Below are positions 1 to 64,000 of a DNA stretch of 64,000 nucleotides, one piece after another. The DNA comes from a virus: positions 1 to 64,000 of the IMG/VR virus record IMGVR_UViG_3300031951_000093. One strand, given 5' to 3'. Both the position numbers and the translations under genes were made by a program. The notes below the pieces were generated by a model. The model was not told the origin of the DNA. It saw nothing but the letters and a program-made list of their open reading frames with translations, and did not search any database. Within the stretch, counting starts at the first letter, position 1; each line of letters opens with the position of its first letter.

Positions 1-1
1 G

Positions 2-982
2 ATCAGTCAAAGCATTAACAGAAACAGGCTTTTGAGCAGAGAAAGCAGAAACAAAACCAACGCACAAATTCAGCAGCGCATTAGCGTGCTGGATGATGGA
101 TTAGTTGAGCCATGGAAAAGTGCGGTGCCTGAATACAAGCCTCCAGCGATAGCGCTATCTGGGGGAGTAAGTCAATTTTCGTTCTGTCTTTTTGTTGAAG
201 AAACTCTTTTTGATGGAATCAACTCAGGAACTCTTTTTAATGGAATCAACCGCTTTTCTGTTTTTTCAAAAAGATTCTCAAGCGTTTATCCTTCTGTGTT
301 TTATAATTTATGGTATCCTAATCCGATTGACCCAACTCAAGTAACATATCAATATGATTCGCAGATTGATTACATTAAAAATGTAAATATCACTCAATCA
401 CCAAAAGAAGCTTTTTTTTCTTTCGAGCTTGATTATACCGAGACTTCATACAGGGCTGGTAATCCATTGGAAATACCCGTTGATCCCTTGGCCGGCGGAA
501 TACTTCCCTCAGATGCGCCGCCTATTGCATCAGGATTTAATCTGTGGGTCATTATTGGGCTACATTCAAATAAAGAAAAAAGTTGTTTTGCGTATGAAAT
601 GGTTGACTTCTTGGATGGAGATTACTTCCTGGGCGATGTTTACCCAAACTTGTTTCTAGGCGAAGGCGATATTGATTCATGGATATTAGGACGCGATTTT
701 GGTTTTACGGCAAATCCGTCTAATCTTCCGCCAAAGCTGCAAGAGATTGAATCAACAGGAAGACGATATGTAAGGCGTCGATTTGAAGATGACCTTAGAA
801 GTTCTAGTGAAATATCTAAATTTTTTGAGATTACATCATTTCAGGCGTTATTTACACTTTCCGCTGGCCTTTATAGACGTAATTCTGCGCAAGATAAGTG
901 GATACTTGAGCCAAGGCTTAATAATTTTTACAGAAAATACACTTATTTTGTTACGACAAAAGACTATGGACCAATCATCTGA
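2..982 (+). CDS. putative virion protein, 5' end outside window
   Basis: The frame is open to the left edge of the window, so the gene may begin upstream. The first start codon inside the window is a TTG at 32, which gives 316 aa. I do not recognise the family. The protein is rich in Phe, Tyr and Asp with no membrane segment. It lies directly before the scaffold and capsid genes on the same strand, so a structural or assembly role is inferred from position only. Confidence 0.6.
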   Translation: MSQSINRNRLLSRESRNKTNAQIQQRISVLDDGLVEPWKSAVPEYKPPAIALSGGVSQFSFCLFVEETLFDGINSGTLFNGINRFSVFSKRFSSVYPSVFYNLWYPNPIDPTQVTYQYDSQIDYIKNVNITQSPKEAFFSFELDYTETSYRAGNPLEIPVDPLAGGILPSDAPPIASGFNLWVIIGLHSNKEKSCFAYEMVDFLDGDYFLGDVYPNLFLGEGDIDSWILGRDFGFTANPSNLPPKLQEIESTGRRYVRRRFEDDLRSSSEISKFFEITSFQALFTLSAGLYRRNSAQDKWILEPRLNNFYRKYTYFVTTKDYGPII

Positions 983-1109
983 TCAATTGCGCTCCGAGCA
1001 AGCGACCGAAATGTCTGCCTTGATTGCGCTTGCGAATCGAGCCAAGCTAAAAAAAAGAGAGGACGAAAACCGCATTATTGCCGAAGCAGTAAGGCAAGCC
1101 AAGCTATAG
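966..1109 (+). CDS. small hypothetical protein (47 aa)
   Basis: A 47-residue, charged, helix-prone protein rich in Ala, Lys, Arg and Glu. It overlaps the end of the preceding gene by 17 bases, which suggests translational coupling. Five bases after its stop comes a copy of the late motif. No family is recognised. Confidence 0.5.
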   Translation: MDQSSDQLRSEQATEMSALIALANRAKLKKREDENRIIAEAVRQAKL

Positions 1110-1113
1110 CAAT

Positions 1114-1125
1114 CGGGAAAAATAG
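1114..1125 (+). promoter_or_regulatory. late motif copy (CGGGAAAAATAG)
   Basis: This is a variant of the CGGGAAAACTA motif that recurs before virion genes. It lies between the 966 gene and the scaffold gene, 52 bases before the scaffold ATG, which is farther than the usual 30-35. Confidence 0.5.
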
Positions 1126-1165
1126 ATCTGCAACCTATACCGGCTGAGCGATTCACCGGTTTCCC

Positions 1166-1993
1166 ATGAAAAAATCTTGGCTCAACAAGCTCCCGTTTGC
1201 CGAGGATCTGCCTTTTTTCTCTGTTGACACGGATCAGGATGAACAATCGGACGGAGGAGGTGGCGATTCGGACAATGACGCCATTGATCCCGTTGAGACC
1301 GATGAAGACGATCAAGAGCTTGGCACTGAGGGCCAGAAGGCTCTTAAGCGCGAACGGCGAACGCGAAAGGAACGCGAACGTGAGTTAGCTCAACTCAAGG
1401 AACAGCTTAAAGCTGTTGCAGAAATCAATCCTGAATTATACAAACAAACACAACAGCGTGCGGACGAGCTTCAACGAGCACTTACCGAAAAGGAGCGTGA
1501 AACTGCAGAGGCAACAAAACGGATTCGCGAAAAGGCCGATCTTGAGGTTCGCACTGCAAGGCAAGCCGCCGAAGCTGCCAAGAGAGAGCGCACTGACCTG
1601 CTGACCAGATCTAAGGCGCAGGAAATTTTCCGACTCAACAAGGGCCTTGAGGAGGTTGATTCCGAGTTGGGCCTCACATCATTTGAGGCCTATTGGCGCG
1701 TGCATGGTCAACACCACTTCAGGTGGGATGACAAGATTAATGATCTTGTCGTCATTGATCGCGATGGAGATCCGATCACGGAAGATGGCAGGCCCGTTGA
1801 TCCGGTCAAGTGGCTCGACTCCGTAGCCGACAAGTCTCCTGTTGTCGCGCAGTATTTCAAATCCAAAGCCGGAGAAGGTAGCGGCGGAATTCAGGGGGCA
1901 CGCAATGTGCGCACTGTGACGACAAAGAGCGTGGAGGATTTGAAGAAAATCCGTCCGAGTGATTTGTTAGACATGCACTACAGCGGTCGATAA
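1166..1993 (+). CDS. capsid scaffolding protein
   Basis: The 275-aa product has an acidic N-terminus (about residues 20-55), then a long charged coiled coil (about 60-150) rich in Glu, Lys, Arg, Gln and Ala, and a shorter globular C-terminus ending in a basic tail. This build, immediately before the major capsid gene, is typical of head scaffolds that guide procapsid assembly and later leave the head. The assignment rests on composition and position, since scaffolds are poorly conserved. The gene is followed by a late-motif copy and a terminator hairpin. Confidence 0.75.
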   Translation: MKKSWLNKLPFAEDLPFFSVDTDQDEQSDGGGGDSDNDAIDPVETDEDDQELGTEGQKALKRERRTRKERERELAQLKEQLKAVAEINPELYKQTQQRADELQRALTEKERETAEATKRIREKADLEVRTARQAAEAAKRERTDLLTRSKAQEIFRLNKGLEEVDSELGLTSFEAYWRVHGQHHFRWDDKINDLVVIDRDGDPITEDGRPVDPVKWLDSVADKSPVVAQYFKSKAGEGSGGIQGARNVRTVTTKSVEDLKKIRPSDLLDMHYSGR

Positions 1994-2004
1994 TAACTAT
2001 TGAC

Positions 2005-2015
2005 CGGGAAAACTG
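2005..2015 (+). promoter_or_regulatory. late motif copy (CGGGAAAACTG)
   Basis: The motif lies just after the scaffold stop and abuts the terminator hairpin at 2015. The next start codon (capsid) is 152 bases away, the longest spacing of any copy, so the capsid mRNA would have a long leader containing the hairpin. Confidence 0.5.
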
Positions 2016-2054
2016 CGGATAGGTTAGGCGCGATGCCAAATCTATCCGCTTTTT
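2015..2054 (+). terminator. intrinsic terminator or leader hairpin before the capsid gene
   Basis: An 8-bp perfect stem, GCGGATAG with CTATCCGC, carries an inner GGC/GCC pairing in a long loop and is followed by five T. It lies between scaffold and capsid. Because a late motif sits directly in front of it, it could act as an attenuator or a 5' protecting hairpin for the capsid message. Confidence 0.6.
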
Positions 2055-2156
2055 GATGCGACATCAGAGAGCTTTTGTGATTGCAGTATTCAATGGCGCG
2101 ATGCCAGCGAAGATCGCAATTTTCGCAACTGGCAACCCTCTCGCTACTTGTAACCA

Positions 2157-3113
2157 ATGTCTTCCACTACTCTTTGGTCTCATTTTGAGGCCCGCGCTGA
2201 ACTTGGCGCTCCAGCGCTTGAGCTTGCTGCATTGCAAATCCTGCGCAATGGTCCATTGTCTGGTCTCATCCCATGGGTAGATATTCCTGGGATGACGTAT
2301 AACTTTGCGCTGCAAGATGAGCTGCCCAAGGTTAAGGCTCGCCTCTTTGATGAAGCAAGCGAGCGTGGACAGGGCAACACTGTGAAAGGTGCGCAAAATG
2401 TGCACATTTACAGCCATGATATTCGCACTGACTCCTCGAAGCTGGCACTGATGGGCCAAAGCACGCATAATCGACAGGTTGTGGCTGCTGTTCAGTCGTT
2501 GCGACTGGCCATTGAAAGCGACTTCTTGAACGGCAATGATGCCTTAAGTGGTGGTCGCGAAATGGATGGGATTCGGAAGCAAATTCCGAGTTCTCAACAG
2601 CTCGTCAATGCTAGCGGTGGCGCTGGTCTTAAGCTCAGCAAGTTGGATGAATTGATCGCCGAAGTAGACGGTCCCAATGATGAGAAGGTACTCATCCTTC
2701 CCAAAAAATTGAAGACCAAATTCGGCGCCGCAGTTCGCAACATTGGCGTAAGCGGTTTGTACATTCAGGGTATTGATCAGCTTGGCCGATCTGCTCAAAT
2801 GTATGACGGCGTGCCATTGATTGAGACTGATGTGCGGGATGACAACCTGCCGATTCAGCCCTTCACTGAATCTAACAGTACGACCACAATTTATTGTGTT
2901 CGGATGGGCGAAGGTTTCACTAGCGGCATTCAGGGGCCTGTCTACAGCGAAAGCGGCGAGCTTACTACTGGGCTGGTGATTTACGACCTTCCAGAGTCGT
3001 TTAATACCGCAACTCGCGCTACTCGCTTTACGTGGCACTGTGGCGCTGTTGTTGAGGATCCCAACTCGATTGCTTCCTTGTCTGGTATCACATTGGCGGA
3101 TATTACCGCCTGA
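2157..3113 (+). CDS. major capsid protein
   Basis: The 318-aa protein follows the scaffold and precedes a probable decoration protein, the usual head-gene order. It has the mix expected of an HK97-fold capsid subunit: a helix-rich N-terminal third and a domain near residues 180-240 with repeated short strands. It has no signal peptide or membrane segment. The ATG at 2157 gives the natural N-terminus. The 100-base leader between the hairpin at 2054 and the start contains no gene. Confidence 0.8.
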   Translation: MSSTTLWSHFEARAELGAPALELAALQILRNGPLSGLIPWVDIPGMTYNFALQDELPKVKARLFDEASERGQGNTVKGAQNVHIYSHDIRTDSSKLALMGQSTHNRQVVAAVQSLRLAIESDFLNGNDALSGGREMDGIRKQIPSSQQLVNASGGAGLKLSKLDELIAEVDGPNDEKVLILPKKLKTKFGAAVRNIGVSGLYIQGIDQLGRSAQMYDGVPLIETDVRDDNLPIQPFTESNSTTTIYCVRMGEGFTSGIQGPVYSESGELTTGLVIYDLPESFNTATRATRFTWHCGAVVEDPNSIASLSGITLADITA

Positions 3114-3147
3114 TTGTGATCGTTAAACCACCCTATCCGAGGTAACT

Positions 3148-3642
3148 ATGTCCCGCCCTACCGGCATCTTTCTTCAAAGGCCTTACCTTCGCAGCCGTGA
3201 AAACATTCTGTTTGGGGCTGTTCGTGATGGCGAAGGTGTTGCAGCCGAAACTCGCACTGGCGCCGCGCGCTTGCTGCAAGACAAGCTCAATGGCCAGCCT
3301 AACGCGCTCATCGTGGCTGTCGGTGCGTTGTCTAACGCATCTGGCGGATACTTCATCGAGGTGGCGCATGTTCCGATCGGTGGAGTGCTCGCTGATGCCA
3401 ACCCTTCTGGGTATGTGCGCATCGGAAGCATTTCATTTGCCGGAACAAATCCATCTGAAGCAAGCTTCAACAAGGTTTCTCTGGAGGCTGCTGTGAAAGC
3501 CGCAGCGTCTCCTGCGCTAACCGTTGATCCTCGTGTTGTGGCCATCCGCCTTGTGGCCGGCACTGGCACGGGTGAGGGAGGCAATGGCCTTGCTGTTCCC
3601 GCTAACACCACTGGAGCCATGATTCACTATCAACCCGTTTGA
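3148..3642 (+). CDS. putative head decoration protein
   Basis: The 164-aa product is rich in Ala, Gly, Val and Thr and is probably beta-rich. It lies 34 bases after the capsid gene and is followed by a strong terminator, so the pair form the end of a head transcript. Decoration proteins often occupy this position and have such a composition. No specific family is recognised. Confidence 0.5.
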   Translation: MSRPTGIFLQRPYLRSRENILFGAVRDGEGVAAETRTGAARLLQDKLNGQPNALIVAVGALSNASGGYFIEVAHVPIGGVLADANPSGYVRIGSISFAGTNPSEASFNKVSLEAAVKAAASPALTVDPRVVAIRLVAGTGTGEGGNGLAVPANTTGAMIHYQPV

Positions 3643-3666
3643 TATTGAACCGTCAACCGCTACAAT

Positions 3667-3690
3667 GGGAGGAGAAATCCTCCCTTTTTT
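3667..3690 (+). terminator. intrinsic terminator after the capsid operon
   Basis: The stem GGGAGGA/TCCTCCC closes a four-base loop and is followed by six T. It ends the capsid and decoration transcript. Confidence 0.85.
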
Positions 3691-3710
3691 AGTATTTCTC
3701 ACCGCCAATC

Positions 3711-3941
3711 ATGACTCAATCATTTGCGTTCAATCCTCATGCTAGCCAAGAAGCTAACGAAAATTTTGTTAGGTTTTTGCACCAACAAAATGAGCAAGAT
3801 GCACCTATTGAAGAGGAGAAAGAAGCAGAATCCAAGCCCGTGATCAATCTAAAGCCCAAACGCCAACGCGCTCGAAGCGATGAAGGTAAGTTTGCCGCTG
3901 ATAATCCAGAAACACCACAAGATGAAGCATGGCAAGAATAA
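3711..3941 (+). CDS. small phage protein with an RSDEGKFA motif
   Basis: The 76-aa hydrophilic protein has an acidic middle, then a basic patch and the motif RSDEGKFAADNP near residues 56-67, followed by an acidic end. Related R-D-x-x-G-x-F-A segments occur in many phage head-associated proteins and in three basic proteins of this window (53955, 60983, 61901). A role in head assembly or packaging of proteins into the head is inference. Confidence 0.6.
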   Translation: MTQSFAFNPHASQEANENFVRFLHQQNEQDAPIEEEKEAESKPVINLKPKRQRARSDEGKFAADNPETPQDEAWQE

Positions 3942-3943
3942 TA

Positions 3944-3954
3944 CGGGAAAACTA
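3944..3954 (+). promoter_or_regulatory. late motif copy (CGGGAAAACTA)
   Basis: A perfect copy lying 30 bases before the ATG at 3974, directly after the previous stop codon. Confidence 0.6.
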
Positions 3955-3973
3955 GATCAACAAGTGTAACGCC

Positions 3974-4330
3974 ATGGCTTGGGTTACAACAACTTGGCAG
4001 ATGGAGCAGGGCATAGATGCCTTGTTGCCGCTTCGTTTTTGGCAAGATACTGCCGAGACTCAGCCATGGCCTTTTATTGATTGGGATATAAATGCAACCG
4101 TAAGTGATACAAGAGGGCGTAATGTGTGGCCGGTCACAATAAGAGCAACCCCATCAAGTGGTGTGCTAGACTTAATCTTTCCTGAAGCTTTAGTTAATGC
4201 GCTTAAAACTAGCAGGACTTATCGTTTTGATTGCGGCGGTTGGCCACCCGGATCCACCGCCGCCGATGACCACACCATTGCAACAGGCCCGGTCGTCGTG
4301 GCCCTACGCACCAGCAGGAGGGACCCATGA
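3974..4330 (+). CDS. putative tail or baseplate protein
   Basis: The 118-aa protein resembles small beta-sandwich phage proteins: it is rich in Trp, Thr and Pro, with alternating hydrophobic strands and no membrane segment. It overlaps the tail-fibre gene by four bases (ATGA), so the two are translationally coupled. No Shine-Dalgarno sequence is visible before its start, as with most genes behind a late motif. A tail-tip or baseplate role is inferred from the neighbours. Confidence 0.5.
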   Translation: MAWVTTTWQMEQGIDALLPLRFWQDTAETQPWPFIDWDINATVSDTRGRNVWPVTIRATPSSGVLDLIFPEALVNALKTSRTYRFDCGGWPPGSTAADDHTIATGPVVVALRTSRRDP

Positions 4331-6357
4331 GCTGCCCGGCGGTGGTGAATGTTGCGATCCCCGGCCCGCCTGGGGTGGGACTGCCATCGGGAGTTGGGAT
4401 GGCAGAATATGCGGTTGTAAAGGATGGCAATACGCCTTATCTGTATAAATTAGTCGAACTAGAACAAGTAGGCCTTCCTCAAGCGCTTGGCATCGCAGCA
4501 TCGCCTACATTTGCTGGGCTAACGCTATCTGGCTTTGCCTCTGGTGCGGTTGGTATTGTAACATCTGGCACCAACGGTCAACTTGCTAGAGTATCTATTG
4601 GCGCTGGATTATCTATTGTAAATGGTGTGCTAGTTGCATCTGGAAGCGCAGGCACTAATCTGTCTTACGATCCGTCTACGCGGCTACTTTCGAGTAGCAC
4701 GGGTGATGATGTAACCTTGCCGCTGGCAACAACTTTGGCGGCTGGATTGCAATCCAGCGCTGACAAGATCAAGCTTGATTCTATAACAGTAGATACAGCA
4801 ACAAAAACTATTGAGCGCGTTAGAAATACAACCGGGGTTGAAATACCAAAAGGCGCTGTTGTTAGAATTCCATCGCCTGGCTCATCTGGAACTACGCTGC
4901 TAGTCGCGCTAGCCGATGCGTCAGACGAGTTAACAGCGGCCAACACCTATGGAATTGCTCAGGCTGCAATTCCCCATAATTCAGATGGTATCGTGCAAAC
5001 GTCAGGCACGCTCAGTGGAGTTAACACTGATCACCTTGTAGAGGGTGAGCTTGTATTTTTGTCTGAAGTTGCAGGACAAACAACTAGCACAAGACCAACA
5101 CAGCCTGCGCATGGCGTTATTCTTGGATGGTGCATTAAAAAAGGACCGGGAACAAGCGGCATTCTTGCTATAAAGGTTGCTAATGGCCCGGAGTTGTACG
5201 AACTTCATGATGTATTGATTGCCGGCAATCCGCCTGCCGTAGGCGCTCCTAGGCCAGTGCTAGCGCGTCATTCAGACGGCTTATGGCGCAATACACTGAT
5301 CACGCCTGCTGATATTGGCGCTGCTGCAGTTGCCTCCACAGGATCATATAACGATCTAACGAACAAGCCTGATTTAAGCATCAAAGCCGATCTAGTTGGC
5401 GGAGTCATTCCCACTGCTCAGATCCCTGCGATTGCAATTAGCGATTACCTGGGAGCCGTTAATAGTCAGGCCGCAATGCTGGCGCTAACCGGTCAGCGTG
5501 GCGACTGGTGTCTACGCACTGATACCGGCAATGTTGGTCAGTGGATTTTAAGTGGTGATAATGCTTCGATCTTGGGAAATTGGGTTCAAATTCCCGTACC
5601 TATTGTACCTGTTCAAAGTGTAAATGGGCAGACTGGAATCATTGTTTTATCTGCGGCTGATGTTGGAGGCGTTTCCAGCACGGATGCACGCCTGTCGGAC
5701 TCTAGGGAGTGGTCCGCAGAGACGGTGGGCCAGGCCGAGGCTGAGGCTCGATCGGCCACCACTCGCCGGGCTTGGACCGCTCAGCGCGTTGGCCAGGCCA
5801 TTGCGGCATGGTGGACTGCTACCACCACCACCATTGGGCGGGCGGTGGCAACAGCAGCAAGCCAAGCCGATGCTCGGAATGCGATCGGCGCGGGGACCGG
5901 GAATTCCAACCTGGCGCTTGGCACCAGTGCACCACTAGGCCTAGCAGCAACGGCGGCGGTTGGCTCGTCTGAATTCGCTGCGCCGATTGATCACCAGCAT
6001 CAGCGAGACGCGACAACTCTTATCATTCCTTTGACTTACGGTATAGCGCCAACAGGAAACTCTAGCGCACTTATTCTACCTTTTACACTTCCATTTTCTT
6101 ACAATATCATCAGCGCTGCCTTAACGTGTGAGGCGGCTGCAACCACAAACCCAATCATTGTTAATGTAACTCTTGATAATGTGACCATATTTAGCACAAA
6201 GCCGCAGATCAATGTTGGTGGAACATCGACTGGAAACAGCCCTGTTCTATCAATAACATCCGGAACATTGGCAAACGTCTTGCGGATCTACATAGATCAA
6301 GCAAGTGGCGGCGGAACTTATCTGCAGTTGCATTTTACCTTCAGGAGGACTTCTTGA
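4327..6357 (+). CDS. tail fibre or tail spike-like protein
   Basis: At 676 aa this is the largest protein of the first region. It has a collagen-like start (IPGPPGVG), then low-complexity stretches rich in Gly, Ala, Ser, Thr and Val typical of fibre shafts. Repeats such as LSAADVGGVSS and a late GSSEFAAPIDHQHQRD segment are common in phage fibres. The last 120 residues are a predicted beta-rich tip, probably the receptor-binding part. The stretch coding residues about 450-530 is more GC-rich than its surroundings, which suggests recombination among fibre genes. Confidence 0.75.
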   Translation: MSCPAVVNVAIPGPPGVGLPSGVGMAEYAVVKDGNTPYLYKLVELEQVGLPQALGIAASPTFAGLTLSGFASGAVGIVTSGTNGQLARVSIGAGLSIVNGVLVASGSAGTNLSYDPSTRLLSSSTGDDVTLPLATTLAAGLQSSADKIKLDSITVDTATKTIERVRNTTGVEIPKGAVVRIPSPGSSGTTLLVALADASDELTAANTYGIAQAAIPHNSDGIVQTSGTLSGVNTDHLVEGELVFLSEVAGQTTSTRPTQPAHGVILGWCIKKGPGTSGILAIKVANGPELYELHDVLIAGNPPAVGAPRPVLARHSDGLWRNTLITPADIGAAAVASTGSYNDLTNKPDLSIKADLVGGVIPTAQIPAIAISDYLGAVNSQAAMLALTGQRGDWCLRTDTGNVGQWILSGDNASILGNWVQIPVPIVPVQSVNGQTGIIVLSAADVGGVSSTDARLSDSREWSAETVGQAEAEARSATTRRAWTAQRVGQAIAAWWTATTTTIGRAVATAASQADARNAIGAGTGNSNLALGTSAPLGLAATAAVGSSEFAAPIDHQHQRDATTLIIPLTYGIAPTGNSSALILPFTLPFSYNIISAALTCEAAATTNPIIVNVTLDNVTIFSTKPQINVGGTSTGNSPVLSITSGTLANVLRIYIDQASGGGTYLQLHFTFRRTS

Positions 6358-6358
6358 G

Positions 6359-6865
6359 ATGGGCCAATTTATTATCGCCAACATTGAAACCCGCCAGGTC
6401 AAGCCCTGGCCCCGACTGGAGGGAGAGCCAATCGAAGGCCTTGTGCAACCTCCGTGGTACGAGCTGGAAGTGATCCAACAGCCCGTTCCCCCGCTTGCCG
6501 TGGGGGAGACTGCTGTGGCCACCGAAACGCTGGACTTCGAGAATGGCCAGCTGATCCACGGCTGGCAGATTGAGCAACTCCCGACGAATTATCAGGGGTT
6601 CTATGATGATCTTATTATAAGTCAAGCATATAGAAATGTTACAAACACGCCAAACAAATCAGGAGACTTGTCTTATGCAGCTTTGACCTTCTTAGCTGCG
6701 TTAAACGAGAACAAAAGTGGCAGGGAGAACGTAGAATCATTTCAAGCCGCCATCTGGTTGCTATTTAGCCATATTGCTCTTTCCGCTGAAGACATAACTG
6801 AGCTTCAGGGCCTGATGGTTCAACACAGGCTGGCCGACCTTTATACGCTAGAACCGCCGCAATGA
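6359..6865 (+). CDS. hypothetical protein after tail fibre, possible fibre assembly factor
   Basis: The 168-aa protein has a beta-rich N-terminal half with many Pro and Glu and a helical C-terminal half. The start at 6359 follows the fibre stop by one base and the stop overlaps the next start (ATGA). Proteins directly behind a fibre gene are often fibre chaperones or accessory fibre proteins; that is inference from position. Confidence 0.5.
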   Translation: MGQFIIANIETRQVKPWPRLEGEPIEGLVQPPWYELEVIQQPVPPLAVGETAVATETLDFENGQLIHGWQIEQLPTNYQGFYDDLIISQAYRNVTNTPNKSGDLSYAALTFLAALNENKSGRENVESFQAAIWLLFSHIALSAEDITELQGLMVQHRLADLYTLEPPQ

Positions 6866-7734
6866 GTGTTATTTTCCTCGCAAGAAATCCGGCAAGCTTT
6901 GTGCTTTATAGCGGCCCGGTACAGGATTACATTGATCGGGTTATTGCCGCCGACGTTGCGGCCGGAAATAATCTAGGGCTGGAGACTGCAGTAAGAGATG
7001 CTTATTCAAACTTCATCACCAGTTGCATCGACAATGGATCCTTGGGCACCAGTGGCGGAGTGCTCAGCCAGGCTAATAGCATCATTAAGGCCGCTCCGAT
7101 CATGATGGGCGCACGCACAATCAGCGGCGCGATGGTGCCGCTTGTTGGTCCAACTCCGACACGAGGGGGAACAGCGGGAGGATGGGTCTACGACCGGAAG
7201 CTGGGCCTGCGAGGTAACGGAACAAACAATTTTCTTGATACACAGAGAGCAGGTAATGCGGACCCACAAAATAGCAAACATGTATCTTGTTATGTCACTT
7301 CTCCGGCAACTGGAAACACAACGCAAGTTTTTATAGGGGACATTTCAAGCACAGTGGAAGGCGCAAGTCTTATTTACAAAATCGGAGCCCTTGACGGCGG
7401 AAACGAAAATATAGCCATGATGGCTAACAGCCCTTTTCCCGCAATAACTAGCGCCCCCTCTGCCGCGTTTGGGACCGGTTTTCTTGGCATCAGCCGCAGC
7501 GGCGCCAACAACGCAAACGGTATTATTTATGGCGTTACCAGCGCTACAACATCAACACCATCATCAGCACCAACAGCAAGTAACATTGCAGTTTTTGCTA
7601 GAACCGTTACAGCTCCTGCAAGATTCTGCAATGCAACGATTAACTTTTATTCAATCGGCACCAATATAAACTTGACGCTATTAAATGCAAGTCTTGCAAC
7701 GTTGACCGCCCAAATCGCGGCAGCCATTCCCTGA
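6862..7734 (+). CDS. tail-associated protein
   Basis: The 290-aa protein has a short helical N-terminus with the segment YIDRVIAADVAAGN, then a Gly, Ser, Thr and Asn-rich beta domain that starts with a GARTISGAMVPLVG segment and contains a GLRGNG motif. I recall this arrangement from uncharacterised phage tail proteins, possibly carbohydrate-binding. It is the last gene of the fibre operon. Confidence 0.55.
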   Translation: MSVIFLARNPASFVLYSGPVQDYIDRVIAADVAAGNNLGLETAVRDAYSNFITSCIDNGSLGTSGGVLSQANSIIKAAPIMMGARTISGAMVPLVGPTPTRGGTAGGWVYDRKLGLRGNGTNNFLDTQRAGNADPQNSKHVSCYVTSPATGNTTQVFIGDISSTVEGASLIYKIGALDGGNENIAMMANSPFPAITSAPSAAFGTGFLGISRSGANNANGIIYGVTSATTSTPSSAPTASNIAVFARTVTAPARFCNATINFYSIGTNINLTLLNASLATLTAQIAAAIP

Positions 7735-7811
7735 CGGTGCCACCATGGAATCTACTAAACACATCACATCATTACCCAAGCAAATATAGCACACCACCAT
7801 TGAGTCAACCA

Positions 7812-7822
7812 CGGGAAAACTA
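7812..7822 (+). promoter_or_regulatory. late motif copy (CGGGAAAACTA)
   Basis: A perfect copy lying 30 bases before the ATG at 7842, the same spacing as at 3944. Confidence 0.6.
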
Positions 7823-7841
7823 AGGTAACACAGCCAGCGCT

Positions 7842-8105
7842 ATGGCACCCGCGCCACAACAAGAGAATCAACTATGGCGCTTCATGAATCAGCCGCTAAC
7901 GGCTGGTATAATACTGTTTCTTTTGAGTGTAATTTGCGCTGGATTGGTTAAAATTTCTAGCCAGTTAAATGAGCTAAGCGATAACCAAAGATTAGGGCTA
8001 ATTGAAATCGGTGCACTAAAGCAAAGAGTTGATAGACTAGAGGCTAATGATAGGAGGCAAGAAAATGATATTGTACTGCTTAAATATCAAGTAAACACAA
8101 AATGA
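7842..8105 (+). CDS. small membrane protein with coiled coil, possible lysis protein
   Basis: The 87-aa protein has a short hydrophilic N-terminus, one membrane segment (about residues 19-38) and then a charged coiled coil to the end. This build fits a spanin or holin-associated protein. It is coupled by an ATGA overlap to another small membrane protein, and the pair stands at the end of the late operon with its own late motif, where lysis genes commonly lie. No endolysin is seen nearby, so lysis is a tentative role. Confidence 0.5.
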   Translation: MAPAPQQENQLWRFMNQPLTAGIILFLLSVICAGLVKISSQLNELSDNQRLGLIEIGALKQRVDRLEANDRRQENDIVLLKYQVNTK

Positions 8106-8293
8106 ATAAAACACAAATTCAACTTTCCCTATGTGCTTGCGTATTGCTAAGCGCCGTAGGTGGATTTGGTAGTGTTTTTTGTGGCAACCAGCAATGTGTA
8201 GAGGCATGGAGGACTAGCGCGACAGGTGCATTGTCCGCTGCTGGGACACTTGCGACCTACCTGGCCAATCCCCCTGGCGAAGGTGATGACTAA
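8102..8293 (+). CDS. small membrane protein, possible holin
   Basis: The 63-aa protein has a hydrophobic N-terminal segment (about residues 8-26), two Cys flanking a short loop, and a second moderately hydrophobic stretch (about 40-55) rich in Ala and Gly. Size and topology fit a small holin. It could also be a lipoprotein-like spanin partner, although no proper lipobox is visible. Its stop meets the convergent gene at 8290. Confidence 0.45.
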   Translation: MNKTQIQLSLCACVLLSAVGGFGSVFCGNQQCVEAWRTSATGALSAAGTLATYLANPPGEGDD

Positions 8294-8763
8294 GGGCGAT
8301 CAATCACGACATAAGGGTGATTAATCACAATATAGGTTCTACCCTTAAAGTTCGGTCTTTCAAGATATTTTTGACTTGTTAATCTTTTAAGATGATCAGA
8401 CGCAGTGTCGCTAATTCTTTGATTAAAGCTAAAGCCCAAAACATATTTAAGATAATTTTTAACATCAATAAACTTAAATTCACCGCCTACAGGAATTTGG
8501 TTTATATAATCACAAACATGATCATACACTTTACGAGACGTAACGCTAAGAGGTATAACACCTTGAATTGAATCAGCATTTGACTTGGTTAATGACTTAG
8601 ATCGTTCCTGCGGAATAGAAGATTTTATTACTGCAGGCTTTTCTTGTTCAAGCGATTCGATCGCAATCTCGATATACGGAATTGCTTCTGCACTTTTATG
8701 GTCTTGAATGCGATCAAGTGCTTTTTGCAAAAGATCTGCAACAGAGTAATTCAGCGTAATCAT
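8290..8763 (-). CDS. hypothetical protein with winged-helix-like C-terminus
   Basis: The 157-aa protein has an N-terminal helical part and a C-terminal part (about residues 75-157) whose helix, helix, beta-hairpin pattern around SDHLKRLTSQKYLER resembles a winged helix. It is the last gene of the minus-strand recombination operon. The start at 8763 was chosen as the first ATG; a longer frame with an alternative start exists. DNA binding is an inference. Confidence 0.5.
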   Translation of the reverse strand: MITLNYSVADLLQKALDRIQDHKSAEAIPYIEIAIESLEQEKPAVIKSSIPQERSKSLTKSNADSIQGVIPLSVTSRKVYDHVCDYINQIPVGGEFKFIDVKNYLKYVLGFSFNQRISDTASDHLKRLTSQKYLERPNFKGRTYIVINHPYVVIDRP

Positions 8764-8817
8764 GGGAGGTGATGAATGAAGAACAGAGCAATGCTTGTAG
8801 TGGCAAAAACTAAGCAA

Positions 8818-9882
8818 TCATCGCTCCCCCTTGAGGCGTGCTTTCTGTTGATTGATCGTGCGCTTGTACCAACCCGGCAAGACTGCTGCCGATGGTGATA
8901 CAGAATAACCAGGCCAGTAGTCAATCTGTAAAGACAAATGAACTTTGTTGACTGCAAGTCGATACAGCGACCTGCCATCACTTAATTGCTCATCAGTCAT
9001 GTAATAACGACCGATAAACTCTGGTCCAATAGGATCCTTTTCGATAGCAACCCATTCAAATATGATTGGCAATATAATTAGCGAACCCTCAGCAAATCCC
9101 ATAATTTTTTCTAGCGCAGTACGGCAGTGATACAGTGCATCATGGTAGAATGCTGATTGCACGATGTAACCGTACTTGGCAATCGCTAAACCAAAATGTG
9201 ACTCACCTTCCCCTGCGTCTTGCGCTGTTTTTATATCACCAATCCAAAGGTGATCATCAAAAATACGCAATGAATCTATTCTTGCCTTGATTCGCCGCTT
9301 TGTTTGTGTATCAATATAGGTAAAGGTGATCTCATTAAGCATTCTATATTTTTCGGTCTTTTCGTATCTGTACTTTAAGATCGGATGTTGCCATAAGGCA
9401 TTGGCATAAGCAAATCCCTTTGAGTAGTTGGCTTCTGATACAATCTCAGCCGTGGGCGGCAGATTGGTTTTCTCCCACTCAATCCACTGATCTTCGATTG
9501 CTTTATATTCTTTCCATGTTTCATAAGCTTTAGCAGGCTTGCCGCCTTTAGTCAGTCGATCAGGTTCTATGAGCTGCTTTTCTGTTGGCCTTTTTGGTAG
9601 ATCAGGAGCCAATACATAACGTGAGGAAACCTCATCCCATTCGAGCACAAGCGCATGAGCGATATTGCCCTGGATGAAAGCGTCTCTTTCCTCCTGTTCT
9701 GGCCTATTGGGATCAATGCACTTTTTCCAGGCATGTGCTTCTGTTGAGCCGATGACTTCCTTGCATAAACTTGCATTAATACCCGGAAGATCATCATAAG
9801 CCTCACGCGGAAGCTTGCAAAAAACTTGAGGAGAGCTTGTTAGTTCAATGCCCCATTTTTGCTGCCATTCAGCTTCATTCAT
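8818..9882 (-). CDS. RecE-like PD-(D/E)XK exonuclease
   Basis: The 354-aa protein has the marks of the exodeoxyribonuclease VIII/PDDEXK family: a GNIAH motif near residue 72, R-x-D (RARIDS-type segment KARIDS, Asp203), GDIKT (Asp216, Lys218) and a conserved QxxxYHDAL helix near 242-250. Such enzymes degrade one strand of duplex DNA 5' to 3' to leave a single strand for annealing. It lies in an operon with a RecT-like protein, so the pair would form a phage recombination system. The start at 9882 overlaps the upstream stop in an ATGAATGA arrangement. Confidence 0.8.
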   Translation of the reverse strand: MNEAEWQQKWGIELTSSPQVFCKLPREAYDDLPGINASLCKEVIGSTEAHAWKKCIDPNRPEQEERDAFIQGNIAHALVLEWDEVSSRYVLAPDLPKRPTEKQLIEPDRLTKGGKPAKAYETWKEYKAIEDQWIEWEKTNLPPTAEIVSEANYSKGFAYANALWQHPILKYRYEKTEKYRMLNEITFTYIDTQTKRRIKARIDSLRIFDDHLWIGDIKTAQDAGEGESHFGLAIAKYGYIVQSAFYHDALYHCRTALEKIMGFAEGSLIILPIIFEWVAIEKDPIGPEFIGRYYMTDEQLSDGRSLYRLAVNKVHLSLQIDYWPGYSVSPSAAVLPGWYKRTINQQKARLKGER

Positions 9883-10021
9883 CAGCCATGCTCCTGAATT
9901 TGGTTGCAAGTGTTTCGAGCTTGCATACAACATCTTCTAATGATGTTGTTTCTTTTTTTTGCAGTTGAACAAGCTCATCAATCGCCTGTTCAATCGCATC
10001 GTTGATTTTGTCTTTTGGCAT
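9875..10021 (-). CDS. small helical hypothetical protein (48 aa)
   Basis: A 48-residue acidic, entirely helix-prone product lying between the small membrane protein and the RecE-like nuclease. Its stop overlaps the nuclease start (ATGAATGA on the minus strand) and its start lies inside the preceding gene. These tight overlaps support real coding despite the size. Function unknown. Confidence 0.55.
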   Translation of the reverse strand: MPKDKINDAIEQAIDELVQLQKKETTSLEDVVCKLETLATKFRSMADE

Positions 10022-10205
10022 TTCTAGATAGCAAGGTTTGCAGGTAAATGATGCGCCTATCTTTTTGACGTATTAGGCCATGAAGTTTAGTTAGCTGTAG
10101 TCTATGTCTGCGATCATCAAGGGAAGGCCGGAAGAAATATCCGGCCACAAATCCAAATCCAAGCGCAGATGCTGACAACAGTGCTAACGCCAGTATTCTA
10201 GGCAT
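9990..10205 (-). CDS. small membrane-anchored basic protein
   Basis: The 71-aa product has one N-terminal hydrophobic segment (about residues 3-24) followed by a basic helical tail. It overlaps both neighbours in the RecT-RecE operon. The function is unknown; Rz-like or membrane-tethering roles are possible, but nothing in the sequence decides. Confidence 0.5.
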   Translation of the reverse strand: MPRILALALLSASALGFGFVAGYFFRPSLDDRRHRLQLTKLHGLIRQKDRRIIYLQTLLSRNAKRQNQRCD

Positions 10206-10425
10206 TGGGGTCGTCAGGCTTGAAACTGCCGCAATTGATGTCAGTAAGTGCGCATTGATAGCCATAGCAAGCTCCTAGGCGAATTGCTTCATGCCAAGCG
10301 GCAAGGTTTTTGATGTTAGAATTAGGTACTTCTGGATCCATCTTTAGCGCAGCTTGCACCATGATAAATTCCAGCACTTCAGAAGGTACGTCTAATTCTT
10401 TCAAGGGAATAACGACTTCAATCAT
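10198..10425 (-). CDS. hypothetical protein (75 aa)
   Basis: A 75-aa soluble, mixed helical protein with three Cys in the last third. It is coupled by an ATGA overlap to the RecT-like gene upstream and by an 8-base overlap to the gene downstream. No family is recognised. Confidence 0.5.
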   Translation of the reverse strand: MIEVVIPLKELDVPSEVLEFIMVQAALKMDPEVPNSNIKNLAAWHEAIRLGACYGYQCALTDINCGSFKPDDPNA

Positions 10426-11516
10426 ACCAGCTCCTGCTGAACGTCATCATCAGCCCCAGAATCGACCTGTAACTCGCTGATCTCTTCATCTGTGAGGATT
10501 TGAGGGCCATCGCCGCCAGAAGCGCAACCCATGTTCCATCTCTTAACTGATGTTTCATTGCCTAATCCGCCGATCACATCTCGGAAGTTGACGGCCGGGA
10601 GCGATTCTAGGCCGTCAATCTGAAAACAGGCGCAAACATCCATCTCAAAAGCCCTGGCACCAACAGCCGACAGACACTTTGACATGGCCGCATCTAATCG
10701 ACTGCGCTGCTCCTCCGTCAGGGTGGCGTCAGAATCGGGAGCGGCACTAGAGGATGGTTGCAGCGTCGCTGGGGCCGCCGTGGGTGCTGCCTCAAGTATT
10801 GACGGCGCCGTGCCGCCTAGCGGCTGTGCGGCGGGCTCTGAAGAGTCGCCATCCGGCATTGTTTTTCCTGACATTTGTTGATAGCAACGCGACAAAAACT
10901 TTCGTGTTGCCTTGCCAATCAACTGATCAGCAGTGCTGTACTGATCAGATTTGACCGGAATAGTTGCCGCAAATGACACGGTTTTTTCTTGTATCCATGT
11001 AGCGGAACACTCTACAGTGACACCGCCAGTCGAAGACTTTGGAACTCCGATATTCAACTGAAAATCAGTGATTGGAGCTACTTTGATTAGTGCTTCAAAT
11101 CCCTCTTTAGTGCAATAGAATCTGCCTGCGATGATATTAAATTGATTGCCGACCAACTGTAATCCGCGCAGCAATGCTTCAATAGCAGCTTCTTTTACGA
11201 TCTCATACTCATAGGGAGTATTCGGCCTGTAGCTTCCGTCTCTATCTTTTTTCTTGATCTTTGGATCCCGGTCGGTTCTGAATCCGAGGGGCGAATCTTG
11301 CAGGGCAACAATTGCTGATCTGATTCCCGGATCATCGAAATATGTTCGCAGCGATTGAATTGCAATAGCAGACTTGAGAGCAGCCACAACACTTCCTGAT
11401 GTAGCATCAGAATAAACTGCAGTGGCTTCAGTGGTAGCTGATTGCAAGCCATTTAAGGCGTTATCTGAGATAGATAGCGCACCGGCTTTTGGTTTGGGAG
11501 CTAAAGAACTTGTCAT
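10422..11516 (-). CDS. RecT-like single-strand annealing protein (candidate)
   Basis: The 364-aa protein has a core (about residues 60-215) with SPLGFRTDRD, a helix EAAIEALLRGLQLVGNQFNI and GKATRKFLSRCYQQ segments that I associate with RecT-type annealing proteins of phages, which bind and anneal single-stranded DNA. A Pro, Ala and Ser-rich linker follows (about 225-260), then an acidic C-terminal domain of unknown role. The adjacent RecE-like exonuclease supports the call. It could be another annealing class (Erf, Redbeta). Confidence 0.6.
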   Translation of the reverse strand: MTSSLAPKPKAGALSISDNALNGLQSATTEATAVYSDATSGSVVAALKSAIAIQSLRTYFDDPGIRSAIVALQDSPLGFRTDRDPKIKKKDRDGSYRPNTPYEYEIVKEAAIEALLRGLQLVGNQFNIIAGRFYCTKEGFEALIKVAPITDFQLNIGVPKSSTGGVTVECSATWIQEKTVSFAATIPVKSDQYSTADQLIGKATRKFLSRCYQQMSGKTMPDGDSSEPAAQPLGGTAPSILEAAPTAAPATLQPSSSAAPDSDATLTEEQRSRLDAAMSKCLSAVGARAFEMDVCACFQIDGLESLPAVNFRDVIGGLGNETSVKRWNMGCASGGDGPQILTDEEISELQVDSGADDDVQQELV

Positions 11517-11606
11517 GCAAAATGAAGTAAACTGCCCTTTCGGGTGCTCTCATTTTACCGATACAGCAGCAATAAAGGGGCAGCATCTTAACAATGCTTA
11601 ACCAAT

Positions 11607-11632
11607 AAAAAAGGGGCCGAAGCCCCCCTCCG
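11607..11632 (-). terminator. intrinsic terminator after the cyAbrB gene
   Basis: On the minus strand a GGGGGCTTCGGCCCC hairpin is followed by six T, directly after the cyAbrB stop. It separates that gene from the RecT operon. Confidence 0.8.
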
Positions 11633-11652
11633 CCTGTTCTGGCGGCAATCTA

Positions 11653-12093
11653 TCAGCCGTCGATCGGATCGGGAGCTTCGGTCTCCGAATCCTCATCGGT
11701 CGTGGGACAGGTGCCGTCAGGGCAGCCTTCCGGGGCCTGGCCCTGAGCAAGTGGCTTAAGCGTGAAGCCCTTTTTTCCCACGATGATCTCAAAGCTGTCG
11801 CCAGGATTAAAGCCGGCTTGGCGCGTATAAGCGCCGCCGATCATCAGGTTGCCATTAAATTGCACCTGAGTGCGGAATGTTAGCGATCGTCCGGGAGATT
11901 TTTTCTTCCCGCCGAGGGAAATACCCTTCGCCTCCAGCAAAGCCTCCAGAAAAGCATTCACCCTGGCTCGTTCGGTGCCATCGCCCTTTGTGGTCACATA
12001 GCCAGTCTGGCGAGCAATCTCAGTCTGGCCAAGGCCTTCATTTTCGAGCTTCTTCACTGCGGTCAACAGTTCAGATCCAGTCAATGCGCTCAT
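11653..12093 (-). CDS. cyAbrB-type transcriptional regulator
   Basis: The 146-aa product starts MSALTGSELL and has a helical N-terminal domain (residues 1-60) with the LEALLEAKGI segment. A C-terminal AbrB domain follows (about 70-118) with VQFNGNLMIGGAYT and GDSFEII, and then an acidic tail with two Cys. This layout, with the swapped-hairpin domain at the C-terminus, is that of cyanobacterial cyAbrB proteins, which act in host control of carbon, nitrogen and redox genes. A phage copy could redirect host transcription or bind phage DNA. The start at 12093 is chosen because family members begin this way. The gene has its own terminator. Confidence 0.88.
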   Translation of the reverse strand: MSALTGSELLTAVKKLENEGLGQTEIARQTGYVTTKGDGTERARVNAFLEALLEAKGISLGGKKKSPGRSLTFRTQVQFNGNLMIGGAYTRQAGFNPGDSFEIIVGKKGFTLKPLAQGQAPEGCPDGTCPTTDEDSETEAPDPIDG

Positions 12094-12146
12094 GATAAAA
12101 AGTTGGGAGCGGACAATAGAATTATAGCACCGCACAAGCCATAGCG

Positions 12147-12281
12147 CTATTGTTTAGGCTTGCTTATATCTGATAGGCCAGGCTCGTCAGGGTCTTGGGC
12201 TGCCATGGCTTCAATGCGCTCAATTTCTTGAATGATCGGAAGCATTTCTTCCACAAAACACCAAAGATCTAAGCTGATCAT
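12147..12281 (-). CDS. small acidic hypothetical protein (44 aa)
   Basis: A 44-residue helical acidic product lies downstream of the DUF4942 methyltransferase. A 10-bp inverted repeat (CTAAGCTGAT with ATCAGCTTAG) spans its start codon and could hide it, so its translation may be controlled. Function unknown. Confidence 0.45.
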   Translation of the reverse strand: MISLDLWCFVEEMLPIIQEIERIEAMAAQDPDEPGLSDISKPKQ

Positions 12282-12311
12282 CGCTGCAAAAAGCAAAGAT
12301 AATCAGCTTAG
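12269..12311 (-). promoter_or_regulatory. inverted repeat across a start codon
   Basis: AAGCTGAT and ATCAGCTT arms (extendable by C/G, T/A) flank about 23 bases that include the ATG region of the 44-aa gene. There is no T run, so it is not a terminator. It could be a translational switch or a protein-binding palindrome. Confidence 0.4.
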
Positions 12312-12344
12312 AGCAAAAGATTTTATGTTGTGAGGTTAGTCGTT

Positions 12345-13760
12345 TTAATTTTTGCGTTTTTTCTGTGACTTGATTTGTTCTGGTAATACAAGACCTTTGA
12401 TTTTGGCAATCCTTGCATTTAACCGTGCCCAATCTTCTAAATCTTTGAACTTAAAATGTCCAGTACCTTTTTTGAATAGCTTAAACTCAAAAAATCCCCA
12501 GTCATACAAGCCGCCTGGCGCAAGGCGATCAAATCCACATTCAGGTTTTTCCATTTCTTCATATTTTCGTCCGGTAATATAACAGAGCGCTTTGATCAAA
12601 TCATCTACACTTCGACCCGCATCGCTATGGCGACTAAAGCAAACCCCTGCGCCCATGATATGAGGCGTGGCTGCATCAGGTATGATAAATTTTTGACCAA
12701 ATAAATACTGTTCATTGGTTGCCCATCCCTCTACTTGCCAGCGATTATCTTTTATGTGTTTTGTTAAATTATCAAATACTGCTTCAATAGCTCGATCAAT
12801 TCGCTGATCGGTGGTCCCCGCGATAATACATAGCATTCTAAATAAATTTCTCTCTGTAAATGGCACCTGCTCTTGTTGTTCAACAAATTTGTTTATATCA
12901 CCCTGCAGTTGACTGGTAGCCTTTTCACGAGGCAGCATCTCAGCAATCACAGACTTCCAGAAGTCTTTTTGTAATTCCTTTCGGAATCGTGATCGCGAAG
13001 GCGCACATCCATCAAGAGTGATTTGAATTCCTAGCTCACCCTTGTAAATACCGCCTATTTGAGCCTGTAGTCGCACACCAGCTTCTAATTGTTGATCATA
13101 AATTTTGCAAGCCTCAACATATCTATTAACTAGATCCCTTGAGCGACGATAAGGGATAATCCCTTCTCCTTGCGCTTCTATTTCATCAGGCCCCAGAAAA
13201 AAACCTTCAAATTCATCGCCGCCAGAAGATCGCCGCCCAGGTTTTATTAAACGAACCATGCCAATCTCGCAACGAGTTGTGCGCTCGGCATTTTCAAATA
13301 CTGGCCCTAAATTTAAGCGACTTCCATAATCATTGATTAGTACGCGCAGCTCTCGACAAGCGCGAAAATTATGACGACTTTCGTTAATTGTTGACCAGTT
13401 ACATAGACTTACGATTTCACAACCGGGCGGCGCAATCTTCCAGGCGTGAAGAATATGATGCTCATCTGCGCTAAACGGCGGATTCATTGCGATCACATCC
13501 GCATGGCTAATCTGCTCTGCCTGAACCTGTAGCCAATCGCCGCCGATCAACTGGCAGCCAGGGATTGCCGCGAGGATGGCCCTTAGCCGTGGCTCAACTT
13601 CAGCCGCGAGCACGTCTGTAGCGCCGCGATCCATGGCTTCTTTCACCAGGTTGCCGCTACCTGCACTGGGCTCCACTACCGTGCGACCACGCAGATCCAG
13701 TGGATCTAGCATGGTGGCCGCTACTTCGGATGGCGTTGGGTAGAAGTCGGGGTTAAACAT
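12345..13760 (-). CDS. N6-adenine-type DNA methyltransferase with DUF4942 domain
   Basis: The 471-aa protein starts with a class I methyltransferase domain: S-adenosylmethionine motif VEPSAGSGN at about residues 29-38 and catalytic NPPF at 93-96. The long C-terminal region (about 190-440) matches DUF4942, often joined to such domains in phages and prophages. It probably methylates adenine in DNA, which could protect the phage from host nucleases. No target-recognition domain or restriction partner is seen, so it is an orphan enzyme. It lies downstream of the three HxD proteins on the same strand. Confidence 0.85.
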   Translation of the reverse strand: MFNPDFYPTPSEVAATMLDPLDLRGRTVVEPSAGSGNLVKEAMDRGATDVLAAEVEPRLRAILAAIPGCQLIGGDWLQVQAEQISHADVIAMNPPFSADEHHILHAWKIAPPGCEIVSLCNWSTINESRHNFRACRELRVLINDYGSRLNLGPVFENAERTTRCEIGMVRLIKPGRRSSGGDEFEGFFLGPDEIEAQGEGIIPYRRSRDLVNRYVEACKIYDQQLEAGVRLQAQIGGIYKGELGIQITLDGCAPSRSRFRKELQKDFWKSVIAEMLPREKATSQLQGDINKFVEQQEQVPFTERNLFRMLCIIAGTTDQRIDRAIEAVFDNLTKHIKDNRWQVEGWATNEQYLFGQKFIIPDAATPHIMGAGVCFSRHSDAGRSVDDLIKALCYITGRKYEEMEKPECGFDRLAPGGLYDWGFFEFKLFKKGTGHFKFKDLEDWARLNARIAKIKGLVLPEQIKSQKKRKN

Positions 13761-13786
13761 TGCTGATCAAGGCACCAAAACTAGAA

Positions 13787-14290
13787 TTAATTAGCCTTCC
13801 TTATCCTAACAGATTGACTTGCAATCACCCATCGACAATTGGCCATCCAAGCGTGCCTAGCGTCACTATTAAACAAAAAAACAACTCCTACGTTGATTGT
13901 TAAAACTTTATTGCTTGCAAAAAGGAAGCAGTTATCAATAGTTGTAATAGTCCGTGTTATGTTTTGCTTTGCAACAAGCACACCTAGCGAAAGGCCAAAG
14001 CTATTATCATAATGTGGCTCTACAGATCCAGCGCCATAGATATAACAAGAAGGATAGCAAAACTTGCTATTTTTGCGCTTAAATTCAAAACCATGTAGAT
14101 TGCATATTTTACGCAAACTATCTAAAATTAAATCATTTTCTTCTGGATAAGCAGTATGAACACTTCCTAAATAGTATTGCGTAGCTTGCTTTAGTAGAGT
14201 TTTATGAAAACTGTTTGTTTTAATTGTCATGTGACGTAGGACACGCGGCTTGCGACTCGAAGGCGAGCTGTCAATCATTGTGTAGTTCAT
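13787..14290 (-). CDS. HxD...H double-stranded beta-helix-like protein, copy 3
   Basis: The 167-aa protein is the third of three tandem paralogues. It has YGAGSVEPHYD (His93, Asp95), a later RHAWMANCRW segment (His146, Arg153) and the closing IASQSV strand. The HxD...H spacing fits iron-binding cupin or Fe(II)/2-oxoglutarate oxygenase folds, but the family is not one I can name. In this copy the G-D-V-F strand before the distal His reads GVVF. The start at 14290 overlaps the upstream stop (ATGA). Possible roles are hydroxylation of a protein, nucleic acid or metabolite. Confidence 0.6.
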   Translation of the reverse strand: MNYTMIDSSPSSRKPRVLRHMTIKTNSFHKTLLKQATQYYLGSVHTAYPEENDLILDSLRKICNLHGFEFKRKNSKFCYPSCYIYGAGSVEPHYDNSFGLSLGVLVAKQNITRTITTIDNCFLFASNKVLTINVGVVFLFNSDARHAWMANCRWVIASQSVRIRKAN

Positions 14291-14787
14291 TTGATTGCTT
14301 TTTTCAATGTAACACCTTGACCCACAAGTAGCCATCTACAATTGGCGACCCAAGTATGTTCTATATTAGTATTAAGCAGAAAAACATCTCCTTCTTGAAC
14401 GATGATATGTCTTCCTTGTGCAAGTAGGGTGCAACTGTTAACTTCGTCGCCAGACTGAAAATTCTTTGACAAGTCTTTCGTTGAAACAAGTGCATTTATA
14501 GTCCATCCAAGCCCGGTATCTTCATGCGGAGTAATCGAGCCTGCCCCGCAAAGATAAAAAGGGTTTGAGTAGCCGCCAACGCGATCCCTGAGCTTAGGCG
14601 TACACTCATTTAGTTCACATATTGCTTGCAGCTCAATTAAGATTGGATCTTCGCGTGATATTGGCTCAGGCCACGCAAAACCCAATCCGTATCGCGTGCT
14701 TTCTCTTAGCATTTTCCTGTGATAGCTCGTTTCATTTATATCAATACTGCCTAGAACTTGTAGATTGCGTTTTGGATGATGAGTCAT
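14287..14787 (-). CDS. HxD...H double-stranded beta-helix-like protein, copy 2
   Basis: The 166-aa paralogue has CGAGSITPHED (His88, Asp90), GDVFLLNTNIEHTW (distal His144) and a basic residue seven positions later (Arg151), as in the other copies. A second basic pair lies near the C-terminus. The conserved His-x-Asp and distal His fit a metal-binding jelly-roll enzyme. Its neighbours are two paralogues and a DNA methyltransferase. Confidence 0.6.
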   Translation of the reverse strand: MTHHPKRNLQVLGSIDINETSYHRKMLRESTRYGLGFAWPEPISREDPILIELQAICELNECTPKLRDRVGGYSNPFYLCGAGSITPHEDTGLGWTINALVSTKDLSKNFQSGDEVNSCTLLAQGRHIIVQEGDVFLLNTNIEHTWVANCRWLLVGQGVTLKKAIK

Positions 14788-14831
14788 TAAAAAAAATGCA
14801 ATGAAAAAGCAAAAGGGTTAGAGTTTGATGT

Positions 14832-15359
14832 CTATTGGGATTTGTGGTCAACAGCAGCACTTGAACGATCTGGCTTTATAACCGACTGCGTTGCAATTAG
14901 CCATTTTCTGTTAGACATCCAAGCGTGATAAATACTTGGATCAAAGATAAAAACGTCACCAATCTCAAGCTCAATAAATTCGCCTTCGGTTATCAAGGCG
15001 CAAGGGTAATTATGGACATAGGAGTCTTGCAAAAGCTCCGATAGATTTTCAACACCAACAAGCACGCAAACTTCTAGGATACTTCCGAGGTGATCTTTGT
15101 GCAAAAATACAGATCCTGCGCCATACACAAACTGATTGCTGTTAGGTTTGTTTTCAACGTCAAGACCATGGGCTTTGCATATCAGTCGAAGGCCTTGAAC
15201 AATTGCATTGTTTGCGCCTGCTGTATCAACATTTCCAAGTGTTGCTCGATTAAGCAACTGTTTTTCATAAATGCCACAGGAGACTTCAAAATGATCAATT
15301 GAACGAGCCGTAGCAATTAGATCATCAGAATAACTTGTAATTCCGTTGATGCGACTCAT
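14832..15359 (-). CDS. HxD...H double-stranded beta-helix-like protein, copy 1
   Basis: The 175-aa paralogue has YGAGSVFLHKD (His87, Asp89), GDVFIFDPSIYHAW (His145) and a basic pair at 151-152. Identity to the other copies is concentrated around these motifs, as expected if they form the active site. The gene is separated from copy 2 by 44 bases, while copies 2 and 3 overlap. Confidence 0.6.
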   Translation of the reverse strand: MSRINGITSYSDDLIATARSIDHFEVSCGIYEKQLLNRATLGNVDTAGANNAIVQGLRLICKAHGLDVENKPNSNQFVYGAGSVFLHKDHLGSILEVCVLVGVENLSELLQDSYVHNYPCALITEGEFIELEIGDVFIFDPSIYHAWMSNRKWLIATQSVIKPDRSSAAVDHKSQ

Positions 15360-15394
15360 GTTCTAACAGTTGAGAGGACTTGCTGATAAAGAGA

Positions 15395-15610
15395 CTAATC
15401 TAGCGACTCTAAAAACAAGCGTGATTCATTATCGCAATATCCACCTTCGTTGTCCTCTATTGTTATTGCATAGGTTTCGTAAGCACATACAACCATGTCA
15501 CCGCAGAATCCATACCTTGCCGACAAATACTCAACGAGTTGTTGAGCTTTTTTAAGTGCTTGATTCATTGGCATTGCTATTAACTGATTGAGGCGATCTT
15601 CTGTTTTCAT
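15395..15610 (-). CDS. hypothetical protein (71 aa)
   Basis: A 71-aa protein with a helical N-terminal half and an acidic, Cys-containing C-terminal half. It is first in line before the three HxD genes on the minus strand. No family is recognised. Confidence 0.5.
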   Translation of the reverse strand: MKTEDRLNQLIAMPMNQALKKAQQLVEYLSARYGFCGDMVVCAYETYAITIEDNEGGYCDNESRLFLESLD

Positions 15611-15675
15611 TGGTAGTCACCAGGGATGATAGGGATGATGTTGAAGGGGCCGCCGCAGGAGCGGCCCCACTGAAA

Positions 15676-16101
15676 TCAGGCGGCCACTACCTCCAGCAAA
15701 GCCCGCTTAGGCGCCCGCTTGGCTGGGCGGGGGCGCTTCGGGCCTGGAGCGGCAGGAGCAGGAGGGGCCGCTACGGCGGCCTTTTTGGCGTAGGTGCGTG
15801 GTTTGCGGACTGGGGCGGGGGCAGGGGCGATCATGATGGGATCAGGAGTGACGGTGGGTACTGGTGCTGGTGCTGGTGCTGGCGCTGGCGCTGGCGCTGG
15901 CGCTGGCGCAACCCCCAGAACTGCAACCCACCAGGCGGCGAGTTGATCGTTTCTGGTGTCGATCGCAATGCGCAGCTCACCGCCCAGCCAGTAGACCAGT
16001 TCAGCGGTGGTGATCGCGAGAGCAATCAGGGGTGTGATGACGCGGGCTGCAGTTTCCAGATTGCGGCCAATGTTGGCGGAGGAAAAATCAGATGGTTTCA
16101 T
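15676..16101 (-). CDS. membrane protein with Ala-Pro repeat and basic tail
   Basis: The 141-aa product has a membrane segment (about residues 19-41), a middle of eight or more tandem Ala-Pro units, and a C-terminus rich in Lys, Arg, Pro and Ala. Such Ala-Pro linkers form stiff spacers. The ATG at 16101 is chosen over an upstream in-frame TTG at 16194, because the natural N-terminus follows a long leader with a promoter box. Higher GC than its neighbours suggests separate acquisition. Function unknown. Confidence 0.6.
   Translation of the reverse strand: MKPSDFSSANIGRNLETAARVITPLIALAITTAELVYWLGGELRIAIDTRNDQLAAWWVAVLGVAPAPAPAPAPAPAPAPVPTVTPDPIMIAPAPAPVRKPRTYAKKAAVAAPPAPAAPGPKRPRPAKRAPKRALLEVVAA
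15861..15909. repeat. GGTGCT/GGCGCT hexamer array
   Basis: About eight tandem hexamers (GCTGGT or GCTGGC read on the plus strand) encode the Ala-Pro repeat of the minus-strand gene. Unit number could change by slippage. Confidence 0.8.
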
Positions 16102-16159
16102 GGCGGAAAAGGGTGTGGTTTGAGTGGATGGTGGCCGGGGCCATCTCAGGGCCTCGCCG

Positions 16160-16248
16160 GCTGCTGAGGCTGTCTCTGTCGCCTCATGTGCCAATCATAG
16201 GGTGCGTTGCCGCCAGGGGGGCGGATCTGTAACAATCTGTTGTAATTG
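16160..16248 (-). promoter_or_regulatory. promoter box and leader hairpin for the 16101 gene
   Basis: Read on the minus strand, ATTACAACAGATTGTTAC (16228-16248 region) is followed about 28 bases later by a CCCTATGAT -10-like sequence and then by a GAGGC/GCCTC hairpin with a GACAGAGACA loop. The same order of elements precedes many small genes of this phage. Confidence 0.6.
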
Positions 16249-16260
16249 ACCTGAGGCATG

Positions 16261-16284
16261 AAAAAGCCCCGAACCTGCGGGGCT
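16261..16284 (-). terminator. intrinsic terminator after the 16303 gene
   Basis: On the minus strand AGCCCCGCAGGTTCGGGGCT is followed by five T, 19 bases past the stop of the 88-aa gene. Confidence 0.85.
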
Positions 16285-16302
16285 GTCGTCAACGAGCTGT
16301 CG

Positions 16303-16569
16303 CTATTTGGCGCGGCGATGATCAAGCGCGTGCATTTCCCATCGCTCGGCATACTCATAAACTCGCTGGAGCATCTGCAGTGCTTCATCACGCTCATTGC
16401 GAGCCCGTTGCCATGCGTCGGAACGCTGAGGATAAAAATCCCTTGCATTGCAGGTTGCTGCAACTAAAGCATCAGAGGCTTGGCTAACGGCCTTGCGCAC
16501 TGCGCGATACTCAGTATATAGGCTATCTGCATCGGTTCCGTTCAGGTGGATTGTTGGAAGGGTGGTCAT
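16303..16569 (-). CDS. hypothetical helical protein (88 aa)
   Basis: An 88-aa charged helical protein with Tyr, Arg and Ala-rich helices and no membrane segment. The ATG at 16569 sits in the sequence GCAAGCCATGACCACCC, which is repeated at the internal ATG of the next gene upstream (16783). This suggests a shared translation start element. Function unknown. Confidence 0.5.
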   Translation of the reverse strand: MTTLPTIHLNGTDADSLYTEYRAVRKAVSQASDALVAATCNARDFYPQRSDAWQRARNERDEALQMLQRVYEYAERWEMHALDHRRAK

Positions 16570-16603
16570 GGCTTGCAAGTGAGAAGGTTTGAGCGAAAGG
16601 TGG

Positions 16604-17158
16604 TCAAAATAAGTCAACCAAAAGAGGCCAGTTGGGCATGGAAGGGTCGTAGACCGCTTCAAGAGCCGGCTTAAGGCGCTCCGTTGTGACGCAAAACACG
16701 CCACCACCAGGGGTGGGCCAGTCGTGATAGTTCCACCCAACGGAAGTTTGAGCAAGAATCTCTTGGACGGTAGGGGTGGTCATGGCTTGCACAATAGAAG
16801 AGGTAGACCGAGGAGAATTCAAGGGTGAAGCTTGTTGTGGTTGAGCTGTAGCCAAAAAAGGAGCCAAAAAATCCTTGATGTAATCAACCGACTCGCCTTT
16901 CGAGGCGAATTGACTGTTAAAAGCCCAATGATATTGCATTAAGCCCTCAAAGGGCTTGTAATCATCTTCGCGATGAATTATCACGATCAATGTCTCAAAT
17001 CCTCTTTGACACTGAAAAATTGTGTCTCCGCTTTTTAGCCAATTGTATCTATACGCCGTAAAGGCGGGATGCCATTGAAAAAGATCAATGCACCAGCCAG
17101 CCGATGCAAGAAGGTCTTGAGCCCTTTGAATTCTATAGGAAGTGAAAGCGTCGGTCAT
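16604..17158 (-). CDS. two-part hypothetical protein; C-terminal part has a paralogue at 37331
   Basis: The 184-aa frame has an N-terminal part (1-110) rich in Trp, Phe and Asp, a Gln, Pro and Ser-rich linker, and a C-terminal 60 residues starting MTTPTVQEIL. That C-terminal part shares T-x-x-G-x-x-x-H-x-W, GG and YDPSxPNW-type positions with the protein at 37331. An internal ATG at 16783 has the same upstream sequence as the start at 16569, so the C-terminal part may also be made alone. It may be a fusion of two former genes. Function unknown. Confidence 0.5.
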   Translation of the reverse strand: MTDAFTSYRIQRAQDLLASAGWCIDLFQWHPAFTAYRYNWLKSGDTIFQCQRGFETLIVIIHREDDYKPFEGLMQYHWAFNSQFASKGESVDYIKDFLAPFLATAQPQQASPLNSPRSTSSIVQAMTTPTVQEILAQTSVGWNYHDWPTPGGGVFCVTTERLKPALEAVYDPSMPNWPLLVDLF

Positions 17159-17299
17159 GATAGAAGCGCAATTGAGTGCCGGTCGGATCTCTCCTCCCGA
17201 TGCACTGATCATAAGACGCAAGGCCAGCGCACGGGATTAACCTGTCGCAATTCGTCACAAAGCCCACTCAATGCGCTAAACTGCTTAGGCCGATACCAA

Positions 17300-17620
17300 A
17301 TGGCCATGACTGACTCCCTGCCGTTCGACGCCACCGACACCCCTGATCTGACTGATGATCGCGTGTCTGATGTGATGACACAACTTGATGAATGTGAATT
17401 TTCGGCGGATGAATATCACAAGCTTGTGGAAACAATTCTGATGTCTTTGGCTGTTAGCTATGAAGACTCTGTTTCTCAAGAAATGGAGCGCGAGGAAGTT
17501 ATGTTTTTAACTTCAATGGCAACACGGTTTCAAGGCGCTTATGAATTGATTCATATTGGAGATGACGACGAAGACGATGAAGATGGCGACAATGATGACG
17601 ATTTTGAAGATGATGATTGA
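17300..17620 (+). CDS. acidic-tailed hypothetical protein
   Basis: The 106-aa product is helical, then ends in a run of about 20 Asp and Glu residues. It is a plus-strand gene among minus-strand genes, with its own terminator at 17645. A second ATG at 17306 is also possible. Acidic tails of this kind can mimic nucleic acid or bind basic proteins; that is speculation here. Confidence 0.55.
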   Translation: MAMTDSLPFDATDTPDLTDDRVSDVMTQLDECEFSADEYHKLVETILMSLAVSYEDSVSQEMEREEVMFLTSMATRFQGAYELIHIGDDDEDDEDGDNDDDFEDDD

Positions 17621-17644
17621 TTGCATCTAGCCAATTCGCAAGAC

Positions 17645-17670
17645 AAGGCTGATAATTGTCAGCCTTTTTT
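17645..17670 (+). terminator. intrinsic terminator after the acidic-tailed gene
   Basis: GGCTGATAATTGTCAGCC is followed by six T. It lies at the junction with the convergent gene that ends at 17669. Confidence 0.85.
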
Positions 17671-18049
17671 ATCGCTTGGGCATATATGAGTGAAGTTGGT
17701 TAATTAATGTCTTTAAGTCATCTTCTGAAAGCGTATCAACAGAATGACCAACTTGTTGCAGCCTGAATCTAGCAGCAACTTGCAATCGCCTCATTTGAAT
17801 AGCTTTTTCAATTTCTTGCTTTTCTTCTTCGGTTGGAATCCACGCAAAAACATGACTCCATGGATCACGACTGCTTCCTCTTAATTCACCATTTGACTTA
17901 TTAAATACATGCTTTTCTGTAGCAAACGTTGCCTTGGTTACTTTTGTAACCTCAAGAAGCATGATTGAAGTGCGATCAGTAACAGCAATAATGTCGCCGA
18001 TTTTTATGTTTTGAAAGTTTTGGTTTTTCGTTGATTGAAGTAAATTCAT
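17669..18049 (-). CDS. hypothetical protein (126 aa)
   Basis: The N-terminal half (1-75) looks beta-rich with IGDIIAVTDRTSIMLLEV, like a small SH3 or KOW barrel. The C-terminal half is helical and charged. The ATG at 18049 is preferred to upstream in-frame codons that read through a terminator. A TTACAATTGTAATTG promoter-like sequence lies upstream. Function unknown. Confidence 0.5.
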   Translation of the reverse strand: MNLLQSTKNQNFQNIKIGDIIAVTDRTSIMLLEVTKVTKATFATEKHVFNKSNGELRGSSRDPWSHVFAWIPTEEEKQEIEKAIQMRRLQVAARFRLQQVGHSVDTLSEDDLKTLINQLHSYMPKR

Positions 18050-18158
18050 GGAAATAGAAAGGGCTAAACTGCTTACCCTTTCTTGGATCATAGCGCAGAG
18101 CAAAACAACCAGCGCCGTGCTGATGTAAAACTTTACAATTGTAATTGCGTCAAAACAC

Positions 18159-18181
18159 AAAAAAGCCCGGACTTGCCGGGC
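18159..18181 (-). terminator. intrinsic terminator after the DUF932 gene
   Basis: On the minus strand GCCCGGCAAGTCCGGGC is followed by six T, just past the DUF932 stop. Confidence 0.85.
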
Positions 18182-18204
18182 TTGATTACAATTGCGTGAG
18201 CTGA

Positions 18205-19185
18205 TCAATTCACCCCACATAACTGCAGAGCGCTGGCCCTGGCTCGTTCGACCACGCGGCTACCCTGCCCCCAGGTGGCAGATTGAAAGCGGGTGGACAG
18301 CTTGCCATCGCGCAAGCTGGTTTCGACTTCCGTCACAGCGTTATATCCGCCCCATACGGTATTCTGAACGCCATCAAAATGTGTCCCATATCCACCAGCA
18401 TAAGCATTACGCAGTTTTTCCCACTTGCGAGGAGAATCTTCAATCGTGCCATGCCTGATACCTTCAGGAGTTGCAACAGATGGCAAGTTATAAAGATGAC
18501 CAAGCCATGTTTTATAACTTTCAAAATCCATTGGTGTTTCCGCCATGCGCTTATATTCTTCTACGTGCTTACCAAATGTTTGACGAGCAACGTCGATATT
18601 GCGCATAATTTCATCAATTTGTGCAATACCAATTTTTGTATGATTGACGGAAAACTGCTTGCCAGTTCGTGCGCCATCTGCCTGGGCAAAGCCTAAAGTA
18701 TTTTGACAAACAACACGAATATCTGTAAACATTCCGCCAAATGATGTCATTCCATCATGGCCAAGATAACCAACAAAATTACGATGAATTTTGTCACCTT
18801 CAACAATACTTGCATCAGTACCAAGAATTTTGCCGGTAAAGGCAATCTTGGCGCCTTTTTTAAGTACAACCACCGTATCCATAATGATGTCATCACGAAG
18901 CATTTCAGCCAATTGGCATAATGTTTCGTTTTGGATCAATTCATACTGCGGCGAAACAGTGCCCAAAACTTCATTATTGTCCATACGACAAACAGCAACA
19001 CGTTGGTCAATTTGCTGATAAACGTCTTCGTTCTTAACAAATAGCGGACGCTTTTCGACTTCAAACAATGCGCCAGCGCGAGTGAAAGCCTCGCGAGCCG
19101 GCAAAGTGCCTTCAATGACTTCGCCGAGACCGTGCCAGGCACGCTCGCCATTCATCATGATGCCGGAGTGAAAGTTGTGAGCCAT
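18205..19185 (-). CDS. DUF932 (phage/plasmid-like TIGR03299) protein
   Basis: The 326-aa protein matches DUF932 along its length: it starts MAHNF, then has AWHGLG near residue 17, a VSPQYELIQN segment, GDKIHRNFVGYLGHDG and VCQNTLGFA. The family is common in phages and plasmids and its biochemical role is unknown. The gene stands alone between a promoter box at 19268 and a terminator at 18159, so it is a one-gene cassette on the minus strand. Confidence 0.85.
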   Translation of the reverse strand: MAHNFHSGIMMNGERAWHGLGEVIEGTLPAREAFTRAGALFEVEKRPLFVKNEDVYQQIDQRVAVCRMDNNEVLGTVSPQYELIQNETLCQLAEMLRDDIIMDTVVVLKKGAKIAFTGKILGTDASIVEGDKIHRNFVGYLGHDGMTSFGGMFTDIRVVCQNTLGFAQADGARTGKQFSVNHTKIGIAQIDEIMRNIDVARQTFGKHVEEYKRMAETPMDFESYKTWLGHLYNLPSVATPEGIRHGTIEDSPRKWEKLRNAYAGGYGTHFDGVQNTVWGGYNAVTEVETSLRDGKLSTRFQSATWGQGSRVVERARASALQLCGVN

Positions 19186-19219
19186 GGTCGTGGGGATAGG
19201 GTTTGCGTCGGGCTTTGTC

Positions 19220-19288
19220 CGCCTGACTCCCGAATCATATGCGCAGGATGCGACGGGATGGGTGGCCCTGTAACACTCTGTTGTAATC
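19220..19288 (-). promoter_or_regulatory. promoter box for the DUF932 gene
   Basis: On the minus strand ATTACAACAGAGTGTTACAG lies about 100 bases before the start codon, with a CATATGAT -10-like sequence about 30 bases downstream. It is the same box as at 16228 and in the 36-37 kb cassettes. Confidence 0.6.
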
Positions 19289-19306
19289 CCCTACCAGTCT
19301 CCGATC

Positions 19307-19525
19307 TCATGGCACAGGCAATCCGCTTTCCAAGCGATCAAGAACGGCAGGATCTACATAGAAAACCTCCCCTCCTTTGTACAGACACGCTTGTCCAGGG
19401 CGTGGGCCTGGTTGGATCGGGGGAATCAACCGCTCTGCGTCTGCGAGCTGCCTTAAAAATTCTTCAGGGCTAATGCCGCGTGAGGGGTTCATGGGTTGGC
19501 GTTTGGCGTTGGTGGGGTCAGTCAT
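19307..19525 (-). CDS. hypothetical protein (72 aa)
   Basis: A 72-aa protein rich in Pro and Arg, with a central PPIQPGPRPGQ stretch and a short GEVFYVDPAVLDRL end. It overlaps the upstream gene by 8 bases. No family is recognised. Confidence 0.5.
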   Translation of the reverse strand: MTDPTNAKRQPMNPSRGISPEEFLRQLADAERLIPPIQPGPRPGQACLYKGGEVFYVDPAVLDRLESGLPVP

Positions 19526-19703
19526 TGGCATTCTCCTTTTCGTTCTCAAAACGATTCAAAGCTACAAAAAGATACTCAGGTATTTCTTCCCACCAACAAT
19601 TGTCGTAATTCTCAATGCCCCAGTAAAAACGACCGCCTTCTTGTTTTACCTCAAGGTTGCCATAGTAGTTGCCAATAGTCCCAACTTTTCTTATGTTAGC
19701 CAT
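19518..19703 (-). CDS. small Trp/Tyr-rich hypothetical protein
   Basis: A 61-aa protein with NYYGNLEVKQEGGRFYWGIE, a beta-hairpin-like segment, then WWEEIPEYLF. It is coupled by overlaps at both ends. Function unknown. Confidence 0.5.
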   Translation of the reverse strand: MANIRKVGTIGNYYGNLEVKQEGGRFYWGIENYDNCWWEEIPEYLFVALNRFENEKENAND

Positions 19704-19911
19704 CGGCCTGCTTCTTGCCTGCCAGTGCGTCACACACGGCCTGCTGATTGGCCGCCACAGCAAGAAGCTCACGCCGGATCTTGCGGCGCTCGCCCTGGCG
19801 CTGGTGATGCGCATCAGCATAAAAGGCCGGAAGATTCTCCTCTTCAGGGAGAACCGCGTCTACCACCAGGCGTATCAGGGGCGCGTAATCGACGGGGGCG
19901 GGGGTGGTCAT
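19696..19911 (-). CDS. hypothetical helical protein (71 aa)
   Basis: A 71-aa soluble helical protein with a basic middle (about residues 37-47). Its stop overlaps the next start by 8 bases. It starts ATGACCACCCCC, like two other genes of this cluster. Function unknown. Confidence 0.5.
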   Translation of the reverse strand: MTTPAPVDYAPLIRLVVDAVLPEEENLPAFYADAHHQRQGERRKIRRELLAVAANQQAVCDALAGKKQADG

Positions 19912-19927
19912 GAGGGGGCGTGGCGGA

Positions 19928-20101
19928 TTAAAGTGTTGTTGAGTTAAGAAGAATCATTACAACCGCTAAAGACAGTAATTTTATCGGAGGCTGATTTGTG
20001 CTTCCATGTAAAATCCAATTAAGAATAAACATGGAAATACAAAAGGCGGCAAGTGATTTTAGCAGCCAACTAAGAATCCTGAGGAATTTAAGAAAATCCA
20101 T
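19928..20101 (-). CDS. small membrane protein (57 aa)
   Basis: The product has two hydrophobic segments (about residues 10-30 and 40-54) separated by a short polar loop with HGSTNQPP. It overlaps the upstream gene by 14 bases. Function unknown. Confidence 0.5.
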   Translation of the reverse strand: MDFLKFLRILSWLLKSLAAFCISMFILNWILHGSTNQPPIKLLSLAVVMILLNSTTL

Positions 20102-20285
20102 AGTGCGGTGGGGTGGTGTGGTGAATAGATAGCGCATTCTGCGCAGCATCAGCGGCAAGAGAAACGCGCCGATAAGCAGGGCTCCAGCCCCCGCGGCTTC
20201 GGATGTGATCTGCGGCTTCGATTAGGGCAAAGTGAGCGGCTTGCAGGGCTTTTCTTAGATCGGCGGCGGTTGCGTTGGCTGCCAT
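20088..20285 (-). CDS. Ala-rich hypothetical protein (65 aa)
   Basis: A 65-aa Ala-rich helical protein with one GGW turn. The ATG at 20285 follows GGTGGGG-rich sequence of unusual composition (CCCCACCC repeats on the coding strand). Function unknown. Confidence 0.45.
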   Translation of the reverse strand: MAANATAADLRKALQAAHFALIEAADHIRSRGGWSPAYRRVSLAADAAQNALSIHHTTPPHYGFS

Positions 20286-20340
20286 TGGGAAGATGCGGTG
20301 GGGTAGGGTGGGGTGGGGTGATGTGGCGCCATCACAGATG

Positions 20341-20604
20341 TCACCAGTATTCATCTCGCTCTCTAAACCAGCGCTTAACATGACGTTGAATGCGACGGCA
20401 CTTTTCCTGGCCCTTTCCTGCTACCAGGGGAGGATTGCAAGACTCAGGGCTAAACCTATGACACGAGCCAAGCGGAACCGGATGAATTGACGGCCAGTCA
20501 ATCCATGGCCAAGCCATAGTTCTTGCAAAGGATTGGGCGGCAGATTGACAGGCAAAAAGATAATCGGCGTGTTCTGTTTCAACAACGTAAATAGGCTTGA
20601 TCAT
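20341..20604 (-). CDS. hypothetical protein (87 aa)
   Basis: An 87-aa Trp and Cys-containing basic protein, HADYLFACQSAAQSF near the N-terminus. Upstream lies a CGGGCCTATTCCGACGGCTCACATCACGCC-type leader that is repeated before the gene at 20936 (see repeat entries). Function unknown. Confidence 0.45.
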   Translation of the reverse strand: MIKPIYVVETEHADYLFACQSAAQSFARTMAWPWIDWPSIHPVPLGSCHRFSPESCNPPLVAGKGQEKCRRIQRHVKRWFRERDEYW

Positions 20605-20608
20605 TAGA

Positions 20609-20654
20609 GGATGTGCGGTGGCGTGATGTGAGCCGTCGGAATAGGCCCGGCGGA
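20609..20654 (-). repeat. leader repeat copy A
   Basis: A sequence close to GCCGGGCCTATTCCGACGGC followed by TCACATCACGCCAC and read on the minus strand precedes the 87-aa gene. A near-identical copy lies at 20947-20993 before the 20936 gene. The two differ at only a few positions. Confidence 0.6.
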
Positions 20655-20660
20655 TGATAA

Positions 20661-20936
20661 TCAAGAATGCCAAAAGTCAAGGCTTTCTTCGTCTTGATAC
20701 CCTTTTCTAAAAGTTCCGGGGGGCAGTGGAAAAATAATCCCCCAAAAACCTTTGTTATAGTCTGAGCGCGTTACTACAAATACTTCTATTTTTTCATCTT
20801 CAAGATCTGGAAAATCTTGCTTGGCTTGTGCCGCTAATTTGTTAATAAAAACTATATCATGTCGATAGCTGTTAAAAGACATAATAATTCCTTCGCAGCT
20901 AGACCGATTGTGAAGAATTCGCTTGTCGTAAGCCAT
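20661..20936 (-). CDS. hypothetical protein (91 aa)
   Basis: A 91-aa mixed protein with FINKLAAQAKQDFPDLEDEKIEV-type helix, then a hydrophobic beta segment FWGIIFPLPPGTF. An internal ATG near residue 19 (MSFNSYRHD) could be the true start. Function unknown. Confidence 0.5.
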   Translation of the reverse strand: MAYDKRILHNRSSCEGIIMSFNSYRHDIVFINKLAAQAKQDFPDLEDEKIEVFVVTRSDYNKGFWGIIFPLPPGTFRKGYQDEESLDFWHS

Positions 20937-20946
20937 GATCTTGGGT

Positions 20947-20993
20947 GTGTGGGGTGGCGTGATGTGAGCCGTTGGAATAGGCCCGGCGGATGG
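20947..20993 (-). repeat. leader repeat copy B
   Basis: This is the second copy of the leader described at 20609, lying directly before the ATG at 20936. Duplicated leaders before two unrelated small genes suggest modular gene insertion behind a shared expression signal. Confidence 0.6.
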
Positions 20994-20998
20994 TGGTG

Positions 20999-21529
20999 TC
21001 AGGAATTAACGAATACTGGCCGCTCGCAATTTTCAACGGCCCAGCGTAGCCAATAGGCCAGCCATTCGCCACGGCACAAATTGGGGTCATAGCGAGGATC
21101 ATCAACGTAGTCATCAGGGTTATACCAGTTGATGTCATTTTTCTCGATACCCTCTTTCAATGGCGCATACTGAGCGATATGATCTGGATGCTTTGCTTTG
21201 TAAGCGGCAAGACGGCGCTCAACTTCTTCAACATGCTCAATGGTAATCGGCGCCGCTCTTGAGTATTCAGACATTAACGGATACCGCGTATTTCCATTGA
21301 TTTCTGTTTCATCTGATCCACCGTTTTTGCTGTCAAACATGATATGCAGCAAGCCAAGGCTTTTCATGCTTTTGTGCCAACCCTTATAAGATGGCCATCT
21401 TTGATTTTCGCAGTCAGTCGGTTCGCCATAGGCTGGAGCATCATCGTGCCTGACTAATTTGCAATTAATTTCTACAGATTCTTCATTGTAATCTATTGAT
21501 GCTTCTCCGATTCGCAAGTTGTGTCCCAT
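20999..21529 (-). CDS. hypothetical protein (176 aa)
   Basis: The first ATG (21529) gives 176 aa; a TTG at 21571 would add 14. The protein is acidic and soluble, with a beta-rich first half and helices around VEEVERRLAAYKAK, then a Trp-rich end (WLAYWLRW). A promoter box on the minus strand lies at 21682-21702. No family is recognised. Confidence 0.5.
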   Translation of the reverse strand: MGHNLRIGEASIDYNEESVEINCKLVRHDDAPAYGEPTDCENQRWPSYKGWHKSMKSLGLLHIMFDSKNGGSDETEINGNTRYPLMSEYSRAAPITIEHVEEVERRLAAYKAKHPDHIAQYAPLKEGIEKNDINWYNPDDYVDDPRYDPNLCRGEWLAYWLRWAVENCERPVFVNS

Positions 21530-21681
21530 GGGTGCGTGCGCAATGGAATAGTGTGCCGAGAATGCCGACAATCTGGCAGGCTCTCGGCGGGCCAGGGCCT
21601 AAGCCCGGAGGAGGCGGTTGCCTCCCAATGCACACACCCTAACCCCTGCCATCGTGATCTGCGCTGATCCCGTCAAGCATT

Positions 21682-21702
21682 TCACAATCTGTAACAATTG
21701 CC
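21682..21702 (-). promoter_or_regulatory. minus-strand promoter box, divergent from the ncRNA promoter
   Basis: On the minus strand CAATTGTTACAGATTGTG matches the right half of the phage promoter box. It points to the gene starting at 21529. Only seven bases separate it from the plus-strand box at 21709, so this is a divergent promoter pair. Confidence 0.5.
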
Positions 21703-21708
21703 AGGCAT

Positions 21709-21759
21709 GTTTCAAATTGCAACAGCATAACCACAAGCGGCGCACATGTGCCATATAAT
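21709..21759 (+). promoter_or_regulatory. plus-strand promoter of an empty cassette
   Basis: GTTTCAAATTGCAACAG matches the box at 45701 (GTTTCAAATTGTTACGAC) and is followed by a perfect TATAAT at 21754-21759. No plus-strand gene follows until thyX at 22506, which has its own promoter. Confidence 0.6.
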
Positions 21760-21765
21760 GATTTT

Positions 21766-21887
21766 CGAGGGGGAGACACCTCGCAAAACATAGTCCTCCG
21801 GTAACAGCTCACACGGCCGGATACCAATCGAGAGCAACATGGCCTGAATAAGCCTCTATTGCTGGTTGGGCCGGCATTAAATTTTTG
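21766..21887 (+). ncRNA. candidate structured small RNA or gene-less cassette leader
   Basis: The predicted transcript begins with an 18-base hairpin CGAGG...CCTCG, the same length and place as the AGAGAT hairpins of other cassettes. It continues with a TCCGG/CCGGA hairpin and a GCAA...TTGC stem, then ends with TGCTGG-TTGGG-CCGGCA followed by TTAAATTTTTG at 21860-21887. The only start codon in a leader-like place is ATG GCC TGA at 21839. It is either a small RNA or a cassette that has lost its gene. The 316-base region from 21572 to 21887 holds no other gene. Confidence 0.5.
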
Positions 21888-22358
21888 TTATGATTTTGAA
21901 GTAATTTGTGATGCCTCTCCACGCTTCGCCATGCGATCATAAAGAATTACATTAACAGTTGCAGCTAAATTCATGCAATAATGTGTAGGAACATATATTA
22001 TATCCTGGCACCATTCAATGGTTTTGATTCCCAGTGTGCTATCTTCCGGGCCAAAAATATAAAACGCACGCTCAGGGTGAGTGTATTCAGGTAATGGTGT
22101 TGCGCCATCAATTAAATCAACCGCTACAGGCACAGCGCCATAAGGTACAACATCGCGCAGATCAGTGCATTCAATTAGTGGTGTATGGCGATGCTGTTTT
22201 TGTGTATCTACACAAGAAGGGCTAAACCTTTTGCCGGATATACATATAAGCGATGCACCATAACAACCTGCGGCACGCAATACACTACCTACATTAGCTG
22301 CTGTTTTAGGCTGATGAAGACCAATCGCAGCATAACCACGATGAAGGTTTGTGATCAT
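21888..22358 (-). CDS. SPOUT (TrmH/TrmL-like) RNA methyltransferase
   Basis: The 156-aa protein has the three SPOUT motifs: NVGSVLRAAGCYGA at 22-35, FGPEDSTLG at 102-110 and a final VPTHYCMNLAATVNVILYDRM at about 123-143. The family methylates the ribose 2'-O of tRNA or rRNA using S-adenosylmethionine and forms a trefoil-knot dimer. The length matches a minimal TrmL-type enzyme. With two tRNA genes in the window, tRNA modification is a reasonable role. It ends against the convergent small-RNA unit. Confidence 0.88.
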   Translation of the reverse strand: MITNLHRGYAAIGLHQPKTAANVGSVLRAAGCYGASLICISGKRFSPSCVDTQKQHRHTPLIECTDLRDVVPYGAVPVAVDLIDGATPLPEYTHPERAFYIFGPEDSTLGIKTIEWCQDIIYVPTHYCMNLAATVNVILYDRMAKRGEASQITSKS

Positions 22359-22434
22359 TAGTTGAAGCGTTAAAAATGCAATCTACAGTGATCAGCGCTT
22401 TGCCGGCAAAATCCGTAACACATCGTTACGCTGC

Positions 22435-22480
22435 GCATTGCAGTGATCTGTTACAATAGAACACGAGTCACAGCACTAGC
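22435..22480 (+). promoter_or_regulatory. promoter box of thyX
   Basis: CATTGCAGTGATCTGTTACAATAG matches the phage promoter box (GCAGTGA-CTGTTAC). The thyX start is about 50 bases downstream. No clear TATAAT is present, so the call is weaker than for the cassettes. Confidence 0.4.
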
Positions 22481-22505
22481 CACTCAGAACCCTGCCTTCT
22501 CCCTT

Positions 22506-23231
22506 ATGGATCCACGTTTTCGCGTTGAAATCATCGCTCAAACGCCTAATCCCCAGCAGTGCATGTATGCCGCAATGCATCAGGATTATAGTGAAGGTTT
22601 TGTGTATGATGAGCGTGATAAATGGCCGGATGAAACTAAAGCTGGGGAGATCTGTGTTAAGCGATTATTGAATGGAGAACGTGGGCATTATGGAATACTG
22701 GAGCATCAGCAAATTATCCTTAATTGTGGGTACTTTCCCCATTCCGTAATGCAGCAAGCTCGGACACACAGGGTAGGCGTAAGTATGGATTGTCAGTCGA
22801 TGCGTTATACTGGAGATCGTATCTGCAGAGCTGCTAGTGGCGAATTACATCTTGAAGATGTATTCTATTTGCGGCCATTGGGTCATTATACTGACCGTCA
22901 AGGCAAAAAATATGAATACACACACAATCAGCGCGGAGAAGATCTTCATATCTGCAGCGTCGCTGCTGAACGCTATCGCAACCTAATCGAAGCCGGATAC
23001 GCTGAAGAACACGCACGCGGAATCCTTCCCTTTGATTATAGGCAGCACTTTGTAGTTAGCTTTAATGCGCGATCATTTATGCACTTCCTTGATTTGCGTG
23101 CAAAATTAGATGCTCAGCTAGAAATCAGACAGCTTTGTGATCTGATGTGGCCGCATTTCAAGGCTTGGGTGCCGCAAATTGCGGAATGGTATGAAAAGGC
23201 GCGATTGCATAAGGCACGGTTGGCGCCATAA
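22506..23231 (+). CDS. thyX: FAD-dependent thymidylate synthase
   Basis: The 241-aa protein is a ThyX enzyme, which makes dTMP from dUMP with methylene-tetrahydrofolate, FAD and NADPH. The signature R-T-H-R, then S and Q-S-x-R-Y is seen around residues 86-102, and C-terminal FMHFLDLR with QLEIRQLCDLM completes the fold. The length is normal. The ATG at 22506 is chosen over an upstream TTG-type extension that reads through the promoter. With nrdJ, tmk and dcd it forms the phage set for dTTP supply. Confidence 0.95.
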   Translation: MDPRFRVEIIAQTPNPQQCMYAAMHQDYSEGFVYDERDKWPDETKAGEICVKRLLNGERGHYGILEHQQIILNCGYFPHSVMQQARTHRVGVSMDCQSMRYTGDRICRAASGELHLEDVFYLRPLGHYTDRQGKKYEYTHNQRGEDLHICSVAAERYRNLIEAGYAEEHARGILPFDYRQHFVVSFNARSFMHFLDLRAKLDAQLEIRQLCDLMWPHFKAWVPQIAEWYEKARLHKARLAP

Positions 23232-23337
23232 GGATTGTTTCAATTTGTAACCGCTTAGGTGATGGCGTGCAAGGCAGGCTTATGATTGCGTGTGAAGGGC
23301 GGCACAGATTTATGGCTGCCTTCTTTTGAAAAGCATC

Positions 23338-23502
23338 ATGAATTCACAAGCCTTAAAAAAAGGAATCATTTGCTGGGTTTCTACCGTAACCGGCAAGACT
23401 GGGCATGGTAAACCGCTATCTCTTGAGGATGCCAATCGCCTGGCTCGCCAAGCCAACGCAAAAAATCCCCTAATTATTTACACAGTCAAAGAGGTGCAAT
23501 GA
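23338..23502 (+). CDS. small hypothetical protein (54 aa)
   Basis: A 54-aa protein with a beta-strand IICWVSTVTG and a helix LEDANRLARQANA, reminiscent of small phage proteins that pair a strand with a helix. A box GTTTCAATTTGTAACCGC lies about 100 bases upstream. The stop overlaps the Rieske gene start (ATGA), so the two are coupled. Confidence 0.55.
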   Translation: MNSQALKKGIICWVSTVTGKTGHGKPLSLEDANRLARQANAKNPLIIYTVKEVQ

Positions 23503-24143
23503 CAACTCACAAATTTAGCAACATGACTCACGCTATGCCATCAGAATTGCGTCGATTTGTTGATTTTCTTGCCGCCAACCCATCACCAGTTGATGTAGTT
23601 GAAGGCAAATTTTATATGGTGCCTTGTGTAGCGCAGCCGAAGAATGCCATGCCAAATGATCATCCTGCTTATGTTCCGCTAATCGGAACTGTGCACGAAG
23701 ATCGAGACGTGATTGGGTTTGATCCCTGGCATGTGCATGTAGACACTAGATTTATCACATATAAACGTCATTACTTAGCCTATCGTAACCTTGGTTATCC
23801 AGTTAGCCTAACCAATCATCCATGGCTGACCGAAAAATGGCCCGAAGAAGAGCTTAATCCATGGGCTTATTCAGAGCTATCAGTAAGACGCTTTAAAGCT
23901 CGCCGATCAGCACCGCCCTGGATGCCGCCAAATGCTGCTAGATGGCAACGCGATCTAGAAGACGCCTACGCTGGCGCTAGCGCCGCGTGTGGCGTCTGCC
24001 CCCACCGTCAACTCCCGCTGGCCGCTGGCCGCGACGTGGGCAATGGTGTGCGCCAATGTTCTGGTCATGGGCTGTGCTGGAATCGTGATGGGCGCATGGT
24101 GCGCCAGGTGGCATCGCAAGCTGTTCAAATTCGTTGGTGTTGA
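23499..24143 (+). CDS. Rieske-like [2Fe-2S] protein of phage type
   Basis: The 214-aa protein has a Rieske cluster motif near the C-terminus: Cys167-Pro-His169, 17 residues, then Cys187-Ser-Gly-His190, followed by G-L-C-W and a DGR-V turn, as in Rieske domains (CxH-x15-17-CxxH). The N-terminal part carries VEGKFYMVPC and DPWHVHVDTRF segments that I recall from uncharacterised phage proteins joined to a Rieske domain. No oxygenase catalytic domain is present. It may be an electron carrier or a redox-sensing protein. It is coupled to the small gene before it. Confidence 0.7.
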   Translation: MTTHKFSNMTHAMPSELRRFVDFLAANPSPVDVVEGKFYMVPCVAQPKNAMPNDHPAYVPLIGTVHEDRDVIGFDPWHVHVDTRFITYKRHYLAYRNLGYPVSLTNHPWLTEKWPEEELNPWAYSELSVRRFKARRSAPPWMPPNAARWQRDLEDAYAGASAACGVCPHRQLPLAAGRDVGNGVRQCSGHGLCWNRDGRMVRQVASQAVQIRWC

Positions 24144-24310
24144 TTTTGTAAGAAGCCATGATTACTTTGCAAATGCTCAGTGCATTCGATAGGTTAATCA
24201 CAAAGCCTGCTGGCCACCGTGGCTTGACTTGTTACAAGGCTTAACATTTGCAAAATGTTAAGGGCACCAATTCAGAATTGAACTATCCACATTATAGCAC
24301 AAATCAGCCA

Positions 24311-24751
24311 TCACTCTTCCAGTGCGATCAAAGTAATCAAAACCCCCGGCAACTCACTACCAACACAATAGCGCTTGCTCGTATTACCATCTACAATATA
24401 GCTATCGTCTTTGTAAAGCACACCCGTCAAAGCATCGCTTATTCCACGCAATAACTTATCCCTGTCGGGGCGTGTCTTCATGTATTTAGGCGCATTAGGC
24501 TTCAGCCCTTTCTTGTTGAAATGTGACCTAGGTCTTTGAAATATAAAAACAGCGCTCATTGATACGGCACCTTCTATCATTGCAATATCAAGATCAATAG
24601 CTACACTTGTGACAAGATCGCGCCATTCTTCTAGTTGTTTGCATGTTTCAATCAATATAGCTCTACCTTCTTTATTTTTGCCAACATATTTCTTTGATCC
24701 TTGTGGCGCAGGATTCATCCCTCGCACTTCAAATGTGATTGCATTGGTCAC
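24311..24751 (-). CDS. RusA-family Holliday junction resolvase
   Basis: The 146-aa protein has the RusA core: RPDRDKLLRGISDALTG near residues 95-111, then the acidic YKDDSYIVD and a closing Lys-Arg strand. The paired Asp residues bind metal for cutting branched DNA. The usual KPDxDN reads RPDRDK here, a modest change. It is the last gene of the 28.3-24.3 kb minus operon and would resolve recombination intermediates made by the RecE/RecT pair or clear branches before packaging. Confidence 0.85.
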   Translation of the reverse strand: MTNAITFEVRGMNPAPQGSKKYVGKNKEGRAILIETCKQLEEWRDLVTSVAIDLDIAMIEGAVSMSAVFIFQRPRSHFNKKGLKPNAPKYMKTRPDRDKLLRGISDALTGVLYKDDSYIVDGNTSKRYCVGSELPGVLITLIALEE

Positions 24752-25149
24752 TTTGTTTGACGTTCGAGTTTTGTTATTATAGCATTTTGGCGATCAATTA
24801 TTTGACTTTGCATTTTAATTGTAAATTGAGATGTTTTTACCTCTTCAGCCAGTTCTGTTAGCGCTGATCTTTGATCTTCAATATGAAGTCTCAATAACTT
24901 GCGATCTTTATTAGCTTCTTTGTATTTAAAGGCAAAGTGCTTTGCACAGCACCGATAAAGCTTGTCCATAACGAAAGTAACTCTTTCTGTGCGAAATTCA
25001 AAATGTTTTTCTATAAATTTATCAGCAAGACTTCTTATCACGCAGTCACCTATCCATCCTTGCCTGTCAAACAGATCATTATCTTCTATAATCTGCCACA
25101 TATCATCTTCTGTGGCGTTTTCTCTAATGAAATCATCAAACAAAGTCAT
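24748..25149 (-). CDS. hypothetical protein with C-terminal coiled coil
   Basis: The 133-aa product has an acidic N-terminal helical domain (about 1-80) and a C-terminal coiled coil (about 85-130). It is coupled by ATGA overlaps to RusA and to the gene upstream. Possibly a partner of the recombination genes. No family is recognised. Confidence 0.5.
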   Translation of the reverse strand: MTLFDDFIRENATEDDMWQIIEDNDLFDRQGWIGDCVIRSLADKFIEKHFEFRTERVTFVMDKLYRCCAKHFAFKYKEANKDRKLLRLHIEDQRSALTELAEEVKTSQFTIKMQSQIIDRQNAIITKLERQTK

Positions 25150-25748
25150 CTGGATTGATCGCGTTGTTTTCTATTTACACTAGCACAATACAAAGCATCT
25201 ACCCAAGCCTGTAACACTTCGTCGCCATTGTGCAGCTCAATCTTCACCTGTTCATCACTCACTTGAATCAAGCTGCAAACGTCAATCATCACCCCACGAT
25301 CGGCCAACGTGGCCACCGCTGAGCCCATCTCAGCCCATGGCACAACCGCAGGAGCACCACCTAATCCGCTTGGCCATACCGAAACTAACCCCAGCCCCTT
25401 GCTACCTAAATTCGCTGCAATATCAACAGTTACAGCAGCTTCATGTTGCGGAACTATTAAGTGAATCATTGCACCTAAAATCTCCATCTTTTCCCATAAC
25501 TTATGATTGATTAAAATATCTATCATCGGCTTAACGGAATTAAACTTATCCGATGGCTTCCAGTCTTTGTTTTTTGCATAACTAATAGCAGCCGCACGCA
25601 GTAGCTTATTGCGCCCAGAAAATGAAGGCGGTAAATTATACGCTTCTGATATGATATTCATCGCAGGCATCAAGATCTTTTCTCCTGCAATATATAAGCC
25701 TTCTTCAGGCACGGGCTTTACATCATCGCCCTTAATCCATTTCACCAT
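25146..25748 (-). CDS. hypothetical protein (200 aa)
   Basis: A 200-aa soluble mixed alpha/beta protein with a central AVTVDIAANLGSKGLGLVSV stretch and a C-terminal basic tail. It overlaps both neighbours in the operon. No family is recognised. Confidence 0.5.
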   Translation of the reverse strand: MVKWIKGDDVKPVPEEGLYIAGEKILMPAMNIISEAYNLPPSFSGRNKLLRAAAISYAKNKDWKPSDKFNSVKPMIDILINHKLWEKMEILGAMIHLIVPQHEAAVTVDIAANLGSKGLGLVSVWPSGLGGAPAVVPWAEMGSAVATLADRGVMIDVCSLIQVSDEQVKIELHNGDEVLQAWVDALYCASVNRKQRDQSR

Positions 25749-26437
25749 GGCACATCATCCTCTTTCGTGGTAGTATCTTCAACAGATCCCAGCCTTTCTT
25801 TAATAGCTGTTTCTAGCATTTCTTGCGCTAGATTTTTGTTGCGGGCGATCCATTCATAAGCCAAGGTACCCTGATGTAATAATGGTTTTTTTCCCATTGA
25901 TCCACGTAATACGCTTTCGTACATTATCTTGCCCAGTGGACCTTGCAATGGAAATTCAAGTAGTTGTTTTGTTGGTTCTATTGTTGAAATTAAAATCTTA
26001 CATTTTTCATAGTATTTGCGCCGTTCTTCTATTGTCATACTGTTTGCATTCCAGTAGGCACCAGCCGGTAGCCTGTATTCATCTGAAATGGGCATAAATT
26101 CCTCGCGCTGTGGTGATGGGTCGTGAAAAGTGTCTGGATCAGATATTCTCGTTCTCAGGTCACTTCTAAAGCCACGATTTAATACTGCTACATTATTTTG
26201 CAGTGGGTAAATATATCTAAATAGTTGCATGTGAAACGCCATGTCATCTGGTGGATTTGGATCTAGTAGCCGCTGCTTAATTGCATATTGCAAAATGAAC
26301 GGATTCAACTCTACAACCACCTTATCTGATAATTGCACATACATCTTGGCTAAAGTCGTTGTAGATAACTGCCGCATCTTCGGCAACATTTCTAATGCGC
26401 AAGCAATCAACCCGGTGAAGTCTTCTTCACTGATCAT
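25742..26437 (-). CDS. hypothetical protein (231 aa), possible replication accessory factor
   Basis: The 231-aa product is mostly helical, with an N-terminal domain (1-90) and a C-terminal helical domain that ends in an acidic tail (TTTKEDDVPW). It lies between the replication-initiator candidate and RusA, so a helicase-loading or accessory role is thinkable from position only. No motif is decisive. Confidence 0.45.
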   Translation of the reverse strand: MISEEDFTGLIACALEMLPKMRQLSTTTLAKMYVQLSDKVVVELNPFILQYAIKQRLLDPNPPDDMAFHMQLFRYIYPLQNNVAVLNRGFRSDLRTRISDPDTFHDPSPQREEFMPISDEYRLPAGAYWNANSMTIEERRKYYEKCKILISTIEPTKQLLEFPLQGPLGKIMYESVLRGSMGKKPLLHQGTLAYEWIARNKNLAQEMLETAIKERLGSVEDTTTKEDDVPW

Positions 26438-27141
26438 GTCGGGAATTGTTGTAGGATTTGACCATCAAGCAAGCATCCACCTTTATCGCCTGATCTGCCG
26501 CCATTTTGCTTGTGCCAATAGGCAACATTATGCTCGGCGCATTGATCTCTTAATGATCTAAACCAATTTATATCAGCAGGTCTTGCGTTAGGGCCGGATT
26601 CGCCGCCGCTGATAACCCAATTGATTTGGCTCATATATTCCACCGGAATAATCACTTTGCTCAACAATGGTTCAGCACTAATAAAGCGCACTTTTGCTGG
26701 AGTATAACTCAGATAATGAATTCGTTGCAGGCACAAATAACTCTGCTTTTCGCAGCTTACGCCAAGCCATACGTTATCCCATCCTTCACCCCAGTCGTCA
26801 GGCAGATGATCATGTATACGATGCGCTCTTTTTGTCAGAATTTGATATGTCAAGTGTGGCGTGCGCCTAATTATATCCCATGCTTCATCGCGCCATTTAT
26901 CCGCATCAACATGAAAAAAGTCACTCCAGCTACACGTAAAGACCTTCGCCGGATCTTTCCATTTTAATGGCTTATTAAATGTAGTTGGCGCACTTCTTGT
27001 TACAACATTAGACTTAATCCCCCATCGCCCTTCGCGTTCTGTAAACATATAACAATTATCGCAGCCTGAACTAACTTTGTTACATCCTTGCCATGGGTTC
27101 CATGTGTGATCCGTCCACGAAATGGCTGTGTTTTGACCCAT
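26434..27141 (-). CDS. phage Gp37/Gp68 (DUF5131) family protein
   Basis: The 235-aa protein begins MGQNTAISWTDHTWNPWQGC and has the C-x(7)-C-x-x-C spacing (Cys20, Cys28, Cys31) and GVSCE, AEPLL and GGESG segments of the Gp37/Gp68 family. Members resemble radical-SAM-like TIM barrels with a Cys cluster, and their substrate is unknown. The ATG at 27141 overlaps the stop of the upstream gene (TGATG). It is common beside replication genes of phages. Confidence 0.85.
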   Translation of the reverse strand: MGQNTAISWTDHTWNPWQGCNKVSSGCDNCYMFTEREGRWGIKSNVVTRSAPTTFNKPLKWKDPAKVFTCSWSDFFHVDADKWRDEAWDIIRRTPHLTYQILTKRAHRIHDHLPDDWGEGWDNVWLGVSCEKQSYLCLQRIHYLSYTPAKVRFISAEPLLSKVIIPVEYMSQINWVISGGESGPNARPADINWFRSLRDQCAEHNVAYWHKQNGGRSGDKGGCLLDGQILQQFPT

Positions 27142-28340
27142 CAAACAGCACCTTGAGAAAGTGACGTGCAATCCATCATAGCAAAAAACTCAGCCTCCTC
27201 GCGTGCCTGACGTTCTTTAAGTTTTTTTACGATTTGTGAAGCTTCGTGTGCTTTCTCTAAGACATCTTGACGACCATATCTTTGGCGTGGTTTAGATGAT
27301 CCACCGCCCATCTTAATGAAGTTATTTAGAGTAATCGACATCCAGCCTTTGCCGTTGATTCTTGCTTTTATTCCAAGGTCACACTGCTCTGATACAGCAT
27401 CTAAACCACCGTTTACAAAGTCATTGATTTTTGTTAACTCTTGAATCAAAAGAGACCATGCTTGAGGTGTTTTTTTGCCTGCTTTATGCTGCCAAAATGC
27501 TATAATTTTTTCAGAAACCGGAAGCAGCGCCGCCGGAACGTCATCGTTATTAGGGCAAAAAACGGCCGATTTTGCCTTTGAGGCCTGCTTTTTGACAGGG
27601 GCCTCTGAGGGGCCTTCTAGGGGCCTTGGCTGGCCCCAGGGTGGTATGGGCTGCTGAGGCTGTTTTTGGACGCTCAGGGGCGATTCTGGAGGGGTCTGAG
27701 GAGCTCGTGGCTCCAGAAACGATGGATCGCTGATCAGGAAGGTGGGCATGATGGGGTTTTCCACAGGGTTTTCCACAGGTTGGGGAGAAGGGGCTTTTTC
27801 CACGTGGCCGGGCGGTGTGTCGCTGACCGAAGGTCGGCGGGGCTGTTCCGAGCCGTGGGGGGGCGCAAAAGGGGGGTCTTGGTTTTTAAGTTTTGTTCTT
27901 GTTAAAGGCTTCTTGTTAGTGTCCCCCCCCATTTGGGGGAGGGGACCCCTCCCCTGTTTGGGGGATCCCCCATTTGGGGGAGGGGTCCCCCGTTTGGGGG
28001 AGGGGTGTGATCGCGGTCTGATGCGTTCCGATCGGACGTGATAAACCGTTGCAAATCCAGGCCGCTCATGTTTTTCGATCCAACCCTGATCCACTAGGAC
28101 CCGCAGGGATCTGCGAATGTCGTCACCCTTCATTCCGCACTCCTGCTCAAGCCTGGCGATCGTTGGGAACGCAGCGTCTGCGATGCCGGCATGATGCCAA
28201 AGCCAGCCGTAGACGAAGACCAATCCCTTTCTGTCTCGTGCTGCTGTTAGCAGGTCCAACGGTACCTGCACAAATGCCGATCGCGTCAGTTGATCGCGGA
28301 GGTTGCCGTCGCCAGTTGTAGACGGTTTCGATGTTTTCAT
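27141..28340 (-). CDS. winged-helix replication initiator candidate
   Basis: The 399-aa protein has an N-terminal winged-helix domain (about residues 15-105): FVQVPLDLL, then helices around TIARLEQECGMKGDDIRRSL and a wing with WIEKHERPGFATVYHV. A long Pro, Gly and Gln-rich linker follows (about 110-255) with tandem PPNGG-type units, then a conserved C-terminal domain (about 270-360) and a basic coiled tail. The plan recalls lambda O-like initiators whose gene contains the origin. Linker-coding DNA carries GC-rich palindromes (27922-28005). Its 5' leader has a tiny reading frame and a possible antisense RNA. Confidence 0.65.
   Translation of the reverse strand: MKTSKPSTTGDGNLRDQLTRSAFVQVPLDLLTAARDRKGLVFVYGWLWHHAGIADAAFPTIARLEQECGMKGDDIRRSLRVLVDQGWIEKHERPGFATVYHVRSERIRPRSHPSPKRGTPPPNGGSPKQGRGPLPQMGGDTNKKPLTRTKLKNQDPPFAPPHGSEQPRRPSVSDTPPGHVEKAPSPQPVENPVENPIMPTFLISDPSFLEPRAPQTPPESPLSVQKQPQQPIPPWGQPRPLEGPSEAPVKKQASKAKSAVFCPNNDDVPAALLPVSEKIIAFWQHKAGKKTPQAWSLLIQELTKINDFVNGGLDAVSEQCDLGIKARINGKGWMSITLNNFIKMGGGSSKPRQRYGRQDVLEKAHEASQIVKKLKERQAREEAEFFAMMDCTSLSQGAV
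27922..28005. repeat. GC-rich palindromic repeats inside the initiator gene, possible origin
   Basis: Units close to TCCCCCATTTGGGGGAGGGG recur three to four times (about 27926-27944, 27967-27985, 27987-28005, with an inverted version between). Each unit is itself a palindrome with CCCCC and GGGGG arms. They encode Pro-Pro-Asn-Gly-Gly-like units. Iterons within an initiator gene mark origins in lambdoid phages, which is the basis for suggesting an origin. Confidence 0.55.
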
Positions 28341-28347
28341 GGTAAAA

Positions 28348-28368
28348 TCACCTTAGTTCTGTTTTCAT
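28348..28368 (-). CDS. leader peptide MKTELR upstream of the initiator
   Basis: A seven-codon frame (ATG to TGA) follows an AAGGAGC ribosome site, and its end contains the AAGGTGA that serves as ribosome site for the initiator start at 28340. Translation of the peptide would therefore affect initiator expression. The initiator itself begins MKTSK, so the leader may be a duplicated start. Confidence 0.4.
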   Translation of the reverse strand: MKTELR

Positions 28369-28410
28369 GCAAGCTCCTTTCAGTCGGCAAAACTGAATCG
28401 GGAGCATCCG

Positions 28411-28438
28411 AGCCTACGGTTTGCGCCGTAGGCTTTTT
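28411..28438 (+). terminator. orphan plus-strand terminator antisense to the initiator leader
   Basis: GCCTACGG-TTTGCG-CCGTAGGC is followed by five T on the plus strand. No plus-strand gene lies upstream; the region to the left is the initiator gene on the other strand. A TAAAAT at 28343 could start an 80-90-base antisense RNA ending here. Confidence 0.6.
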
Positions 28439-28449
28439 CATCTTAGCAG

Positions 28450-28515
28450 CCTTTTGAGATCTGCGTAACGATTCGTAACGAGTTGCGCAAGGCTTGTGGT
28501 TGGGTGCTATGGTTT
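28450..28515 (+). promoter_or_regulatory. promoter region for the 28537 operon
   Basis: GTAACGATTCGTAACGAG contains two GTAACGA repeats, followed about 28 bases later by CTATGGTT, a spacing like that of the other phage promoter boxes. Confidence 0.4.
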
Positions 28516-28536
28516 TGGTTGAGTTGAATTTTCTTG

Positions 28537-28734
28537 ATGGATCGATCTGAAATTCTTTCATGGGTCTTTGCGCTATCGATTCTCTTTTCAATCATTTCCT
28601 CGGCTCACTTGATTGGCGCTTTTAATGAAGCATCCGCATTTAATCGCTTTACAACAGGGCCAAAAGCTACCGTTTGGGATGCGTTGTTTCTTGAGCTTCG
28701 CGTAGAAGCACAGTGCAATAATCAAAAGCCTTGA
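28537..28734 (+). CDS. small phage membrane protein
   Basis: The 65-aa product has one membrane segment (about residues 7-24) and a soluble tail with FNRFTTGPKATVWDALFLELRVE. I have seen this tail pattern in many uncharacterised phage membrane proteins. It is the first of five short overlapping genes before the tRNA. Confidence 0.6.
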   Translation: MDRSEILSWVFALSILFSIISSAHLIGAFNEASAFNRFTTGPKATVWDALFLELRVEAQCNNQKP

Positions 28735-28735
28735 A

Positions 28736-28843
28736 ATGGAAAGCTTTGTAAACTTAATCCCCATCGCATCGCGTGATGCCTTATGGTGGTGGTTGCTTCT
28801 TTCAGCTTCATTGCTTTTGTTGAGTTCTGTTTATGATGACTGA
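28736..28843 (+). CDS. very small membrane protein (35 aa)
   Basis: A 35-residue product with a Trp and Leu-rich hydrophobic segment over most of its length. It begins one base after the previous stop and overlaps the next gene. Real coding is supported by the tight packing only. Confidence 0.4.
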   Translation: MESFVNLIPIASRDALWWWLLLSASLLLLSSVYDD

Positions 28844-29000
28844 TCTAACGCCTGAGCGAATTCGCGCCATAGATGACTACAGGCTTAAAAAAGAAAAGCT
28901 TTGGCAGGCTGAGGATGAGCTTGCTTTAGCAGCATTAGAATGTCGATCAAGCGGGATTAATCCTGAATTTATCACTGAAACCGGCTACGGACCAAAATGA
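28833..29000 (+). CDS. small hypothetical protein (55 aa)
   Basis: A 55-aa helical, charged protein with YRLKKEKLWQAEDELALAAL. It overlaps both neighbours, the downstream one by ATGA. Function unknown. Confidence 0.45.
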   Translation: MMTDLTPERIRAIDDYRLKKEKLWQAEDELALAALECRSSGINPEFITETGYGPK

Positions 29001-29167
29001 TTAAACTTCTTGCCGCCGTTATTGGCGGTGCTTTATCAATCGTTGTACTAATTGCTCCTGGTTATGCACCTGCTTGGTTAATTTTTTTGCACTGGCTGCT
29101 TGCAGTTTGTCAGTGGACACTTGTTTTTTGGATTATTTCTTTAATTAAGGCAAGCAAAAATGACTAA
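28997..29167 (+). CDS. small membrane protein (56 aa)
   Basis: The 56-aa product has two hydrophobic segments (about residues 3-22 and 25-48). It is coupled by ATGA to the preceding gene and overlaps the next. Function unknown; such tiny membrane proteins are often toxic or lysis-related. Confidence 0.45.
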   Translation: MIKLLAAVIGGALSIVVLIAPGYAPAWLIFLHWLLAVCQWTLVFWIISLIKASKND

Positions 29168-29276
29168 CGGATTTTCCGCCGTTTTTGCCTTTCTCCTATT
29201 TCTTGCGGGATCAATGTCAATTGTATGCACCGCTGCTTTTGTGCTTATGAAAATAACTGAAGATCCCAGGGAATAA
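29160..29276 (+). CDS. very small membrane protein (38 aa)
   Basis: A 38-aa protein with one long hydrophobic segment and a short polar end (KITEDPRE). It ends 12 bases before the tRNA. Function unknown. Confidence 0.4.
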   Translation: MTNGFSAVFAFLLFLAGSMSIVCTAAFVLMKITEDPRE

Positions 29277-29288
29277 CAGCTACAAAAA

Positions 29289-29361
29289 GGCGGCCTAGCA
29301 ATCTGGAGAATGCAGTGGCCTCATAAGCCTCCGAAGGTGGGTCCGATTCCCACGGCCGCCA
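29289..29361 (+). tRNA. tRNA with anticodon CAT (Met elongator or Ile2), atypical
   Basis: A 73-base cloverleaf: acceptor GGCGGCC/GGCCGCC is perfect, the T stem GTGGG/CCCAC is perfect, and the anticodon loop is CTCATAA. The anticodon stem has one T-T mismatch, the D stem is short, and the T loop reads TCCGATT instead of TTC. CCA is not encoded. The perfect G1-C72 pair argues against an initiator. It may decode Met, or Ile ATA if the C is modified. Confidence 0.75.
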
Positions 29362-29536
29362 TTACAACTCATGACAAGCTCATGACAAGTGCAAAACCCT
29401 TGCACCACAACAGATCTCAAGGATTTTCAAACCTGATCTGATGGCGATTTTTAGCACTTGCGATACTGCTTTAATGCCAGGCCGCTTGCGATTTGTTGCA
29501 TTTTATGCCAAGATCATAGAAATTTAATTTCATGAC

Positions 29537-30256
29537 ATGGCAAAAAGTAATGTTTGGGATATAAATTGCGGCCATAGTTCACGGAATAAAGAAAGCAAAG
29601 AAGCTTATCGGCGCTTTAGGATTTACCTTGAGATGGGTCCATCGCGTAACGTAAACAAGCTGTCTTCGATATTGAAAATACCAAGACAAAATCTTTATGT
29701 TCAAGCAAAAACATATAGCTGGGCCGATAGAGTCGAAGCCTATGATACTTATATCGCAAAAGCGAATCAAATAGATAGCATGAATAAAATGGTGGATGGC
29801 CTATCGCCATTACCTGAAGTTAATGTTTTGACGCCAGATCCTGAAGTAATAAACCCTGACGTGATTGACTATAATGCAATGACGGCAAAACCAGATAGGC
29901 ATACGCAAGAAATTAGCTTATATCAAAGACAATTTAAGGGCATTGGTCAAAGTTTAGCTAATGAAGCGCTTGCTACATTGGAACTTGCTAAAGACTGTCG
30001 GGAAGTAATTCAGCAAGATGCAGAGCGATATAAAAAAGCAGTAGAAGATGGTGCACATGACAAAGCATTAAGCATTGCAAAGCGTATATCTGAAAAGATT
30101 AAGCAATACACTATGCTTGGTGGTTTAGCTGTAAACTATGGCAACAGCAGTCGTACACTCTGGGGCGATGCGATCGGGATCAATACCGTGCTACAGTGTT
30201 TCTATACTATGCAACAAAATGTTAAGAGTGGCGCGAAGGGTGGAAAGCGTGGGTAA
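29537..30256 (+). CDS. putative terminase small subunit
   Basis: The 239-aa protein has an N-terminal helix-turn-helix (about residues 35-65: SRNVNKLSSILKIPRQNLYV) followed by W-x-x-R-V-x-A-Y-D-x-Y, a pattern I associate with phage small terminase and related DNA-recognition proteins. A central acidic linker and a long helical oligomerisation region (about 130-205) follow. It lies 20 kb from the large subunit, which is unusual. Another DNA-binding role cannot be excluded. Confidence 0.5.
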   Translation: MAKSNVWDINCGHSSRNKESKEAYRRFRIYLEMGPSRNVNKLSSILKIPRQNLYVQAKTYSWADRVEAYDTYIAKANQIDSMNKMVDGLSPLPEVNVLTPDPEVINPDVIDYNAMTAKPDRHTQEISLYQRQFKGIGQSLANEALATLELAKDCREVIQQDAERYKKAVEDGAHDKALSIAKRISEKIKQYTMLGGLAVNYGNSSRTLWGDAIGINTVLQCFYTMQQNVKSGAKGGKRG

Positions 30257-30282
30257 GATATGGGGGTTCCTTTCGTTGAGGT

Positions 30283-30483
30283 TTGATTTTGGACGGTTCG
30301 ATTCTTAATCGGTTGCGTGATACAATTGGCTTTGAATATGACAAAAGGCTGGGTTTTTTTGTTGTGTTTGAAGAAGGAGAGTATTTTGATACTAATCTTT
30401 CAATTGATCAAATGATGCAACTTAGCCAGGAAATCGCTGATCTAGCGCAAAAAGCAATGCAAGAGGAGGAAGGTAATGCCTGA
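30283..30483 (+). CDS. small protein, paralogue of the next gene
   Basis: The 66-aa product shares an N-terminal DxSILxRLxxxxxF pattern, a central beta segment and a helix ending with A-x-A-M with the product of 30476, so the two are diverged duplicates. The start is a TTG (30283 or 30289). It overlaps the next gene by 8 bases. Confidence 0.5.
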   Translation: MILDGSILNRLRDTIGFEYDKRLGFFVVFEEGEYFDTNLSIDQMMQLSQEIADLAQKAMQEEEGNA

Positions 30484-30754
30484 TTCAATCCTCAAACGAT
30501 TAGGAGGCATTTTCTCCGTGTGGGTTAATGCCGCAGGCACATTTACCGTGCAAGCCAAGCATTACGGTTATTCAACTGCGCTAGAATCCTTGACGGCAAC
30601 AGAATTGCGTCAACTCGGCGACGAATTGATCGCAATGGCAGATGCAATGGAACCGGAATCAGAACAGGAAGATATTGATCCATCCGAAGCAGAAATGCAC
30701 GATTGGAACAATCATCCTGCGCTCACCGCAGAGCAAAGAGGAGGCGTGAAATGA
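30476..30754 (+). CDS. small protein, paralogue of the previous gene
   Basis: The 92-aa product begins MPDSILKRLGG, matching the preceding gene, and adds an acidic C-terminal extension (about residues 60-92). Its stop overlaps the next start. Function unknown. Confidence 0.5.
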   Translation: MPDSILKRLGGIFSVWVNAAGTFTVQAKHYGYSTALESLTATELRQLGDELIAMADAMEPESEQEDIDPSEAEMHDWNNHPALTAEQRGGVK

Positions 30755-30852
30755 ACATTGCGTTTTATGTTGCAATCGCTGTGGTATTGCTCCCTATGAT
30801 AGTGGTTGCGTTTGTTGCTGCTGTTTGTGGGGCGAAAGGTTTCAAATCATGA
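30751..30852 (+). CDS. very small membrane protein (33 aa)
   Basis: A 33-residue, almost wholly hydrophobic protein with one membrane segment. It is linked to both neighbours by ATGA overlaps, which supports real coding. Confidence 0.45.
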   Translation: MNIAFYVAIAVVLLPMIVVAFVAAVCGAKGFKS

Positions 30853-31127
30853 GCGAACAAATCAAGCCATTGTTTCACCTTGCAAAACACAAAGATGGCA
30901 ATCATCGCGGATCACTTAGGTTGAGATGGTTTATTAAATATGGCGACTCAATGACTGATTTTGGGTTTTCGACCAAATCAGAAGCGTTAGAATGGGTTCG
31001 TAGACATTGGCTGCTTAATGCTGTTGATTGGCAGAGTAAATATATATTTAGACTAAAAGGTGATACTAGGGATATTTCAATTGTCAGCAAGGATGGATAT
31101 TCGCTAAAAGCCTTTTCTTGTGTTTAA
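30849..31127 (+). CDS. hypothetical protein (92 aa)
   Basis: A 92-aa mixed protein with a basic N-terminal half, a central MTDFGFSTKSEALEWVRRHW segment and a beta-rich end. The ATG at 30849 overlaps the preceding stop. Function unknown. Confidence 0.5.
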   Translation: MSEQIKPLFHLAKHKDGNHRGSLRLRWFIKYGDSMTDFGFSTKSEALEWVRRHWLLNAVDWQSKYIFRLKGDTRDISIVSKDGYSLKAFSCV

Positions 31128-31175
31128 TGTTTCAAATTGTTAAAACAGCTAGCCGTCTGATTGTGTTAGTCTTAT
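31128..31175 (+). promoter_or_regulatory. promoter box before the 31200 operon
   Basis: GTTTCAAATTGTTAAAACAG matches the boxes at 45701 and 21709; a GTCTTATCGT -10-like element lies about 25 bases downstream. Confidence 0.45.
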
Positions 31176-31199
31176 CGTAAGGAAGTCCACCCAAAGACC

Positions 31200-31454
31200 A
31201 TGAATTTTCAACCTCCAGCGCTTAATCCGCGCCCAATCCATCCTTCCTCTAGGCCTCAACCAGTGAAGCCTAGGCCATTAGATCGCCCCAAAGCGCAAAT
31301 TGCCATGATCACAACAGAATATGCGCATCGGTTGCTTGCATTGTTTGCGCTATTGTTTGTCATCTCTTTGGGATCTTGCACCATTGCGCCTATTCTTGGG
31401 GCATTAGAAGGTGCTAGGATTCACGCTCCGGCTAAAACCGCGATGGTGGCGTGA
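31200..31454 (+). CDS. Pro-rich membrane protein
   Basis: The 84-aa product has a Pro and Arg-rich cytoplasmic-type N-terminus (residues 1-35), one membrane segment (about 44-62) and a short Ala-rich tail. Its stop overlaps the next start (GTGATG). Function unknown. Confidence 0.5.
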   Translation: MNFQPPALNPRPIHPSSRPQPVKPRPLDRPKAQIAMITTEYAHRLLALFALLFVISLGSCTIAPILGALEGARIHAPAKTAMVA

Positions 31455-31813
31455 TGGACTTCATTCAGTGCGCGGAATTACTAGAGTCTGAGGGCTTTGG
31501 TAATGCAGCTAAGTTTTTGCGCAATTTCAACAGTGATTCAACTATGTACAATGACACAGATCTGATGAGTTTACTGACTGACCCTAACATCAGTCAAGGT
31601 GCAAAAATTGGCGTCTTGGCTGACATGGTTGTGCCGAATGAGCCAGAGCCAAATTTGAACAAAGGTTATTCTGAAGTGCAGAATAACTTGCAGGAAATTG
31701 CGATGGTGACGTGGATGGCCAAGCAGGCAGTAAGGAAAGAGATGATTGAGATTGCGACTAGTTTGCAAGATGTATCGGTAAACAGTGTAAAAATAGTTGA
31801 TAAGGAGGCTTGA
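31454..31813 (+). CDS. hypothetical protein (119 aa)
   Basis: A 119-aa acidic helical protein. A GTG at 31451 could also start it. It ends next to the AAGGAGG ribosome site of the FGE-like gene. No family is recognised. Confidence 0.5.
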   Translation: MDFIQCAELLESEGFGNAAKFLRNFNSDSTMYNDTDLMSLLTDPNISQGAKIGVLADMVVPNEPEPNLNKGYSEVQNNLQEIAMVTWMAKQAVRKEMIEIATSLQDVSVNSVKIVDKEA

Positions 31814-31818
31814 TTGTG

Positions 31819-32667
31819 ATGAAACTATTGCGCGGCGGGTCTTGGGACCCCTTTCCCGAGGACTGCCGCTCGGCTTCCCGCTTCCACGGCGCCCCCGACC
31901 TTGCCGACGACTTCGTCGGGTTCCGCGTGGTCTGCCTCCCGTCACCTTCACCTTCAATCTTTCAACAGATGATTAAACTATTGCGCGGCGGCTCTTGGGT
32001 TAACCATCCCCGGTTCTGCCGCTCGGCCTACCGCGGCAGGGACCACTCGGATTACCGCTACAATGGCTGCGGTTTCCGCGTCACTCAGCCACCAGGTGCA
32101 TCCTCGTTTGAAATTACAATGGTTCCCATTTTAGCAGGTGAATTCATGATGGGAACATCAAGCGACCTAAATGAATGGAGCGACGAAGAGCCACAACATT
32201 TGGTGAATATAAATAGCTTTTCAATAAGCCAAACGCCTATTACTCAGACGCAATGGCGGGCAGTGGCATCATTGCCAAAAGTTGAAATAAATCTAAAGCT
32301 AGATCCATCTTATTTCAAGGGTGATAATCTGCCTGTTGAGAGTGTAAACTGGTATGAAGCAATGGAGTTTTGTCGGAGGTTAAGCGCCGCAACGGGAGAA
32401 AAATATACACTACCAACAGAAGCGCAGTGGGAATACGCTTGCCGTGCTGGTACTACAACGCCATATAACATAGGGGACAAAATCACAAAAGAACAAGCGA
32501 ACTGTGGCAGCAGTAAAACCACACCAGTGCTCAAGTATCCTCCTAACACCTGGGGATTGCATGATATGCACGGCAATGTTTGGGAATGGTGCTTAGATGA
32601 TTGGCACCCTAATTATGAAGGCGCTCCAAATGATGGTAGTGCTTGGCTTGATGGAGATGCAAAATGA
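31819..32667 (+). CDS. circularly permuted FGE/SUMF1-type protein with two variable-repeat-like segments
   Basis: The 282-aa product belongs to the formylglycine-generating enzyme/C-type-lectin-fold group, but its modules are in an altered order. Two copies of the usual C-terminal module (KLLRGGSW...CRSA...GFRV, residues 2-37 and 53-88) come first. Then come the N-terminal module (FMMGTSS, EEPQHLVNI), PVESVNWYEAMEF, LPTEAQWEYACRAG and GNVWEWCLDDW. The protein stops just where RGGSW would follow. The two modules differ at about 17 of 36 positions while flanks are near identical, a pattern typical of target proteins of diversity-generating retroelements. Strong AAGGAGG site at 31802. Likely role: a displayed ligand-binding protein. 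Confidence 0.75.
   Translation: MKLLRGGSWDPFPEDCRSASRFHGAPDLADDFVGFRVVCLPSPSPSIFQQMIKLLRGGSWVNHPRFCRSAYRGRDHSDYRYNGCGFRVTQPPGASSFEITMVPILAGEFMMGTSSDLNEWSDEEPQHLVNINSFSISQTPITQTQWRAVASLPKVEINLKLDPSYFKGDNLPVESVNWYEAMEFCRRLSAATGEKYTLPTEAQWEYACRAGTTTPYNIGDKITKEQANCGSSKTTPVLKYPPNTWGLHDMHGNVWEWCLDDWHPNYEGAPNDGSAWLDGDAK
31822..31929 (+). repeat. variable-repeat-like segment 1
   Basis: The 36 codons encode KLLRGGSW...GFRV. Most differing codons end in C (GAC, CCC, TCC, TTC, CAC, GGC, GCC), as expected if they derive from AAC codons of a template repeat by adenine mutagenesis. Confidence 0.65.
31975..32082 (+). repeat. variable-repeat-like segment 2
   Basis: The second 36-codon copy matches segment 1 in the framework codons (AAACTATTGCGCGGCGG, TCTTGG, TGCCGCTCGGC, TTCCGCGT) and differs at W-adjacent and inter-motif codons. 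It keeps some AAC, AAT, TAC and GAC codons. Confidence 0.65.
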
Positions 32668-32951
32668 GACTACAAACTGCTGAAGATAGTGTAAATTGGC
32701 TGCGATGCAATGGCCATGTTAAGATTGGAGTTAAACTTCAAAAAGATTTAGATGCTAATGCTGATATGGTAATAGACAACAAAGAACCTCCGCTGCATTG
32801 CTTGTTAGATGAAGATCCAGAAGCGCAGTTGCCGGAAGTTTGCGTGTTTGATGATCCTGATGGCGTCATAAATGACTGCGCATTTGCTAGACATATTTGT
32901 GCACAAGGTAGGCTTAAAACAGCATGTAAATACTATAAAAAAGAGATATGA
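32664..32951 (+). CDS. hypothetical acidic protein (95 aa)
   Basis: A 95-aa protein with several Cys and an acidic middle, ending in a basic segment (KTACKYYKKEI). It overlaps the FGE-like gene by ATGA, so it is co-translated with it. A partner of the displayed protein is possible but unproved. Confidence 0.5.
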   Translation: MRLQTAEDSVNWLRCNGHVKIGVKLQKDLDANADMVIDNKEPPLHCLLDEDPEAQLPEVCVFDDPDGVINDCAFARHICAQGRLKTACKYYKKEI

Positions 32952-33250
32952 CCAAACAAGTAGATCGGGCATTCTGGGATCAACCAAAGCAGCTAGACGG
33001 CGAGCGCTGGCAAGATTATGTGGTTCGTTTAAGGAGGTTTCGAGAGCAATATGTAGAACCGATAAAAGGTGAGCATTATATAGATTATCTCATTCGATGG
33101 AAGTGGTTTTATGTTGAGCAGCAACAAATAAGGAATGAGCAATTAAGAGAAAAAAACCAGGCGAAAAAAGAAAAACTTATCAAAGCAAAAAGAAAGACCA
33201 AAATACGATTAAGACTCAAACCACCTGCACATACTAATGCACAATCATGA
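32948..33250 (+). CDS. basic helical protein (100 aa)
   Basis: A 100-aa protein with Trp and Arg-rich N-terminal half and a Lys/Arg-rich coiled coil in the C-terminal half. ATGA overlaps at both ends. Nucleic-acid binding is plausible from charge only. Confidence 0.5.
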   Translation: MTKQVDRAFWDQPKQLDGERWQDYVVRLRRFREQYVEPIKGEHYIDYLIRWKWFYVEQQQIRNEQLREKNQAKKEKLIKAKRKTKIRLRLKPPAHTNAQS

Positions 33251-33594
33251 CCGATTCACAAAACCAGCAAGATAAGCTTGCAGAATTAGAAAGAGATCTT
33301 ATGTTTGAACGTGCTCAAATTAAAGAAGAGCGCAATAAAATCAACAAAGAAGGAGAAGCATTTTTAAGGGAAATTGATAAAATGCAAAATGAGTTAGCAT
33401 CATATAAAGAAGCTTTGGTGCTTGCTGGCAGGATGGCAGATTGCGCCATTAATCTAGTTGGAGGGAGTACTTTGAATGAAGTAATTCAACCAGTAAGAAT
33501 TGATCATGTCTCAAGCGCCGCACATCAGTTGCGATTGGTTGTTGAAGCATATAATGATTGCATTATTCAAATGCACGGAACCACAAAACAATGA
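33247..33594 (+). CDS. coiled-coil hypothetical protein (115 aa)
   Basis: The N-terminal 60 residues form a strong coiled coil; the rest is helical with Ala, Val and Asn. It overlaps the tmk start by ATGA. Function unknown. Confidence 0.5.
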   Translation: MTDSQNQQDKLAELERDLMFERAQIKEERNKINKEGEAFLREIDKMQNELASYKEALVLAGRMADCAINLVGGSTLNEVIQPVRIDHVSSAAHQLRLVVEAYNDCIIQMHGTTKQ

Positions 33595-34283
33595 AAGGCT
33601 TTTTCATCACCCTAGAAGGCATCGACGGATGCGGCAAGACCACACAACTCAAGTCACTGGCTGAATGGCTGCCCACAAGTGGCCTGATGCCCCCTGGTGC
33701 CGAGTTGATCACCACGCGAGAGCCAGGCGGCACGGAGTTGGGGATGTTATTGCGAGGGCTTTTGTTGAGCCCATTGAAGGGTCAGGAGCCGAGCCGTAGG
33801 GCTGAGCTATTGTTGTATATGGCCGATCGTGCTCAACACGTGGAAAGAGTGATCATGCCAGCACTAGGGGCTGGCCATTGGGTGTTATGCGATCGTTTTA
33901 GCGCGTCAACAATTGCGTATCAGGGTTATGGAAGGGGGTGGCCGTTGAGTGATATTGAAAGGTTGAATCATTTTGCAACTACGGGTCTTAGGCCTGACCT
34001 AACCCTGTTGATAGATATTTCAGTAGATGAAGCACTAAAGCGTACAAAAAATAAGCAGCCGGATCGAATTGAAGCGGAAGGAAGAGAGTTTTTGAAGCGA
34101 GTGCGTCAAGGGTATGAAAAGCATAATGTCACAATGGTCTTTTATGATGCATACACAAACAGTGTAGATGCTTCTCGAAGTCAGACTTTATTCATAAGAA
34201 TAAACGGATTAGACTCTGTAGAATTGGTAACGCAAAAGTGTAAAGATGTGATTAGCGATCGTGTTCTGCAGTTAAAATCATGA
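33591..34283 (+). CDS. tmk: thymidylate kinase
   Basis: The 230-aa protein has the P-loop EGIDGCGKTTQ (about residues 9-19), the dTMP-site TREPGG and a DRFSASTIAYQGYGRG segment, then the LTLLIDISVDEAL strand. It phosphorylates dTMP to dTDP. The length is near that of bacterial enzymes. The ATG at 33591 overlaps the preceding stop. It works after ThyX in dTTP supply. Confidence 0.95.
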   Translation: MKGFFITLEGIDGCGKTTQLKSLAEWLPTSGLMPPGAELITTREPGGTELGMLLRGLLLSPLKGQEPSRRAELLLYMADRAQHVERVIMPALGAGHWVLCDRFSASTIAYQGYGRGWPLSDIERLNHFATTGLRPDLTLLIDISVDEALKRTKNKQPDRIEAEGREFLKRVRQGYEKHNVTMVFYDAYTNSVDASRSQTLFIRINGLDSVELVTQKCKDVISDRVLQLKS

Positions 34284-34570
34284 GCATGTGGAATTTATCT
34301 CCAGGAGGAGGAATAGATATTGATCCCGAAGATCTTCGCAGCATCATTCAGGGTAAGTGTATGATCAGAAAGTGCCCTGATTGCAATGGTGATGGTAATG
34401 TGTATTGGCATTACAAATCAGATGATGATGAAAATCCAAGGCAGGTAAGTCGTCAGTTTTTTGATGACTGGGAAAATAGAGACAATGACGAAGACAATGG
34501 TCCATCTGTTGAAGAAGAATTATGCGAAACGTGTTGGGGTGTTGGGTATATTGCAGCGATTAAATCATGA
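34280..34570 (+). CDS. DnaJ-type zinc-motif protein
   Basis: The 96-aa protein has two CxxCxGxG-like motifs: CPDCNGDGN (about residues 32-40) and CETCWGVGY (about 80-88), separated by an acidic loop. This fits one zinc-binding DnaJ-type hairpin. No J-domain is present here, but a J-domain occurs in the basic protein at 61901. ATGA overlap with tmk. Confidence 0.65.
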   Translation: MSMWNLSPGGGIDIDPEDLRSIIQGKCMIRKCPDCNGDGNVYWHYKSDDDENPRQVSRQFFDDWENRDNDEDNGPSVEEELCETCWGVGYIAAIKS

Positions 34571-34677
34571 AACCCGAAAGCCCGCATGGATCAAAGATGA
34601 AGAAATGTGGAGGCGTATCGTGGGATCTGCTAGGATTAAGCTTCCTTTTGAGACTGAGATTCAATGAGCATTTCTGA
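34567..34677 (+). CDS. ambiguous small reading frame
   Basis: An ATG overlaps the previous stop (ATGA at 34567) and opens 36 codons. A second frame through the same DNA ends at 34667, exactly at the ATGA that starts the next gene, and reads more protein-like (KPAWIKDEEMWRRIVG) but has no good start codon. One of the two frames is probably used, or the spot carries a frameshift. Confidence 0.3.
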   Translation: MKPESPHGSKMKKCGGVSWDLLGLSFLLRLRFNEHF

Positions 34678-35587
34678 AGATGTTGCTTTTTATGATTTAA
34701 TGGAAAGCAAGCGCAAGGCAAGCCTTACTTCACAGAATCTTATTGATCTTTTTGCAGAGCTTGAAGATTTTAAGGTTGTTGACGTTGCAGAAATTGAACA
34801 TTATTATAGGTATAGACTGCCGGAGACAACATCTGAAAACTACAAAAAAATCTTGGTGCGTCTTGCTCAAGAATATGTGCACGTCAAACTAGGATTAATC
34901 ACGGAGAAAGCGATTGAAATTGACAAAATTGACAAATTTGGCTACTCTATTGCGGTAGAATTTAATCCGCTTTTTTGGGTTCCTGAAGATTCTAATGATG
35001 TGATTAGAGTTCAAATAGAGTATAAGGAGATTTACATCAAACAGTTAAAGCGTAACCTAAAAAGTGCAGGTTATTTGATTCCAAATCTTGATTTTCAACC
35101 CTTGCAATCTCCCATGAAAGATCAACTTAATCCATCCTGCTGGGATGCACTTCAAAGCTTCCGTGATCTAAATGTAAATGCGCCGCTTGTTGATTGTTTG
35201 CTTGATTTACGCAAGCAGATTGCAGAAAAAGATAAGCCTGTGAATAATTTTTACAAGCAGGATGCAATTGAAGACGAATTAGATCACACAATTACCATTG
35301 ATGGCGTTGTTTATTATAGCGCTGAGCATCATAAGCCCGTGAGCGGTGAGATGGTGATTGGGTTTACAAAGCCGTTTACTTCTTATGAAGCTAACGATGA
35401 CCGGCGTAACAATGGATTGCCTTCTTTCTTGCGCCCGATGCCTGAAATTACTTGGTATTCATCGGATAAATCCTGCTGGCTTGTTCCTTGCGGGTCAAGT
35501 TATCGTGAAGAAAATATAAAAGCGTGGACAAAACTGCCGCATCCTGAGAGAACTGAAGAGCTTTTTGATTTTATGGATAGGATCTGA
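34664..35587 (+). CDS. hypothetical protein (307 aa)
   Basis: A 307-aa soluble protein with an N-terminal helical half, a YxxYRLPETTSENY segment near residue 48, and a beta-rich C-terminal half with many Tyr and Pro. No catalytic motif is recognised. It may be multi-domain. Confidence 0.5.
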   Translation: MSISEDVAFYDLMESKRKASLTSQNLIDLFAELEDFKVVDVAEIEHYYRYRLPETTSENYKKILVRLAQEYVHVKLGLITEKAIEIDKIDKFGYSIAVEFNPLFWVPEDSNDVIRVQIEYKEIYIKQLKRNLKSAGYLIPNLDFQPLQSPMKDQLNPSCWDALQSFRDLNVNAPLVDCLLDLRKQIAEKDKPVNNFYKQDAIEDELDHTITIDGVVYYSAEHHKPVSGEMVIGFTKPFTSYEANDDRRNNGLPSFLRPMPEITWYSSDKSCWLVPCGSSYREENIKAWTKLPHPERTEELFDFMDRI

Positions 35588-35590
35588 GCC

Positions 35591-35989
35591 ATGGGACTTG
35601 ATCTTTCACATAATGCATTCTCAGGTAGTTATAGATCATTTAACAGCTTGCGTTCATTTGTTTGCGAAGCTGCTGGCGGCAGTTGGCCGCCTCATTCTGA
35701 TAAAAAGCTGGATCCTAAGCTTTGGTATATTGATGATGCGTTTAGCAAGGATACTCATCCTGGCCTTTGGGAGTTTTTGTCACATTCAGATAGCATGGGT
35801 GAAATCAGTCCATTGCTATGTGCATCATTAGCAAAAGACCTAGAAGAATTATTGCCGACCATGGTTAAAATGGACTCAATTGGTCTGGGTCATATTGCAA
35901 GAAATGGAGGATATGTTGCGACCGTAAATAAACTAATTATTGGATGTAAAGCCGCCGCCGCTATGGGCGAGCCTTTGCATTTTAAGTGA
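35591..35989 (+). CDS. phage protein of the MGLDLSH type
   Basis: The 132-aa protein begins MGLDLSHNAFSGSY and has a central HSDSMGEISPLLCASLAKDLEELLP. I recall this layout (GLDxSH start, HSDxxGEI motif, Leu-rich helix) from a widespread unnamed phage family. It ends before the first AGAGAT cassette. Confidence 0.65.
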   Translation: MGLDLSHNAFSGSYRSFNSLRSFVCEAAGGSWPPHSDKKLDPKLWYIDDAFSKDTHPGLWEFLSHSDSMGEISPLLCASLAKDLEELLPTMVKMDSIGLGHIARNGGYVATVNKLIIGCKAAAAMGEPLHFK

Positions 35990-36077
35990 TTACAACAGAA
36001 TGTGAAGATTTTCCGCGAAAAGGGGCAGGTGGTGGCCTTGTGGGATAGGATGTGTTCATCGGGGGAGAGATCCTCCG
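35988..36077 (+). promoter_or_regulatory. cassette promoter and AGAGAT hairpin, copy 1
   Basis: GATTACAACAGAATGTGA is followed by a TAGGAT -10-like element near 36045 and a hairpin CGGGGG-AGAGAT-CCTCCG at 36060-36077. A second hairpin (CCGG...CCGG) lies between it and the ATG at 36112. This copy keeps the loop but has a different stem sequence. Confidence 0.6.
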
Positions 36078-36111
36078 CCACCCTCAGCCGGTCTTGTAGC
36101 CGGATTTGTAT

Positions 36112-36423
36112 ATGACCAATGACAACATTAAATTGGTGTTTACAGACGAAGTTGGCGATAAAATTCTTGGCTTTACTGTTCGGAGTGACAACAACTGCTC
36201 AATCATTTGCAAAACGATTGAGCAGTTGCAGGAAGTTGGCGCAACCGCTTGGGCAAACAGCGTTGAGCTGTTGATTTGGCTGAGTCGGACGCCAGAATTC
36301 TGGGGTGAGGCTGCTACCAGCGCTCGTTTTTTGGTATGGGATCAGAATGCAAAATTAGCGAGAGAAGTGACTGTTCCTCGCAAGGGTTGTGAAAGGCCTT
36401 TTGATAGGTGGGATTTGATCTAA
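36112..36423 (+). CDS. hypothetical protein (103 aa), cassette gene 1
   Basis: A 103-aa alpha/beta protein with a beta N-terminus and a Trp and Ala-rich helix, ending in a basic segment. It stands alone between its promoter-leader and the terminator at 36439. Function unknown. Confidence 0.55.
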   Translation: MTNDNIKLVFTDEVGDKILGFTVRSDNNCSIICKTIEQLQEVGATAWANSVELLIWLSRTPEFWGEAATSARFLVWDQNAKLAREVTVPRKGCERPFDRWDLI

Positions 36424-36438
36424 GCGATATAAGATCTC

Positions 36439-36460
36439 ACCCCAGCCATGCTGGGGTTTT
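36439..36460 (+). terminator. intrinsic terminator of cassette 1
   Basis: ACCCCAGCCATGCTGGGGT with four T. Confidence 0.8.
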
Positions 36461-36474
36461 GCATGTTTTGATTC

Positions 36475-36555
36475 GATTACAACAGATTGTTACAGATCCC
36501 TCCAGTTGCCGGATGTGTGCCCTATAGTAAGTGCATCGAAGGCAGAGATGCTTTC
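36475..36555 (+). promoter_or_regulatory. cassette promoter and AGAGAT hairpin, copy 2
   Basis: GATTACAACAGATTGTTACAG is followed 28 bases later by CCTATAGTAAG (-10 at 36523) and a hairpin GAAGGC-AGAGAT-GCTTTC at 36538-36555. The transcript would begin a few bases before the hairpin. The ATG is at 36572. Confidence 0.7.
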
Positions 36556-36571
36556 TCAACCCCAAAATCAA

Positions 36572-36772
36572 ATGACTAAAGTCACCCAATCCCGCGCCCA
36601 GACTGTTATCAATGATCTTTTAGCTGTGCTCGCCTCTGGCACTTGCGTCAATCGCGCCTTTGTTGTTCATCACTTTGCAGAAGCTGGCTACGCAGACCAC
36701 TTAGCTACTCGCCACGCCGACGACATGATTGCCTTGCTGGAAGAGTTCTATCCAGGTATTTTTGCTAACTGA
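36572..36772 (+). CDS. hypothetical protein (66 aa), cassette gene 2
   Basis: A 66-aa helical protein with a NRAFVVHHFAEAGYADHL segment, resembling small helix-turn-helix-like folds but without a clear motif. The leader, not a Shine-Dalgarno sequence, precedes its ATG. Function unknown. Confidence 0.55.
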   Translation: MTKVTQSRAQTVINDLLAVLASGTCVNRAFVVHHFAEAGYADHLATRHADDMIALLEEFYPGIFAN

Positions 36773-36795
36773 TCCCGGCTAATCGCCGTCTCACT

Positions 36796-36818
36796 GCCCT
36801 TCAACCGAAGGGCTTTTT
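36796..36818 (+). terminator. intrinsic terminator of cassette 2
   Basis: GCCCTTCAACCGAAGGGC with five T. Confidence 0.85.
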
Positions 36819-36831
36819 CATGTTTTAGTTT

Positions 36832-36912
36832 GATTGCAACAGTTTGTTACAAGCTGATTCCGCTCTGTGATGCGTGCCCTATAGTGAGTTCATCGAGAGC
36901 AGAGATGCTTTC
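36832..36912 (+). promoter_or_regulatory. cassette promoter and AGAGAT hairpin, copy 3
   Basis: GATTGCAACAGTTTGTTACAAG, CCTATAGTGAG and a hairpin GAGAGC-AGAGAT-GCTTTC (36895-36912) repeat the order of copy 2 with independent stem changes. The following CTCAACCCC is also shared with copy 2. Confidence 0.7.
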
Positions 36913-36934
36913 TCAACCCCATGCCCCTCGCATC

Positions 36935-37150
36935 ATGGCTACTACCGAGTTTGCCACCGCTGCTGATTTTGCTAATTGGGCTAATCGCGCTAAGTCTATG
37001 ACTTCAGCAGAGCTGCTTTACACAGTTAATGATTGCCAACGGGCTGCTAAGGCAATGCGTGGCTGGAATCCAGTCAAGGAAGGTTTTTATGTTGATCAGG
37101 CTTGCACTTACGGAATGGAGTTAACTCGCCGCCGCAGATCTGTTGCTTGA
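36935..37150 (+). CDS. hypothetical protein (71 aa), cassette gene 3
   Basis: A 71-aa helical protein rich in Ala and Arg with two Cys. An ATG at 36921 is out of this frame. The ATG at 36935 fits the spacing to the hairpin of the other cassettes. Function unknown. Confidence 0.55.
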   Translation: MATTEFATAADFANWANRAKSMTSAELLYTVNDCQRAAKAMRGWNPVKEGFYVDQACTYGMELTRRRRSVA

Positions 37151-37182
37151 TGCATGTGTGCAAGCAGTTGTTTTAGCCAATC

Positions 37183-37207
37183 ACCCCCGGTCATGCCGGG
37201 GTTTTTT
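37183..37207 (+). terminator. intrinsic terminator of cassette 3
   Basis: CCCCCGGTCATGCCGGGG with six T. Confidence 0.85.
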
Positions 37208-37220
37208 ATGCTTTGAAATA

Positions 37221-37302
37221 ATTACAACAGTTTGTTACGAGTTGGCGCCAGTGTCGTGGCTCGTGCTCTATGATGTTTGTATCGAAGGCAGAGATGACCT
37301 TC
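37221..37302 (+). promoter_or_regulatory. cassette promoter and AGAGAT hairpin, copy 4
   Basis: ATTACAACAGTTTGTTACGA, GCTCTATGATG and a hairpin GAAGG-CAGAGATGA-CCTTC (37284-37302). The loop is larger here but contains AGAGAT. Confidence 0.65.
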
Positions 37303-37330
37303 GCCCATCACCCCACCGCAGCGGCAATCC

Positions 37331-37552
37331 GTGTCATTCATTCATTCCGAAGAAGTTCCAACTGTTGAGCAGGTGCTAGAAAACACCGCCATCGGCTGCG
37401 ACATGCACAGTTGGGCATGTGAAGGCGGAAGCATTGAGATCAGCTCCGAAGATCTCCGCCCCCTGCTGGAATCCGCTTATGACTCAACCTGCCCTAATTG
37501 GATGGCATTTGTTGATACTGAAGAGCTTGAATCGGTCGGAAATCTGGCCTGA
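37331..37552 (+). CDS. hypothetical protein (73 aa), paralogue of the 16604 C-terminal part
   Basis: The 73-aa protein (GTG start) has PTVEQVLENTAIG, H-S-W, GG, L-R-P-L-L-E-S-A-Y-D and PNW positions that match the C-terminal domain at 16604-16783. Two copies on opposite strands of the genome suggest a small functional module. Function unknown. Confidence 0.55.
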   Translation: MSFIHSEEVPTVEQVLENTAIGCDMHSWACEGGSIEISSEDLRPLLESAYDSTCPNWMAFVDTEELESVGNLA

Positions 37553-37556
37553 TCAC

Positions 37557-37655
37557 ATGACCTTTTCCGACCTAGCCTTTATCCTAGGACTTCACATCAC
37601 AATCATCCCCATCGCCATTCTCGTTAATGTCTTCCTCTCCAAGCAAGCCTCTTGA
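37557..37655 (+). CDS. very small membrane protein (32 aa)
   Basis: A 32-aa product that is hydrophobic from residue 5 to 28. It follows the previous stop by four bases and overlaps the next gene. Function unknown. Confidence 0.4.
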   Translation: MTFSDLAFILGLHITIIPIAILVNVFLSKQAS

Positions 37656-37821
37656 TAATTACGAAAGGTGTCAAGGATTTGAATTAACATCAAATGTTTT
37701 GCATCCTGATTGTTTGGATTGCCAGATTCGGCACAGAGAATCAATTGATCCAAGTCGGCAAAGCTTCTTTGTGGTTAGTCCAAGAGAATTCTTGAACAAT
37801 CGTTGCCCCTATAGAGTTTGA
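37627..37821 (+). CDS. small Cys-containing protein (64 aa)
   Basis: A 64-aa protein with Cys at the start, CLDC in the middle and a final Cys, a possible zinc site. It overlaps the preceding gene by 29 bases. Function unknown. Confidence 0.45.
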   Translation: MSSSPSKPLDNYERCQGFELTSNVLHPDCLDCQIRHRESIDPSRQSFFVVSPREFLNNRCPYRV

Positions 37822-37854
37822 TCTGTTAAGATGGGTTAAAACGACTCACCGCTT

Positions 37855-40167
37855 GTGTCTGATTTTCCAGCATCTGCGCCCGCCGCCAATCCGGTTTTCT
37901 GCCGTACCTATAGTCGCAAGGGACCACAAGGTCGCGAGAGCTGGCAACATGTCGTAGAGCGTAATCTGAGCGGTCTGGCGAAGCTTGGTCGCCTTAATGA
38001 TGATCAGGTTGCCCTATTGCGCAAGATGCAACTAGAGCAGAAAGCGCTACCTTCAGGCCGTTGGTTGTGGGTTGGCGGTACTGACTGGATTGATAAGCCA
38101 GAAAATGTAAGCGGTGCATACAATTGTACGTCAACGGATCTAACCGATTGGCGTGCTTTTGCGTTGATGATGGATTTAGCGATGATGGGTAGTGGAACTG
38201 GCGCCATCATTGAGCCTCACATGGTTGATATGTTGCCGGTGATTCGGAATAGGTTGAATGTAGTTGTTACAGGTATATTTGGCCAAGCGTCTTCAGATCC
38301 ACAAACTAGCGTTGAATATCACACTGTGTATCTTGATGAAGATTATACGCCAAGCATTGATGTATTAATTGAAGTTGGCGACAGCCGTAAGGGATGGGTT
38401 GACGCTTACTACACAATGTTTGAACTTGCCAGTAATGCCTCCATTTCGGCTTTATATGGAGAAAATACCCAAGTTGCCGTAAGTGTTGATATATCCAAGG
38501 TTCGTCCTTCTGGCTCGCCACTAAAAGGCTTCGGCGGCACAGCAAATCCAGTGAAGCTAAAGGATTTGTTTGTTAAAATGGCTGCGATTTTTAACAAAGC
38601 TCAAGGCAGAAAACTTACATCAGTTGAGTGTTGTTTGCTTACGGATGAAGCGGCGTTAGTTGTAGTTGCCGGCAATGTGCGTCGTAGCGCTTCAATTAAA
38701 CAATTCAGCGCAAATGATACCGAGGCAAGTATAGCAAAAGACAACCTATGGCAGCAAGATGAAGACGGCAACTGGCGCATTGATCCTGAGCGTGATGCTT
38801 TGCGCATGGCGAATCACACCCTAGTCTATCATAATTATCCAACAAGAGAAGAGATCGTAGATTCTGTCCGCAGGCAATACCTATCGGGTGAAGGTGCGAT
38901 TATGTTTGCTCCTGAAGCTATTGCAAGATCAAATCGTGATATTTTGACCGATAGGCAGATGCAAATTGATTTTATCTCAGCTTATTGTGATCACAAGCAA
39001 AGTGGTGCTGAGATGATTAAGCAGTTGGATCCTGATTGCGTGGAAGATAGTGATAAGCTAGAACATAGAATGGGCAGGTATGGGATTAACCCATGCGGCG
39101 AAATTCAAGGTAAAAACTTTCACTGCAATCTAGCAGAAGTGCATCTAAACCAGCTATTACCATCCGATCGGCTGGGGCAACAATCAGCATTCACCGCCGC
39201 TGCTTTATCTGTTGCGGCATTGTTACATCATAAGTTTCAGGAGCCACGTTATCAGTACAGCAGAGATCTTGATCCTATCGTTGGTGTAAGTTTCACGGGA
39301 TTGTTTGACTTTTTTGTTGAGGCATTTGGTGTGCCATGGCTTGAATGGTGGACAGAGGGAAGGCCTAATAATTATGTGGGGATTGCATATAAAGAAGCTG
39401 AGGCGGCTTATTTAAGAGAATGGCGTGAAATTGTAGAAGATGCTGTTCGGAAGTATTGCGATGATCATGGGCTGAAGTGTCCTAATCGCATGACGACATG
39501 TCAACCGGCCGGGACCAAGAGTCTTCTTACTGGTGCGTCACCAGGCTGGCATCCGCCGAAGGCGCAGCGCTTCATCCGTCGCATCACCTTCCGCAGGGAT
39601 GATCCCGTGGCCCTGGCCTGCCTCGATTATGGCTACACCATTGTGCCTAGCCAGAGCGACAAGGATGAGCAGGGCCGCCTATTGGATGATCCCTTTGATC
39701 CGCGCTGTACCGAGTGGCTCGTGGAGATCCCCACGGAAGTGAGCTGGGCCAACCTGCCGGGAGCGGATCAGATCAGAATTGATCAATTCTCAGCCCTGGC
39801 TCAGTTTGACTTCTACATGCAAGTACAGACGCACTATACAAGGCATAACACATCTGCCACGATTGAGTTTAGGGAGCATGAAATTGAGCCCTTGGCTGAT
39901 AAGATTCATGATGCAATCGTGAATCATAAAGGCTACATTTCCGCCGCTTTACTGGCTCGCTTTGATGCAAACGAAACATTCCCCCGCCTGCCTTTTGAAC
40001 CGATCGACAAGGCAACATACGAGCGCCTTCATGAAGAAGTGTTACAACGTCGCAAAGGGGATGACTTTTTTGCGCTGCTTCAGGCCTATGATAGCGGGAG
40101 TTTAGTGGAGGCTGGCCCTGCAGGATGTGACTCGGATAAGTGCTTGCTGCCGCAGGCTAAAAAGTAA
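37855..40167 (+). CDS. nrdJ: monomeric class II ribonucleotide reductase (B12-dependent)
   Basis: The 770-aa protein (GTG start) is an adenosylcobalamin-dependent ribonucleoside-triphosphate reductase of the monomeric type. It has the first redox Cys in SGAYNCTST, the radical site NPCGEI followed by HCNLAEV, a central VVAGNVRRSA and CQPAGTKSLLTGASPG loops. A C-terminal Cys pair (Cys758, Cys763) recharges the active site. It reduces NTPs to dNTPs without a separate radical subunit, using host cobalamin. The 3' third is more GC-rich. It stands before a run of small genes and supplies DNA synthesis with ThyX, Tmk and Dcd. Confidence 0.95.
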   Translation: MSDFPASAPAANPVFCRTYSRKGPQGRESWQHVVERNLSGLAKLGRLNDDQVALLRKMQLEQKALPSGRWLWVGGTDWIDKPENVSGAYNCTSTDLTDWRAFALMMDLAMMGSGTGAIIEPHMVDMLPVIRNRLNVVVTGIFGQASSDPQTSVEYHTVYLDEDYTPSIDVLIEVGDSRKGWVDAYYTMFELASNASISALYGENTQVAVSVDISKVRPSGSPLKGFGGTANPVKLKDLFVKMAAIFNKAQGRKLTSVECCLLTDEAALVVVAGNVRRSASIKQFSANDTEASIAKDNLWQQDEDGNWRIDPERDALRMANHTLVYHNYPTREEIVDSVRRQYLSGEGAIMFAPEAIARSNRDILTDRQMQIDFISAYCDHKQSGAEMIKQLDPDCVEDSDKLEHRMGRYGINPCGEIQGKNFHCNLAEVHLNQLLPSDRLGQQSAFTAAALSVAALLHHKFQEPRYQYSRDLDPIVGVSFTGLFDFFVEAFGVPWLEWWTEGRPNNYVGIAYKEAEAAYLREWREIVEDAVRKYCDDHGLKCPNRMTTCQPAGTKSLLTGASPGWHPPKAQRFIRRITFRRDDPVALACLDYGYTIVPSQSDKDEQGRLLDDPFDPRCTEWLVEIPTEVSWANLPGADQIRIDQFSALAQFDFYMQVQTHYTRHNTSATIEFREHEIEPLADKIHDAIVNHKGYISAALLARFDANETFPRLPFEPIDKATYERLHEEVLQRRKGDDFFALLQAYDSGSLVEAGPAGCDSDKCLLPQAKK

Positions 40168-40175
40168 ACCATCGC

Positions 40176-40394
40176 ATGGAATTGTTGACCTACAAAGCCC
40201 TGCAAATCCAAGCCGCACTAAGGCGCCAGAAAAACGATTGCGATCTTCAAATTCAAAAGCTATTAGCTATTTTGAAGTTAAAATCATTTAATGATCTGGC
40301 GCCTAATTTACAAGATGATTTGCTCTGGAGCTTGAATGAGCTTAGGCGTAGATCTGGTGTGTTGACGCGAAGGACTGATAGGCTTTATAGTTGA
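40176..40394 (+). CDS. hypothetical helical protein (72 aa)
   Basis: A 72-aa basic, all-helical protein nine bases after nrdJ. A link to nucleotide metabolism is only positional. No family is recognised. Confidence 0.5.
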   Translation: MELLTYKALQIQAALRRQKNDCDLQIQKLLAILKLKSFNDLAPNLQDDLLWSLNELRRRSGVLTRRTDRLYS

Positions 40395-40454
40395 TTTTTG
40401 ACTCACTCATTGTCGTTTTTGTTATGAACTCAAATTTAATCACGCGCGCCCCAA

Positions 40455-40871
40455 ATGACACACTTCACTGATTCTGATTTTGAGAGAATCAAAAATGCAA
40501 TAAATTATACGCAGGCAACTGTTGAAAGCGGATGTGGACTTGTTCGCAAGCTTCACATAGGAAGACTTTACCAGAGTCAAAACTTTCTTAATCGGGCTCA
40601 CAATTTAAGCGAAGACATGCTTGAAGAAATACAATCAGGCGACATGTTTCTTGCTCATGTGCAACTTAGTCACTTGTTAGAGTGCGTAGAGGGCTTTCTT
40701 TGTCTAGCAAGGCAACAGGAAGATGATAGAGATAGCGATGAGCATCCAGAGCCAGTAGAATGGGCAGATGTTGACGAAAGCTTTATTAAAGCATGTAGCT
40801 ATTGTTTTGCCAAAAGTTATGGCATTCTTGCTTGGTTGAAATTAGTGAGAGAATCGCTTAATGTGGCCTAA
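40455..40871 (+). CDS. hypothetical protein (138 aa)
   Basis: A 138-aa helical protein with an acidic middle and five Cys scattered through it. No family is recognised. Confidence 0.5.
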   Translation: MTHFTDSDFERIKNAINYTQATVESGCGLVRKLHIGRLYQSQNFLNRAHNLSEDMLEEIQSGDMFLAHVQLSHLLECVEGFLCLARQQEDDRDSDEHPEPVEWADVDESFIKACSYCFAKSYGILAWLKLVRESLNVA

Positions 40872-40889
40872 GCAAACAGCGCTGATTTT

Positions 40890-41060
40890 ATGATTAATCC
40901 AGCAACCCTTAACCCTTGCCCCGGCATAGTCTACCTCGAAGAAGACTACATTTACGAAGAATGCGAAACCTGCCTCAGGCGAAAAGTATCTAACGATTTG
41001 CCACCGATTGAGCCGCCATTGATTATTGCGATTTGGTGTGAATACGGTGTGCATGAATAG
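40890..41060 (+). CDS. small Cys-rich protein, possible zinc finger
   Basis: A 56-aa acidic protein with Cys at residue 9, CETC in the middle and a C-terminal WCEYGVHE. The Cys and His spacing could hold one zinc. The short distance to its neighbours and lack of overlap with other frames support it. Function unknown. Confidence 0.45.
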   Translation: MINPATLNPCPGIVYLEEDYIYEECETCLRRKVSNDLPPIEPPLIIAIWCEYGVHE

Positions 41061-41091
41061 ATGCTATCATGGGGCATCTGCGCTTTAAATC

Positions 41092-41367
41092 ATGACCATT
41101 AAGATTGGCAAAGAATCCTTTAAGGGGTATAACAAGCCAAAGCGGACTCCTGGGCATCCGAAGAAGAGCCATGCCGTAGCAGCTAGGGAGAATGGCCAGG
41201 TTAAGCTGATTCGTTTTGGTCAGCAAGGTGTCAGCGGATCGCCCCCGAGCAAAAACGAAAGCAATGCTGACAAAAAGCGCCGCGCCAGTTTTCAGGCTCG
41301 TCATGCAAAAAATATAAAGAAAGGTAAAATGAGTGCTGCCTATTGGGCCAACAAGGTAAAGTGGTGA
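41092..41367 (+). CDS. DUF6321-type basic phage protein
   Basis: The 91-aa basic protein has GYNKPKRTPGHPKKSH, LIRFGQQGVSGSP and a final RHAKNIKKGKMSAAYWANKVKW-type segment (residues about 69-91). I recognise this as a widespread phage family, known also in cyanophages, with unknown function. Its stop overlaps a GTG start. Confidence 0.8.
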   Translation: MTIKIGKESFKGYNKPKRTPGHPKKSHAVAARENGQVKLIRFGQQGVSGSPPSKNESNADKKRRASFQARHAKNIKKGKMSAAYWANKVKW

Positions 41368-41591
41368 CGCCAAAAATCCCCGGCTGGGGCATTGCAAAGG
41401 CCATGATTATTGAGACACGTAAAGCGCCAGATGGACGCACGGAGGCTTGTATTTTGCCGCCAGAACATGAAGCACCTTTTTGGGTGGATTTGCAGCAGAT
41501 TGCGCAGTTTAGGGGGAGGTTCATATATGATGAGAAGGCATCTTTGGCTCAGGAGCCTGGCGACGATGATTCCAGCAAGGATTCAAATTAA
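41364..41591 (+). CDS. hypothetical protein (75 aa)
   Basis: The GTG at 41364 overlaps the preceding stop. The 75-aa product is beta-rich with an acidic tail. No family is recognised. Confidence 0.5.
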   Translation: MTPKIPGWGIAKAMIIETRKAPDGRTEACILPPEHEAPFWVDLQQIAQFRGRFIYDEKASLAQEPGDDDSSKDSN

Positions 41592-41754
41592 GGATGGGGT
41601 TGTTCATAGAATGGATGAATTTATTTTATCGCTTGATATGCAGACGCCATGGGTTCGAGAAGTGTTTACTAAAGATCAGCTTGAATACTGCCGCATCACC
41701 AGAAAAGCCAGAGCAAAGAACAAGTCAATTCGCCCTAGGTTGATTGGAGGTTGA
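41566..41754 (+). CDS. hypothetical basic protein (62 aa)
   Basis: A 62-aa protein with a basic C-terminus (RITRKARAKNKSIRPRL). AGGAG lies ten bases before the ATG at 41566; a second ATG at 41611 is possible. It overlaps the preceding gene by 26 bases. Confidence 0.45.
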   Translation: MIPARIQIKDGVVHRMDEFILSLDMQTPWVREVFTKDQLEYCRITRKARAKNKSIRPRLIGG

Positions 41755-41759
41755 TTATA

Positions 41760-42023
41760 GTGAGCCAAACAGGATGGAATCAACTTACTCAAGAGTGTCC
41801 AGAAATTTTGCAGCTAATGGCTGAACTTCCATTGCACATGAGACCTGGCATGATAAACGCTGTTTATGATGCAAAAAGAGGTGTCGAATTAAATGCGCTA
41901 TCTGATTGGCTTGTAAATTGGCTGTGTTTTTGCAATGCTCGCGACACAGAGTTATGCGCCAATGTTTACTCTCTTCTTGAGAAACTAGGAAAAGTATCTT
42001 CAACATGGCGCATTAAGAATTGA
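41760..42023 (+). CDS. hypothetical helical protein (87 aa)
   Basis: An 87-aa helical protein with four Cys. The GTG at 41760 lies nine bases after a GGAGG ribosome site, which decides the start. No family is recognised. Confidence 0.5.
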   Translation: MSQTGWNQLTQECPEILQLMAELPLHMRPGMINAVYDAKRGVELNALSDWLVNWLCFCNARDTELCANVYSLLEKLGKVSSTWRIKN

Positions 42024-42025
42024 TC

Positions 42026-42721
42026 ATGGAAAATCTTTATGAAATGATTAAAGCCCTGGAGGCCAGGGTAGAAGAGCTGGAGTCTGCAAAAAGATTTGTA
42101 ACAACTGCTTCGAAGGATCCGCATCCTGGCGACAATGGCAATGCCCCCAATCGACTGGCTTTTATGAAGGATGAATTTCTTCCAGACCTTCCCAAGCCTT
42201 TTCCCGCCAATCTCAATGATCTCTACGACCCGACCTTCAGCGACGGATTGAGCCCGTCTGAGCACCTGGACCGCCTTTATGGCCACCGTGCGGCTCCACC
42301 GCACCCGGCAGAGGATCCAACCGACGACGAACTGTTGCGCGCCTATGACACCGCCAAGCGCAAGGACTACTACGAGGGCCTTCCCGGTGAAGGCTGGCAC
42401 TGGCGAGGCGAAAAGGAGGCAACTGTCTGCGGCCTTCGCGCGGTGATCGCCCGCTATGGCCGCCCTGCCCTTGAGCCCGTCACAAAAGGCAACAGACCAA
42501 TCTCAAAGATTAGTTCAATCTCAGAGATCAGGTCCTTCTATAACGAGGATGGCGAATGCTGGTGCTTTGAAAGGGCTGACGGGGAGTGGGATGTTCCAGC
42601 TTCCTGGCACTTACGCGTGCCATACCACGCTGATGAGTATTTTCTGCCGCATTATTATTTCCCGGTGCCAGGCAGCCATTCTCCTGACGCCACGAAAATG
42701 GCTGGGGAGGTGCAGCCATGA
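42026..42721 (+). CDS. DUF551-like protein with duplicated C-terminal module
   Basis: The 231-aa protein has an N-terminal coiled coil (1-20), a charged middle and a C-terminal module that ends [20 protein letters not shown]. The next gene has the same end. The last part resembles DUF551-type phage proteins (a Trp-rich strand followed by W-x-x-x-P-x-P). GC content rises sharply from here to 44.2 kb, suggesting an imported block. Function unknown. Confidence 0.5.
   Translation: MENLYEMIKALEARVEELESAKRFVTTASKDPHPGDNGNAPNRLAFMKDEFLPDLPKPFPANLNDLYDPTFSDGLSPSEHLDRLYGHRAAPPHPAEDPTDDELLRAYDTAKRKDYYEGLPGEGWHWRGEKEATVCGLRAVIARYGRPALEPVTKGNRPISKISSISEIRSFYNEDGECWCFERADGEWDVPASWHLRVPYHADEYFLPHYYFPVPGSHSPDATKMAGEVQP
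42668..42708 (+). repeat. 41-bp direct repeat, copy 1
   Basis: The 41 bases that encode [14 protein letters not shown] recur at 43159-43199 with three differences. The copy lies at the 3' end of the 42026 gene. Confidence 0.8.
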
Positions 42722-43221
42722 GCAACGCCACCAAACGCTGGCCCCTTGCCGACGCCGAGCACATCGCCGTCGGCAGCGAGCAACTGGGCGCCATTGCCGG
42801 CCCCGTGATGCAAGCGCCAATCCGTGAAGAGCTGAGGGCATTTGTCCACAGCCTGGAGCCATGGGCGACATGGTTAAAACCTGGCTCCTTGATTGAGGAT
42901 ATTGACCGCGATCTGGTCGATTTGATGATGGCCGCGTTGCAGCGGTTTGGCCGCCCCGCCTTCCATCCCATCCCGGTCTCCGAGCGGCTGCCGGGGCCTG
43001 ATGATTGCTGCCCCAACCCTCGCAATGGCCAAGGGCAATGGTGTTGGGGATGGGTGCAGCATGACCCGATCCTCTACGGCGGCCGTTGGCGAATGATGTG
43101 CCGCGAATGGCTCCTTGATGAGGCCCTGGCGTGGGCTCCATGGTGGGCGTTCCCTATACCAGGCAACCATTCTCCCGACGCCACGAAAATGGCTGGGGAA
43201 AACCACACACCACAAAGCTAG
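42718..43221 (+). CDS. DUF551-like protein, paralogue of the preceding gene
   Basis: The 167-aa protein contains [14 protein letters not shown], a WCWGW strand and [23 protein letters not shown]-type end. This is the DUF551 pattern: a PVSERLP motif, a variable strand and a closing Trp-rich strand. The N-terminal 70 residues differ from the paralogue. ATGA overlap with the preceding gene. Confidence 0.6.
43159..43199 (+). repeat. 41-bp direct repeat, copy 2
   Basis: Second copy of the 42668 repeat at the end of the 42718 gene. Recombination between the copies would delete one gene. Confidence 0.8.
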
Positions 43222-43230
43222 GAGGATCAC

Positions 43231-43593
43231 ATGACTGATTTTGAAGCGCAAGTGAAGGCCGCCGCCGAAAAGGCGGTGCTGCATTTCATCGAAAGCGGCG
43301 GATGGCTGCTGCCTAATTACCAAGGGCGGCTGAAGGTGCCCGAGGAGTGGATGGCCGAGTGTTGGAAGCTTGTGGACGCCGACAAAGTGCGCACCCAGAT
43401 AGCCCCGCTCGTAGAGCGCCTGAGCGCTGCGCATGGTGTCGCGGGCGGAGAGACGCAGCTTGCGGTTGGCCTCCTGCTGCAGGGTGCTGGTGGTGAACGG
43501 AGGCACCGGGAAAGGCTTCGGGCGCTGGTGCGGGATCACATGGATTCCATAATGAAGGCCGGCCCCATGGCTAAACCGGAGGGCCAATCATGA
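43231..43593 (+). CDS. hypothetical helical protein (120 aa)
   Basis: A 120-aa protein with an N-terminal helix, a [14 protein letters not shown] turn and a helical C-terminal half. It overlaps the next gene by ATGA. No family is recognised. Confidence 0.5.
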
Positions 43594-43976
43594 GCCACCT
43601 TAAAATCCTCGCCGCAATCCTCTGCCCATGCGCCGCGATCCTTTGCCTATGGTGGTTAATCCACCGGCAGAATGGGGTGATCGAAAAACAAAAGGCTTCT
43701 ATTTCTGTGCTAGCTGAATTAATTAAAGATCATCGAAAAAAGCTGGCAGGTGCAGGCGTTTGCCGCTTTCATGCAATGCCGCAATGTGATGATTTGCTGC
43801 ATGGTAAATGCTGGCTCACGTGGCCAAACTGCAAGGGTTGGATATTTGACAGTCCAAGTGAATGCACCAATTGGAGTCACTGGCTGCCTTATTGGTTCAT
43901 TCCCCTGGTTACCGCGCCAACCGAGCCTCTCCGTCATGACAGCAAGCCCGCAAAGCCTTGGGAGGGCCAGCCATGA
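43590..43976 (+). CDS. membrane-anchored Cys-rich protein
   Basis: The 128-aa protein has an N-terminal membrane anchor (about residues 5-24), a short helical stalk and a domain with several Cys and Trp (about 57-110). Such an exposed Cys-rich domain may face the periplasm. ATGA overlaps on both sides. Function unknown. Confidence 0.5.
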   Translation: MSHLKILAAILCPCAAILCLWWLIHRQNGVIEKQKASISVLAELIKDHRKKLAGAGVCRFHAMPQCDDLLHGKCWLTWPNCKGWIFDSPSECTNWSHWLPYWFIPLVTAPTEPLRHDSKPAKPWEGQP

Positions 43977-44176
43977 CCACCTGCAACACCTGCAACAACA
44001 CCATCCCAGACCCCGCTGAGGAATGGCCCGACGGCAATGGCGGCACCATCTGCCAGGAGTGCTGGGAGACTGAGTCTTCCCGGATGTGGTGGGCGGCGGT
44101 GATCCCCCTCGATCAAGCGGATGCGCTGGGGGCGAGTGGAACGGCGGCGTGGGAGGGGCAACCATGCTCGCCCTAA
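43973..44176 (+). CDS. small zinc-ribbon-like protein
   Basis: A 67-aa protein with CNTCNN at residue 4 and CQECWE near 30, a CxxC...CxxC zinc ribbon, followed by an Ala and Trp-rich tail. ATGACCACC start overlaps the preceding stop. Confidence 0.6.
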   Translation: MTTCNTCNNTIPDPAEEWPDGNGGTICQECWETESSRMWWAAVIPLDQADALGASGTAAWEGQPCSP

Positions 44177-44261
44177 GCGTCATGCCGTTGGGCTGATCGT
44201 TGCTCCTGCGGTCCGCCAGAGCCGCGCCCAATCTGGCATCATTCCATCACATCCACACCCC

Positions 44262-44627
44262 ATGCCCACCCTCAGATTTGAAGGCTACAGCGACGACACG
44301 TTCGGTGAATACGCTCACACGAACAATGACTACGACAACTGCGCCAGTGGCGAGTCGATCGAGTTTCTTGTGGAAGATCCGTCAACAGGCTTTGCCTTAA
44401 TTGTGACTGGACAACATTGCCCTGGCAACTCTTTTGGCTGGTTGATTGGTGTTTCAAATGGAAATACAAAGTTGCCATTTCCGAGTTGGCCGATGAAATT
44501 TCAGCCACAAAAATTTCAGCCACAAGAAGAACCCTTCTTTGCTGATCCATGTTTAGTAATTGAAGCACCCGACGGCGTGCTTTTGCGCTGCCTGACCAGG
44601 GAAGTGGCAGCAATCCACCACCAATAG
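44262..44627 (+). CDS. hypothetical protein (121 aa)
   Basis: A 121-aa beta-rich protein with FEGYSDDTFGEY near the start and a short Lys/Pro/Gln repeat (KFQPQKFQPQ). It lacks an ATGA overlap with the gene before. Function unknown. Confidence 0.5.
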   Translation: MPTLRFEGYSDDTFGEYAHTNNDYDNCASGESIEFLVEDPSTGFALIVTGQHCPGNSFGWLIGVSNGNTKLPFPSWPMKFQPQKFQPQEEPFFADPCLVIEAPDGVLLRCLTREVAAIHHQ

Positions 44628-44638
44628 GAGGTAATTAA

Positions 44639-44818
44639 ATGGCCGCCACCGATTTAATACGACTACAAGGCGCCAACGCGCGCGCGGCTGGTGTTGATTA
44701 TTTTTCAAATCCCTTCACGTCATTAGATCGGGTTCCGCCGCAACTGGGGAGGACATTGGCGATTGGGCCGCCAAAGTTAGGGCTTGGTGGGATGGGTGGG
44801 AAGTCGAAGACTTTTTAA
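44639..44818 (+). CDS. small hypothetical protein (59 aa)
   Basis: A 59-aa protein with a helical N-terminus and a Gly-rich basic end (LGLGGMGGKSKTF). A good GGAGG ribosome site lies before the ATG. No family is recognised. Confidence 0.45.
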   Translation: MAATDLIRLQGANARAAGVDYFSNPFTSLDRVPPQLGRTLAIGPPKLGLGGMGGKSKTF

Positions 44819-44829
44819 GGCACGATTAA

Positions 44830-44952
44830 TTAGCGGCTCGTCATGGCAAGCAATATGGTGTTTATTTGTGTCCACATTGTGATGGCACACATTTAACTAC
44901 CAAACTTGAAAATGCTGATTTATACGAGCCGTTACTTTATGTAACATCTTGA
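44830..44952 (+). pseudogene. remnant of a small zinc-ribbon gene
   Basis: An open frame without any start codon reads RHGKQYGVYLCPHCDGTHL, a common small phage zinc-ribbon motif. An in-frame TAA sits just upstream. It looks like the 3' end of a gene whose front is lost or frameshifted. The rest of 44819-45052 holds the next promoter. Confidence 0.35.
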
Positions 44953-45031
44953 GCAGTGTTACGGATTGTTTCAACGCCAGCCATCAGCAGACTTGATGGC
45001 TGATAATTAGTTCACGGGGCAGAGATGCTCC
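44940..45031 (+). promoter_or_regulatory. cassette promoter and AGAGAT hairpin, copy 5
   Basis: GTAACATCTTGAGCAGTGTTAC is followed by TGATAATTAG near 45001 and by a hairpin GGGGC-AGAGAT-GCTCC at 45016-45031, 22 bases before the ATG at 45053. Confidence 0.6.
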
Positions 45032-45052
45032 ACAATCTTGGCCCCCAATTCA

Positions 45053-45472
45053 ATGAACTCCCCTCAATTAGTCTTTATTCACAACGGATACTGGTATTCA
45101 TACTACGAACCTAACGACATGAAAGAAGTTGTACTGTGGACAAGATATAAACTTAAGCCCGTTAGCGGCGAGAGCGTGCCGGTGAATGGTAGGCACAAAG
45201 CAATTGTCATTGATAGTAATATCTTAAGAATCATATCTGGCGGAGAATGGTACGGAGAATCAGTAATAAACTCTAATTTGAGTGATTTTAAGTTTGAATT
45301 TGATGATCAATACCATGATGACTTCAAGGCTGGCGCAACAAGAGGATTCACTGGCAAACGCGCATGTCATCGTGATTTTTATTATCGCCAGTGTGATGAC
45401 TGGAGATCTGGATATGATGAGGGCCGCAGAGCACGCCTAGCAGCGATTGAAAAGGCTAAGCTGCCCTTTTGA
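45053..45472 (+). CDS. hypothetical protein (139 aa)
   Basis: The 139-aa protein has a beta-rich N-terminal half (VFIHNGYWYSYY) and a C-terminal part with DDFKAGATRGFTGKRA and RSGYDEGRRARLAAIEKAK-like helices. The ATG at 45053 fits the cassette leader. No family is recognised. Confidence 0.5.
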   Translation: MNSPQLVFIHNGYWYSYYEPNDMKEVVLWTRYKLKPVSGESVPVNGRHKAIVIDSNILRIISGGEWYGESVINSNLSDFKFEFDDQYHDDFKAGATRGFTGKRACHRDFYYRQCDDWRSGYDEGRRARLAAIEKAKLPF

Positions 45473-45568
45473 TGATAAAATCTAACCCTTGGTCGTCCCA
45501 TCATCCGTAAGGGGGGAGCCGTGGCTGTTTTTTGGGGGCAGCCTGGAACGGTATCGAAGGCCAAGGGC

Positions 45569-45595
45569 GCCGCAGGGCACCGCCCGCTCTGCGGC
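45569..45595 (+). other. hairpin directly before the tRNA
   Basis: GCCGCAG and CTGCGGC arms with an inner GGGC/GCCC pairing, ending three bases before the tRNA. It may help 5' processing. Confidence 0.4.
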
Positions 45596-45598
45596 TTC

Positions 45599-45671
45599 GC
45601 CGATTTAGCTCAGTTGGTAGAGCAGCGCTTTTGTAAGGCGCTTGTCGCCGGTTCGATTCCGGCAATCGGCT
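45599..45671 (+). tRNA. tRNA-Thr (anticodon TGT)
   Basis: A regular 73-base cloverleaf: acceptor GCCGATT/AATCGGC, D arm GCTCAGTTGGTAGAGC, anticodon loop TTTGTAA and T arm CCGGTTCGATTCCGG. CCA is not encoded. It could supply Thr ACA codons in phage genes. Confidence 0.95.
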
Positions 45672-45700
45672 TTGTATCAAGATGAACAGTTGGTGAGTTT

Positions 45701-45775
45701 GTTTCAAATTGTTACGACTGGCTTGTGAGTTGCCATCTATGCCCTATGGTGAGTTCACAGGGGCAGAGATGCCCC
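45701..45775 (+). promoter_or_regulatory. cassette promoter and AGAGAT hairpin, copy 6
   Basis: GTTTCAAATTGTTACGACTG, CCCTATGGTGAG (-10 near 45743) and GGGGC-AGAGAT-GCCCC at 45760-45775. ACCACCCCAATTTTAA follows and is identical in copy 7. Confidence 0.7.
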
Positions 45776-45793
45776 ACCACCCCAATTTTAATC

Positions 45794-46039
45794 ATGACCC
45801 GCCCTGTTCTTTTTTTAACCGGTAACATCACTAATATCACTACTACTAACTACGAAAGCGGCACTTGCTGCACTAAATTTACACTTGAATGCACTGCTGG
45901 ATGCTGGGCTGGAATGCCGGTTCCTTGTGAAGCATGGGGCAAATTAGCCAGTGATGTAGCACAACTTACTTCCGCTTTGTTTGTCGGAGAATTGATGCTT
46001 GGCAGCACGCTATTGATTTCTGAATGGTTTGCTGACTAG
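45794..46039 (+). CDS. hypothetical protein (81 aa), cassette gene
   Basis: An 81-aa beta-rich protein with four Cys and an AWGKLASDVAQL helix, a shape that recalls an OB-fold but without conserved DNA-binding residues. It stands alone between leader and terminator. Confidence 0.5.
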   Translation: MTRPVLFLTGNITNITTTNYESGTCCTKFTLECTAGCWAGMPVPCEAWGKLASDVAQLTSALFVGELMLGSTLLISEWFAD

Positions 46040-46060
46040 CACACTTGCAAACATGCTTTG

Positions 46061-46084
46061 CCCCGGCCGATCCGGGGCTTTTTT
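46061..46084 (+). terminator. intrinsic terminator of the 45794 cassette
   Basis: CCCCGGCCGATCCGGGG with six T. Confidence 0.85.
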
Positions 46085-46094
46085 ATGTCTATGC

Positions 46095-46185
46095 AGAAGT
46101 GTTACAGGTTGTGACAATCCTGTTTCAATCCTTTCTCTGTTAGGCCTGTTGGGTTATAATACGAGCACAGGGGCAGAGATGCCCC
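46095..46185 (+). promoter_or_regulatory. cassette promoter and AGAGAT hairpin, copy 7
   Basis: AGTGTTACAGGTTGTGAC, a perfect TATAAT at 46155-46160 and GGGGC-AGAGAT-GCCCC at 46170-46185. The hairpin begins ten bases after the -10, so it would form the very 5' end of the RNA. Confidence 0.75.
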
Positions 46186-46203
46186 ACCACCCCAATTTTA
46201 AAA

Positions 46204-46482
46204 ATGGCTCGCATCACCATTGCCACCATCAAGCCCGGAACTGTGATTGAAGTTGGTTATCGCGGCAAAAGCATGGGGCCTTCTGAGTTTCTTGGCTTCG
46301 GCACGGATGACGAAACCGCATCGTTTGCATCTTTAGCTCAACTCAGGTGCAATGTTGCAGATGAAGATGCTCACCGTGCGATCTTTCGAGACGTGAAAGA
46401 TGGGTCCACCTGGGCGGCTTATAGGCTCAACAAACGTTGGGTCGTGGGCACATCTGCGGATTACCTGCAGTTTTTTGCTTGA
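46204..46482 (+). CDS. hypothetical protein (92 aa), cassette gene
   Basis: A 92-aa beta-rich protein with ITIATIKPGTVIEVGYRGKS at the start. It lies between the seventh AGAGAT leader and the terminator at 46509. Function unknown. Confidence 0.5.
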   Translation: MARITIATIKPGTVIEVGYRGKSMGPSEFLGFGTDDETASFASLAQLRCNVADEDAHRAIFRDVKDGSTWAAYRLNKRWVVGTSADYLQFFA

Positions 46483-46508
46483 CTTATTTGTTTTGTGATA
46501 CGCATTGC

Positions 46509-46532
46509 TCCGGTCAATCCGGGGCTTTTTAA
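46509..46532 (+). terminator. intrinsic terminator before dcd
   Basis: CTCCGGTCAATCCGGGG with five T. It lies upstream of the dcd start, which is why the longer dcd frame from 46495 is rejected. Confidence 0.75.
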
Positions 46533-46560
46533 TGTAGGATACAGGCGTTGCATTCGCTCA

Positions 46561-47178
46561 GTGCTTAAAAACGATCGCTGGATCAGGGAGCAAGCCGCCC
46601 AAGGGATGATCGAGCCGTTCGCGCCGGAGCTGGTGCGGGAGGTGGAACTGGTGGAGCCCGGCCATGCTCCGTTTGGTCACAGGCAGCGCCCCGTCCTCTC
46701 CTACGGAACTGGCTCTTACGGCTACGACCTACGGCTCTCGCCGAGAGAGTTCCTGATCTTCCGGCATGTGCCGGGAACCGTCATGAATCCCAAGCGCTTC
46801 AATCCGGCGAACCTTGAGCCCGTTGACCTGCACCATGATGAGGATGGCGCGTATTTCATCCTGCCCGCTCACTCCTATGGGCTGGGTGTGGCGCTAGAAA
46901 GGCTGCGTGTGCCGTCCAATATCACGGTAATCTGCCTAGGAAAGAGCACCTACGCACGGCTGGGGATCATCACAAATATGACACCTGCTGAAGCTAGTTG
47001 GGAGGGGCATTTAACGCTTGAATTCTCTAACTCATCTGGCGCAGATTGTCGAGTTTACGCGGAGGAGGGCATCTGCCAACTTCTATTCTTTGAAGGTGAT
47101 CCGTGTGATACTACCTATCAAGATCGCAAGGGAAAATATCAGCACCAGCCTGAGCGCGTCATTATTGCAAGGGTCTAA
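46561..47178 (+). CDS. dcd: dCTP deaminase
   Basis: The 205-aa protein (GTG start) begins VLKNDRWIREQ, the normal N-terminus of the family. It has GSYGYDLRLS, ALERLRVPSNI, GKSTYARLGI and the catalytic TPAEASWEGHLTLEFSN segment with its Glu. It converts dCTP to dUTP (or dUMP), feeding dUMP to ThyX. A UTP-sensitive C-terminal tail QxQP-like end is present (KYQHQPER). Its stop overlaps the next start by one base. Confidence 0.93.
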   Translation: MLKNDRWIREQAAQGMIEPFAPELVREVELVEPGHAPFGHRQRPVLSYGTGSYGYDLRLSPREFLIFRHVPGTVMNPKRFNPANLEPVDLHHDEDGAYFILPAHSYGLGVALERLRVPSNITVICLGKSTYARLGIITNMTPAEASWEGHLTLEFSNSSGADCRVYAEEGICQLLFFEGDPCDTTYQDRKGKYQHQPERVIIARV

Positions 47179-47564
47179 TGCAACAAATCAAAATGAAGAA
47201 AGCAATCAACAAGCGTAAGATTGCTTCATCCGCCAGGCGTGATCCTGGTACGTTGATTCAATTTGGGGCATATATTTTCCCAATCAATGATATAGCAAGA
47301 ATTGAGGATAAAGTTAAAAAATTGTACGATCATGAATCGGATCAGCAGATAGGGTGGACATTTTCTGTCGTATTGAAAAATGGTGATATTTTATTGTGGG
47401 AAATTGACGAAAGAGACTATGACGACCAAGAAGCTTTGATGGATTATTATACTCAATCGAAGGAGTACGCCGAAGCATTACGAATTGCAACAATTCAGCT
47501 TGTGTGGGGATCAGACGTTACAATAGTGAGGCCCGAAGACACTATCCATGACGACTCCGTTTGA
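47178..47564 (+). CDS. hypothetical protein (128 aa), paralogue of the next gene
   Basis: A basic N-terminus is followed by FGAYIFPINDIARIE and a strand-rich domain with an acidic helix. The YxFPxxDIxR pattern recurs in the next gene. No family is recognised. Confidence 0.5.
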   Translation: MQQIKMKKAINKRKIASSARRDPGTLIQFGAYIFPINDIARIEDKVKKLYDHESDQQIGWTFSVVLKNGDILLWEIDERDYDDQEALMDYYTQSKEYAEALRIATIQLVWGSDVTIVRPEDTIHDDSV

Positions 47565-47856
47565 TTCTCTGGTCTCTGTTTATGGGGACATATTTCCGCT
47601 GAAGGATATTCAGCGCGTTGGGCCGTTGTATTGGGTGATAACAGAATCATGTCCGGCAGTTATTCAGTACGAAATCCATCTCTGCACTGGGGAGATTGCT
47701 GTGATTAGATACAATACAGGTCAATATATTAAAAATATGATGGACTGGAATCAAGTAGAACAAGGTCGTCAACAGATCATTGATGCACGCTGGCCAACGA
47801 TGCACAAAATTGTTATCCCGGATCCAGCGATAGAGAGGCAAGGTGATGACTGTTAA
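47548..47856 (+). CDS. hypothetical protein (102 aa), paralogue of the previous gene
   Basis: The 102-aa protein has YGDIFPLKDIQRVG and then a beta domain, matching the order of the preceding protein. The overlap of 17 bases suggests coupling. No family is recognised. Confidence 0.5.
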   Translation: MTTPFDSLVSVYGDIFPLKDIQRVGPLYWVITESCPAVIQYEIHLCTGEIAVIRYNTGQYIKNMMDWNQVEQGRQQIIDARWPTMHKIVIPDPAIERQGDDC

Positions 47857-48034
47857 ATCTATGCCAATCTGGCTTGAAGCCTACATAGCGGCAGAAAAAG
47901 AAAAATTTAATAAGTTTTCAAAAGCCATAAAGCCACGTACGAGAAAGTATTACTTGCTGAAAATTTCTTGTTCATTGATAGCTATTGGATCTAGCGATAG
48001 GGAGGCAAGGCGAGGTATTGAGACGAGCCAATAA
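47846..48034 (+). CDS. small basic protein (62 aa)
   Basis: A 62-aa Lys-rich helical protein, started by ATG at 47846 or GTG at 47843. It overlaps the preceding gene. Function unknown. Confidence 0.45.
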   Translation: MTVKSMPIWLEAYIAAEKEKFNKFSKAIKPRTRKYYLLKISCSLIAIGSSDREARRGIETSQ

Positions 48035-48072
48035 TGAAATGTCTTAATTCTTAACCACGACTCACTAACCCC

Positions 48073-48900
48073 ATGGGCGACTCAAGCGGCCTTCCCGCAA
48101 AAGCAGTCTTCATCCGACAGCTATCCGGTCCTTTAGCAAAAGAATGGAATGCCTGTAAACAAAGCGACAGCCTATGTTTATACTACGAAATTGATGGACT
48201 GCGACGCATTCTTCATGATTTATCCCACCCAGATGCGATCAACTACCGGGAGCTTGCTGGTGATCGTTATGTTCCACTTGGATCCATGCAATTTGTACCA
48301 TTTGGATCTGTTGAGTTTACGCAAGAATACTGTAAGCAAATGGGCATTGTTTTGCCTCCCAACTTTTCTTATGGTGTGCATCCTGGTCAACTGGATGAGT
48401 TTTTATTGCGCAGGGTAACAAGACATCCTTATGATGATGTTGCAAACGATAGATTCATTAAACCAGTCAAACTTAAGTTGTTTGATGCTGGAAAAAAGGC
48501 AGATATTACAAATAGTGCTTATCATATTAACCCAGATGTGTGGGCTTCAAAATTTGTACAGCTTGGGGCAGAATTTAGGTACTATATTCATAAAGGTAAA
48601 ATACTAGGATGGTGCCGATATGATGCTTTGAACGAAGACTACCCTGATCCTGATCATAAGCTAGTTGAAGCCATTGTAAGTAAAATTAACGCAACAAGCG
48701 ACGCAGTGCCTATCGCTTATTCTGTTGATATTGGGTACAGAGTAGACCTTGATCGCTATTGCCTGGTTGAGATGAATGATTTTTGGTCGCTTGGATGGTA
48801 TACCTATAAAGATTCGCAATCAAAGCCGATCACAGCAGAGCAATATGCTCAAGCGGTGGTTGATCGGTGGTTGCAGATCTCTACTCCATTAATCCCATGA
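48073..48900 (+). CDS. ATP-grasp fold protein (DUF4343-like)
   Basis: The 275-aa protein has an N-terminal half with no clear motif and an ATP-grasp-like C-terminal half: FIKPVKLKLFDAG, then E-F-R-Y-Y-I-H-K-G-K-I-L-G, and a final YSVDIGYRVDLDRYCLVEMNDFWS-type strand pair with the metal-binding Glu and Asn. ATP-grasp enzymes join a carboxylate to an amine or thiol, and phage members are uncharacterised. Substrate unknown. It ends in an ATGA overlap. Confidence 0.75.
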   Translation: MGDSSGLPAKAVFIRQLSGPLAKEWNACKQSDSLCLYYEIDGLRRILHDLSHPDAINYRELAGDRYVPLGSMQFVPFGSVEFTQEYCKQMGIVLPPNFSYGVHPGQLDEFLLRRVTRHPYDDVANDRFIKPVKLKLFDAGKKADITNSAYHINPDVWASKFVQLGAEFRYYIHKGKILGWCRYDALNEDYPDPDHKLVEAIVSKINATSDAVPIAYSVDIGYRVDLDRYCLVEMNDFWSLGWYTYKDSQSKPITAEQYAQAVVDRWLQISTPLIP

Positions 48901-49193
48901 ACATTCTTCACGTTTCCCGTCAGACCTACAGCGAAGTGGTGATCAGGCGTGTAGACTGCCCTACGTGCAAGCGCATTAGGTTTATGGTCATCACACATGC
49001 GCCATGGTATGATACAGACCGCACCTGTCTTCGATGCGGCGAACGATGGGACGTGGATGGCACCAGGGCCGATAGGCCATTTGAACGCGGATGGCGCAAA
49101 AAATCAATCCAAGCCGCCAAAGATCTTTACCGCAAGTATCATCCAAAAACAACTCACAACCGCAACTCAATTCATCAAGGACAAACAAAATGA
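48897..49193 (+). CDS. zinc-ribbon protein (98 aa)
   Basis: A 98-aa basic protein with VDCPTCKR (about residues 18-25) and CLRCGERW (about 47-54), a zinc ribbon. A helical basic tail follows. It is coupled by ATGA overlaps to both neighbours. DNA or RNA binding is plausible. Confidence 0.6.
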   Translation: MNILHVSRQTYSEVVIRRVDCPTCKRIRFMVITHAPWYDTDRTCLRCGERWDVDGTRADRPFERGWRKKSIQAAKDLYRKYHPKTTHNRNSIHQGQTK

Positions 49194-49432
49194 AACCATT
49201 TGACTATTATTCCAAGCCACAGACGTCATTTAAAAAGCATCGGGACAGGCATAACGAAGAATCATGCAGACTTCATCAGCAATTTATATCTGATCTTTAT
49301 GCTGAATTTGATGTCAGCGACCATCCCAAAAAAGGCGAGGTGTTTGGCCTTGCGTGGGAGTATGGACATGCGGGTGGACACGAGAATGTCTATAATTATT
49401 TTGTGGATTTAGTTGAACTTATTAAAGATTGA
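49190..49432 (+). CDS. hypothetical protein (80 aa)
   Basis: An 80-aa His-rich helical protein with a GHAGGHENVYNYFVDL end. The GHxxGxxEVxxYxxDLxxL-like end is one I recall from small uncharacterised phage proteins. ATG at 49190 overlaps the preceding stop. Confidence 0.55.
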   Translation: MKPFDYYSKPQTSFKKHRDRHNEESCRLHQQFISDLYAEFDVSDHPKKGEVFGLAWEYGHAGGHENVYNYFVDLVELIKD

Positions 49433-49434
49433 TC

Positions 49435-49731
49435 ATGCCATTCTTTGCCCCAAATCACGCTATCATTGAAGCTATTGAATATGACGGCACACCGCAATGC
49501 GCGAGCGAAATTGCTAAATGGGCCAAGCCTCAAATTGTTAGGCCGGGGATCTCAGTTAGCTTTGCCGATAGCAAGCTTTTTGTGCTTTATTTTGATCGCG
49601 CCCAGTCAATGACTGACGCGCGAGAGATTAGCAAGGGTGACTATATTGCTATTGAACATGGAAGGCCTATTGTAATTTCTGGCGAAGAATTCAAATCCGA
49701 ATACGAGCTTGTTCCTTTGCTGGATGATTGA
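49435..49731 (+). CDS. hypothetical protein (98 aa)
   Basis: A 98-aa beta-rich protein whose last part (ISKGDYIAIEHGRPIVISGEEFKSEYELV) follows the GDWI...F...Y pattern of a common unnamed phage family. It is the last gene before the terminase. Confidence 0.55.
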   Translation: MPFFAPNHAIIEAIEYDGTPQCASEIAKWAKPQIVRPGISVSFADSKLFVLYFDRAQSMTDAREISKGDYIAIEHGRPIVISGEEFKSEYELVPLLDD

Positions 49732-49734
49732 CTA

Positions 49735-49792
49735 AGAATCATAGCAATTAGGCCGCGATTAGTGCTACAATTAAGGCGTGTCTTAGGTCTTT
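49735..49792 (+). promoter_or_regulatory. putative terminase promoter
   Basis: GTGCTACAATTAAGGCG carries a TACAAT -10-like element about 20 bases before the start. No late motif and no TTGTTAC box is present, so the terminase may be controlled differently from the other late genes. Confidence 0.3.
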
Positions 49793-51445
49793 ATGAGTTC
49801 GTTTCCGCGCATAGACATGCTGTCAGTTGCCGCAAGGGATGCCTATGATGGCTTCTCCTTGCTTGGCGTGCTCGAAACACAACATCGAATAGAGACAGCA
49901 AGATCCGCTGAAGTTGAGCCTTATGCCGAATCGTTTAGGACGTATATTAAAACATCTTATCCAAGGTTTCCATTTACAAAGCACACAAATAGACTGATTG
50001 ATATTGCCCAGCGTGTTGCCGATGGTGATCTGCCTAGGCTTATGGTGGAACTCCCGCCTAGGCATTGGAAATCTACGATATTTTCTAGATTTTTGCCTGG
50101 TTATTGCATTAGAAGGTTTCCTGACCGTAGCGCTGGTATTTGTTGTCATACACAAGATCTTGCGACAGGATTTAGTGAGAATGCACGGGATTATTTTGTA
50201 GCATCTGGAGGGATCCTGCGGGCTTCCCTGCGTGGCAAGGAAGAGTGGGGACCCGATGATGGGATCGGGAGCTGCTGGACTGCTGGGGTCGGCAAGGGTA
50301 CGGGCAAACCGGGTCATTTTTTGTTTGTGGATGATCCGATCAAATCCAGGGAGCAGGCAGAATCAGCGGCATATCGGCGGCAGATTCACTCATGGTGGGA
50401 TTCGGTGCTGAGCACACGAGAGGAGCCTGGTAGCTCAATGGTGATTGTTCATACTAGATGGCATGAATATGATCTAATTGGCTACTTGCTGGAGAAGAAT
50501 TTAGAACTTGAAAAAGAAGGTCTTGAAACCGAATGTGAGCGCTGGCATGTTATATCGCTACCCATTGAAGCATTGCCCGCGAATGATATTAAGCCATTGC
50601 CTTCTAGTGTAACGAGAGAGATTGATTCAAGAAATGTTGGAGAACCGCTAGATCCCGATAGATTTGGTCAAAAGTTTATCAAAAGGAAGCGTGCAAACAC
50701 TCCTCCGAGGGACTGGGAGGCAATCTATCAGCAGAGGCCAAGCGCTGGCGCGGGTACCGTATTCTTCAAAGATCGCCTCGCCTTCTATAGCTGTGATCAC
50801 TGGAGAGGATTAGAAGGTGACCCAATCCTGCCACAACAATTTATCCGTAAGATTCTATCTGTAGATTGCACATTTGATGATACAGCAGGTAGCGATATGG
50901 TCGCTATGGGATTATATGGGCAGACTGAGCATGGCTTATGGAAGTTAGATCTTGTCAACGAAAGATTAGACTTTCCAAAGACCTTAAATATGATCAAAAC
51001 ACTTTACAAAAAGCATTATTTTAATGAGTTGTTGATTGAGAAGAAAGCTAATGGCGCTGGCATCATCAAGATGCTCGAATCTGAGCAGTCCCATGGCTTC
51101 CGGGTGGTTGCTGCTGGCGTCGGAGAGATGGGCTCGAAAGAGGGCCGGGCTAATGCTGCCAGTGTAGAAGTAAATAGCGGCCGCGTGCTGTTGCCAAGGT
51201 CAGCTCCGTGGACAAATGAGTGCATAGATCAGCTCACTAAGTTCCCATCTGGTGTACATGATGATATTGTGGATGAAGTAAGCCAGGTTGTGATTTATGT
51301 CACTGGAAGTGGGCCATTGAAGTTTGAAACCGTAAGTTGGGGATATGGCGTAGCAATGATACCAGGAAGTGGCGGAAATAGCCATGGAATAGGATATAAT
51401 CAAGCTGCCATGATTGGCGCTCAAAATGGAGTTTACAGCCGATGA
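49793..51445 (+). CDS. terL: terminase large subunit
   Basis: The 550-aa protein has an ATPase domain with a modified Walker A (LPPRHWKST, residues 87-95), Walker B FLFVDDP (Asp180-Asp181) and an SWWDSVLSTRE coupling segment. A C-terminal RuvC-like nuclease domain follows, with Asp358 in LSVDCTFDD and a final HDDIVDEVS. It drives genome packaging and cuts concatemers. It overlaps the sigma-factor gene by ATGA. The last 40 residues are Gly-rich and variable. Confidence 0.95.
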   Translation: MSSFPRIDMLSVAARDAYDGFSLLGVLETQHRIETARSAEVEPYAESFRTYIKTSYPRFPFTKHTNRLIDIAQRVADGDLPRLMVELPPRHWKSTIFSRFLPGYCIRRFPDRSAGICCHTQDLATGFSENARDYFVASGGILRASLRGKEEWGPDDGIGSCWTAGVGKGTGKPGHFLFVDDPIKSREQAESAAYRRQIHSWWDSVLSTREEPGSSMVIVHTRWHEYDLIGYLLEKNLELEKEGLETECERWHVISLPIEALPANDIKPLPSSVTREIDSRNVGEPLDPDRFGQKFIKRKRANTPPRDWEAIYQQRPSAGAGTVFFKDRLAFYSCDHWRGLEGDPILPQQFIRKILSVDCTFDDTAGSDMVAMGLYGQTEHGLWKLDLVNERLDFPKTLNMIKTLYKKHYFNELLIEKKANGAGIIKMLESEQSHGFRVVAAGVGEMGSKEGRANAASVEVNSGRVLLPRSAPWTNECIDQLTKFPSGVHDDIVDEVSQVVIYVTGSGPLKFETVSWGYGVAMIPGSGGNSHGIGYNQAAMIGAQNGVYSR

Positions 51446-52332
51446 ATCGCCAGTCAACGCAAACACCTAAGGCTGTTGGTGCTCGAAGCACTAAAGTTCG
51501 AGCGGTTAATCATGAAAAGACCGAAGTCAAGACCAAGATTGGATCGCCAACAGAATATAGCGAACAGCTTGCGATAGACAATATCAAGCTAGCACAGAAA
51601 CACGCTCATGTGATGTCAATACGAACAAAGATGCCCTATGAAGACTTATATCAAGTTGCGTTGATTGGCCTGATTAAGGCTTGTCGTAAATATGATCCAT
51701 CCAAGGTTAATCCTGACAATGGCAAGCCATATAAGCTAAGCACAATTGCCGTGCCATTTATTGATGGTGCGATGTATCAATACCTAAGGGATCGTGGCCA
51801 TAGCACAGGCGTCAAGTTTCCTGACCGATGGAGAGATAAGGCTAGTATTGTCCGTAAGATGTCTGCGAATGGATCCTGTGTTGAAGATATTGCAACCGCA
51901 ACTAACTTACGAGCTGATGAAGTAAATGAAATCCTAACAGCACAAAGCGCACCAGTTGCGCTAGATCCAGAAATCAAGCTGTATTCAAATAGCATTGATG
52001 ATAGCGAATATGAAGACTTTTATGAGCTGATACAAGCGCTAGCAATCGTAGATCGAGCACATGCCGCAATATCAACAATTGATCAAGGATTGCTGGAAGC
52101 AGCATGGAATCATCAGCGCCGTAGGCAGATTGCAACCGGGCCATTTTTTCAATTTATGCAACGCGCCAAGAAGGTGTTGTCTGGTGTTTCGATTGTAATT
52201 GAAAAGCAAATTGATTTGTCTATTGAAGTCAAAACAGAAGAAAACCTGACGCCCATGTCATCAGGCAGGCGCAGGGTATCAGATCCGAAAGAAATAATAG
52301 ATACTGTAATGAGCCAGCTAGACCTATTTTAA
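51442..52332 (+). CDS. phage sigma-70 family factor
   Basis: The 296-aa protein has sigma region 2 at about residues 45-120: NIKLAQKHAHVMS, then YEDLYQVALIGLIKACRKYDPSK and the region 2.3-2.4 segment STIAVPFIDGAMYQYLRDRG. A helix-turn-helix like region 3 (about 125-170) follows. The C-terminal half has no clear region 4. It is coupled to terL and lies right before the portal, so it is a late-region gene. It may direct host polymerase to phage promoters, perhaps the CGGGAAAACTA motif. Confidence 0.75.
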   Translation: MNRQSTQTPKAVGARSTKVRAVNHEKTEVKTKIGSPTEYSEQLAIDNIKLAQKHAHVMSIRTKMPYEDLYQVALIGLIKACRKYDPSKVNPDNGKPYKLSTIAVPFIDGAMYQYLRDRGHSTGVKFPDRWRDKASIVRKMSANGSCVEDIATATNLRADEVNEILTAQSAPVALDPEIKLYSNSIDDSEYEDFYELIQALAIVDRAHAAISTIDQGLLEAAWNHQRRRQIATGPFFQFMQRAKKVLSGVSIVIEKQIDLSIEVKTEENLTPMSSGRRRVSDPKEIIDTVMSQLDLF

Positions 52333-52339
52333 CTCTTAA

Positions 52340-52350
52340 CGGGAAAACTA
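52340..52350 (+). promoter_or_regulatory. late motif copy (CGGGAAAACTA)
   Basis: Perfect copy directly after the sigma-factor stop and 35 bases before the portal GTG. Confidence 0.6.
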
Positions 52351-52374
52351 GCCTAGCATATATGGTAGATAACG

Positions 52375-53916
52375 GTGCAGCAAAGACTTTCACATCCTAC
52401 GAGCAATGGTAAGCTGCCATCATTCCGCCATCCTAGGCTAGAAGAAGTCATAGATGATTTGGATCTTGTTTATGATTGTTGGGAGCAACTGCGCACAAAG
52501 GATCAACAAAAACGCTATCTAATCAGGGAGCAAGCTGAGCCGCTTGTGGCCTATCGTGGCAGGCTAGAACGTGCATCATATCCGTCATACTTTAGGGACG
52601 GAATTGATGCCTTTGCTGGTGAATTAAGTCGATTTGAGTTGCGTAATCCACCGAAAACTTTGCTTGCTAGTCAAAATGATATTGATGGTAAAGGCACAAG
52701 CCTAAAAGCCTGGTTTATGGCTGCTGATGCGTTGCTGATGCGTGATAATGGCTGCCTGCTGATGGTGGATAAGGAAAAAAGCACAAACAGAACAAGAGGA
52801 GATGATATTGCAAATGGCAATAGGCCATTCTTTTCTTATGCTGAGCGCCGTAATGTATTGAACTGGCGTACAGCAAAAGATAATGGCAGGGAGGTTATAT
52901 CTGCTGTAACAATTCTTGAATGGCATGAAGAAGCGGATGGTGAATATGGGGTTAAGTTAGTGCCGCATTATCGCGTTATGCAAGGTGGTGATTGGAAGCT
53001 GCTAAAGATTGTAGGCGAATCAAGTGATCGCGGTGGATTGCGCAATAAGGCAACACAAACAGTAGAAGAGGTAGATCAAGGAGAATTCATTGGTTATCAA
53101 AAGCAAAAGCTAAAGTATCCTCCCGTGAAATGGTATAATAATCCAAGAGATGGCATAGGTGAAGGTGCGCCGATGTTGCTTTCGACTGCTAAATTAACAC
53201 TAGATTGGTATAGAAGTTATAGCGATTTGAAAGAGTTATTGCATAAGTGTGCGATGCCTATTCCAGTGCTGAAAGATTCTAATCGGCAGATGATACCAGG
53301 GCCAGATGGTACTCCAATGCCAGCACCTATTGTACTGGGTCCAAATCAAATCATGCAGATTTTTGATAAAGATGGTAGCTTTTCTTTCGCCGAGCCAAGC
53401 GGTAGCAGCTTGGATAAGCACATGCAAGTGCTAAAAGAATTAGAAGCAAATATCGACCGTAGCTTGCTTAATTTTGTGCTCAGTGGTAGTAGCAATCGAA
53501 CCGCAACAGAAGTTGAACTGCAAAGCGCAAGCATTCAAGCAAACCTAACAAGCTTATCAGAATCCAAAGAATCTGCAATGCAATCATTGTATGAGCTATG
53601 GGCAAAGTTCACGGGTGAACAAATACCTAATGATGCCGGTCTTGATATGAAGGCATCCATCACAGAGAAAGAAGTTGATAATGATACGCTAACTATGTGC
53701 AGTGGATTATACGATAAGGGTCTGATGATGCGCGAAACGTTCCTTGCGCTGGCGCAGCGCCGTGGGCTGCTCAGGCCCAAGGTAGACGCGAAGAAAGAGG
53801 CTGCACTGCTTGCAGTTGAAGATGAAAAAAATAACGCACTGCTAAATCCTCCTGCTCCATCGCCCAATGATCTGGCGGGCGATAATGTAGACGCGCAGGG
53901 GCTGCCTATTCAATAA
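52375..53916 (+). CDS. portal protein (DUF4055-like)
   Basis: The 513-aa protein (GTG start) has the plan of DUF4055-type portals: YxGRLERASYPSYFRDGIDAF near residue 60, a KWYNNPRDGIGEGAPMLLSTA segment (portal wing) at 250-270, and a conserved NRTATEVELQSASIQANL-type helix near 385-400. It forms the dodecameric channel for DNA. An ATG at 52361 opens only a 16-codon frame out of phase. Pro-rich C-terminus. Confidence 0.85.
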   Translation: MQQRLSHPTSNGKLPSFRHPRLEEVIDDLDLVYDCWEQLRTKDQQKRYLIREQAEPLVAYRGRLERASYPSYFRDGIDAFAGELSRFELRNPPKTLLASQNDIDGKGTSLKAWFMAADALLMRDNGCLLMVDKEKSTNRTRGDDIANGNRPFFSYAERRNVLNWRTAKDNGREVISAVTILEWHEEADGEYGVKLVPHYRVMQGGDWKLLKIVGESSDRGGLRNKATQTVEEVDQGEFIGYQKQKLKYPPVKWYNNPRDGIGEGAPMLLSTAKLTLDWYRSYSDLKELLHKCAMPIPVLKDSNRQMIPGPDGTPMPAPIVLGPNQIMQIFDKDGSFSFAEPSGSSLDKHMQVLKELEANIDRSLLNFVLSGSSNRTATEVELQSASIQANLTSLSESKESAMQSLYELWAKFTGEQIPNDAGLDMKASITEKEVDNDTLTMCSGLYDKGLMMRETFLALAQRRGLLRPKVDAKKEAALLAVEDEKNNALLNPPAPSPNDLAGDNVDAQGLPIQ

Positions 53917-53919
53917 TTG

Positions 53920-53930
53920 CGGGAAAAATA
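53920..53930 (+). promoter_or_regulatory. late motif copy (CGGGAAAAATA)
   Basis: A one-base variant lying 35 bases before the ATG at 53955, the same spacing as for the portal. Confidence 0.55.
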
Positions 53931-53954
53931 TAATGATTCTAAGTTAAGACTGTA

Positions 53955-55109
53955 ATGGCTCGCGGCGGCAGATCAGGCAAAAAGCGGACCCAATACGTCC
54001 GCGACGCGCAGGGGCAGTTCGCCTCAACACCAGGCGGTGGCAAAAAGGCCACACCTAGCGCCGTCAGGAAAGCCGCTAAGGCCGCTACGCTGAAGGGCGG
54101 CACACTAGCAGCCAGAACATCCCTGAGGAAGTCCAGGGCCAAGCTCAAGGGCATCGACAAGGCGGATCCAACCCTTCAAACTTCACTATCAAAACGTGCA
54201 CAGAAAGGTGCCGTAACTCGTGGCAGCAAAAATCTAACCAAGACGATTAAGTCAAGCCGAACACGACTGATTGGTGCTAAGCCTAACGCAAATACAATCA
54301 AGAAAAAGCGGCCAGCTTCGATGGCTCACGTCTTGAAAGATGTGACTCGTTCAATGTCGCCAGATGATGCGCAACGTGTACTAGGGAAGAAGCCACTTGC
54401 AAAGCGAAAAATCAACGCAACCGTTAAGACGAGCACAATTAAGAAGAAGCGCAGTCCTATACTTGAAGCTAAACCATTACAAAAGCCAGCGGCTGAACGT
54501 CCGGGCTCGATGACTTCTATCTTGAAAAATACGCTACGCACACTAGCTCAAGCTGATGCGCAACGCATAAGAGAAATTGAATCAATTACAGGGCAAAAAA
54601 TTAAGCCAATTAAGCAGCGTGCTGCCGCTATTGCCGCTGGAGATCGCGTCAGGAGCACGGTCAAGGGCGGCAAGGTTGCGGATACCCTGCGGGCGGGTCT
54701 TCGTGAGCTGGCGCAGAGCGATGCCAGGACCATGCGGGAAATGTCAAAGATTGTGAAGGATGCGACGCCTAGGGTGGGCGGAGCGAAGGGAGAGAATAGT
54801 ATCAAAGAACTCGCGAAGCCTAAATTGAAACGCGAACCAAAAACAAAATCTGACATAATAAAACAAACTCGAAGAATTATTGAAAAAGCAAGTGCACGAA
54901 AAGAGAAATCCATGTATTCATACGTTATATTCAAGAACGAAAAACGAATTAAAAATGCTACAAAGATTAGAGAAGCAATATTCAACCCACCAAAGCAAAA
55001 AAAACAAAGACAAAAGCGGGATCCATCGCGCCCTACTAGCAAACAGCTTGCAATACGAAGATGGCATGCATCTATGGATGCATGGAATAGAGCCCAAAGA
55101 ATGATCTAA
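53955..55109 (+). CDS. basic DNA-binding-like protein with RDxxGxFASTPGGG module, paralogue 1
   Basis: The 384-aa protein is highly basic. Its first about 100 residues (RTQYVRDAQGQFASTPGGG, AVRKAAKAATLKGGTLAARTSL, SLSKRAQKGAVTRG) are shared with the proteins at 60983 and 61901. The rest has two repeats of a LRxLAQxDAxxxREx segment (about 195-212 and 240-257) and Lys-rich ends. The composition is histone H1-like. It may be an internal head protein that condenses or enters with the DNA. Lies between portal and head morphogenesis genes. Confidence 0.65.
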   Translation: MARGGRSGKKRTQYVRDAQGQFASTPGGGKKATPSAVRKAAKAATLKGGTLAARTSLRKSRAKLKGIDKADPTLQTSLSKRAQKGAVTRGSKNLTKTIKSSRTRLIGAKPNANTIKKKRPASMAHVLKDVTRSMSPDDAQRVLGKKPLAKRKINATVKTSTIKKKRSPILEAKPLQKPAAERPGSMTSILKNTLRTLAQADAQRIREIESITGQKIKPIKQRAAAIAAGDRVRSTVKGGKVADTLRAGLRELAQSDARTMREMSKIVKDATPRVGGAKGENSIKELAKPKLKREPKTKSDIIKQTRRIIEKASARKEKSMYSYVIFKNEKRIKNATKIREAIFNPPKQKKQRQKRDPSRPTSKQLAIRRWHASMDAWNRAQRMI

Positions 55110-55117
55110 AAAGCAAA

Positions 55118-55138
55118 AAGCCCGGCTAATCCGGGCCA
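55118..55138 (-). terminator. intrinsic terminator of the 55165 minus-strand gene
   Basis: On the minus strand GCCCGGATTAGCCGGGC is followed by TTTTTGCTTTTT. Read on the plus strand it has no T run. Confidence 0.75.
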
Positions 55139-55164
55139 TTGCTGTTGATTGAGCCTGGCGATAA

Positions 55165-55392
55165 TCAACCTGCGTCAGTTAAGTCGATCCCTACGATTCT
55201 CATGTTGTCGCGCTTCATGCCGATCTGCTCCATTTCGTTAAGTGCATTCATTGCAGACTGCCAGGAATCAAATAGCAGGTCATTAGGGCTAAACGCCTGA
55301 AGGTAGTCGGTTGCCCCTGAATTACGATCCAGCCACACACCATTGTGGCGGTACTGCAGCTCAAAGCGTTCCTCGGATTGAATGGTGGTCAT
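55165..55392 (-). CDS. small hypothetical protein against the late strand
   Basis: A 75-aa soluble protein (MTTIQSEERF start at 55392) with its own terminator. It is one of few minus-strand genes inside the late plus-strand region, so it is likely expressed at another time. Function unknown. Confidence 0.5.
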   Translation of the reverse strand: MTTIQSEERFELQYRHNGVWLDRNSGATDYLQAFSPNDLLFDSWQSAMNALNEMEQIGMKRDNMRIVGIDLTDAG

Positions 55393-55453
55393 TGGGTTCA
55401 ATGCAGTGGATGGGTCTCCCCACGACCAAATAATACACCATCATCCCATGGCC

Positions 55454-55464
55454 CCGGAAAAATG
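55454..55464 (+). promoter_or_regulatory. degenerate late motif (CCGGAAAAATG)
   Basis: A weaker match lying 51 bases before the head morphogenesis start. It is listed because of position, not sequence strength. Confidence 0.3.
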
Positions 55465-55504
55465 AAACAAGCTGTAACATAGGCAGATCAACCGCCGATA
55501 ACCC

Positions 55505-57400
55505 ATGGCAACCATAGGCGACCAACAGCTAGCACTATCTGACGATTATGCCGAAGCATTAGATATGCTAAGCAATCGTGCGGTTGATAATACCAAAGCG
55601 GCCTTAGTGCGATCACTTAAGCGTACCTTAAAAGATCTGCGCCGATACTATTCAGATTTCATTGATCCTGAGCTGAAAAAATATCAATCAGCCGATGGCA
55701 AGATGCGTCGCCCAATGTCATATTCTATCGCTGATAGTAATGCCAAAATGGTTAAGCTTCTTCAGATTGCGCAAGAATACTTTCCAGAGCAAGAATTGAA
55801 TCGTATCACAGCACAATATAAGAAAGATTTTGGCGAAGCCGTACAGCTTGGCGGTGATTTGGGTAAAGAATTGGCGCAATTAGTTGATTCTGATGGCAAA
55901 GGGAATAGCATGTTTGTTGGCGCCAGTAAAGAAGCTGTGATCGGCGCCGCTAACACAGCATCAGCTTATATCAGGCGCGAAGTTGAAACTTTTCGTGATG
56001 ATATTGCACGCATTGTGCAGGATGGTATTGGACGCGGGAAAAGCTCTAAAGCATTAGAGAAAGATATAAGAGTTGCACTATTGGGTGCAAAGGATCCAAA
56101 TAATATCACACCTAAATTAGGTCTTCTTCGCCGGGCTGAATTGATTGCAAGATCTGAGCTTGCTAATGCTTATACTGGTGCGCAAAAAGCAGCCGCAGCG
56201 CGTAATGGGTATAAGTATGGGAGGTTTATTACAACACAAGATGAAAGGACTTGTCCGTATTGCGCATCTAGGCATGGTAAGATATATTTGTTAAGTGAAA
56301 TGACTGGAACTTTGCACCCTAGATGCGTCTTGGGTGATACAAAGGTTTCCCCTGGGCCTTTCTCTGCGGTTATGCGCGGCTGGTACCGGGGCAACATCGT
56401 AACCATAAGACTTGATGATGGGAGCAGCCAATCCGTCACCGGCCATCACCCAGTGTTGACGACTGATGGAATCAAGCCCGCTTGCGCTCTCAGCAAGGGT
56501 GATAATTTGATTGGTGATCGCATTAATATCCTCTCTGATTCCTGCTCTGAACCAGACTTCCACCAGGTGCCAGCCTGCGCCGAGAACATATTTGCGGCGC
56601 TTGTTCAATCTGGCGCCATGCCTGCCGTAAGCGTGCCAGTTTCCCCCTTGGATCTCCACGGCGATGGAGTGTGTATTGATGGCAAGATCGAGATTGTAAG
56701 GTCCACAAGCCTTCTCGAAGGTTACTGGAAAACCGCGACAGGCAAGAATGCTGGCGAGGGCAATAGCGCGAGTCGATACATGGCTTTTAGACAGTTCTCT
56801 ACCTTGCGCCTGCCTGATCTGACGATCCTCGGGCTGGGGGGTGCCGCGTGTGGCAGCATGAGCATTCTGAGTGAGGCGCAATCTGTCCTCGCGGGAGGAT
56901 TGAGCCATGCGGAGATACATAGAATCACTACGTCCGCGTGGCGTAATCCCTCGCTCACGCAACCTGTTGTCAATGACACTTCGACTAACAAAAAATTGCT
57001 CGGCAAGTGCTTTGACGCTTTTCCCGGACTCGTACAGACTCACAATATCATCGACATTCAGATGAGCGAATTTTCTGGTCATGTTTACAGTTTTGAAACA
57101 TTTTGTGGCTACTATTATACAGGATCCCAGTCAAGGATCGTTAACCAAAATTGCCGATGCAGCCTATCTCCAGTTTCTGATCTTGCAGTAGAAGAAACTG
57201 ATCCCGAATTGCGCCGTGAATTATTAAGGGAAGACTTTTGGGAGAAGGAACGGAATAATGTATGGAAAAAGTTTGCCGATACTAAAGAATGGCCATTTGA
57301 AAAGGCTTCTAAAGTATTAGAAGATCACCTTAAAAAGCCATCTGCCAGTGAGAAACGGCTTTATCCTGACATCAAGGAAGCTCCTAAGCCGGTTGCTTGA
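55505..57400 (+). CDS. head morphogenesis protein (SPP1 gp7/Mu gpF type) with intein
   Basis: The 631-aa precursor has extein residues 1-273 and 550-631. The extein carries the Mu gpF domain: RRAELIARSELANAYTGAQ, TTQDERTCPYCASRHG and, after splicing, LHPR-CRCSLSPV. An intein of 276 residues (274-549) interrupts this motif at the conserved Cys. Spliced protein would be 355 aa, normal for the family. It acts in early head assembly with the portal. No Shine-Dalgarno sequence is visible. If splicing failed the domain would be broken, so activity of the intein is expected. Confidence 0.88.
   Translation: MATIGDQQLALSDDYAEALDMLSNRAVDNTKAALVRSLKRTLKDLRRYYSDFIDPELKKYQSADGKMRRPMSYSIADSNAKMVKLLQIAQEYFPEQELNRITAQYKKDFGEAVQLGGDLGKELAQLVDSDGKGNSMFVGASKEAVIGAANTASAYIRREVETFRDDIARIVQDGIGRGKSSKALEKDIRVALLGAKDPNNITPKLGLLRRAELIARSELANAYTGAQKAAAARNGYKYGRFITTQDERTCPYCASRHGKIYLLSEMTGTLHPRCVLGDTKVSPGPFSAVMRGWYRGNIVTIRLDDGSSQSVTGHHPVLTTDGIKPACALSKGDNLIGDRINILSDSCSEPDFHQVPACAENIFAALVQSGAMPAVSVPVSPLDLHGDGVCIDGKIEIVRSTSLLEGYWKTATGKNAGEGNSASRYMAFRQFSTLRLPDLTILGLGGAACGSMSILSEAQSVLAGGLSHAEIHRITTSAWRNPSLTQPVVNDTSTNKKLLGKCFDAFPGLVQTHNIIDIQMSEFSGHVYSFETFCGYYYTGSQSRIVNQNCRCSLSPVSDLAVEETDPELRRELLREDFWEKERNNVWKKFADTKEWPFEKASKVLEDHLKKPSASEKRLYPDIKEAPKPVA
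56291..57082 (-). CDS. Vsr-like (EDxHD-type) homing endonuclease antisense to the intein
   Basis: The 263-aa frame has an N-terminal helix-turn-helix (about residues 10-46: DDIVSLYESGKSVKALAEQF then VSRSVIDNRLRERG) and a PD-(D/E)XK/Vsr-type nuclease core. The core includes YNLDLAINTHSIAVEIQGG (Asp132, Glu143), NWH (His150), and KRRKYVLGAGWHLVEVWF (about 161-178). It lies wholly on the strand opposite to the intein coding region, which has an open frame on both strands. The last about 65 residues and stop run into the antisense of the N-terminal splicing blocks and extein. It would cut intein-free alleles and so spread the intein. Confidence 0.8.
   Translation of the reverse strand: MTRKFAHLNVDDIVSLYESGKSVKALAEQFFVSRSVIDNRLRERGITPRGRSDSMYLRMAQSSREDRLRLTQNAHAATRGTPQPEDRQIRQAQGRELSKSHVSTRAIALASILACRGFPVTFEKACGPYNLDLAINTHSIAVEIQGGNWHAYGRHGARLNKRRKYVLGAGWHLVEVWFRAGIREDINAITNQIITLAESASGLDSISRQHWVMAGDGLAAPIIKSYGYDVAPVPAAHNRRERPRGNLCITQDASRVQSSSHFT
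56324..57151 (+). mobile_element. intein in the head morphogenesis gene
   Basis: Sense splicing motifs: Cys274 start in CVLGDTKV (block A), VTGHHPVLTTDG (block B with T-x-x-H), SGHVYSFETFCGYYYTG (block F) and IVNQN-C (block G). The usual penultimate His of block G is Gln here. Between blocks B and F there is no LAGLIDADG or HNH motif in the sense frame; instead the antisense strand encodes the endonuclease. Confidence 0.85.
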
Positions 57401-57450
57401 TTGTTGCGGTTTGTTACGGTGGGACACTGATGAGCTGCTTGTGTTGTATG
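57399..57450 (+). promoter_or_regulatory. promoter box before the 57499 gene
   Basis: GATTGTTGCGGTTTGTTACGG, then GTATGGTATGAAT about 28 bases later, copy the early box and -10 spacing inside the late region. A CTAG-containing hairpin (AATGCTAG/CTAGCATT) lies in the leader instead of the AGAGAT hairpin. Confidence 0.55.
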
Positions 57451-57498
57451 GTATGAATGCTAGAGCAATCCAGCGCTAGCATTGCGTTCCCTTAACCC

Positions 57499-57828
57499 AT
57501 GACTGCTCAATTCAATTTAGAGTCTGTAGTAATCGAAGATACTCAATACATTCGAGCTGACCTTTGTCAGCAACGAGCAACGGGCAATCGCGCTGTTGTT
57601 GTTGTCGATCGAGGGTGGATCTTTGCTGGTAACGTGCAGAGAACAGAGGCTGAGATTACATTGTCTCAAGTTGTGCATGTTTTCAAATGGTCAAGCATTG
57701 GATTTGACGGCATGATTGCAAATCCAAAATCTGACAACGTTGATTTGCGCAAAATGAATCAGGAAGTCAAGATACCGCTTGCATCCGTGATTTTTGCCAT
57801 TCCAGTTGATGACGACTGGGGGATTTGA
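57499..57828 (+). CDS. DUF6948-like hypothetical protein
   Basis: The 109-aa beta-rich protein has AVVVVDRGWIFAGNV near residues 31-45, a strand with FKWSSIGFDGM and a closing PLASVIFAIPV. The pattern of an uncharacterised phage family (DUF6948) that often precedes Gly-rich repeat proteins fits, but weakly. It has an early-type promoter. Confidence 0.55.
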   Translation: MTAQFNLESVVIEDTQYIRADLCQQRATGNRAVVVVDRGWIFAGNVQRTEAEITLSQVVHVFKWSSIGFDGMIANPKSDNVDLRKMNQEVKIPLASVIFAIPVDDDWGI

Positions 57829-57891
57829 TTGGTTTGTTTCAGGATGCACAATCTCGCGCATCCTAAATTCCACCTATTAACAAAAGGTTTT

Positions 57892-58194
57892 ATGCCTGAT
57901 TCTGCATTCCTGCCGGTTGGCAATGGCAATGGCAATGGCTATGGCGATGGCTATGGCGATGGCAATGGTAATGGCGATGGCTATGGCTATGGCAATGGCT
58001 ATGGCAATGGCTATGGCTATGGCTATGGCTATGGCGATGGATATGGCAATGGCTATGGCTATGGCTATGGCTATGGCGATGGATATGGCTATGGCTATGG
58101 CTATGGATATGGCAATGGCTATGGCGATAGCAATGGCTATGGCTATGGCTATGGCGATGGCTATGGAACACCATCTATTAGGATTAGAAAATGA
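57892..58194 (+). CDS. Gly-Tyr-Asn-Asp repeat protein
   Basis: The 100-aa protein is MPDSAFLPV followed by about 40 dipeptide units Gly-Tyr, Gly-Asn or Gly-Asp and a short TPSIRIRK tail. It is low complexity and without a fold. Such proteins are seen next to DUF6948 in other phages. Sticky surface, phase-separating or metal-binding roles are speculation. Its stop overlaps the next start. Confidence 0.65.
   Translation: MPDSAFLPVGNGNGNGYGDGYGDGNGNGDGYGYGNGYGNGYGYGYGYGDGYGNGYGYGYGYGDGYGYGYGYGYGNGYGDSNGYGYGYGDGYGTPSIRIRK
57919..58167 (+). repeat. hexanucleotide array (GGCNATGGNNAT-type)
   Basis: About 40 units of GGC or GGA followed by TAT, AAT or GAT run without interruption. On the opposite strand the same array reads as a false His-Ser repeat frame. 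Slippage would change length in steps that keep the frame. Confidence 0.9.
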
Positions 58195-58430
58195 AGGTCA
58201 AAGAATTGGCTAAATGGCTTGCATCCTTTGAGGATCAAGACGCTGAAGTGGAAGTGATAAGCCATTTACGCGGAAGCAGTTATTATGATCAAGGCGGCAC
58301 TGCAACCACAGTGCCATTAGACGTAGAAAAGCACATAACCTATACTGACTTGCGCGGCAATCCATTTATTGAGGAAGGCTGTTCATATCATGGATTACGT
58401 ACGCTACTGATGGGCGAATTGGACGCCTAA
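58191..58430 (+). CDS. hypothetical protein (79 aa)
   Basis: A 79-aa protein that starts MKVKELAKWLASFEDQDAEVEV, a helix followed by a strand, as in a common small phage family (KVxELxxxLxxxxDDAEVxV). ATGA overlap with the repeat protein. Confidence 0.6.
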   Translation: MKVKELAKWLASFEDQDAEVEVISHLRGSSYYDQGGTATTVPLDVEKHITYTDLRGNPFIEEGCSYHGLRTLLMGELDA

Positions 58431-58458
58431 AACCAAACTCATTCTACCGAGCATCATC

Positions 58459-58638
58459 ATGATTGGATTTACAGCAAAAGAAAAAGCAACTATAAAAATG
58501 TATGGGAAAAGAGCGACGATTATCGGCAGGCTCGCATGTCCCGTGATCGGAGTGTTTGCCTTTTTTGCGCCAGGCCTTGCCACATACCTGATTGTAAAGA
58601 TAATCAGGGAGAATCCAGAGCATTTTGTGAGTGATTAA
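58459..58638 (+). CDS. small membrane protein (59 aa)
   Basis: A 59-aa protein with a basic N-terminus and one or two membrane segments (about residues 20-47). Function unknown. Confidence 0.45.
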   Translation: MIGFTAKEKATIKMYGKRATIIGRLACPVIGVFAFFAPGLATYLIVKIIRENPEHFVSD

Positions 58639-58643
58639 ACGTC

Positions 58644-58654
58644 AGGGGAAAATA
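58644..58654 (+). promoter_or_regulatory. late motif copy (AGGGGAAAATA)
   Basis: A variant copy lying 31 bases before the ATG at 58675. Confidence 0.45.
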
Positions 58655-58674
58655 ACAACAACCGCCTCTGCCAC

Positions 58675-58854
58675 ATGGCAAAATCCAAAAAACAAAAAGC
58701 CAGCGCCAAAAAGGTCTCCTCCGTCATGCACGAATGGAAGACCGGTGCGCTTCATAGTGGCAAGGGCGGTCCTGTTGTAACCAGTCGCCAACAAGCCATT
58801 GCGATTGCATTATCACAAGGCCGAAAAGCGGCAAAGGGGAAGAAGAAAAAATAG
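58675..58854 (+). CDS. DUF6496-like small basic protein
   Basis: The 59-aa protein has VMHEWKTGALHSGKGGPVV, then TSRQQAIAIALSQG and a Lys-rich tail. This is the pattern of a small phage-associated basic family (MHEWKxGxLxSGSGxxVxxRKQAIAIALS). Probably virion-associated or nucleic-acid-binding. It has a late motif before and after it. Confidence 0.75.
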   Translation: MAKSKKQKASAKKVSSVMHEWKTGALHSGKGGPVVTSRQQAIAIALSQGRKAAKGKKKK

Positions 58855-58865
58855 CGGGAAAACTG
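58855..58865 (+). promoter_or_regulatory. late motif copy (CGGGAAAACTG)
   Basis: Begins at the base after the stop of the 58675 gene, 32 bases before the next ATG. Confidence 0.6.
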
Positions 58866-58886
58866 AGGAAGCCATCTTTCTCCCTC

Positions 58887-59057
58887 ATGATGTACGCCAA
58901 AAAGCCTGCAAAACCAAGCAAGAAAGGTGGCAGCAAGCCCAAAGGCGGAGGCAAACCCAAAGGTGGTGGCAGCAAAAAGACTCCCTCCAAGCCGAAGCCT
59001 AAAAAGCCCAGCGGTGGTAGCATGTTCCCTGATTACAATAGCATTAAAGTTGCTTAA
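58887..59057 (+). CDS. small Lys-Gly-Pro-rich protein
   Basis: The 56-aa product is mostly Lys, Gly, Pro and Ser repeats (GGSKPKGGGKPKGGG) with a short end MFPDYNSIKVA. It is strongly basic and disordered. A condensing or packaging accessory role is possible. ATG at 58887 or 58890. Confidence 0.5.
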   Translation: MMYAKKPAKPSKKGGSKPKGGGKPKGGGSKKTPSKPKPKKPSGGSMFPDYNSIKVA

Positions 59058-59060
59058 TCA

Positions 59061-59288
59061 ATGAACAGAACACCTACGTTAAGAATTATTCAAGCGATTG
59101 CTGTTTGTGTTGCTAGTCGCAATGCTGAAGGTGCAATGCAAGGTCTGCGCGTATTGCTAGACCTTGCAGATGAAGATGATGCGGAAAAGATGATTCGACT
59201 ATTGTTGGGTCATCTATCTGCAGGTGATCGCTTTTGGCTCGGCACAATTAATGGCGAGCGCAAAAAACAGGATCTTGCAGTGATCTAA
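59061..59288 (+). CDS. hypothetical helical protein (75 aa)
   Basis: A 75-aa helical protein with Leu-rich helices and an acidic turn (LADEDDAEKM). Two bases separate it from the next gene. No family is recognised. Confidence 0.5.
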   Translation: MNRTPTLRIIQAIAVCVASRNAEGAMQGLRVLLDLADEDDAEKMIRLLLGHLSAGDRFWLGTINGERKKQDLAVI

Positions 59289-59289
59289 A

Positions 59290-59796
59290 ATGTTGGTTCA
59301 ACTTCCTGATTTAGATAGTTCCTGGCGGCAAACTAGCACGATTAATGATCGTGAACTGATTAGGACATATCTAAATTATCCAGCATCAGAGGCTAGTCTT
59401 ACGCTAATCATTCAGCAGATGAATAGCGTATCTTCCGTATCACCTGAAACGGTTGAGCGTATTCAAGGCTGGCTAGATGAGATCATCGAACTAGAGGAAG
59501 TGCAGGCCGATGCGGTTGCTGATGGCACCGCACATCTTGGCAATGTAAAGGAATATGAAGGCGTGATTCCAGGCACCAGCCCAACACGGGATCAGCAGCT
59601 CAGTCAGGCCGGCAAGCTGGCATGGGATACCAGCGTGCTAAAGGCCCGCTATTCGTTTGACGGAAGCGCTCGAAGCACCGCTCAGGGCCAGCGTGATGAA
59701 CGGCGCGGAATGCTGGTATCACGCATCTCACAGGCTGTTGGCATCCCATATAACAGCCATGGCGGATATGGTAGCGCGACACTGATTAGAGGATGA
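59290..59796 (+). CDS. putative head-tail connector or completion protein
   Basis: The 168-aa protein has helical N- and middle parts and ends with an Arg, Gly-rich segment: RRGMLVSRISQAVGIPYNSHGGYG. That end is duplicated downstream at 60189. The size and place between head morphogenesis and neck genes suggest a connector. No family is firmly recognised. Confidence 0.45.
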   Translation: MLVQLPDLDSSWRQTSTINDRELIRTYLNYPASEASLTLIIQQMNSVSSVSPETVERIQGWLDEIIELEEVQADAVADGTAHLGNVKEYEGVIPGTSPTRDQQLSQAGKLAWDTSVLKARYSFDGSARSTAQGQRDERRGMLVSRISQAVGIPYNSHGGYGSATLIRG

Positions 59797-60184
59797 TTTT
59801 TCCTCCTGCAGAAAGGATAGCGCTTTTGACATCATCTAAGGCGTCTTTTTTAACCTCAACAATGATTAAGGTGTATTGCCGTTTCTTGCGCCATAGCTTA
59901 ATCTGTGCGCCAAGACTTCTAATGTAATTACCAACGCTATTTAACACAGACCCGCTAGATACAACTAGACTTGCATTAGGTGGTAAATTCTTGAATTCAT
60001 CATCTAGGTCGCTTATTTCAATGCCATCTAACTCAAGTAATATGTCCTCCATATAATTTTTACCCCAGAACTGATCATCAGCAATAAAAGCCTGCCATTC
60101 GCTTTTGGAGATTTTCATGATTCACTGGGAAGCAGAGAGATTGTAACACTATTGGAGGTGTTAGGCTTAACGCACATTTTTAAA
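59695..60184. repeat. segmental duplication, copy 1
   Basis: About 490 bases holding the last 34 codons of the 59290 gene and the whole minus-strand gene 59786-60118 with its upstream region. Copy 2 begins at 60189. The ends are near identical while the middle of the minus-strand gene has diverged. Confidence 0.8.
59786..60118 (-). CDS. duplicated minus-strand protein, copy A
   Basis: A 110-aa protein starting MKISKSEWQAF and ending KKDALDDVKSAILSAGGKIIL. The start and end are shared with copy B, while the central beta part is different. It looks like a two-part fold with a conserved helical end that resembles the ribosomal L7/L12 C-terminal fold pattern (VKxAxLxAGGKIxL). The stop overlaps the plus-strand connector gene. 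Function unknown. Confidence 0.55.
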   Translation of the reverse strand: MKISKSEWQAFIADDQFWGKNYMEDILLELDGIEISDLDDEFKNLPPNASLVVSSGSVLNSVGNYIRSLGAQIKLWRKKRQYTLIIVEVKKDALDDVKSAILSAGGKIIL

Positions 60185-60188
60185 GCGC

Positions 60189-60290
60189 GATGAACGGCGC
60201 GGAATGCTGGTATCACGCATCTCACAGGCTGTTGGCATCCCATATAACAGCCATGGCGGATATGGTGGCGCGACACTGATCAGAGGATGA
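60189..60290 (+). pseudogene. orphan 3' fragment of the 59290 gene
   Basis: DERRGMLVSRISQAVG and the following Gly-rich end with stop are copied here without the front of the gene. Only one or two residues differ from the parent. It was carried along in the segmental duplication. Confidence 0.75.
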
Positions 60291-60621
60291 TCTTTCCTCC
60301 TGCAGAAAGGATGGCGCTTTTGACATCATCTAAGGCGTCTTTTTCAGCTTCAACCAGAAACGTTGAATGGCTTGTTTTTTTGCGCCATATATTAATTTGC
60401 GAATTAATTGATCGAACACGCTTGCCGGTATAGTCATTTCCTATAAAGCCGCTAACGGTAATTTTTGCACTAAGAGGCAGGTCGTCAAAATCCTCGCTTG
60501 TATCATCTTTTATTTCTTCTCCTTCATGTTCTATTTTGACGGACATGAAGTGTCTTGCGCAAAGGTCGTAAAGATGATCGCTATAACGAAAATCAAGCCA
60601 TTCTTTTTTGGAGATTTTCAT
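60280..60621 (-). CDS. duplicated minus-strand protein, copy B
   Basis: A 113-aa protein sharing MKISKKEWLDF and the last 20 residues with copy A. The middle is strongly diverged, with a FDDLPLSAKITVSG segment aligned to FKNLPPNASLVVSS of copy A. Its ATG overlaps the stop of the upstream gene 60618. Confidence 0.55.
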   Translation of the reverse strand: MKISKKEWLDFRYSDHLYDLCARHFMSVKIEHEGEEIKDDTSEDFDDLPLSAKITVSGFIGNDYTGKRVRSINSQINIWRKKTSHSTFLVEAEKDALDDVKSAILSAGGKIIL

Positions 60622-60938
60622 GATTCACTGGGAAGCAGAGAGATTGTAACACTATTGGAGGTGTTGGGCTTAACGCACATTTTTAAGCTGTCATACAAAG
60701 TTCCTTTGTGAACCACACAATCAATTGATCTTACCTCAATAGATGCCGCTTTTTTGTCGATGGAGACTTCAAATGCAGTTTGATCACCAACAACAAATCG
60801 CACAAATTTAACACCATCAAGAACTTTAACGTTTTGCGTTAAGGTATGACCGGTTTCAATGCGCATGGCCAGGGGGATTAGATCAGTGACAGATCCTATC
60901 GTAAACCATCGCGGCCAACCCTCTGATGATTGCAACAA
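60618..60938 (-). CDS. hypothetical protein (106 aa), first of the minus-strand pair
   Basis: A TTG at 60938 opens 106 codons; an in-frame ATG at 60866 would give 82. The product is beta-rich. Its stop overlaps the start of copy B (ATGA), so they are coupled. The TTG lies 12 bases from the late motif of the plus strand, making a divergent start region. Confidence 0.45.
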   Translation of the reverse strand: MLQSSEGWPRWFTIGSVTDLIPLAMRIETGHTLTQNVKVLDGVKFVRFVVGDQTAFEVSIDKKAASIEVRSIDCVVHKGTLYDSLKMCVKPNTSNSVTISLLPSES

Positions 60939-60949
60939 AATGAAACAAT

Positions 60950-60960
60950 CGGGAAAGCTA
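60950..60960 (+). promoter_or_regulatory. late motif copy (CGGGAAAGCTA)
   Basis: Lies 33 bases before the ATG at 60983. The 33 bases between are identical to those at 61868-61900, so promoter and leader were duplicated with the gene. Confidence 0.6.
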
Positions 60961-60982
60961 CAGTATGTAACCCAATCTTCTC

Positions 60983-61867
60983 ATGCCACGCGGTCGCCGC
61001 CGTACTCAATACGTTAGGGACAACTCTGGTCGCTTCGCCTCGACTCCCGGAGGCGGCCCGTCCAAATCATCGCCAGCAGCCGTCAGGAAGGCCGCTAAGG
61101 CCGCTACGCTGAAGGGCGGCAGCCTGGCCGCTCGGACGAGTCTCAAGCGGTCCAAGGCTAAAATGGCAAGCATAGACAAGGCTGATCAGAGTCTTAAGAC
61201 TTCACTCTCCAAGCGAGCGCAAAAAGGAGCAGTAACTCGCAGTCAAAAAGCCGCTCGTGCCGCGATCAAATCCAGTCGCAAGCGTATTGAACCAACAAGC
61301 GCAACGCTAAAGCGAAACAGGACGGTAAAAGGATTGCTTTTGGTTGGCATAAAAAGAAAAACTAAGTTGATCAAAGAGCTAACCGCTGCAAAAGAAAAGA
61401 GGCAACAAGAGAAAAAAACCGCCGCTAAAGTTAGCGCTGCAATCAAGAAAGGGCCTGTACCGTCAAAATTAAAATCAAAGACAGCGCCACCACCCCCTCC
61501 GCCGTCAATATCTAAAAAGTCAAACGATGGCGAACCTGTATTAGTCCAAAAAGAATCTAAAGCCCCTGGATACAAAATACCAAAACCCCCTGCTGGATAT
61601 AAAGCATCAGAATCGCCTAGCAAGACGCCATCCAAGGGACGGAGAATGGAGGCACGCATTTCTACTATTAGAACAAACCGATTAAGGAAAGATGGATCGC
61701 CAGATCGACAATGGAAAGCGTATCAAACCGAAAAGCGAGCGGCAGAATTCTTGAGAGCTGCCGCTAGATTTGCCGAGCGAAAGGGTATTAGCCTAGATCA
61801 GGCATTGCGAAGCGGCCCAAAAAATAGCACGGCAAAAAGCAGGAAAAAGAAAAGAAATAGGTCTTAA
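60983..61867 (+). CDS. basic DNA-binding-like protein, paralogue 2
   Basis: The 294-aa protein shares the N-terminal module (RTQYVRDNSGRFASTPGGG, AVRKAAKAATLKGGSLAARTSLKRS, SLSKRAQKGAVTR) with paralogues 1 and 3. The middle has Lys/Ala helices, then a run of prolines (about residues 165-175) and a Pro/Lys segment. It ends in a helix and a Lys-rich tail. Very basic. A role as an internal head or DNA-compacting protein is inferred from charge and place. Confidence 0.65.
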   Translation: MPRGRRRTQYVRDNSGRFASTPGGGPSKSSPAAVRKAAKAATLKGGSLAARTSLKRSKAKMASIDKADQSLKTSLSKRAQKGAVTRSQKAARAAIKSSRKRIEPTSATLKRNRTVKGLLLVGIKRKTKLIKELTAAKEKRQQEKKTAAKVSAAIKKGPVPSKLKSKTAPPPPPPSISKKSNDGEPVLVQKESKAPGYKIPKPPAGYKASESPSKTPSKGRRMEARISTIRTNRLRKDGSPDRQWKAYQTEKRAAEFLRAAARFAERKGISLDQALRSGPKNSTAKSRKKKRNRS

Positions 61868-61878
61868 CGGGAAAGCTA
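61868..61878 (+). promoter_or_regulatory. late motif copy (CGGGAAAGCTA)
   Basis: Second copy of the duplicated motif and leader, starting two bases after the previous stop codon and 33 bases before the ATG at 61901. Confidence 0.6.
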
Positions 61879-61900
61879 CAGTATGTAACCCAATCTTCTC

Positions 61901-63061
61901 ATGCCACGCGGTCGCCGCCGTACTCAATACGTTAGGGATGCTTCAGGGCAGTTTGCCTCGACTCCCGGCGGTGGCCCGTCCAAATCCTCACCATCGGCCG
62001 TCAGGAAGGCCGCTAAGGCCGCTGCCTTGAAGGGTGGCACGTTAGCCGCTAGAACCTCCCTAAAGAGATCCAAGGCCAAGCTAGCAGCATCTCCCAGTCC
62101 CCAGCAAAAAGGCGCCGTAACTCGTGGACAAAAAGCCGCCCGCGCTGCGATCAAATCCAGCAAAACAAGGCTAAAAACAGGCTCAGAGTCTAAACTTCGC
62201 AAGGGTCTGGCAACAACTCTTTTGACGATGGCGAAGAGCAAGCCCAAAGCGAAACCTGTTGAAGCAAAATCTACCACAAAAGCAAAATCTACTGCTAAAG
62301 CAAAGCCCACTACAAAAACAAAGAAGACCACCACTAAAGCGCAGCCTACGCAGAAAAAAGTAGAAACAAAGCCTAAAACATCAAAGAAAGTAGAAGTAAA
62401 GCAAGTCGATAAAAAGCCGCTGGCCAGGAAGGAGAATCTTGCCGCACAACGCGCTAAGCGAATGGCAGAAAAAACAGGAGTGATTCCTGGCAGCAAGTTT
62501 GAAAGTGGCCAGGCCGTTAAAACAATGAGCCTGAAGGAAATGCGTAGTGCTGTGATTAAGTCTGTCAAAGGAGCAGGCAAGCTTTCAATGGCCGCAATTG
62601 CGGTTGGGGCTGGCACGGGAACAGGTATATCGAGGATAGAATCAGGCCGAATGCCCAAGACGCGCAGTGAGTGGGAAAGGGCCTATCGCGCTTTGGTAAG
62701 GCTGCCCATGAGTGACAGGGGAAGAAAAGAGAAGCCTGGTGTTATCAACGGCATTGATATTCACAAAAACTTTAGGCCATGGGCTGTTTTTGGATTGAAC
62801 CCCAAGACGGCAAGTAAGGCTGATGTAGAACAAGCCTACCGAAGGATAGCAAAAAAGGTGCATCCTGATGCTGGTGGTCGTCAAAAAGATTTTGAACGGA
62901 TTAAGTCTATGCGTGACTCGATCGTTTCAATGAGAAACATAGGTGAACAGATGAAGATCGACGCCAAAAAAAGTAGCCCTAAAACTAGCTCAAAAGCCAA
63001 GAAAAAATCTCAATCTAGAGCCAGGCCTTCTATGCTAATGCTGCCGCCATCCAGATCGTAA
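61901..63061 (+). CDS. basic protein with C-terminal J-domain, paralogue 3
   Basis: The 386-aa protein has the shared N-terminal module (1-90) and a Lys, Thr, Ala-rich H1-like stretch (about 110-170). Its C-terminal domain (about 291-345) is a J-domain: FRPWAVFGLNPKTASKADVE, QAYRRIAKKV, HPD at 321-323 and a following FERI helix. J-domains stimulate Hsp70 ATPases, so this protein could recruit host DnaK to the head or to entering DNA. The first helix is shorter than in DnaJ. Confidence 0.75.
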   Translation: MPRGRRRTQYVRDASGQFASTPGGGPSKSSPSAVRKAAKAAALKGGTLAARTSLKRSKAKLAASPSPQQKGAVTRGQKAARAAIKSSKTRLKTGSESKLRKGLATTLLTMAKSKPKAKPVEAKSTTKAKSTAKAKPTTKTKKTTTKAQPTQKKVETKPKTSKKVEVKQVDKKPLARKENLAAQRAKRMAEKTGVIPGSKFESGQAVKTMSLKEMRSAVIKSVKGAGKLSMAAIAVGAGTGTGISRIESGRMPKTRSEWERAYRALVRLPMSDRGRKEKPGVINGIDIHKNFRPWAVFGLNPKTASKADVEQAYRRIAKKVHPDAGGRQKDFERIKSMRDSIVSMRNIGEQMKIDAKKSSPKTSSKAKKKSQSRARPSMLMLPPSRS

Positions 63062-63063
63062 TC

Positions 63064-63534
63064 ATGGCAACACCCTTTGCTCAGTTCCCTGGAATGCGCA
63101 TGGTTTGGCGGCGGCCAACGGATGCCCCCGCTGATCTGCGCGAAGGCATCAGGCCAGCGTTTGATACGGTTGTACTGGAAGCCTATGTTGACACCAGCGG
63201 GCCTAGCAGTGAGCAGCCCCTGGGCGGGCAGCATATTGGATCCGCTAGCGTGGAGGGCAATATCACGCGATGGGCTGTGCTGCCATCGGGAGCAGATTGG
63301 CTGGATGCCGGATCATCGTGGTCATGGGATGATTCGGGGCTGAGACCAGCAGGGTTGCCGAGGGGGGAGAAAATGGCGGCCTTTTTGGGTGCTGTTACAA
63401 GCCTTCCTGATCTAGGCGACGGTGAAGTTGGGTGGTTGACTATTGCTACGATGTCCAGCGAAGGCGGAATTGATGGTATCGTAAGGCAGTTTGCGGGTGA
63501 TGAATTTACCGGCACATTTGCAGCAGGAAGATGA
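63064..63534 (+). CDS. putative head-tail connector protein
   Basis: The 156-aa protein is beta-rich with many Gly, Asp and Trp residues (SGADWLDAGSSWSWDDSG). It is coupled by ATGA to a tail-completion-like gene. Neck proteins occupy this place in many siphophages. No family is firmly recognised. Confidence 0.5.
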   Translation: MATPFAQFPGMRMVWRRPTDAPADLREGIRPAFDTVVLEAYVDTSGPSSEQPLGGQHIGSASVEGNITRWAVLPSGADWLDAGSSWSWDDSGLRPAGLPRGEKMAAFLGAVTSLPDLGDGEVGWLTIATMSSEGGIDGIVRQFAGDEFTGTFAAGR

Positions 63535-64000
63535 AGGCAACGACAAGAGTTAAAGGTGTTAAACTAAACGCATCATTTACCGCAAAAACAAATCTTGCTG
63601 CTGAACGTGCGGCGGCATTTGTGTTTCCTGAAATCAATTCAGCATTCATGGCTGCAATGGGCGCCGAAGTGTGGCAATGGCCGCGCAAAACAAGGCGCAG
63701 CGGTAGTCGCACAAAAGAAGGCAAAAAAACGCCTGGCATTATTGTTGGCAGTCCGCGTAATATCGTAGATCTTGGTACGCTAAGAGCATCAGGTTATTAT
63801 ACAATATCTGGAACATTATGCACATTCAAATGGCCCGTAGTTTATGCTACAGCAGTGCACAATGGCGCCAGAATTCACCCGTGGGGAAACAAAAAGTTGC
63901 CGCTGGTAACTCTACCTCCAAGGCCTTGGACATCTGCTGTATTGGGCACAATTGCAGTGCCTGGCGTTGAGAAGTATCCTTATGGTAAGATGTTTAAGTT
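63531..64000 (+). CDS. HK97 gp10-like tail completion protein, 3' end outside window
   Basis: The frame is open to the right edge (156 codons visible). It has a basic N-terminal helix region, an RTKEGKKTPGIIVGSPRNIVDLGTL-type segment with DLGTLRASG, and VVYATAVHNGARIHPWG followed by LPPRPWTSAVL. The DTGxLRxS, Y-A-x-x-x-H-x-G and R-P-W order matches gp10-type neck proteins that join head and tail. Confidence 0.65.
   Translation, partial: MKATTRVKGVKLNASFTAKTNLAAERAAAFVFPEINSAFMAAMGAEVWQWPRKTRRSGSRTKEGKKTPGIIVGSPRNIVDLGTLRASGYYTISGTLCTFKWPVVYATAVHNGARIHPWGNKKLPLVTLPPRPWTSAVLGTIAVPGVEKYPYGKMFK

Follow-up and report, generated by a model that had tools for sequence, protein, structure and literature searches.

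A gene in a phage genome encodes what is very likely a Rieske-type [2Fe-2S] protein whose architecture is new: the cluster-binding subdomain is set after a phage-specific domain that carries a second group of invariant residues. We predict that it serves DNA metabolism in a two-site redox mode, a proposal that, taken as a whole, we hold with slightly less than even confidence. The gene lies in a 64,000-nucleotide stretch of viral DNA (hereafter the window), in which the following features are relevant:

22443 to 23231, plus strand: thyX, FAD-dependent thymidylate synthase (PF02511, E 9.6e-43)
23338 to 23502, plus strand: 54-aa ORF, downstream of thyX, overlapping the start of the Rieske gene by ATGA
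23499 to 24143, plus strand: gene for the Rieske-type protein, 214 aa from ATG; conserved protein at approximately 23523 to 24116
23499 to 23522, plus strand: residues 1 to 8 (beginning MTTHKFS), delimited by comparison with locus L002
23604 to 23918, plus strand: N-terminal beta domain without structural match, residues ~36 to 140 (high pLDDT in AlphaFold2; no match in PDB or BFVD)
23694 to 23753, plus strand: codons of H66, D68, H78, H80, D82, R84 and F85, invariant; possible second metal or active site
23982 to 24110, plus strand: Rieske cluster-binding subdomain, residues 162 to 204 (Pfam match; Foldseek on the L113 model)
23997 to 24005, plus strand: C167-P168-H169, first ligand pair
24057 to 24068, plus strand: C187-S-G-H190, second ligand pair
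24117 to 24143, plus strand: C-terminal tail QAVQIRWC and stop, past the end of the L002 protein
24311 to 24751, minus strand: RusA Holliday-junction endonuclease (PF05866), convergent neighbour of the Rieske gene

The gene and its edges

We judged the ORF at 23499-24143 to be real. Comparison with the corresponding gene of L002 gave a dN of 0.027 and a dS of 0.099, values consistent with a constrained coding gene. The same comparison showed that the first 8 and last 8 residues of the window protein are products of indels at the gene edges, so the conserved protein comprises approximately residues 9-206. Relative to L002, 335 bp (L002:7661-7995) are absent from the window at 23518-23520. L002 carries a 121-aa gene at this stretch which opens with MTTHKFS, the first residues of the window protein, and from this alignment the window start is best read as a fusion relic, with the first codons of the lost 121-aa gene joined in frame to the Rieske gene. 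The L002 alignment ends at ~24115, and the C-terminal tail of the window protein stems from a second junction there. The 121-aa gene of L002 encodes two CxxCxGxG-type motifs (DnaJ-like zinc repeats). The Rieske gene had been described in an earlier note on this DNA as coupled to a 54-aa gene and as following thyX, and the ATGA overlap at its start agrees with this; a stretch 47% similar to the 54-aa ORF is encoded in the locus L015.

Elsewhere in the window, a class II (B12-dependent) ribonucleotide reductase-like gene (37855-40167) and a thymidylate kinase gene (33558-34283), taken together with thyX, constitute a phage set for supplying dTTP. The window also contains genes for tRNA-Met (CAT, 29289-29361) and tRNA-Thr (TGT, 45599-45671), and an ORF at 57829-58194 that encodes a low-complexity Gly/Asn/Tyr/Asp repeat (GNGNGYGDGYG...).

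A Rieske-type motif supported by homology

The window protein contains C167-P-H169 and, after 17 residues, C187-S-G-H190, followed by G191 and W194, exactly the pattern of Cys-x-His, 17 residues and Cys-x-x-His with flanking Gly and Trp that was first reported for it. The ligand spacing by itself is at chance level, as 0.65 matches to the loose motif C-x-H-x13-17-C-x-x-H are expected per window from shuffled ORFs (the stricter CPH...C[PSNA]xHG occurs once in the window vs a mean of 0.0 in shuffles), and homology decides. The Pfam Rieske family PF00355 scores 26.2 bits over residues 162-204 (cut-off 20.3 bits; E 7.5e-6), a match that spans only positions 38-79 of the 88 in the profile, and it was also matched in 72 of 80 relatives (E<=0.01). 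This score, the matching relatives and the retention of the ligands in independently found relatives (see below) together indicate more than chance. When a profile of the 80 relatives was searched against PDB, Rieske proteins came first (the methanesulfonate monooxygenase ferredoxin subunit, SxtDIOX, SxtT and DdmC), over the C-terminal stretch only and with E-values of 1.5e-6 to 1.8e-5. The profile search suggested in the earlier note thus agrees with its Rieske assignment, and we consider a Rieske-type [2Fe-2S] site in the window protein highly probable.

A Rieske subdomain without the rest of the fold

Structures were modelled with AlphaFold2 from an 80-sequence alignment for the window protein (pLDDT 89.1, pTM 0.85) and for L113, a compact member of the family (pLDDT 94.1, pTM 0.88). 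Foldseek searches of the models against PDB and BFVD gave no match at E<=0.001. The Rieske assignment therefore depends on a short subdomain that might alternatively be a zinc ribbon. The best PDB matches to the L113 model were mostly Rieske proteins, many of them superposing at 1.0-1.5 A over ~31 residues (Foldseek probability <=0.84), and a zinc-finger model was weakly matched by two of the 80 relatives (best E 8.3e-5), Rieske matches being both commoner and better. The match to known structures extends over ~31-40 residues only, those of the Rieske cluster-binding subdomain, and a full Rieske fold with its base beta domain is absent. A search of the N-terminal domain alone against PDB sequences returned only chance matches to ribosomal S10, and Foldseek found no nuclease fold. 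As the Foldseek and PDB profile matches are confined to the cluster subdomain and the N-terminal domain is unmatched, the models indicate a Rieske cluster-binding subdomain without the remainder of the Rieske fold, and the original description of the N-terminal domain as phage-specific is supported.

The window protein shares with Rieske proteins of PF00355, including Rieske ferredoxins (toluene-4-monooxygenase ferredoxin, CarAc and methanesulfonate monooxygenase ferredoxin) the CPH...CPxHG motif and the aromatic residue that follows it. Unlike PF00355 proteins in general, it carries a different N-terminal domain in place of the rest of the fold. The closest cluster subdomains are those of Rieske non-heme iron oxygenases (SxtT/GxtA, DdmC, guaiacol O-demethylase and NdmA; 42% over 31 residues for the L113 model), and the invariant His/Asp residues of the phage protein could bind a second metal. 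However, the phage protein lacks their large C-terminal catalytic domain, its domain order is reversed and its total length is ~160-215 aa. The window protein stops 24 aa past H190, leaving no 2-His-1-carboxylate C-terminal domain, and it has no whole-length structural match. Its description as a Rieske protein without an oxygenase domain therefore stands as far as the canonical catalytic domain is concerned, which was absent by Pfam, PDB profile and Foldseek. The Rieske protein of cytochrome bc1/b6f has disulphide cysteines (CTHLGC, CPCHGS) and a membrane anchor, whereas the window protein has no Cys at 172 or 189 and no hydrophobic anchor was seen in its sequence.

Two residue sets that predict each other

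By profile match, the window protein belongs to phrog_10072, a large uncharacterised phage family (PHROGs: function unknown), which matches residues 36-201 (E 5.8e-10) and was matched by all 80 relatives scanned. The residues H66, D68, H78, H80, D82, R84 and F85 are invariant in alignments A2 and A3, compiled from sequences found by a C-terminal scan or by similarity, and also in L186 and L187, two relatives that were found by profile rather than by pattern and retain both residue sets. The pattern CPHR-x16-CxGHG occurs in 21 stretches of IMG/VR, of which three (L013, L024 and L025) are chance matches and two come from contigs that were already represented; the remainder, so far as the available sequence goes, share the N-terminal domain with the window protein. 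In the phages that this motif scan reached, the N-terminal H-x-D...H-x-H-x-D-x-R-F is retained.

For the reverse scan we used the N-terminal residues alone (P-x5-H-x-D-x8/9-H-x-H-x-D-x-R-F), which gave 118 viral ORFs. A downstream CxH...CxxH was present in 113 of these by regular expression, and the other five are two ORFs with the four ligands at unusual spacing (L073 and L129), one cut by the end of the locus (L111) and two truncated Leptospira-type ORFs (L068 and L090). Loss of the four ligands among homologues, which the earlier note had named as evidence against a Rieske cluster, was looked for here and not encountered. Since the N-terminal scan yields the ligands and the motif scan yields the N-terminal residues, each set predicts the other without ascertainment. 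The spacer between ligand pairs among the 139 sequences kept was 13 (33 sequences), 16 (53), 17 (51), 18 (1) or 19 (1) residues, and the family sequences form 107 clusters at 75% identity. A genome scan with the N-terminal pattern gave 20 matches, including four chance matches (L168, L172, L173 and L178) and three others without the motif in which the reading frame or the locus stops early. A tblastn search of six family members and variants against 50,697 phage records found no homologue, the three matches of one query having E-values of only 7-9.

Two variants of the C-terminal region were observed. A phage clade (L044, L045, L047, L051, L055, L067, L085 and relatives) has an extra C-x-H before the motif (CIHKGKCPHRG), giving a doubled ligand-like pattern. 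In L129 (5636 onward) the loop between the ligand pairs is much shortened (CPHKRMPILNGVCSGH) and the C-terminal extension is long.

In the models, H66, D68, H78, H80, D82 and R84 lie in, or immediately after, two consecutive strands, and their alternate spacing along these strands probably places them on one face of a hairpin, where they may form a second metal site or an active site.

Neighbouring genes in phages and bacteria

The recurrent neighbours of the family are genes for DNA damage, replication, recombination and methylation. Among the immediate neighbours in phages, those with a Pfam match are for the most part DNA methylases, SSB, RecT, YqaJ, DnaN, RusA, ParB and dUTPase, and a RusA gene also adjoins two Leptospira homologues. 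No reductase family was found among the immediate neighbours of family members. The DNA-related phage neighbours fit a role with DNA, although phage early regions are generally rich in such genes. A DUF5131 gene (phage Gp37/Gp68 family) lies at 26434-27171 on the minus strand of the window, and Leptospira phage-plasmids and L123 likewise carry relatives of it close to the Rieske gene.

All 11 non-prophage Bacteroidota copies (L163-L167, L169, L174, L176, L177, L181 and L187, comprising Mucilaginibacter, profile-reached relatives and one Dyadobacter) adjoin SOS or translesion genes (SRAP, DinB/UmuC, ImuA/B, DnaE2 or AlkB), lying inside or beside cassettes of the ImuA-ImuB-DnaE2 type or of DinB/UmuC with SRAP. 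Left out of this count were two prophage-like Dyadobacter copies (L170 and L171), a truncated Arcicella copy (L179) and one in an ambiguous setting (L162). SRAP is near the copies of L164, L165, L166, L176 and L167, and DinB with DnaE near those of L164, L166 and L176. ImuA/ImuB are near L163, L169, L174 and L177, with DnaE2 as well in three of the four; DnaE is near L181 and L187, and AlkB near L163 and L174. UmuC- and UmuD-like genes are adjacent in L167, in which the Rieske ORF is broken. ImuA, and UmuC/UmuD in L167, were assigned by eye, the latter with support from a DinB tblastn match. In L166 and L176 the SRAP gene runs 1 nt into the start of the Rieske gene; in L181 and L187 a 77-aa ORF stands between DnaE2 and the Rieske gene, all three in a row. 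As a control, 20 evenly spaced 8-kb stretches of two Mucilaginibacter genomes were compared with these proteins, and no match occurred in any of them.

The eight Mucilaginibacter copies in our tree form a single supported clade nested among phage copies. This suggests that they probably derive from one acquisition, kept with two different cassette types, so the 11 copies do not represent 11 independent events.

A predicted redox protein of DNA metabolism

We propose that the Rieske cluster of the C-terminal subdomain would hand electrons to a second metal, held by the invariant His/Asp residues on the hairpin of the N-terminal domain, in a small redox enzyme that would act on nucleic acid or nucleotides, and that a phage copy has apparently been taken into SOS/translesion cassettes in Bacteroidota. 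A role in DNA metabolism seems to us moderately likely; that the protein is a two-site redox enzyme is a more tentative suggestion. A specific form of the proposal is a miniature Rieske oxygenase on nucleic acid, a DNA-base dealkylase or hydroxylase whose cluster feeds an iron site formed by the N-terminal His/Asp residues, which we think improbable as it stands.

The metal site might instead be structural, whether [2Fe-2S] or the zinc of a ribbon, and the H/D-rich N-terminal domain a hydrolytic metal-dependent nuclease or phosphoesterase, or a mere binder of nucleic acid. The strict invariance of the His/Asp set and the DNA-processing neighbours would suit such a protein, as would a basic R-x-K-C-x-R segment that precedes the Rieske part and the weak zinc-finger matches of two relatives. 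There is also a precedent in Cas4, a nuclease that acts on DNA and contains a [2Fe-2S] cluster (PMC4176176). Against this, Rieske proteins and not zinc ribbons head the matches by both sequence and structure, and Foldseek gave no nuclease fold; we regard this reading as rather unlikely.

A sensor of redox state, oxygen or NO that uses the state of the Rieske cluster to control phage development or the SOS cassette would account for a small protein without a reductase among its neighbours and for the association with SOS-type cassettes. However, no DNA-binding regulator domain was recognised in any of the 80 relatives and the invariant His/Asp set suggests catalysis, which makes a sensor a distinctly improbable alternative.

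The portal protein of the window phage is nearest to those of Synechococcus siphophages (~35% identity), which makes a cyanobacterial host likely and agrees with the photosynthetic host proposed in the earlier note. Its functional proposal, that of a soluble Rieske protein carrying electrons to ThyX or else tapping or sensing the electron flow of photosynthesis, could draw on this relationship and on the adjoining thyX, but was rejected as very remote, because thyX is near the Rieske gene in near-identical phages only and the family is also present in Leptospira plasmids carrying phage genes, in Bacteroidota and in other bacteria, and among 386 cyanobacterial genomes only in the one that served as the search centre.

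Discussion

Rieske sites are familiar from electron carriers and from ring- or N-demethylating oxygenases, and to our knowledge they are not known from phage DNA metabolism or from bacterial mutasomes. Our literature searches on phage Rieske proteins, Leptospira phages, AMGs and SOS with Rieske found no description of the family. DnaE2/PolY modules with SRAP-like proteins are the subject of a 2026 survey, the main text of which contains no Rieske protein (PMC12926913). The family is already catalogued, unnamed, as phrog_10072, an entry that does not mention a Rieske site; what is new is the architecture of a known metal site in an unexpected setting.

AlkB and TET proteins work with 2-oxoglutarate. 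If the oxygenase form of our proposal were true, a phage Rieske oxygenase on DNA, adopted by bacterial SOS cassettes, would be the Rieske counterpart of AlkB/TET. The two residue sets kept together, the fold unmatched outside the cluster subdomain and the copies in SOS cassettes make a testable case for redox chemistry in the handling of DNA damage, and phrog_10072 gains its first functional hypothesis.

Follow-up and report, generated by a model that had tools for sequence, protein, structure and literature searches.

Codon-on-codon overlap of a viral head-gene intein and a putative antisense homing endonuclease

Classical homing inteins join a splicing domain to an in-frame endonuclease domain, and the motifs expected of an intein are Cys or Ser at position 1, block B T-x-x-H, block F, a terminal Asn and a +1 Cys, Ser or Thr. 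In split inteins of fractured genes, the intein halves lie on separate genes with an endonuclease gene between them. An EDxHD-type endonuclease that is associated with an intein yet unfused to it is said to have been described by Dassa in 2009. I-Bth0305I has been grouped with the group I intron endonucleases (PMC3943268, in part), and the Porphyra S1506 group I intron has its endonuclease gene on the complementary strand (PMC2585584, in part). The intein in the head gene of Escherichia phage Snoke was published as an intein only, and the text of that paper makes no mention of endonuclease, antisense or opposite (PMC6776784). An antisense endonuclease inside an intein was not found in the available portions of the literature searched (PMC8966425, PMC4853749, PMC6776784, PMC1635734, PMC1508164, PMC2585584, PMC3943268, PMC10448857, PMC12350094, PMC2988022, PMC7282813, PMC5050341), a scope outside which Dassa 2009 and Taylor 2011 fall.

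We analyzed a 64,000-nucleotide stretch of viral DNA (the window), in which a head gene carries an intein and the opposite strand of that intein carries a second open gene. The features of the locus, with the basis of each in parentheses, were as follows:

55505–57400, + strand: 631-aa MuF/SPP1 gp7-like minor head (head morphogenesis) gene with an intein inserted (PF04233, TIGR01641, PHROG)
56324–57151, + strand: intein, 276 aa, Cys1 to Asn276, +1 Cys (boundaries, empty site in L013, HINT fold model)
56324–56533, + strand: N-terminal splicing region with blocks A and B (AB profile, pLDDT)
56438–56449, + strand: block B, T39-x-x-H42 (motif)
56654–56665, + strand: sense motif L/F-H-G-D, residues 111–114, on the nuclease active-site strand (codon constraint)
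57077–57151, + strand: C-terminal splicing region, block F (GHVYSFETF...) and block G (VNQN) (motifs, sense model)
56291–57082, − strand: homing-endonuclease-like gene, 263 aa plus stop, in the sense codon register (frame, family profile, codon polarity)
57080–57082, − strand: putative ATG start of the nuclease; in reverse complement it is CAT, which encodes the block-F His (codon comparison)
56948–57055, − strand: N-terminal helix-turn-helix, residues about 10–45, resolvase/GcrA-like (PF02796, VIA)
56474–56782, − strand: Vsr/EDxHD-type PD-(D/E)XK nuclease domain, residues 101–203 (profile, model, conserved residues)
56765–56767, − strand: nuclease residue A106
56714–56716, − strand: nuclease residue E123
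56687–56689, − strand: nuclease residue D132
56654–56656, − strand: nuclease residue E143
56633–56635, − strand: nuclease residue H150
56294–56473, − strand: antisense tail, residues 204–263, over blocks A/B and 10 extein codons (mostly low pLDDT)

The antisense gene resembles I-Bth0305I and the EDxHD endonucleases in nuclease fold, Asp/Glu/His residues, a separate DNA-binding part and a phage host (PMC3943268, in part), but it lies antisense inside an intein and has an N-terminal resolvase-like helix-turn-helix. HINT blocks at a conserved site and presence/absence polymorphism are shared with classical homing inteins, whereas here an antisense gene, separate and with a start and a stop of its own, specifies the endonuclease. 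Unlike in fractured-gene inteins, the intein is one continuous frame that the endonuclease overlaps on the other strand. Porphyra S1506 likewise has an antisense endonuclease gene within a splicing element, but that intron is RNA and needs no translation, whereas here both strands are protein-coding in the same codons (PMC2585584, in part). We consider it highly probable that the locus is a mobile intein with an antisense Vsr/EDxHD-type homing endonuclease, as the first-pass annotation had proposed overall.

The sense-strand head protein matched PF04233 in Pfam (E 6.5e-11), TIGR01641 in NCBIfam (E 2.2e-12) and PHROG head families. The intein junctions are HPR/C and NQN/C, and C1, T39-x-x-H42, block F, N276 and the +1 Cys are all present in the window copy; its penultimate residue is Gln, not His. 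C1, T39, H42 and N276 were invariant across 63 aligned inteins, the ends of the alignment having been chosen at the Cys and Asn. The Pfam intein model scored below its cut-off for the sense protein (14.3 vs 35.8 bits). The sense model had a mean pLDDT above 90 at residues 1–60 and of 77 at 61–70, and it showed the HINT fold, as the 50 structure matches listed were mostly solved inteins (VIA Z 12.6–8.7); the RecA intein superposed over 106 residues at an rmsd of 1.6. Motifs and HINT fold model therefore agreed with the earlier claim of an intein with splicing blocks in the head morphogenesis gene. Pfam and NCBIfam searches returned no nuclease family for the sense protein, which bears out the claim that the sense frame lacks an endonuclease domain and sets the window intein apart from the classical homing type. 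It was also not a split intein, the sense frame being a single continuous 631 codons. We propose that the head protein would be translated together with the 276-residue insert, and that the HINT part (about residues 1–70 and 238–276) would excise itself and join the exteins at HPR/CRC, as motifs and fold suggest.

Both open reading frames existed as first described, a 263-codon antisense frame facing the sense frame at 55505–57400, and their codons coincide exactly (both phase 2 mod 3). The antisense family profile matched I-Bth0305I (PDB 3r3p) at E 1.4e-9; a PDB search with the single antisense sequence gave no match. MTES_1575 matched 9 of 16 family members at E up to 0.01, and the Pfam nuclease score of the antisense protein was below cut-off (25.9 vs 38.2 bits). 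The antisense model had 172 residues at pLDDT 90 or higher, with the confidently folded nuclease ending near residue 203, and was similar to I-Bth0305I (VIA Z 10.0, 93 residues, rmsd 2.4) and Vsr (VIA Z 9.7); the mitoribosomal chain 9i05_Xr scored on par with I-Bth0305I (VIA Z 9.9). Foldseek E-values were weak for the antisense and sense models (best 0.005 and 0.004). The helix-turn-helix matched PF02796 at E 0.0028, below the Pfam cut-off, and the GcrA and resolvase DNA-binding domains at VIA Z of about 6. The profile and model together point to a Vsr-like PD-(D/E)XK fold related to I-Bth0305I, which upholds the claim of a helix-turn-helix plus Vsr-like core. That is, the opposite strand of the intein DNA would encode both a DNA-binding part and a nuclease of Vsr/EDxHD type.

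The active site of EDxHD enzymes is built from conserved acidic residues and His. Of 442 relatives, the best 80 were carried forward. The Asp, Glu and His claimed for the window copy stood (D132 in 74 of 74 relatives, E143 in 73 of 74, H150 in 72 of 74). Residue 106 is Glu in 66 of 74 and Ala in the window, which has Glu at 123. Residues 106/123 were Glu/Gln in 65 of 74, Ala/Glu in 7, and Glu/Asn and Asp/Ser in the remaining two, with Glu at 123 in every sequence that has Ala106. Judged from these sequences, the active-site Glu of the window nuclease appears to have moved position.

The layout in the window is real and general among relatives. A threshold of 1e-10 on the nuclease match gave 188 loci, some of them the same contig fetched twice, leaving 147 distinct sequences. 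In all 188 the nuclease was antisense with the same register open, and the A/B blocks were on the opposite strand; none had them on the nuclease strand. The F/G profile was found opposite the nuclease in 181 of 188. Among the seven others, the nuclease lay at or near the locus end in five (L007, L086, L108, L152, L193) and away from it in L030 and L128. Eleven of the 188 loci matched fewer than 180 residues of the nuclease profile. Among distinct sequences with a relative of the antisense protein, 147 of 147 had no stop on the opposite strand in the codon-on-codon register; in the other two registers only 1 and 0 sequences were free of stops, with medians of 6 and 12. Relatives with the same layout, which the first-pass annotation had proposed to look for, were thus found, and no broken antisense frame beside a persisting intein turned up among these 188 loci, nearly all of which were reached through the nuclease, so that inteins that lost it are under-sampled. 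Carriers are phages of, or genome contigs from, Proteobacteria, Actinobacteria, Firmicutes and Chloroflexi, and Snoke (L023) has the same antisense gene opposite its published intein. One record marked UNVERIFIED (L033) has the head gene in separate frames. In Streptomyces platensis (L042), the antisense nuclease and intein blocks lie in a gene that matched neither MuF nor Pfam; because 36 of 120 rows, or 29 of the 97 distinct ones, gave no MuF match (the N-extein being cut in some), we do not claim every host gene as MuF. Two free-standing relatives, Stau2 (L039) and gmqsjt-1 (L040), were set aside, as they matched weakly and had no intein blocks.

Codon comparisons were made on 43 pairs drawn from 94 distinct loci, each locus used once; independence among pairs is incomplete (the L001 and L003 inteins are near-identical). 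Results showed antisense polarity in the intein middle in 43 of 43 pairs, with 1392 antisense-silent vs 356 sense-silent codons. In the N-extein the polarity was reversed (190 vs 1036); pair by pair, 40 of 43 showed the reversal, two were tied and L064/L067 went slightly the other way (9 vs 8). Antisense-silent exceeded sense-silent codons in the intein middle by 29 to 7 for the window and L005, 22 to 0 for LPSE1 and Snoke, 39 to 8 in the Gordonia group and 28 to 12 in the Pseudomonas/Cronobacter group; a deep Gordonia pair (L034/L036) showed little polarity (16 to 13) under the sense alignment. The antisense frame is thus conserved non-randomly at the codon level, as the first-pass annotation required, and as read from these codons selection keeps the amino acids of the antisense protein. 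Most of the sense middle would seemingly be held mainly to a stop-free state. One earlier claim did not hold up, namely that the endonuclease runs through block B into the extein with each strand constraining the other. Because the tail (residues 204–263) is mostly modelled at low confidence and polarity is sense again around block B, the tail is probably under no real constraint and probably not functional.

Nuclease translation appears to begin inside block F in many relatives, where sense G-H-V-Y-[ND]-L-[QE] reads in reverse as GAGG or GGAGG, 8 nt and ATG. Among 55 sequences with H[VI][YF]xL[QE], a pattern that itself selects retained His and Leu, the His codon was CAT in 47 (20.9 expected) and the Leu codon CTC in 43 (14.6 expected), although part of the latter excess may be background because A/B-region Leu codons overall were CTC in 199 of 586 (152.8 expected). 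Block-B Leu (18 of 56, 15.2 expected) and block-F Tyr (31 of 50, 33.5 expected) showed no enrichment. A looser location of block F misplaced it in a few rows (e.g. L029, L036, L073, L077), and four had no motif. Initiation was not uniform, since a Shine-Dalgarno-like motif preceded the candidate start in 33 of 97 distinct sequences and an ATG was nearby in 57 of 97, counts that carry no shuffled control. The start-site and pair-polarity analyses exclude L013–L017 (no nuclease), L039/L040 (no intein), L033 and L007 (cut), and the block-F, pair-polarity and codon tests exclude L030, L086 and L108 (no F/G match). Consensus scans of the window and L020 for an antisense promoter gave nothing above shuffles. 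We hypothesize that antisense placement may uncouple expression of the nuclease gene from that of the late head operon.

The nuclease gene could be real in the family while the window copy is in decay or only weakly expressed, leaving a near-passive intein. No Shine-Dalgarno sequence precedes the ATG in the window or in L005, Glu106 is Ala, and the antisense frame enters the extein only in the window (11 codons) and its near-copy L012 (19) among 22 loci examined, the stop lying 1–22 codons inside the intein in the other 20. We consider this reading unlikely, though worth keeping in view, as the frame is intact, Glu123 accompanies Ala106 in all 7 such sequences of 74, the antisense polarity against L005 persists, and a near-identical intein sits in a diverged gene. 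The window and L012 inteins differ at 2 of 828 nt, whereas the N-exteins differ at 177 of 822 nt and the C-exteins at 34 of 246 (14–22% diverged).

The case for an active mobile intein draws further on the target site. A close relative, L013, is empty, with the intein-free site HPR/CRC. Coverage of an intein-bearing gene was 80% or more in at least 58 of 406 and at least 7 of 110 records (60 of the 406 and 40 of the 110 being listed); at least one record below this threshold (TS6, 77%, one piece) also contains intein sequence, and matches to the gene ends only are uninformative for occupancy. By comparison of sequences, the element behaves as mobile, with a fixed site variably occupied and transfer without flanks. 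The nuclease would presumably cut MuF-type genes that lack the intein, at the site within their conserved HPxCxC region, after which repair would copy the intein in, as site polymorphism and intein/extein discordance suggest. Sharp transfer of this kind could also be explained by recombination without a nuclease. Since phage modules recombine freely, the mobility evidence is comparative and a helix-turn-helix is present, the antisense protein might be retained in a different role, for example as a site-specific repressor or nickase, while ordinary phage recombination spread the intein. This we find very improbable, because D132, E143 and H150 are conserved, the limits of exchange lie within 4 nt upstream and 12 nt downstream of the intein (the nearest window/L012 differences), and different inteins occupy one site in N-exteins that are 99% alike.

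Also very improbable is that the middle of the sense protein forms a functional domain in its own right, with the antisense gene secondary. The H-G-D element is constrained on both strands (antisense Ala141 is GCC in 69 of 71 and Val142 is GTG in 67 of 69), and sense residues 81–130 were modelled at a mean pLDDT of 82–95 per 10-residue block. Residues 129–237, in contrast, were modelled mostly at low confidence, and in the 12-codon bin profile (the 33 of 43 pairs present in alignment A4) sense changes exceeded antisense changes in every bin of 62–253 outside 110–121, where the polarity breaks. A functional role of the sense middle is probably limited to the short H-G-D element.

Long codon-on-codon antisense frames are common in G+C-rich genomes, and the frame in L021 is open for about 1196 codons; a chance or mirror frame, open only through codon use or conservation of the sense domain, is nevertheless rejected on the codon polarity that shifts at block B and the exteins, and with the I-Bth0305I/Vsr homology and fold match and the coupled Glu swap at 106/123 it merits almost no credence.

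The dual-strand layout is best described as a new class of architecture among mobile inteins. Splicing and endonuclease functions would be separate proteins on opposite strands of the same codons, retained over wide divergence, which offers a natural system for the origin, constraint and regulation of antisense gene overlap. It also suggests how homing may work for inteins hosted by a late structural gene, and points to many uncharacterised endonucleases that probably target the MuF HPxCxC coding site. We give even chances to a broader class in phage late genes with a codon-register antisense endonuclease, a block-F ribosome-binding site and start, an H-G-D motif that the intein requires and that lies in the coding of the nuclease active-site strand, at least two origins and homing freed from late timing. 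If true, the two origins would be a Vsr-like and a LAGLIDADG-like nuclease, and antisense placement, by freeing homing from late head-gene timing, would let inteins inhabit post-replication genes.

A second endonuclease type occurs antisense in the same gene of Gordonia phages (Lennon, SchottB). It matched phrog_5046 (E 2e-15, labelled HNH) and I-MsoI (E 0.0013), and it contains what we take to be a LAGLIDADG motif. We tentatively call it LAGLIDADG-like on this basis, a call that Pfam does not certify (LAGLIDADG_3 at E 0.26 for the Lennon protein, nothing for SchottB).

In the records examined, annotation had mostly overlooked the antisense nuclease genes, which sit on the opposite strand of a gene already called. 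Because several of the carriers exist as phage isolates, the proposal can be tested directly.

The full virus record is 79,993 bases long, and the gene order in the window ran from terminase through portal to a MuF/SPP1-gp7-like head gene. The first-pass annotation had proposed an intein in this head gene with an open frame on its opposite strand, and both were located.

55505-57400, + strand: MuF/SPP1-gp7-like head gene, bearing the intein
56324-57151, + strand: intein, bounded by HPR/C and NQN/C
57082-56291, - strand: antisense open frame of 263 codons, which coincide with the sense codons

A close relative without the intein (L013) had the sequence HPRCRCG at the insertion site; its DNA identity to the window was 96.4% in the N-extein and 86.8% in the C-extein. 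The G+C content was 0.52 in the intein versus 0.43 in each extein. Elsewhere in the window, a gene for a sigma-70-like factor (51442-52332; Sigma70_r2, E = 4.6e-8; phrog_351, E = 2.3e-25) separated the large terminase gene from the portal gene, and the ORF right after the head gene (57829-58194) consisted mostly of short Gly-Tyr/Asn/Asp repeats (tggcaatggctatggcgatggc...).

The two strands are in register, with antisense codon position 3 facing sense position 1. We compared 43 pairs of loci, using every locus once (a nearly identical intein was common to two pairs), and counted single-change codons that were silent on one strand only. In the middle of the intein, 1392 codons were silent only in antisense versus 356 only in sense, with the same direction in 43/43 pairs; conservation of the antisense frame among relatives was thus not random at the codon level. 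The N-extein showed 190 antisense-only versus 1036 sense-only silent codons, with the sense direction in 40/43 pairs, two ties and one exception. When binned along the gene (33 of the 43 pairs), polarity was antisense over sense residues 62-253, except at 110-121 (32 vs 45), and was sense again at residues 38-61. Both the splicing blocks and the antisense product are under selection, and from the polarity pattern we concluded that the gene for the antisense protein is maintained, as is a short sense element inside it. This element is H-G-D (56654-56665), which falls within the active-site strand of the nuclease and read in reverse gives Val/Ile-Ala-Val adjoining Glu143. The Ala141 codon was GCC in 69/71 sequences (46% family-wide) and the Val142 codon was GTG in 67/69 (25% family-wide). 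Our guess is that H-G-D supplies a His and an Asp to splicing; the codon constraint may instead reflect a signal at the DNA level.

A Pfam search with the single antisense sequence gave matches below threshold (MTES_1575 nuclease, E = 1e-5; resolvase HTH, E = 0.003). A profile built from 16 antisense relatives matched I-Bth0305I (PDB 3r3p, E = 1.4e-9), in keeping with the Vsr-like PD-(D/E)XK core proposed in the first-pass annotation. The antisense structure model, built on a 74-sequence alignment, was confident over most of residues 10-203 and mostly of low confidence past 205. Its Z-scores were 10.4 against a Neisseria endonuclease-like protein, 10.0 against I-Bth0305I (93 residues, rmsd 2.4) and 9.7 against Vsr. 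Because a mitoribosomal chain also reached Z = 9.9, and because Foldseek returned weak matches (best E = 0.005, with Vsr ranked first and I-Bth0305I second), the sequence profile weighs as much as the fold. By both, the antisense protein is predicted to belong to the Vsr/EDxHD endonucleases. Glu106 with Gln123 occurred in 65/74 antisense sequences, and Ala106 with Glu123 in 7/74, which include the window and perhaps form one clade; none of the 74 had Ala106 without Glu123. In this alignment the swap suggests that a catalytic acid has migrated, and a Glu moved from 106 to 123 would speak for a working enzyme.

On the sense strand, the intein model (63-sequence alignment) was confident for the HINT part, chiefly residues 1-70 and 238-276, and matched solved inteins with Z up to 12.6; residues 129-237 were modelled mostly at low confidence. 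The intein would presumably splice from the head protein.

With the antisense protein as query, tblastn gave 116 phage records whose matches had E ≤ 0.01. We opened 20 records from this and a looser listing: an annotated gene on the other strand (head or capsid protein, or hypothetical) spanned the match in 19, and one lacked annotation. The PK2 record annotates the antisense frame as a hypothetical protein. Once loci from IMG/VR contigs, GTDB contigs and a plasmid search were added, the total with a nuclease-profile match no weaker than 1e-10 was 188; in 11 of them the match covered <180 residues. They comprise 147 distinct sequences of nuclease DNA, and some contigs are present twice or more. 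The layout recurs throughout these relatives: the opposite strand in register was stop-free and carried intein blocks A/B in 188/188 loci, with blocks F/G in 181/188, and block A/B lay on the nuclease strand itself in 0/188. Because nearly all of these loci were located via the nuclease, they establish its antisense position in inteins; they do not establish that every intein of this kind has a nuclease. Among six loci obtained by intein block similarity, the nuclease was present in two (L194, L196) and absent from four (L195, L197, L198, L199). Readable junctions followed H[PAVI]xC at the N-terminus in 71/97 distinct sequences and N/CxC at the C-terminus in 73/94, and 68/97 distinct sequences matched the MuF profile. 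In Escherichia phage KMB36 (L024), the antisense-nuclease intein is diverged and occupies a second site, farther upstream, in an extein that shares 97% identity with that of phage Snoke over the stretch compared. A Streptomyces platensis plasmid with phage genes (L042, 2581-4410) carried the antisense nuclease and intein blocks in one gene, for which the MuF profile gave no match and Pfam gave no family at E 0.5.

The inteins in the same head gene of Gordonia phages Lennon and SchottB, which share the NCRCTML C-junction with Vivi2, showed no Vsr/EDxHD-type nuclease. In register 0, their antisense strand codes for another protein, 196 aa long and present in nine Gordonia records.

L195 2504-3091 and L197 2549-3136, - strand: second-type antisense endonuclease in inteins of the Gordonia phage MuF gene (motif, phrog_5046)

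This protein matched phrog_5046 (phage endonuclease, E = 2e-15) and, weakly, I-MsoI (E = 0.0013). It also matched genes annotated as endonucleases in Caulobacter phages and in a cyanophage. Its motif suggests the LAGLIDADG type, which a Pfam search of the Lennon/SchottB protein did not certify. Polarity was antisense (36 vs 2, one pair), and sense in the N-extein of the same pair (56 vs 4).

Several comparisons bear on mobility. The inteins of the window and of relative L012 were identical except at 2/828 nt, against 177/822 (N) and 34/246 nt (C) differing in the exteins; the differences closest to the intein lay 4 nt upstream and 12 nt downstream of it. The nucleases of Gordonia phages Vivi2 and Keitabear were just 34% alike and their N-exteins 99% alike (amino acids, stretch compared). 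Identities of nuclease and extein correlated at 0.53 over 3033 pairs. Occupancy was patchy, with coverage of the query gene reaching 80% or more in 58/406 and 7/110 records; among the matches listed (60 of 406 and 40 of 110), many consisted of two pieces with the spacing of an empty site, and in some Gordonia records the spacing was that of another insert. We infer that the antisense nuclease would cleave the empty site and that the intein would home.

Block F (G-H-V-Y-[ND]-L-[QE]) read in reverse gives GAGG or GGAGG, 8 nt and ATG, which could serve as the nuclease translation start. In 55 sequences retaining the block-F pattern, with expectations from extein usage and shared descent ignored, the His was CAT in 47/55 (20.9 expected) and the Leu was CTC in 43/55 (14.6 expected). 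Other block-F counts were Glu GAA 20/26 (10.8), Gln CAG 18/29 (21.1), Val 38/54 (28.5) and Asn/Asp third C 44/52 (35.3). The block-F Tyr and block-B Leu codons were at expectation; block-B His was CAT in 14/60 (22.0), block-B Thr was ACC in 22/60 (26.0), and Leu was CTC in 199/586 across the A/B region (152.8). The window copy kept the ATG and lacked the Shine-Dalgarno sequence, and a search for a promoter found none. The antisense gene is probably expressed, and its placement could confer a benefit in timing.

Judged from sequence, the element would work much like a homing intein, yet it falls outside the definition, in which the endonuclease is in frame; here the endonuclease gene is antisense. 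Split inteins are reportedly associated with EDxHD endonuclease genes, and form one of the nearest precedents for the arrangement of intein and endonuclease. For the antisense layout, the nearest include group I introns with endonuclease genes on the complementary strand (PMC2585584). The paper on Escherichia phage Snoke (PMC6776784) describes the intein alone, and in the literature searched, as far as its text was accessible, an endonuclease placed antisense within an intein was not described.

Two other arrangements were observed in terminase genes. In Staphylococcus phage Stau2 (L039), a same-strand gene annotated as an HNH endonuclease lies between two pieces of the large terminase, and its C-terminus weakly matches the Vsr/EDxHD-type nuclease. 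In Vibrio phage 1.245.O (L199), a terminase annotated with an intein region is followed by a separate hedgehog/hint gene, an arrangement that may be a split intein.
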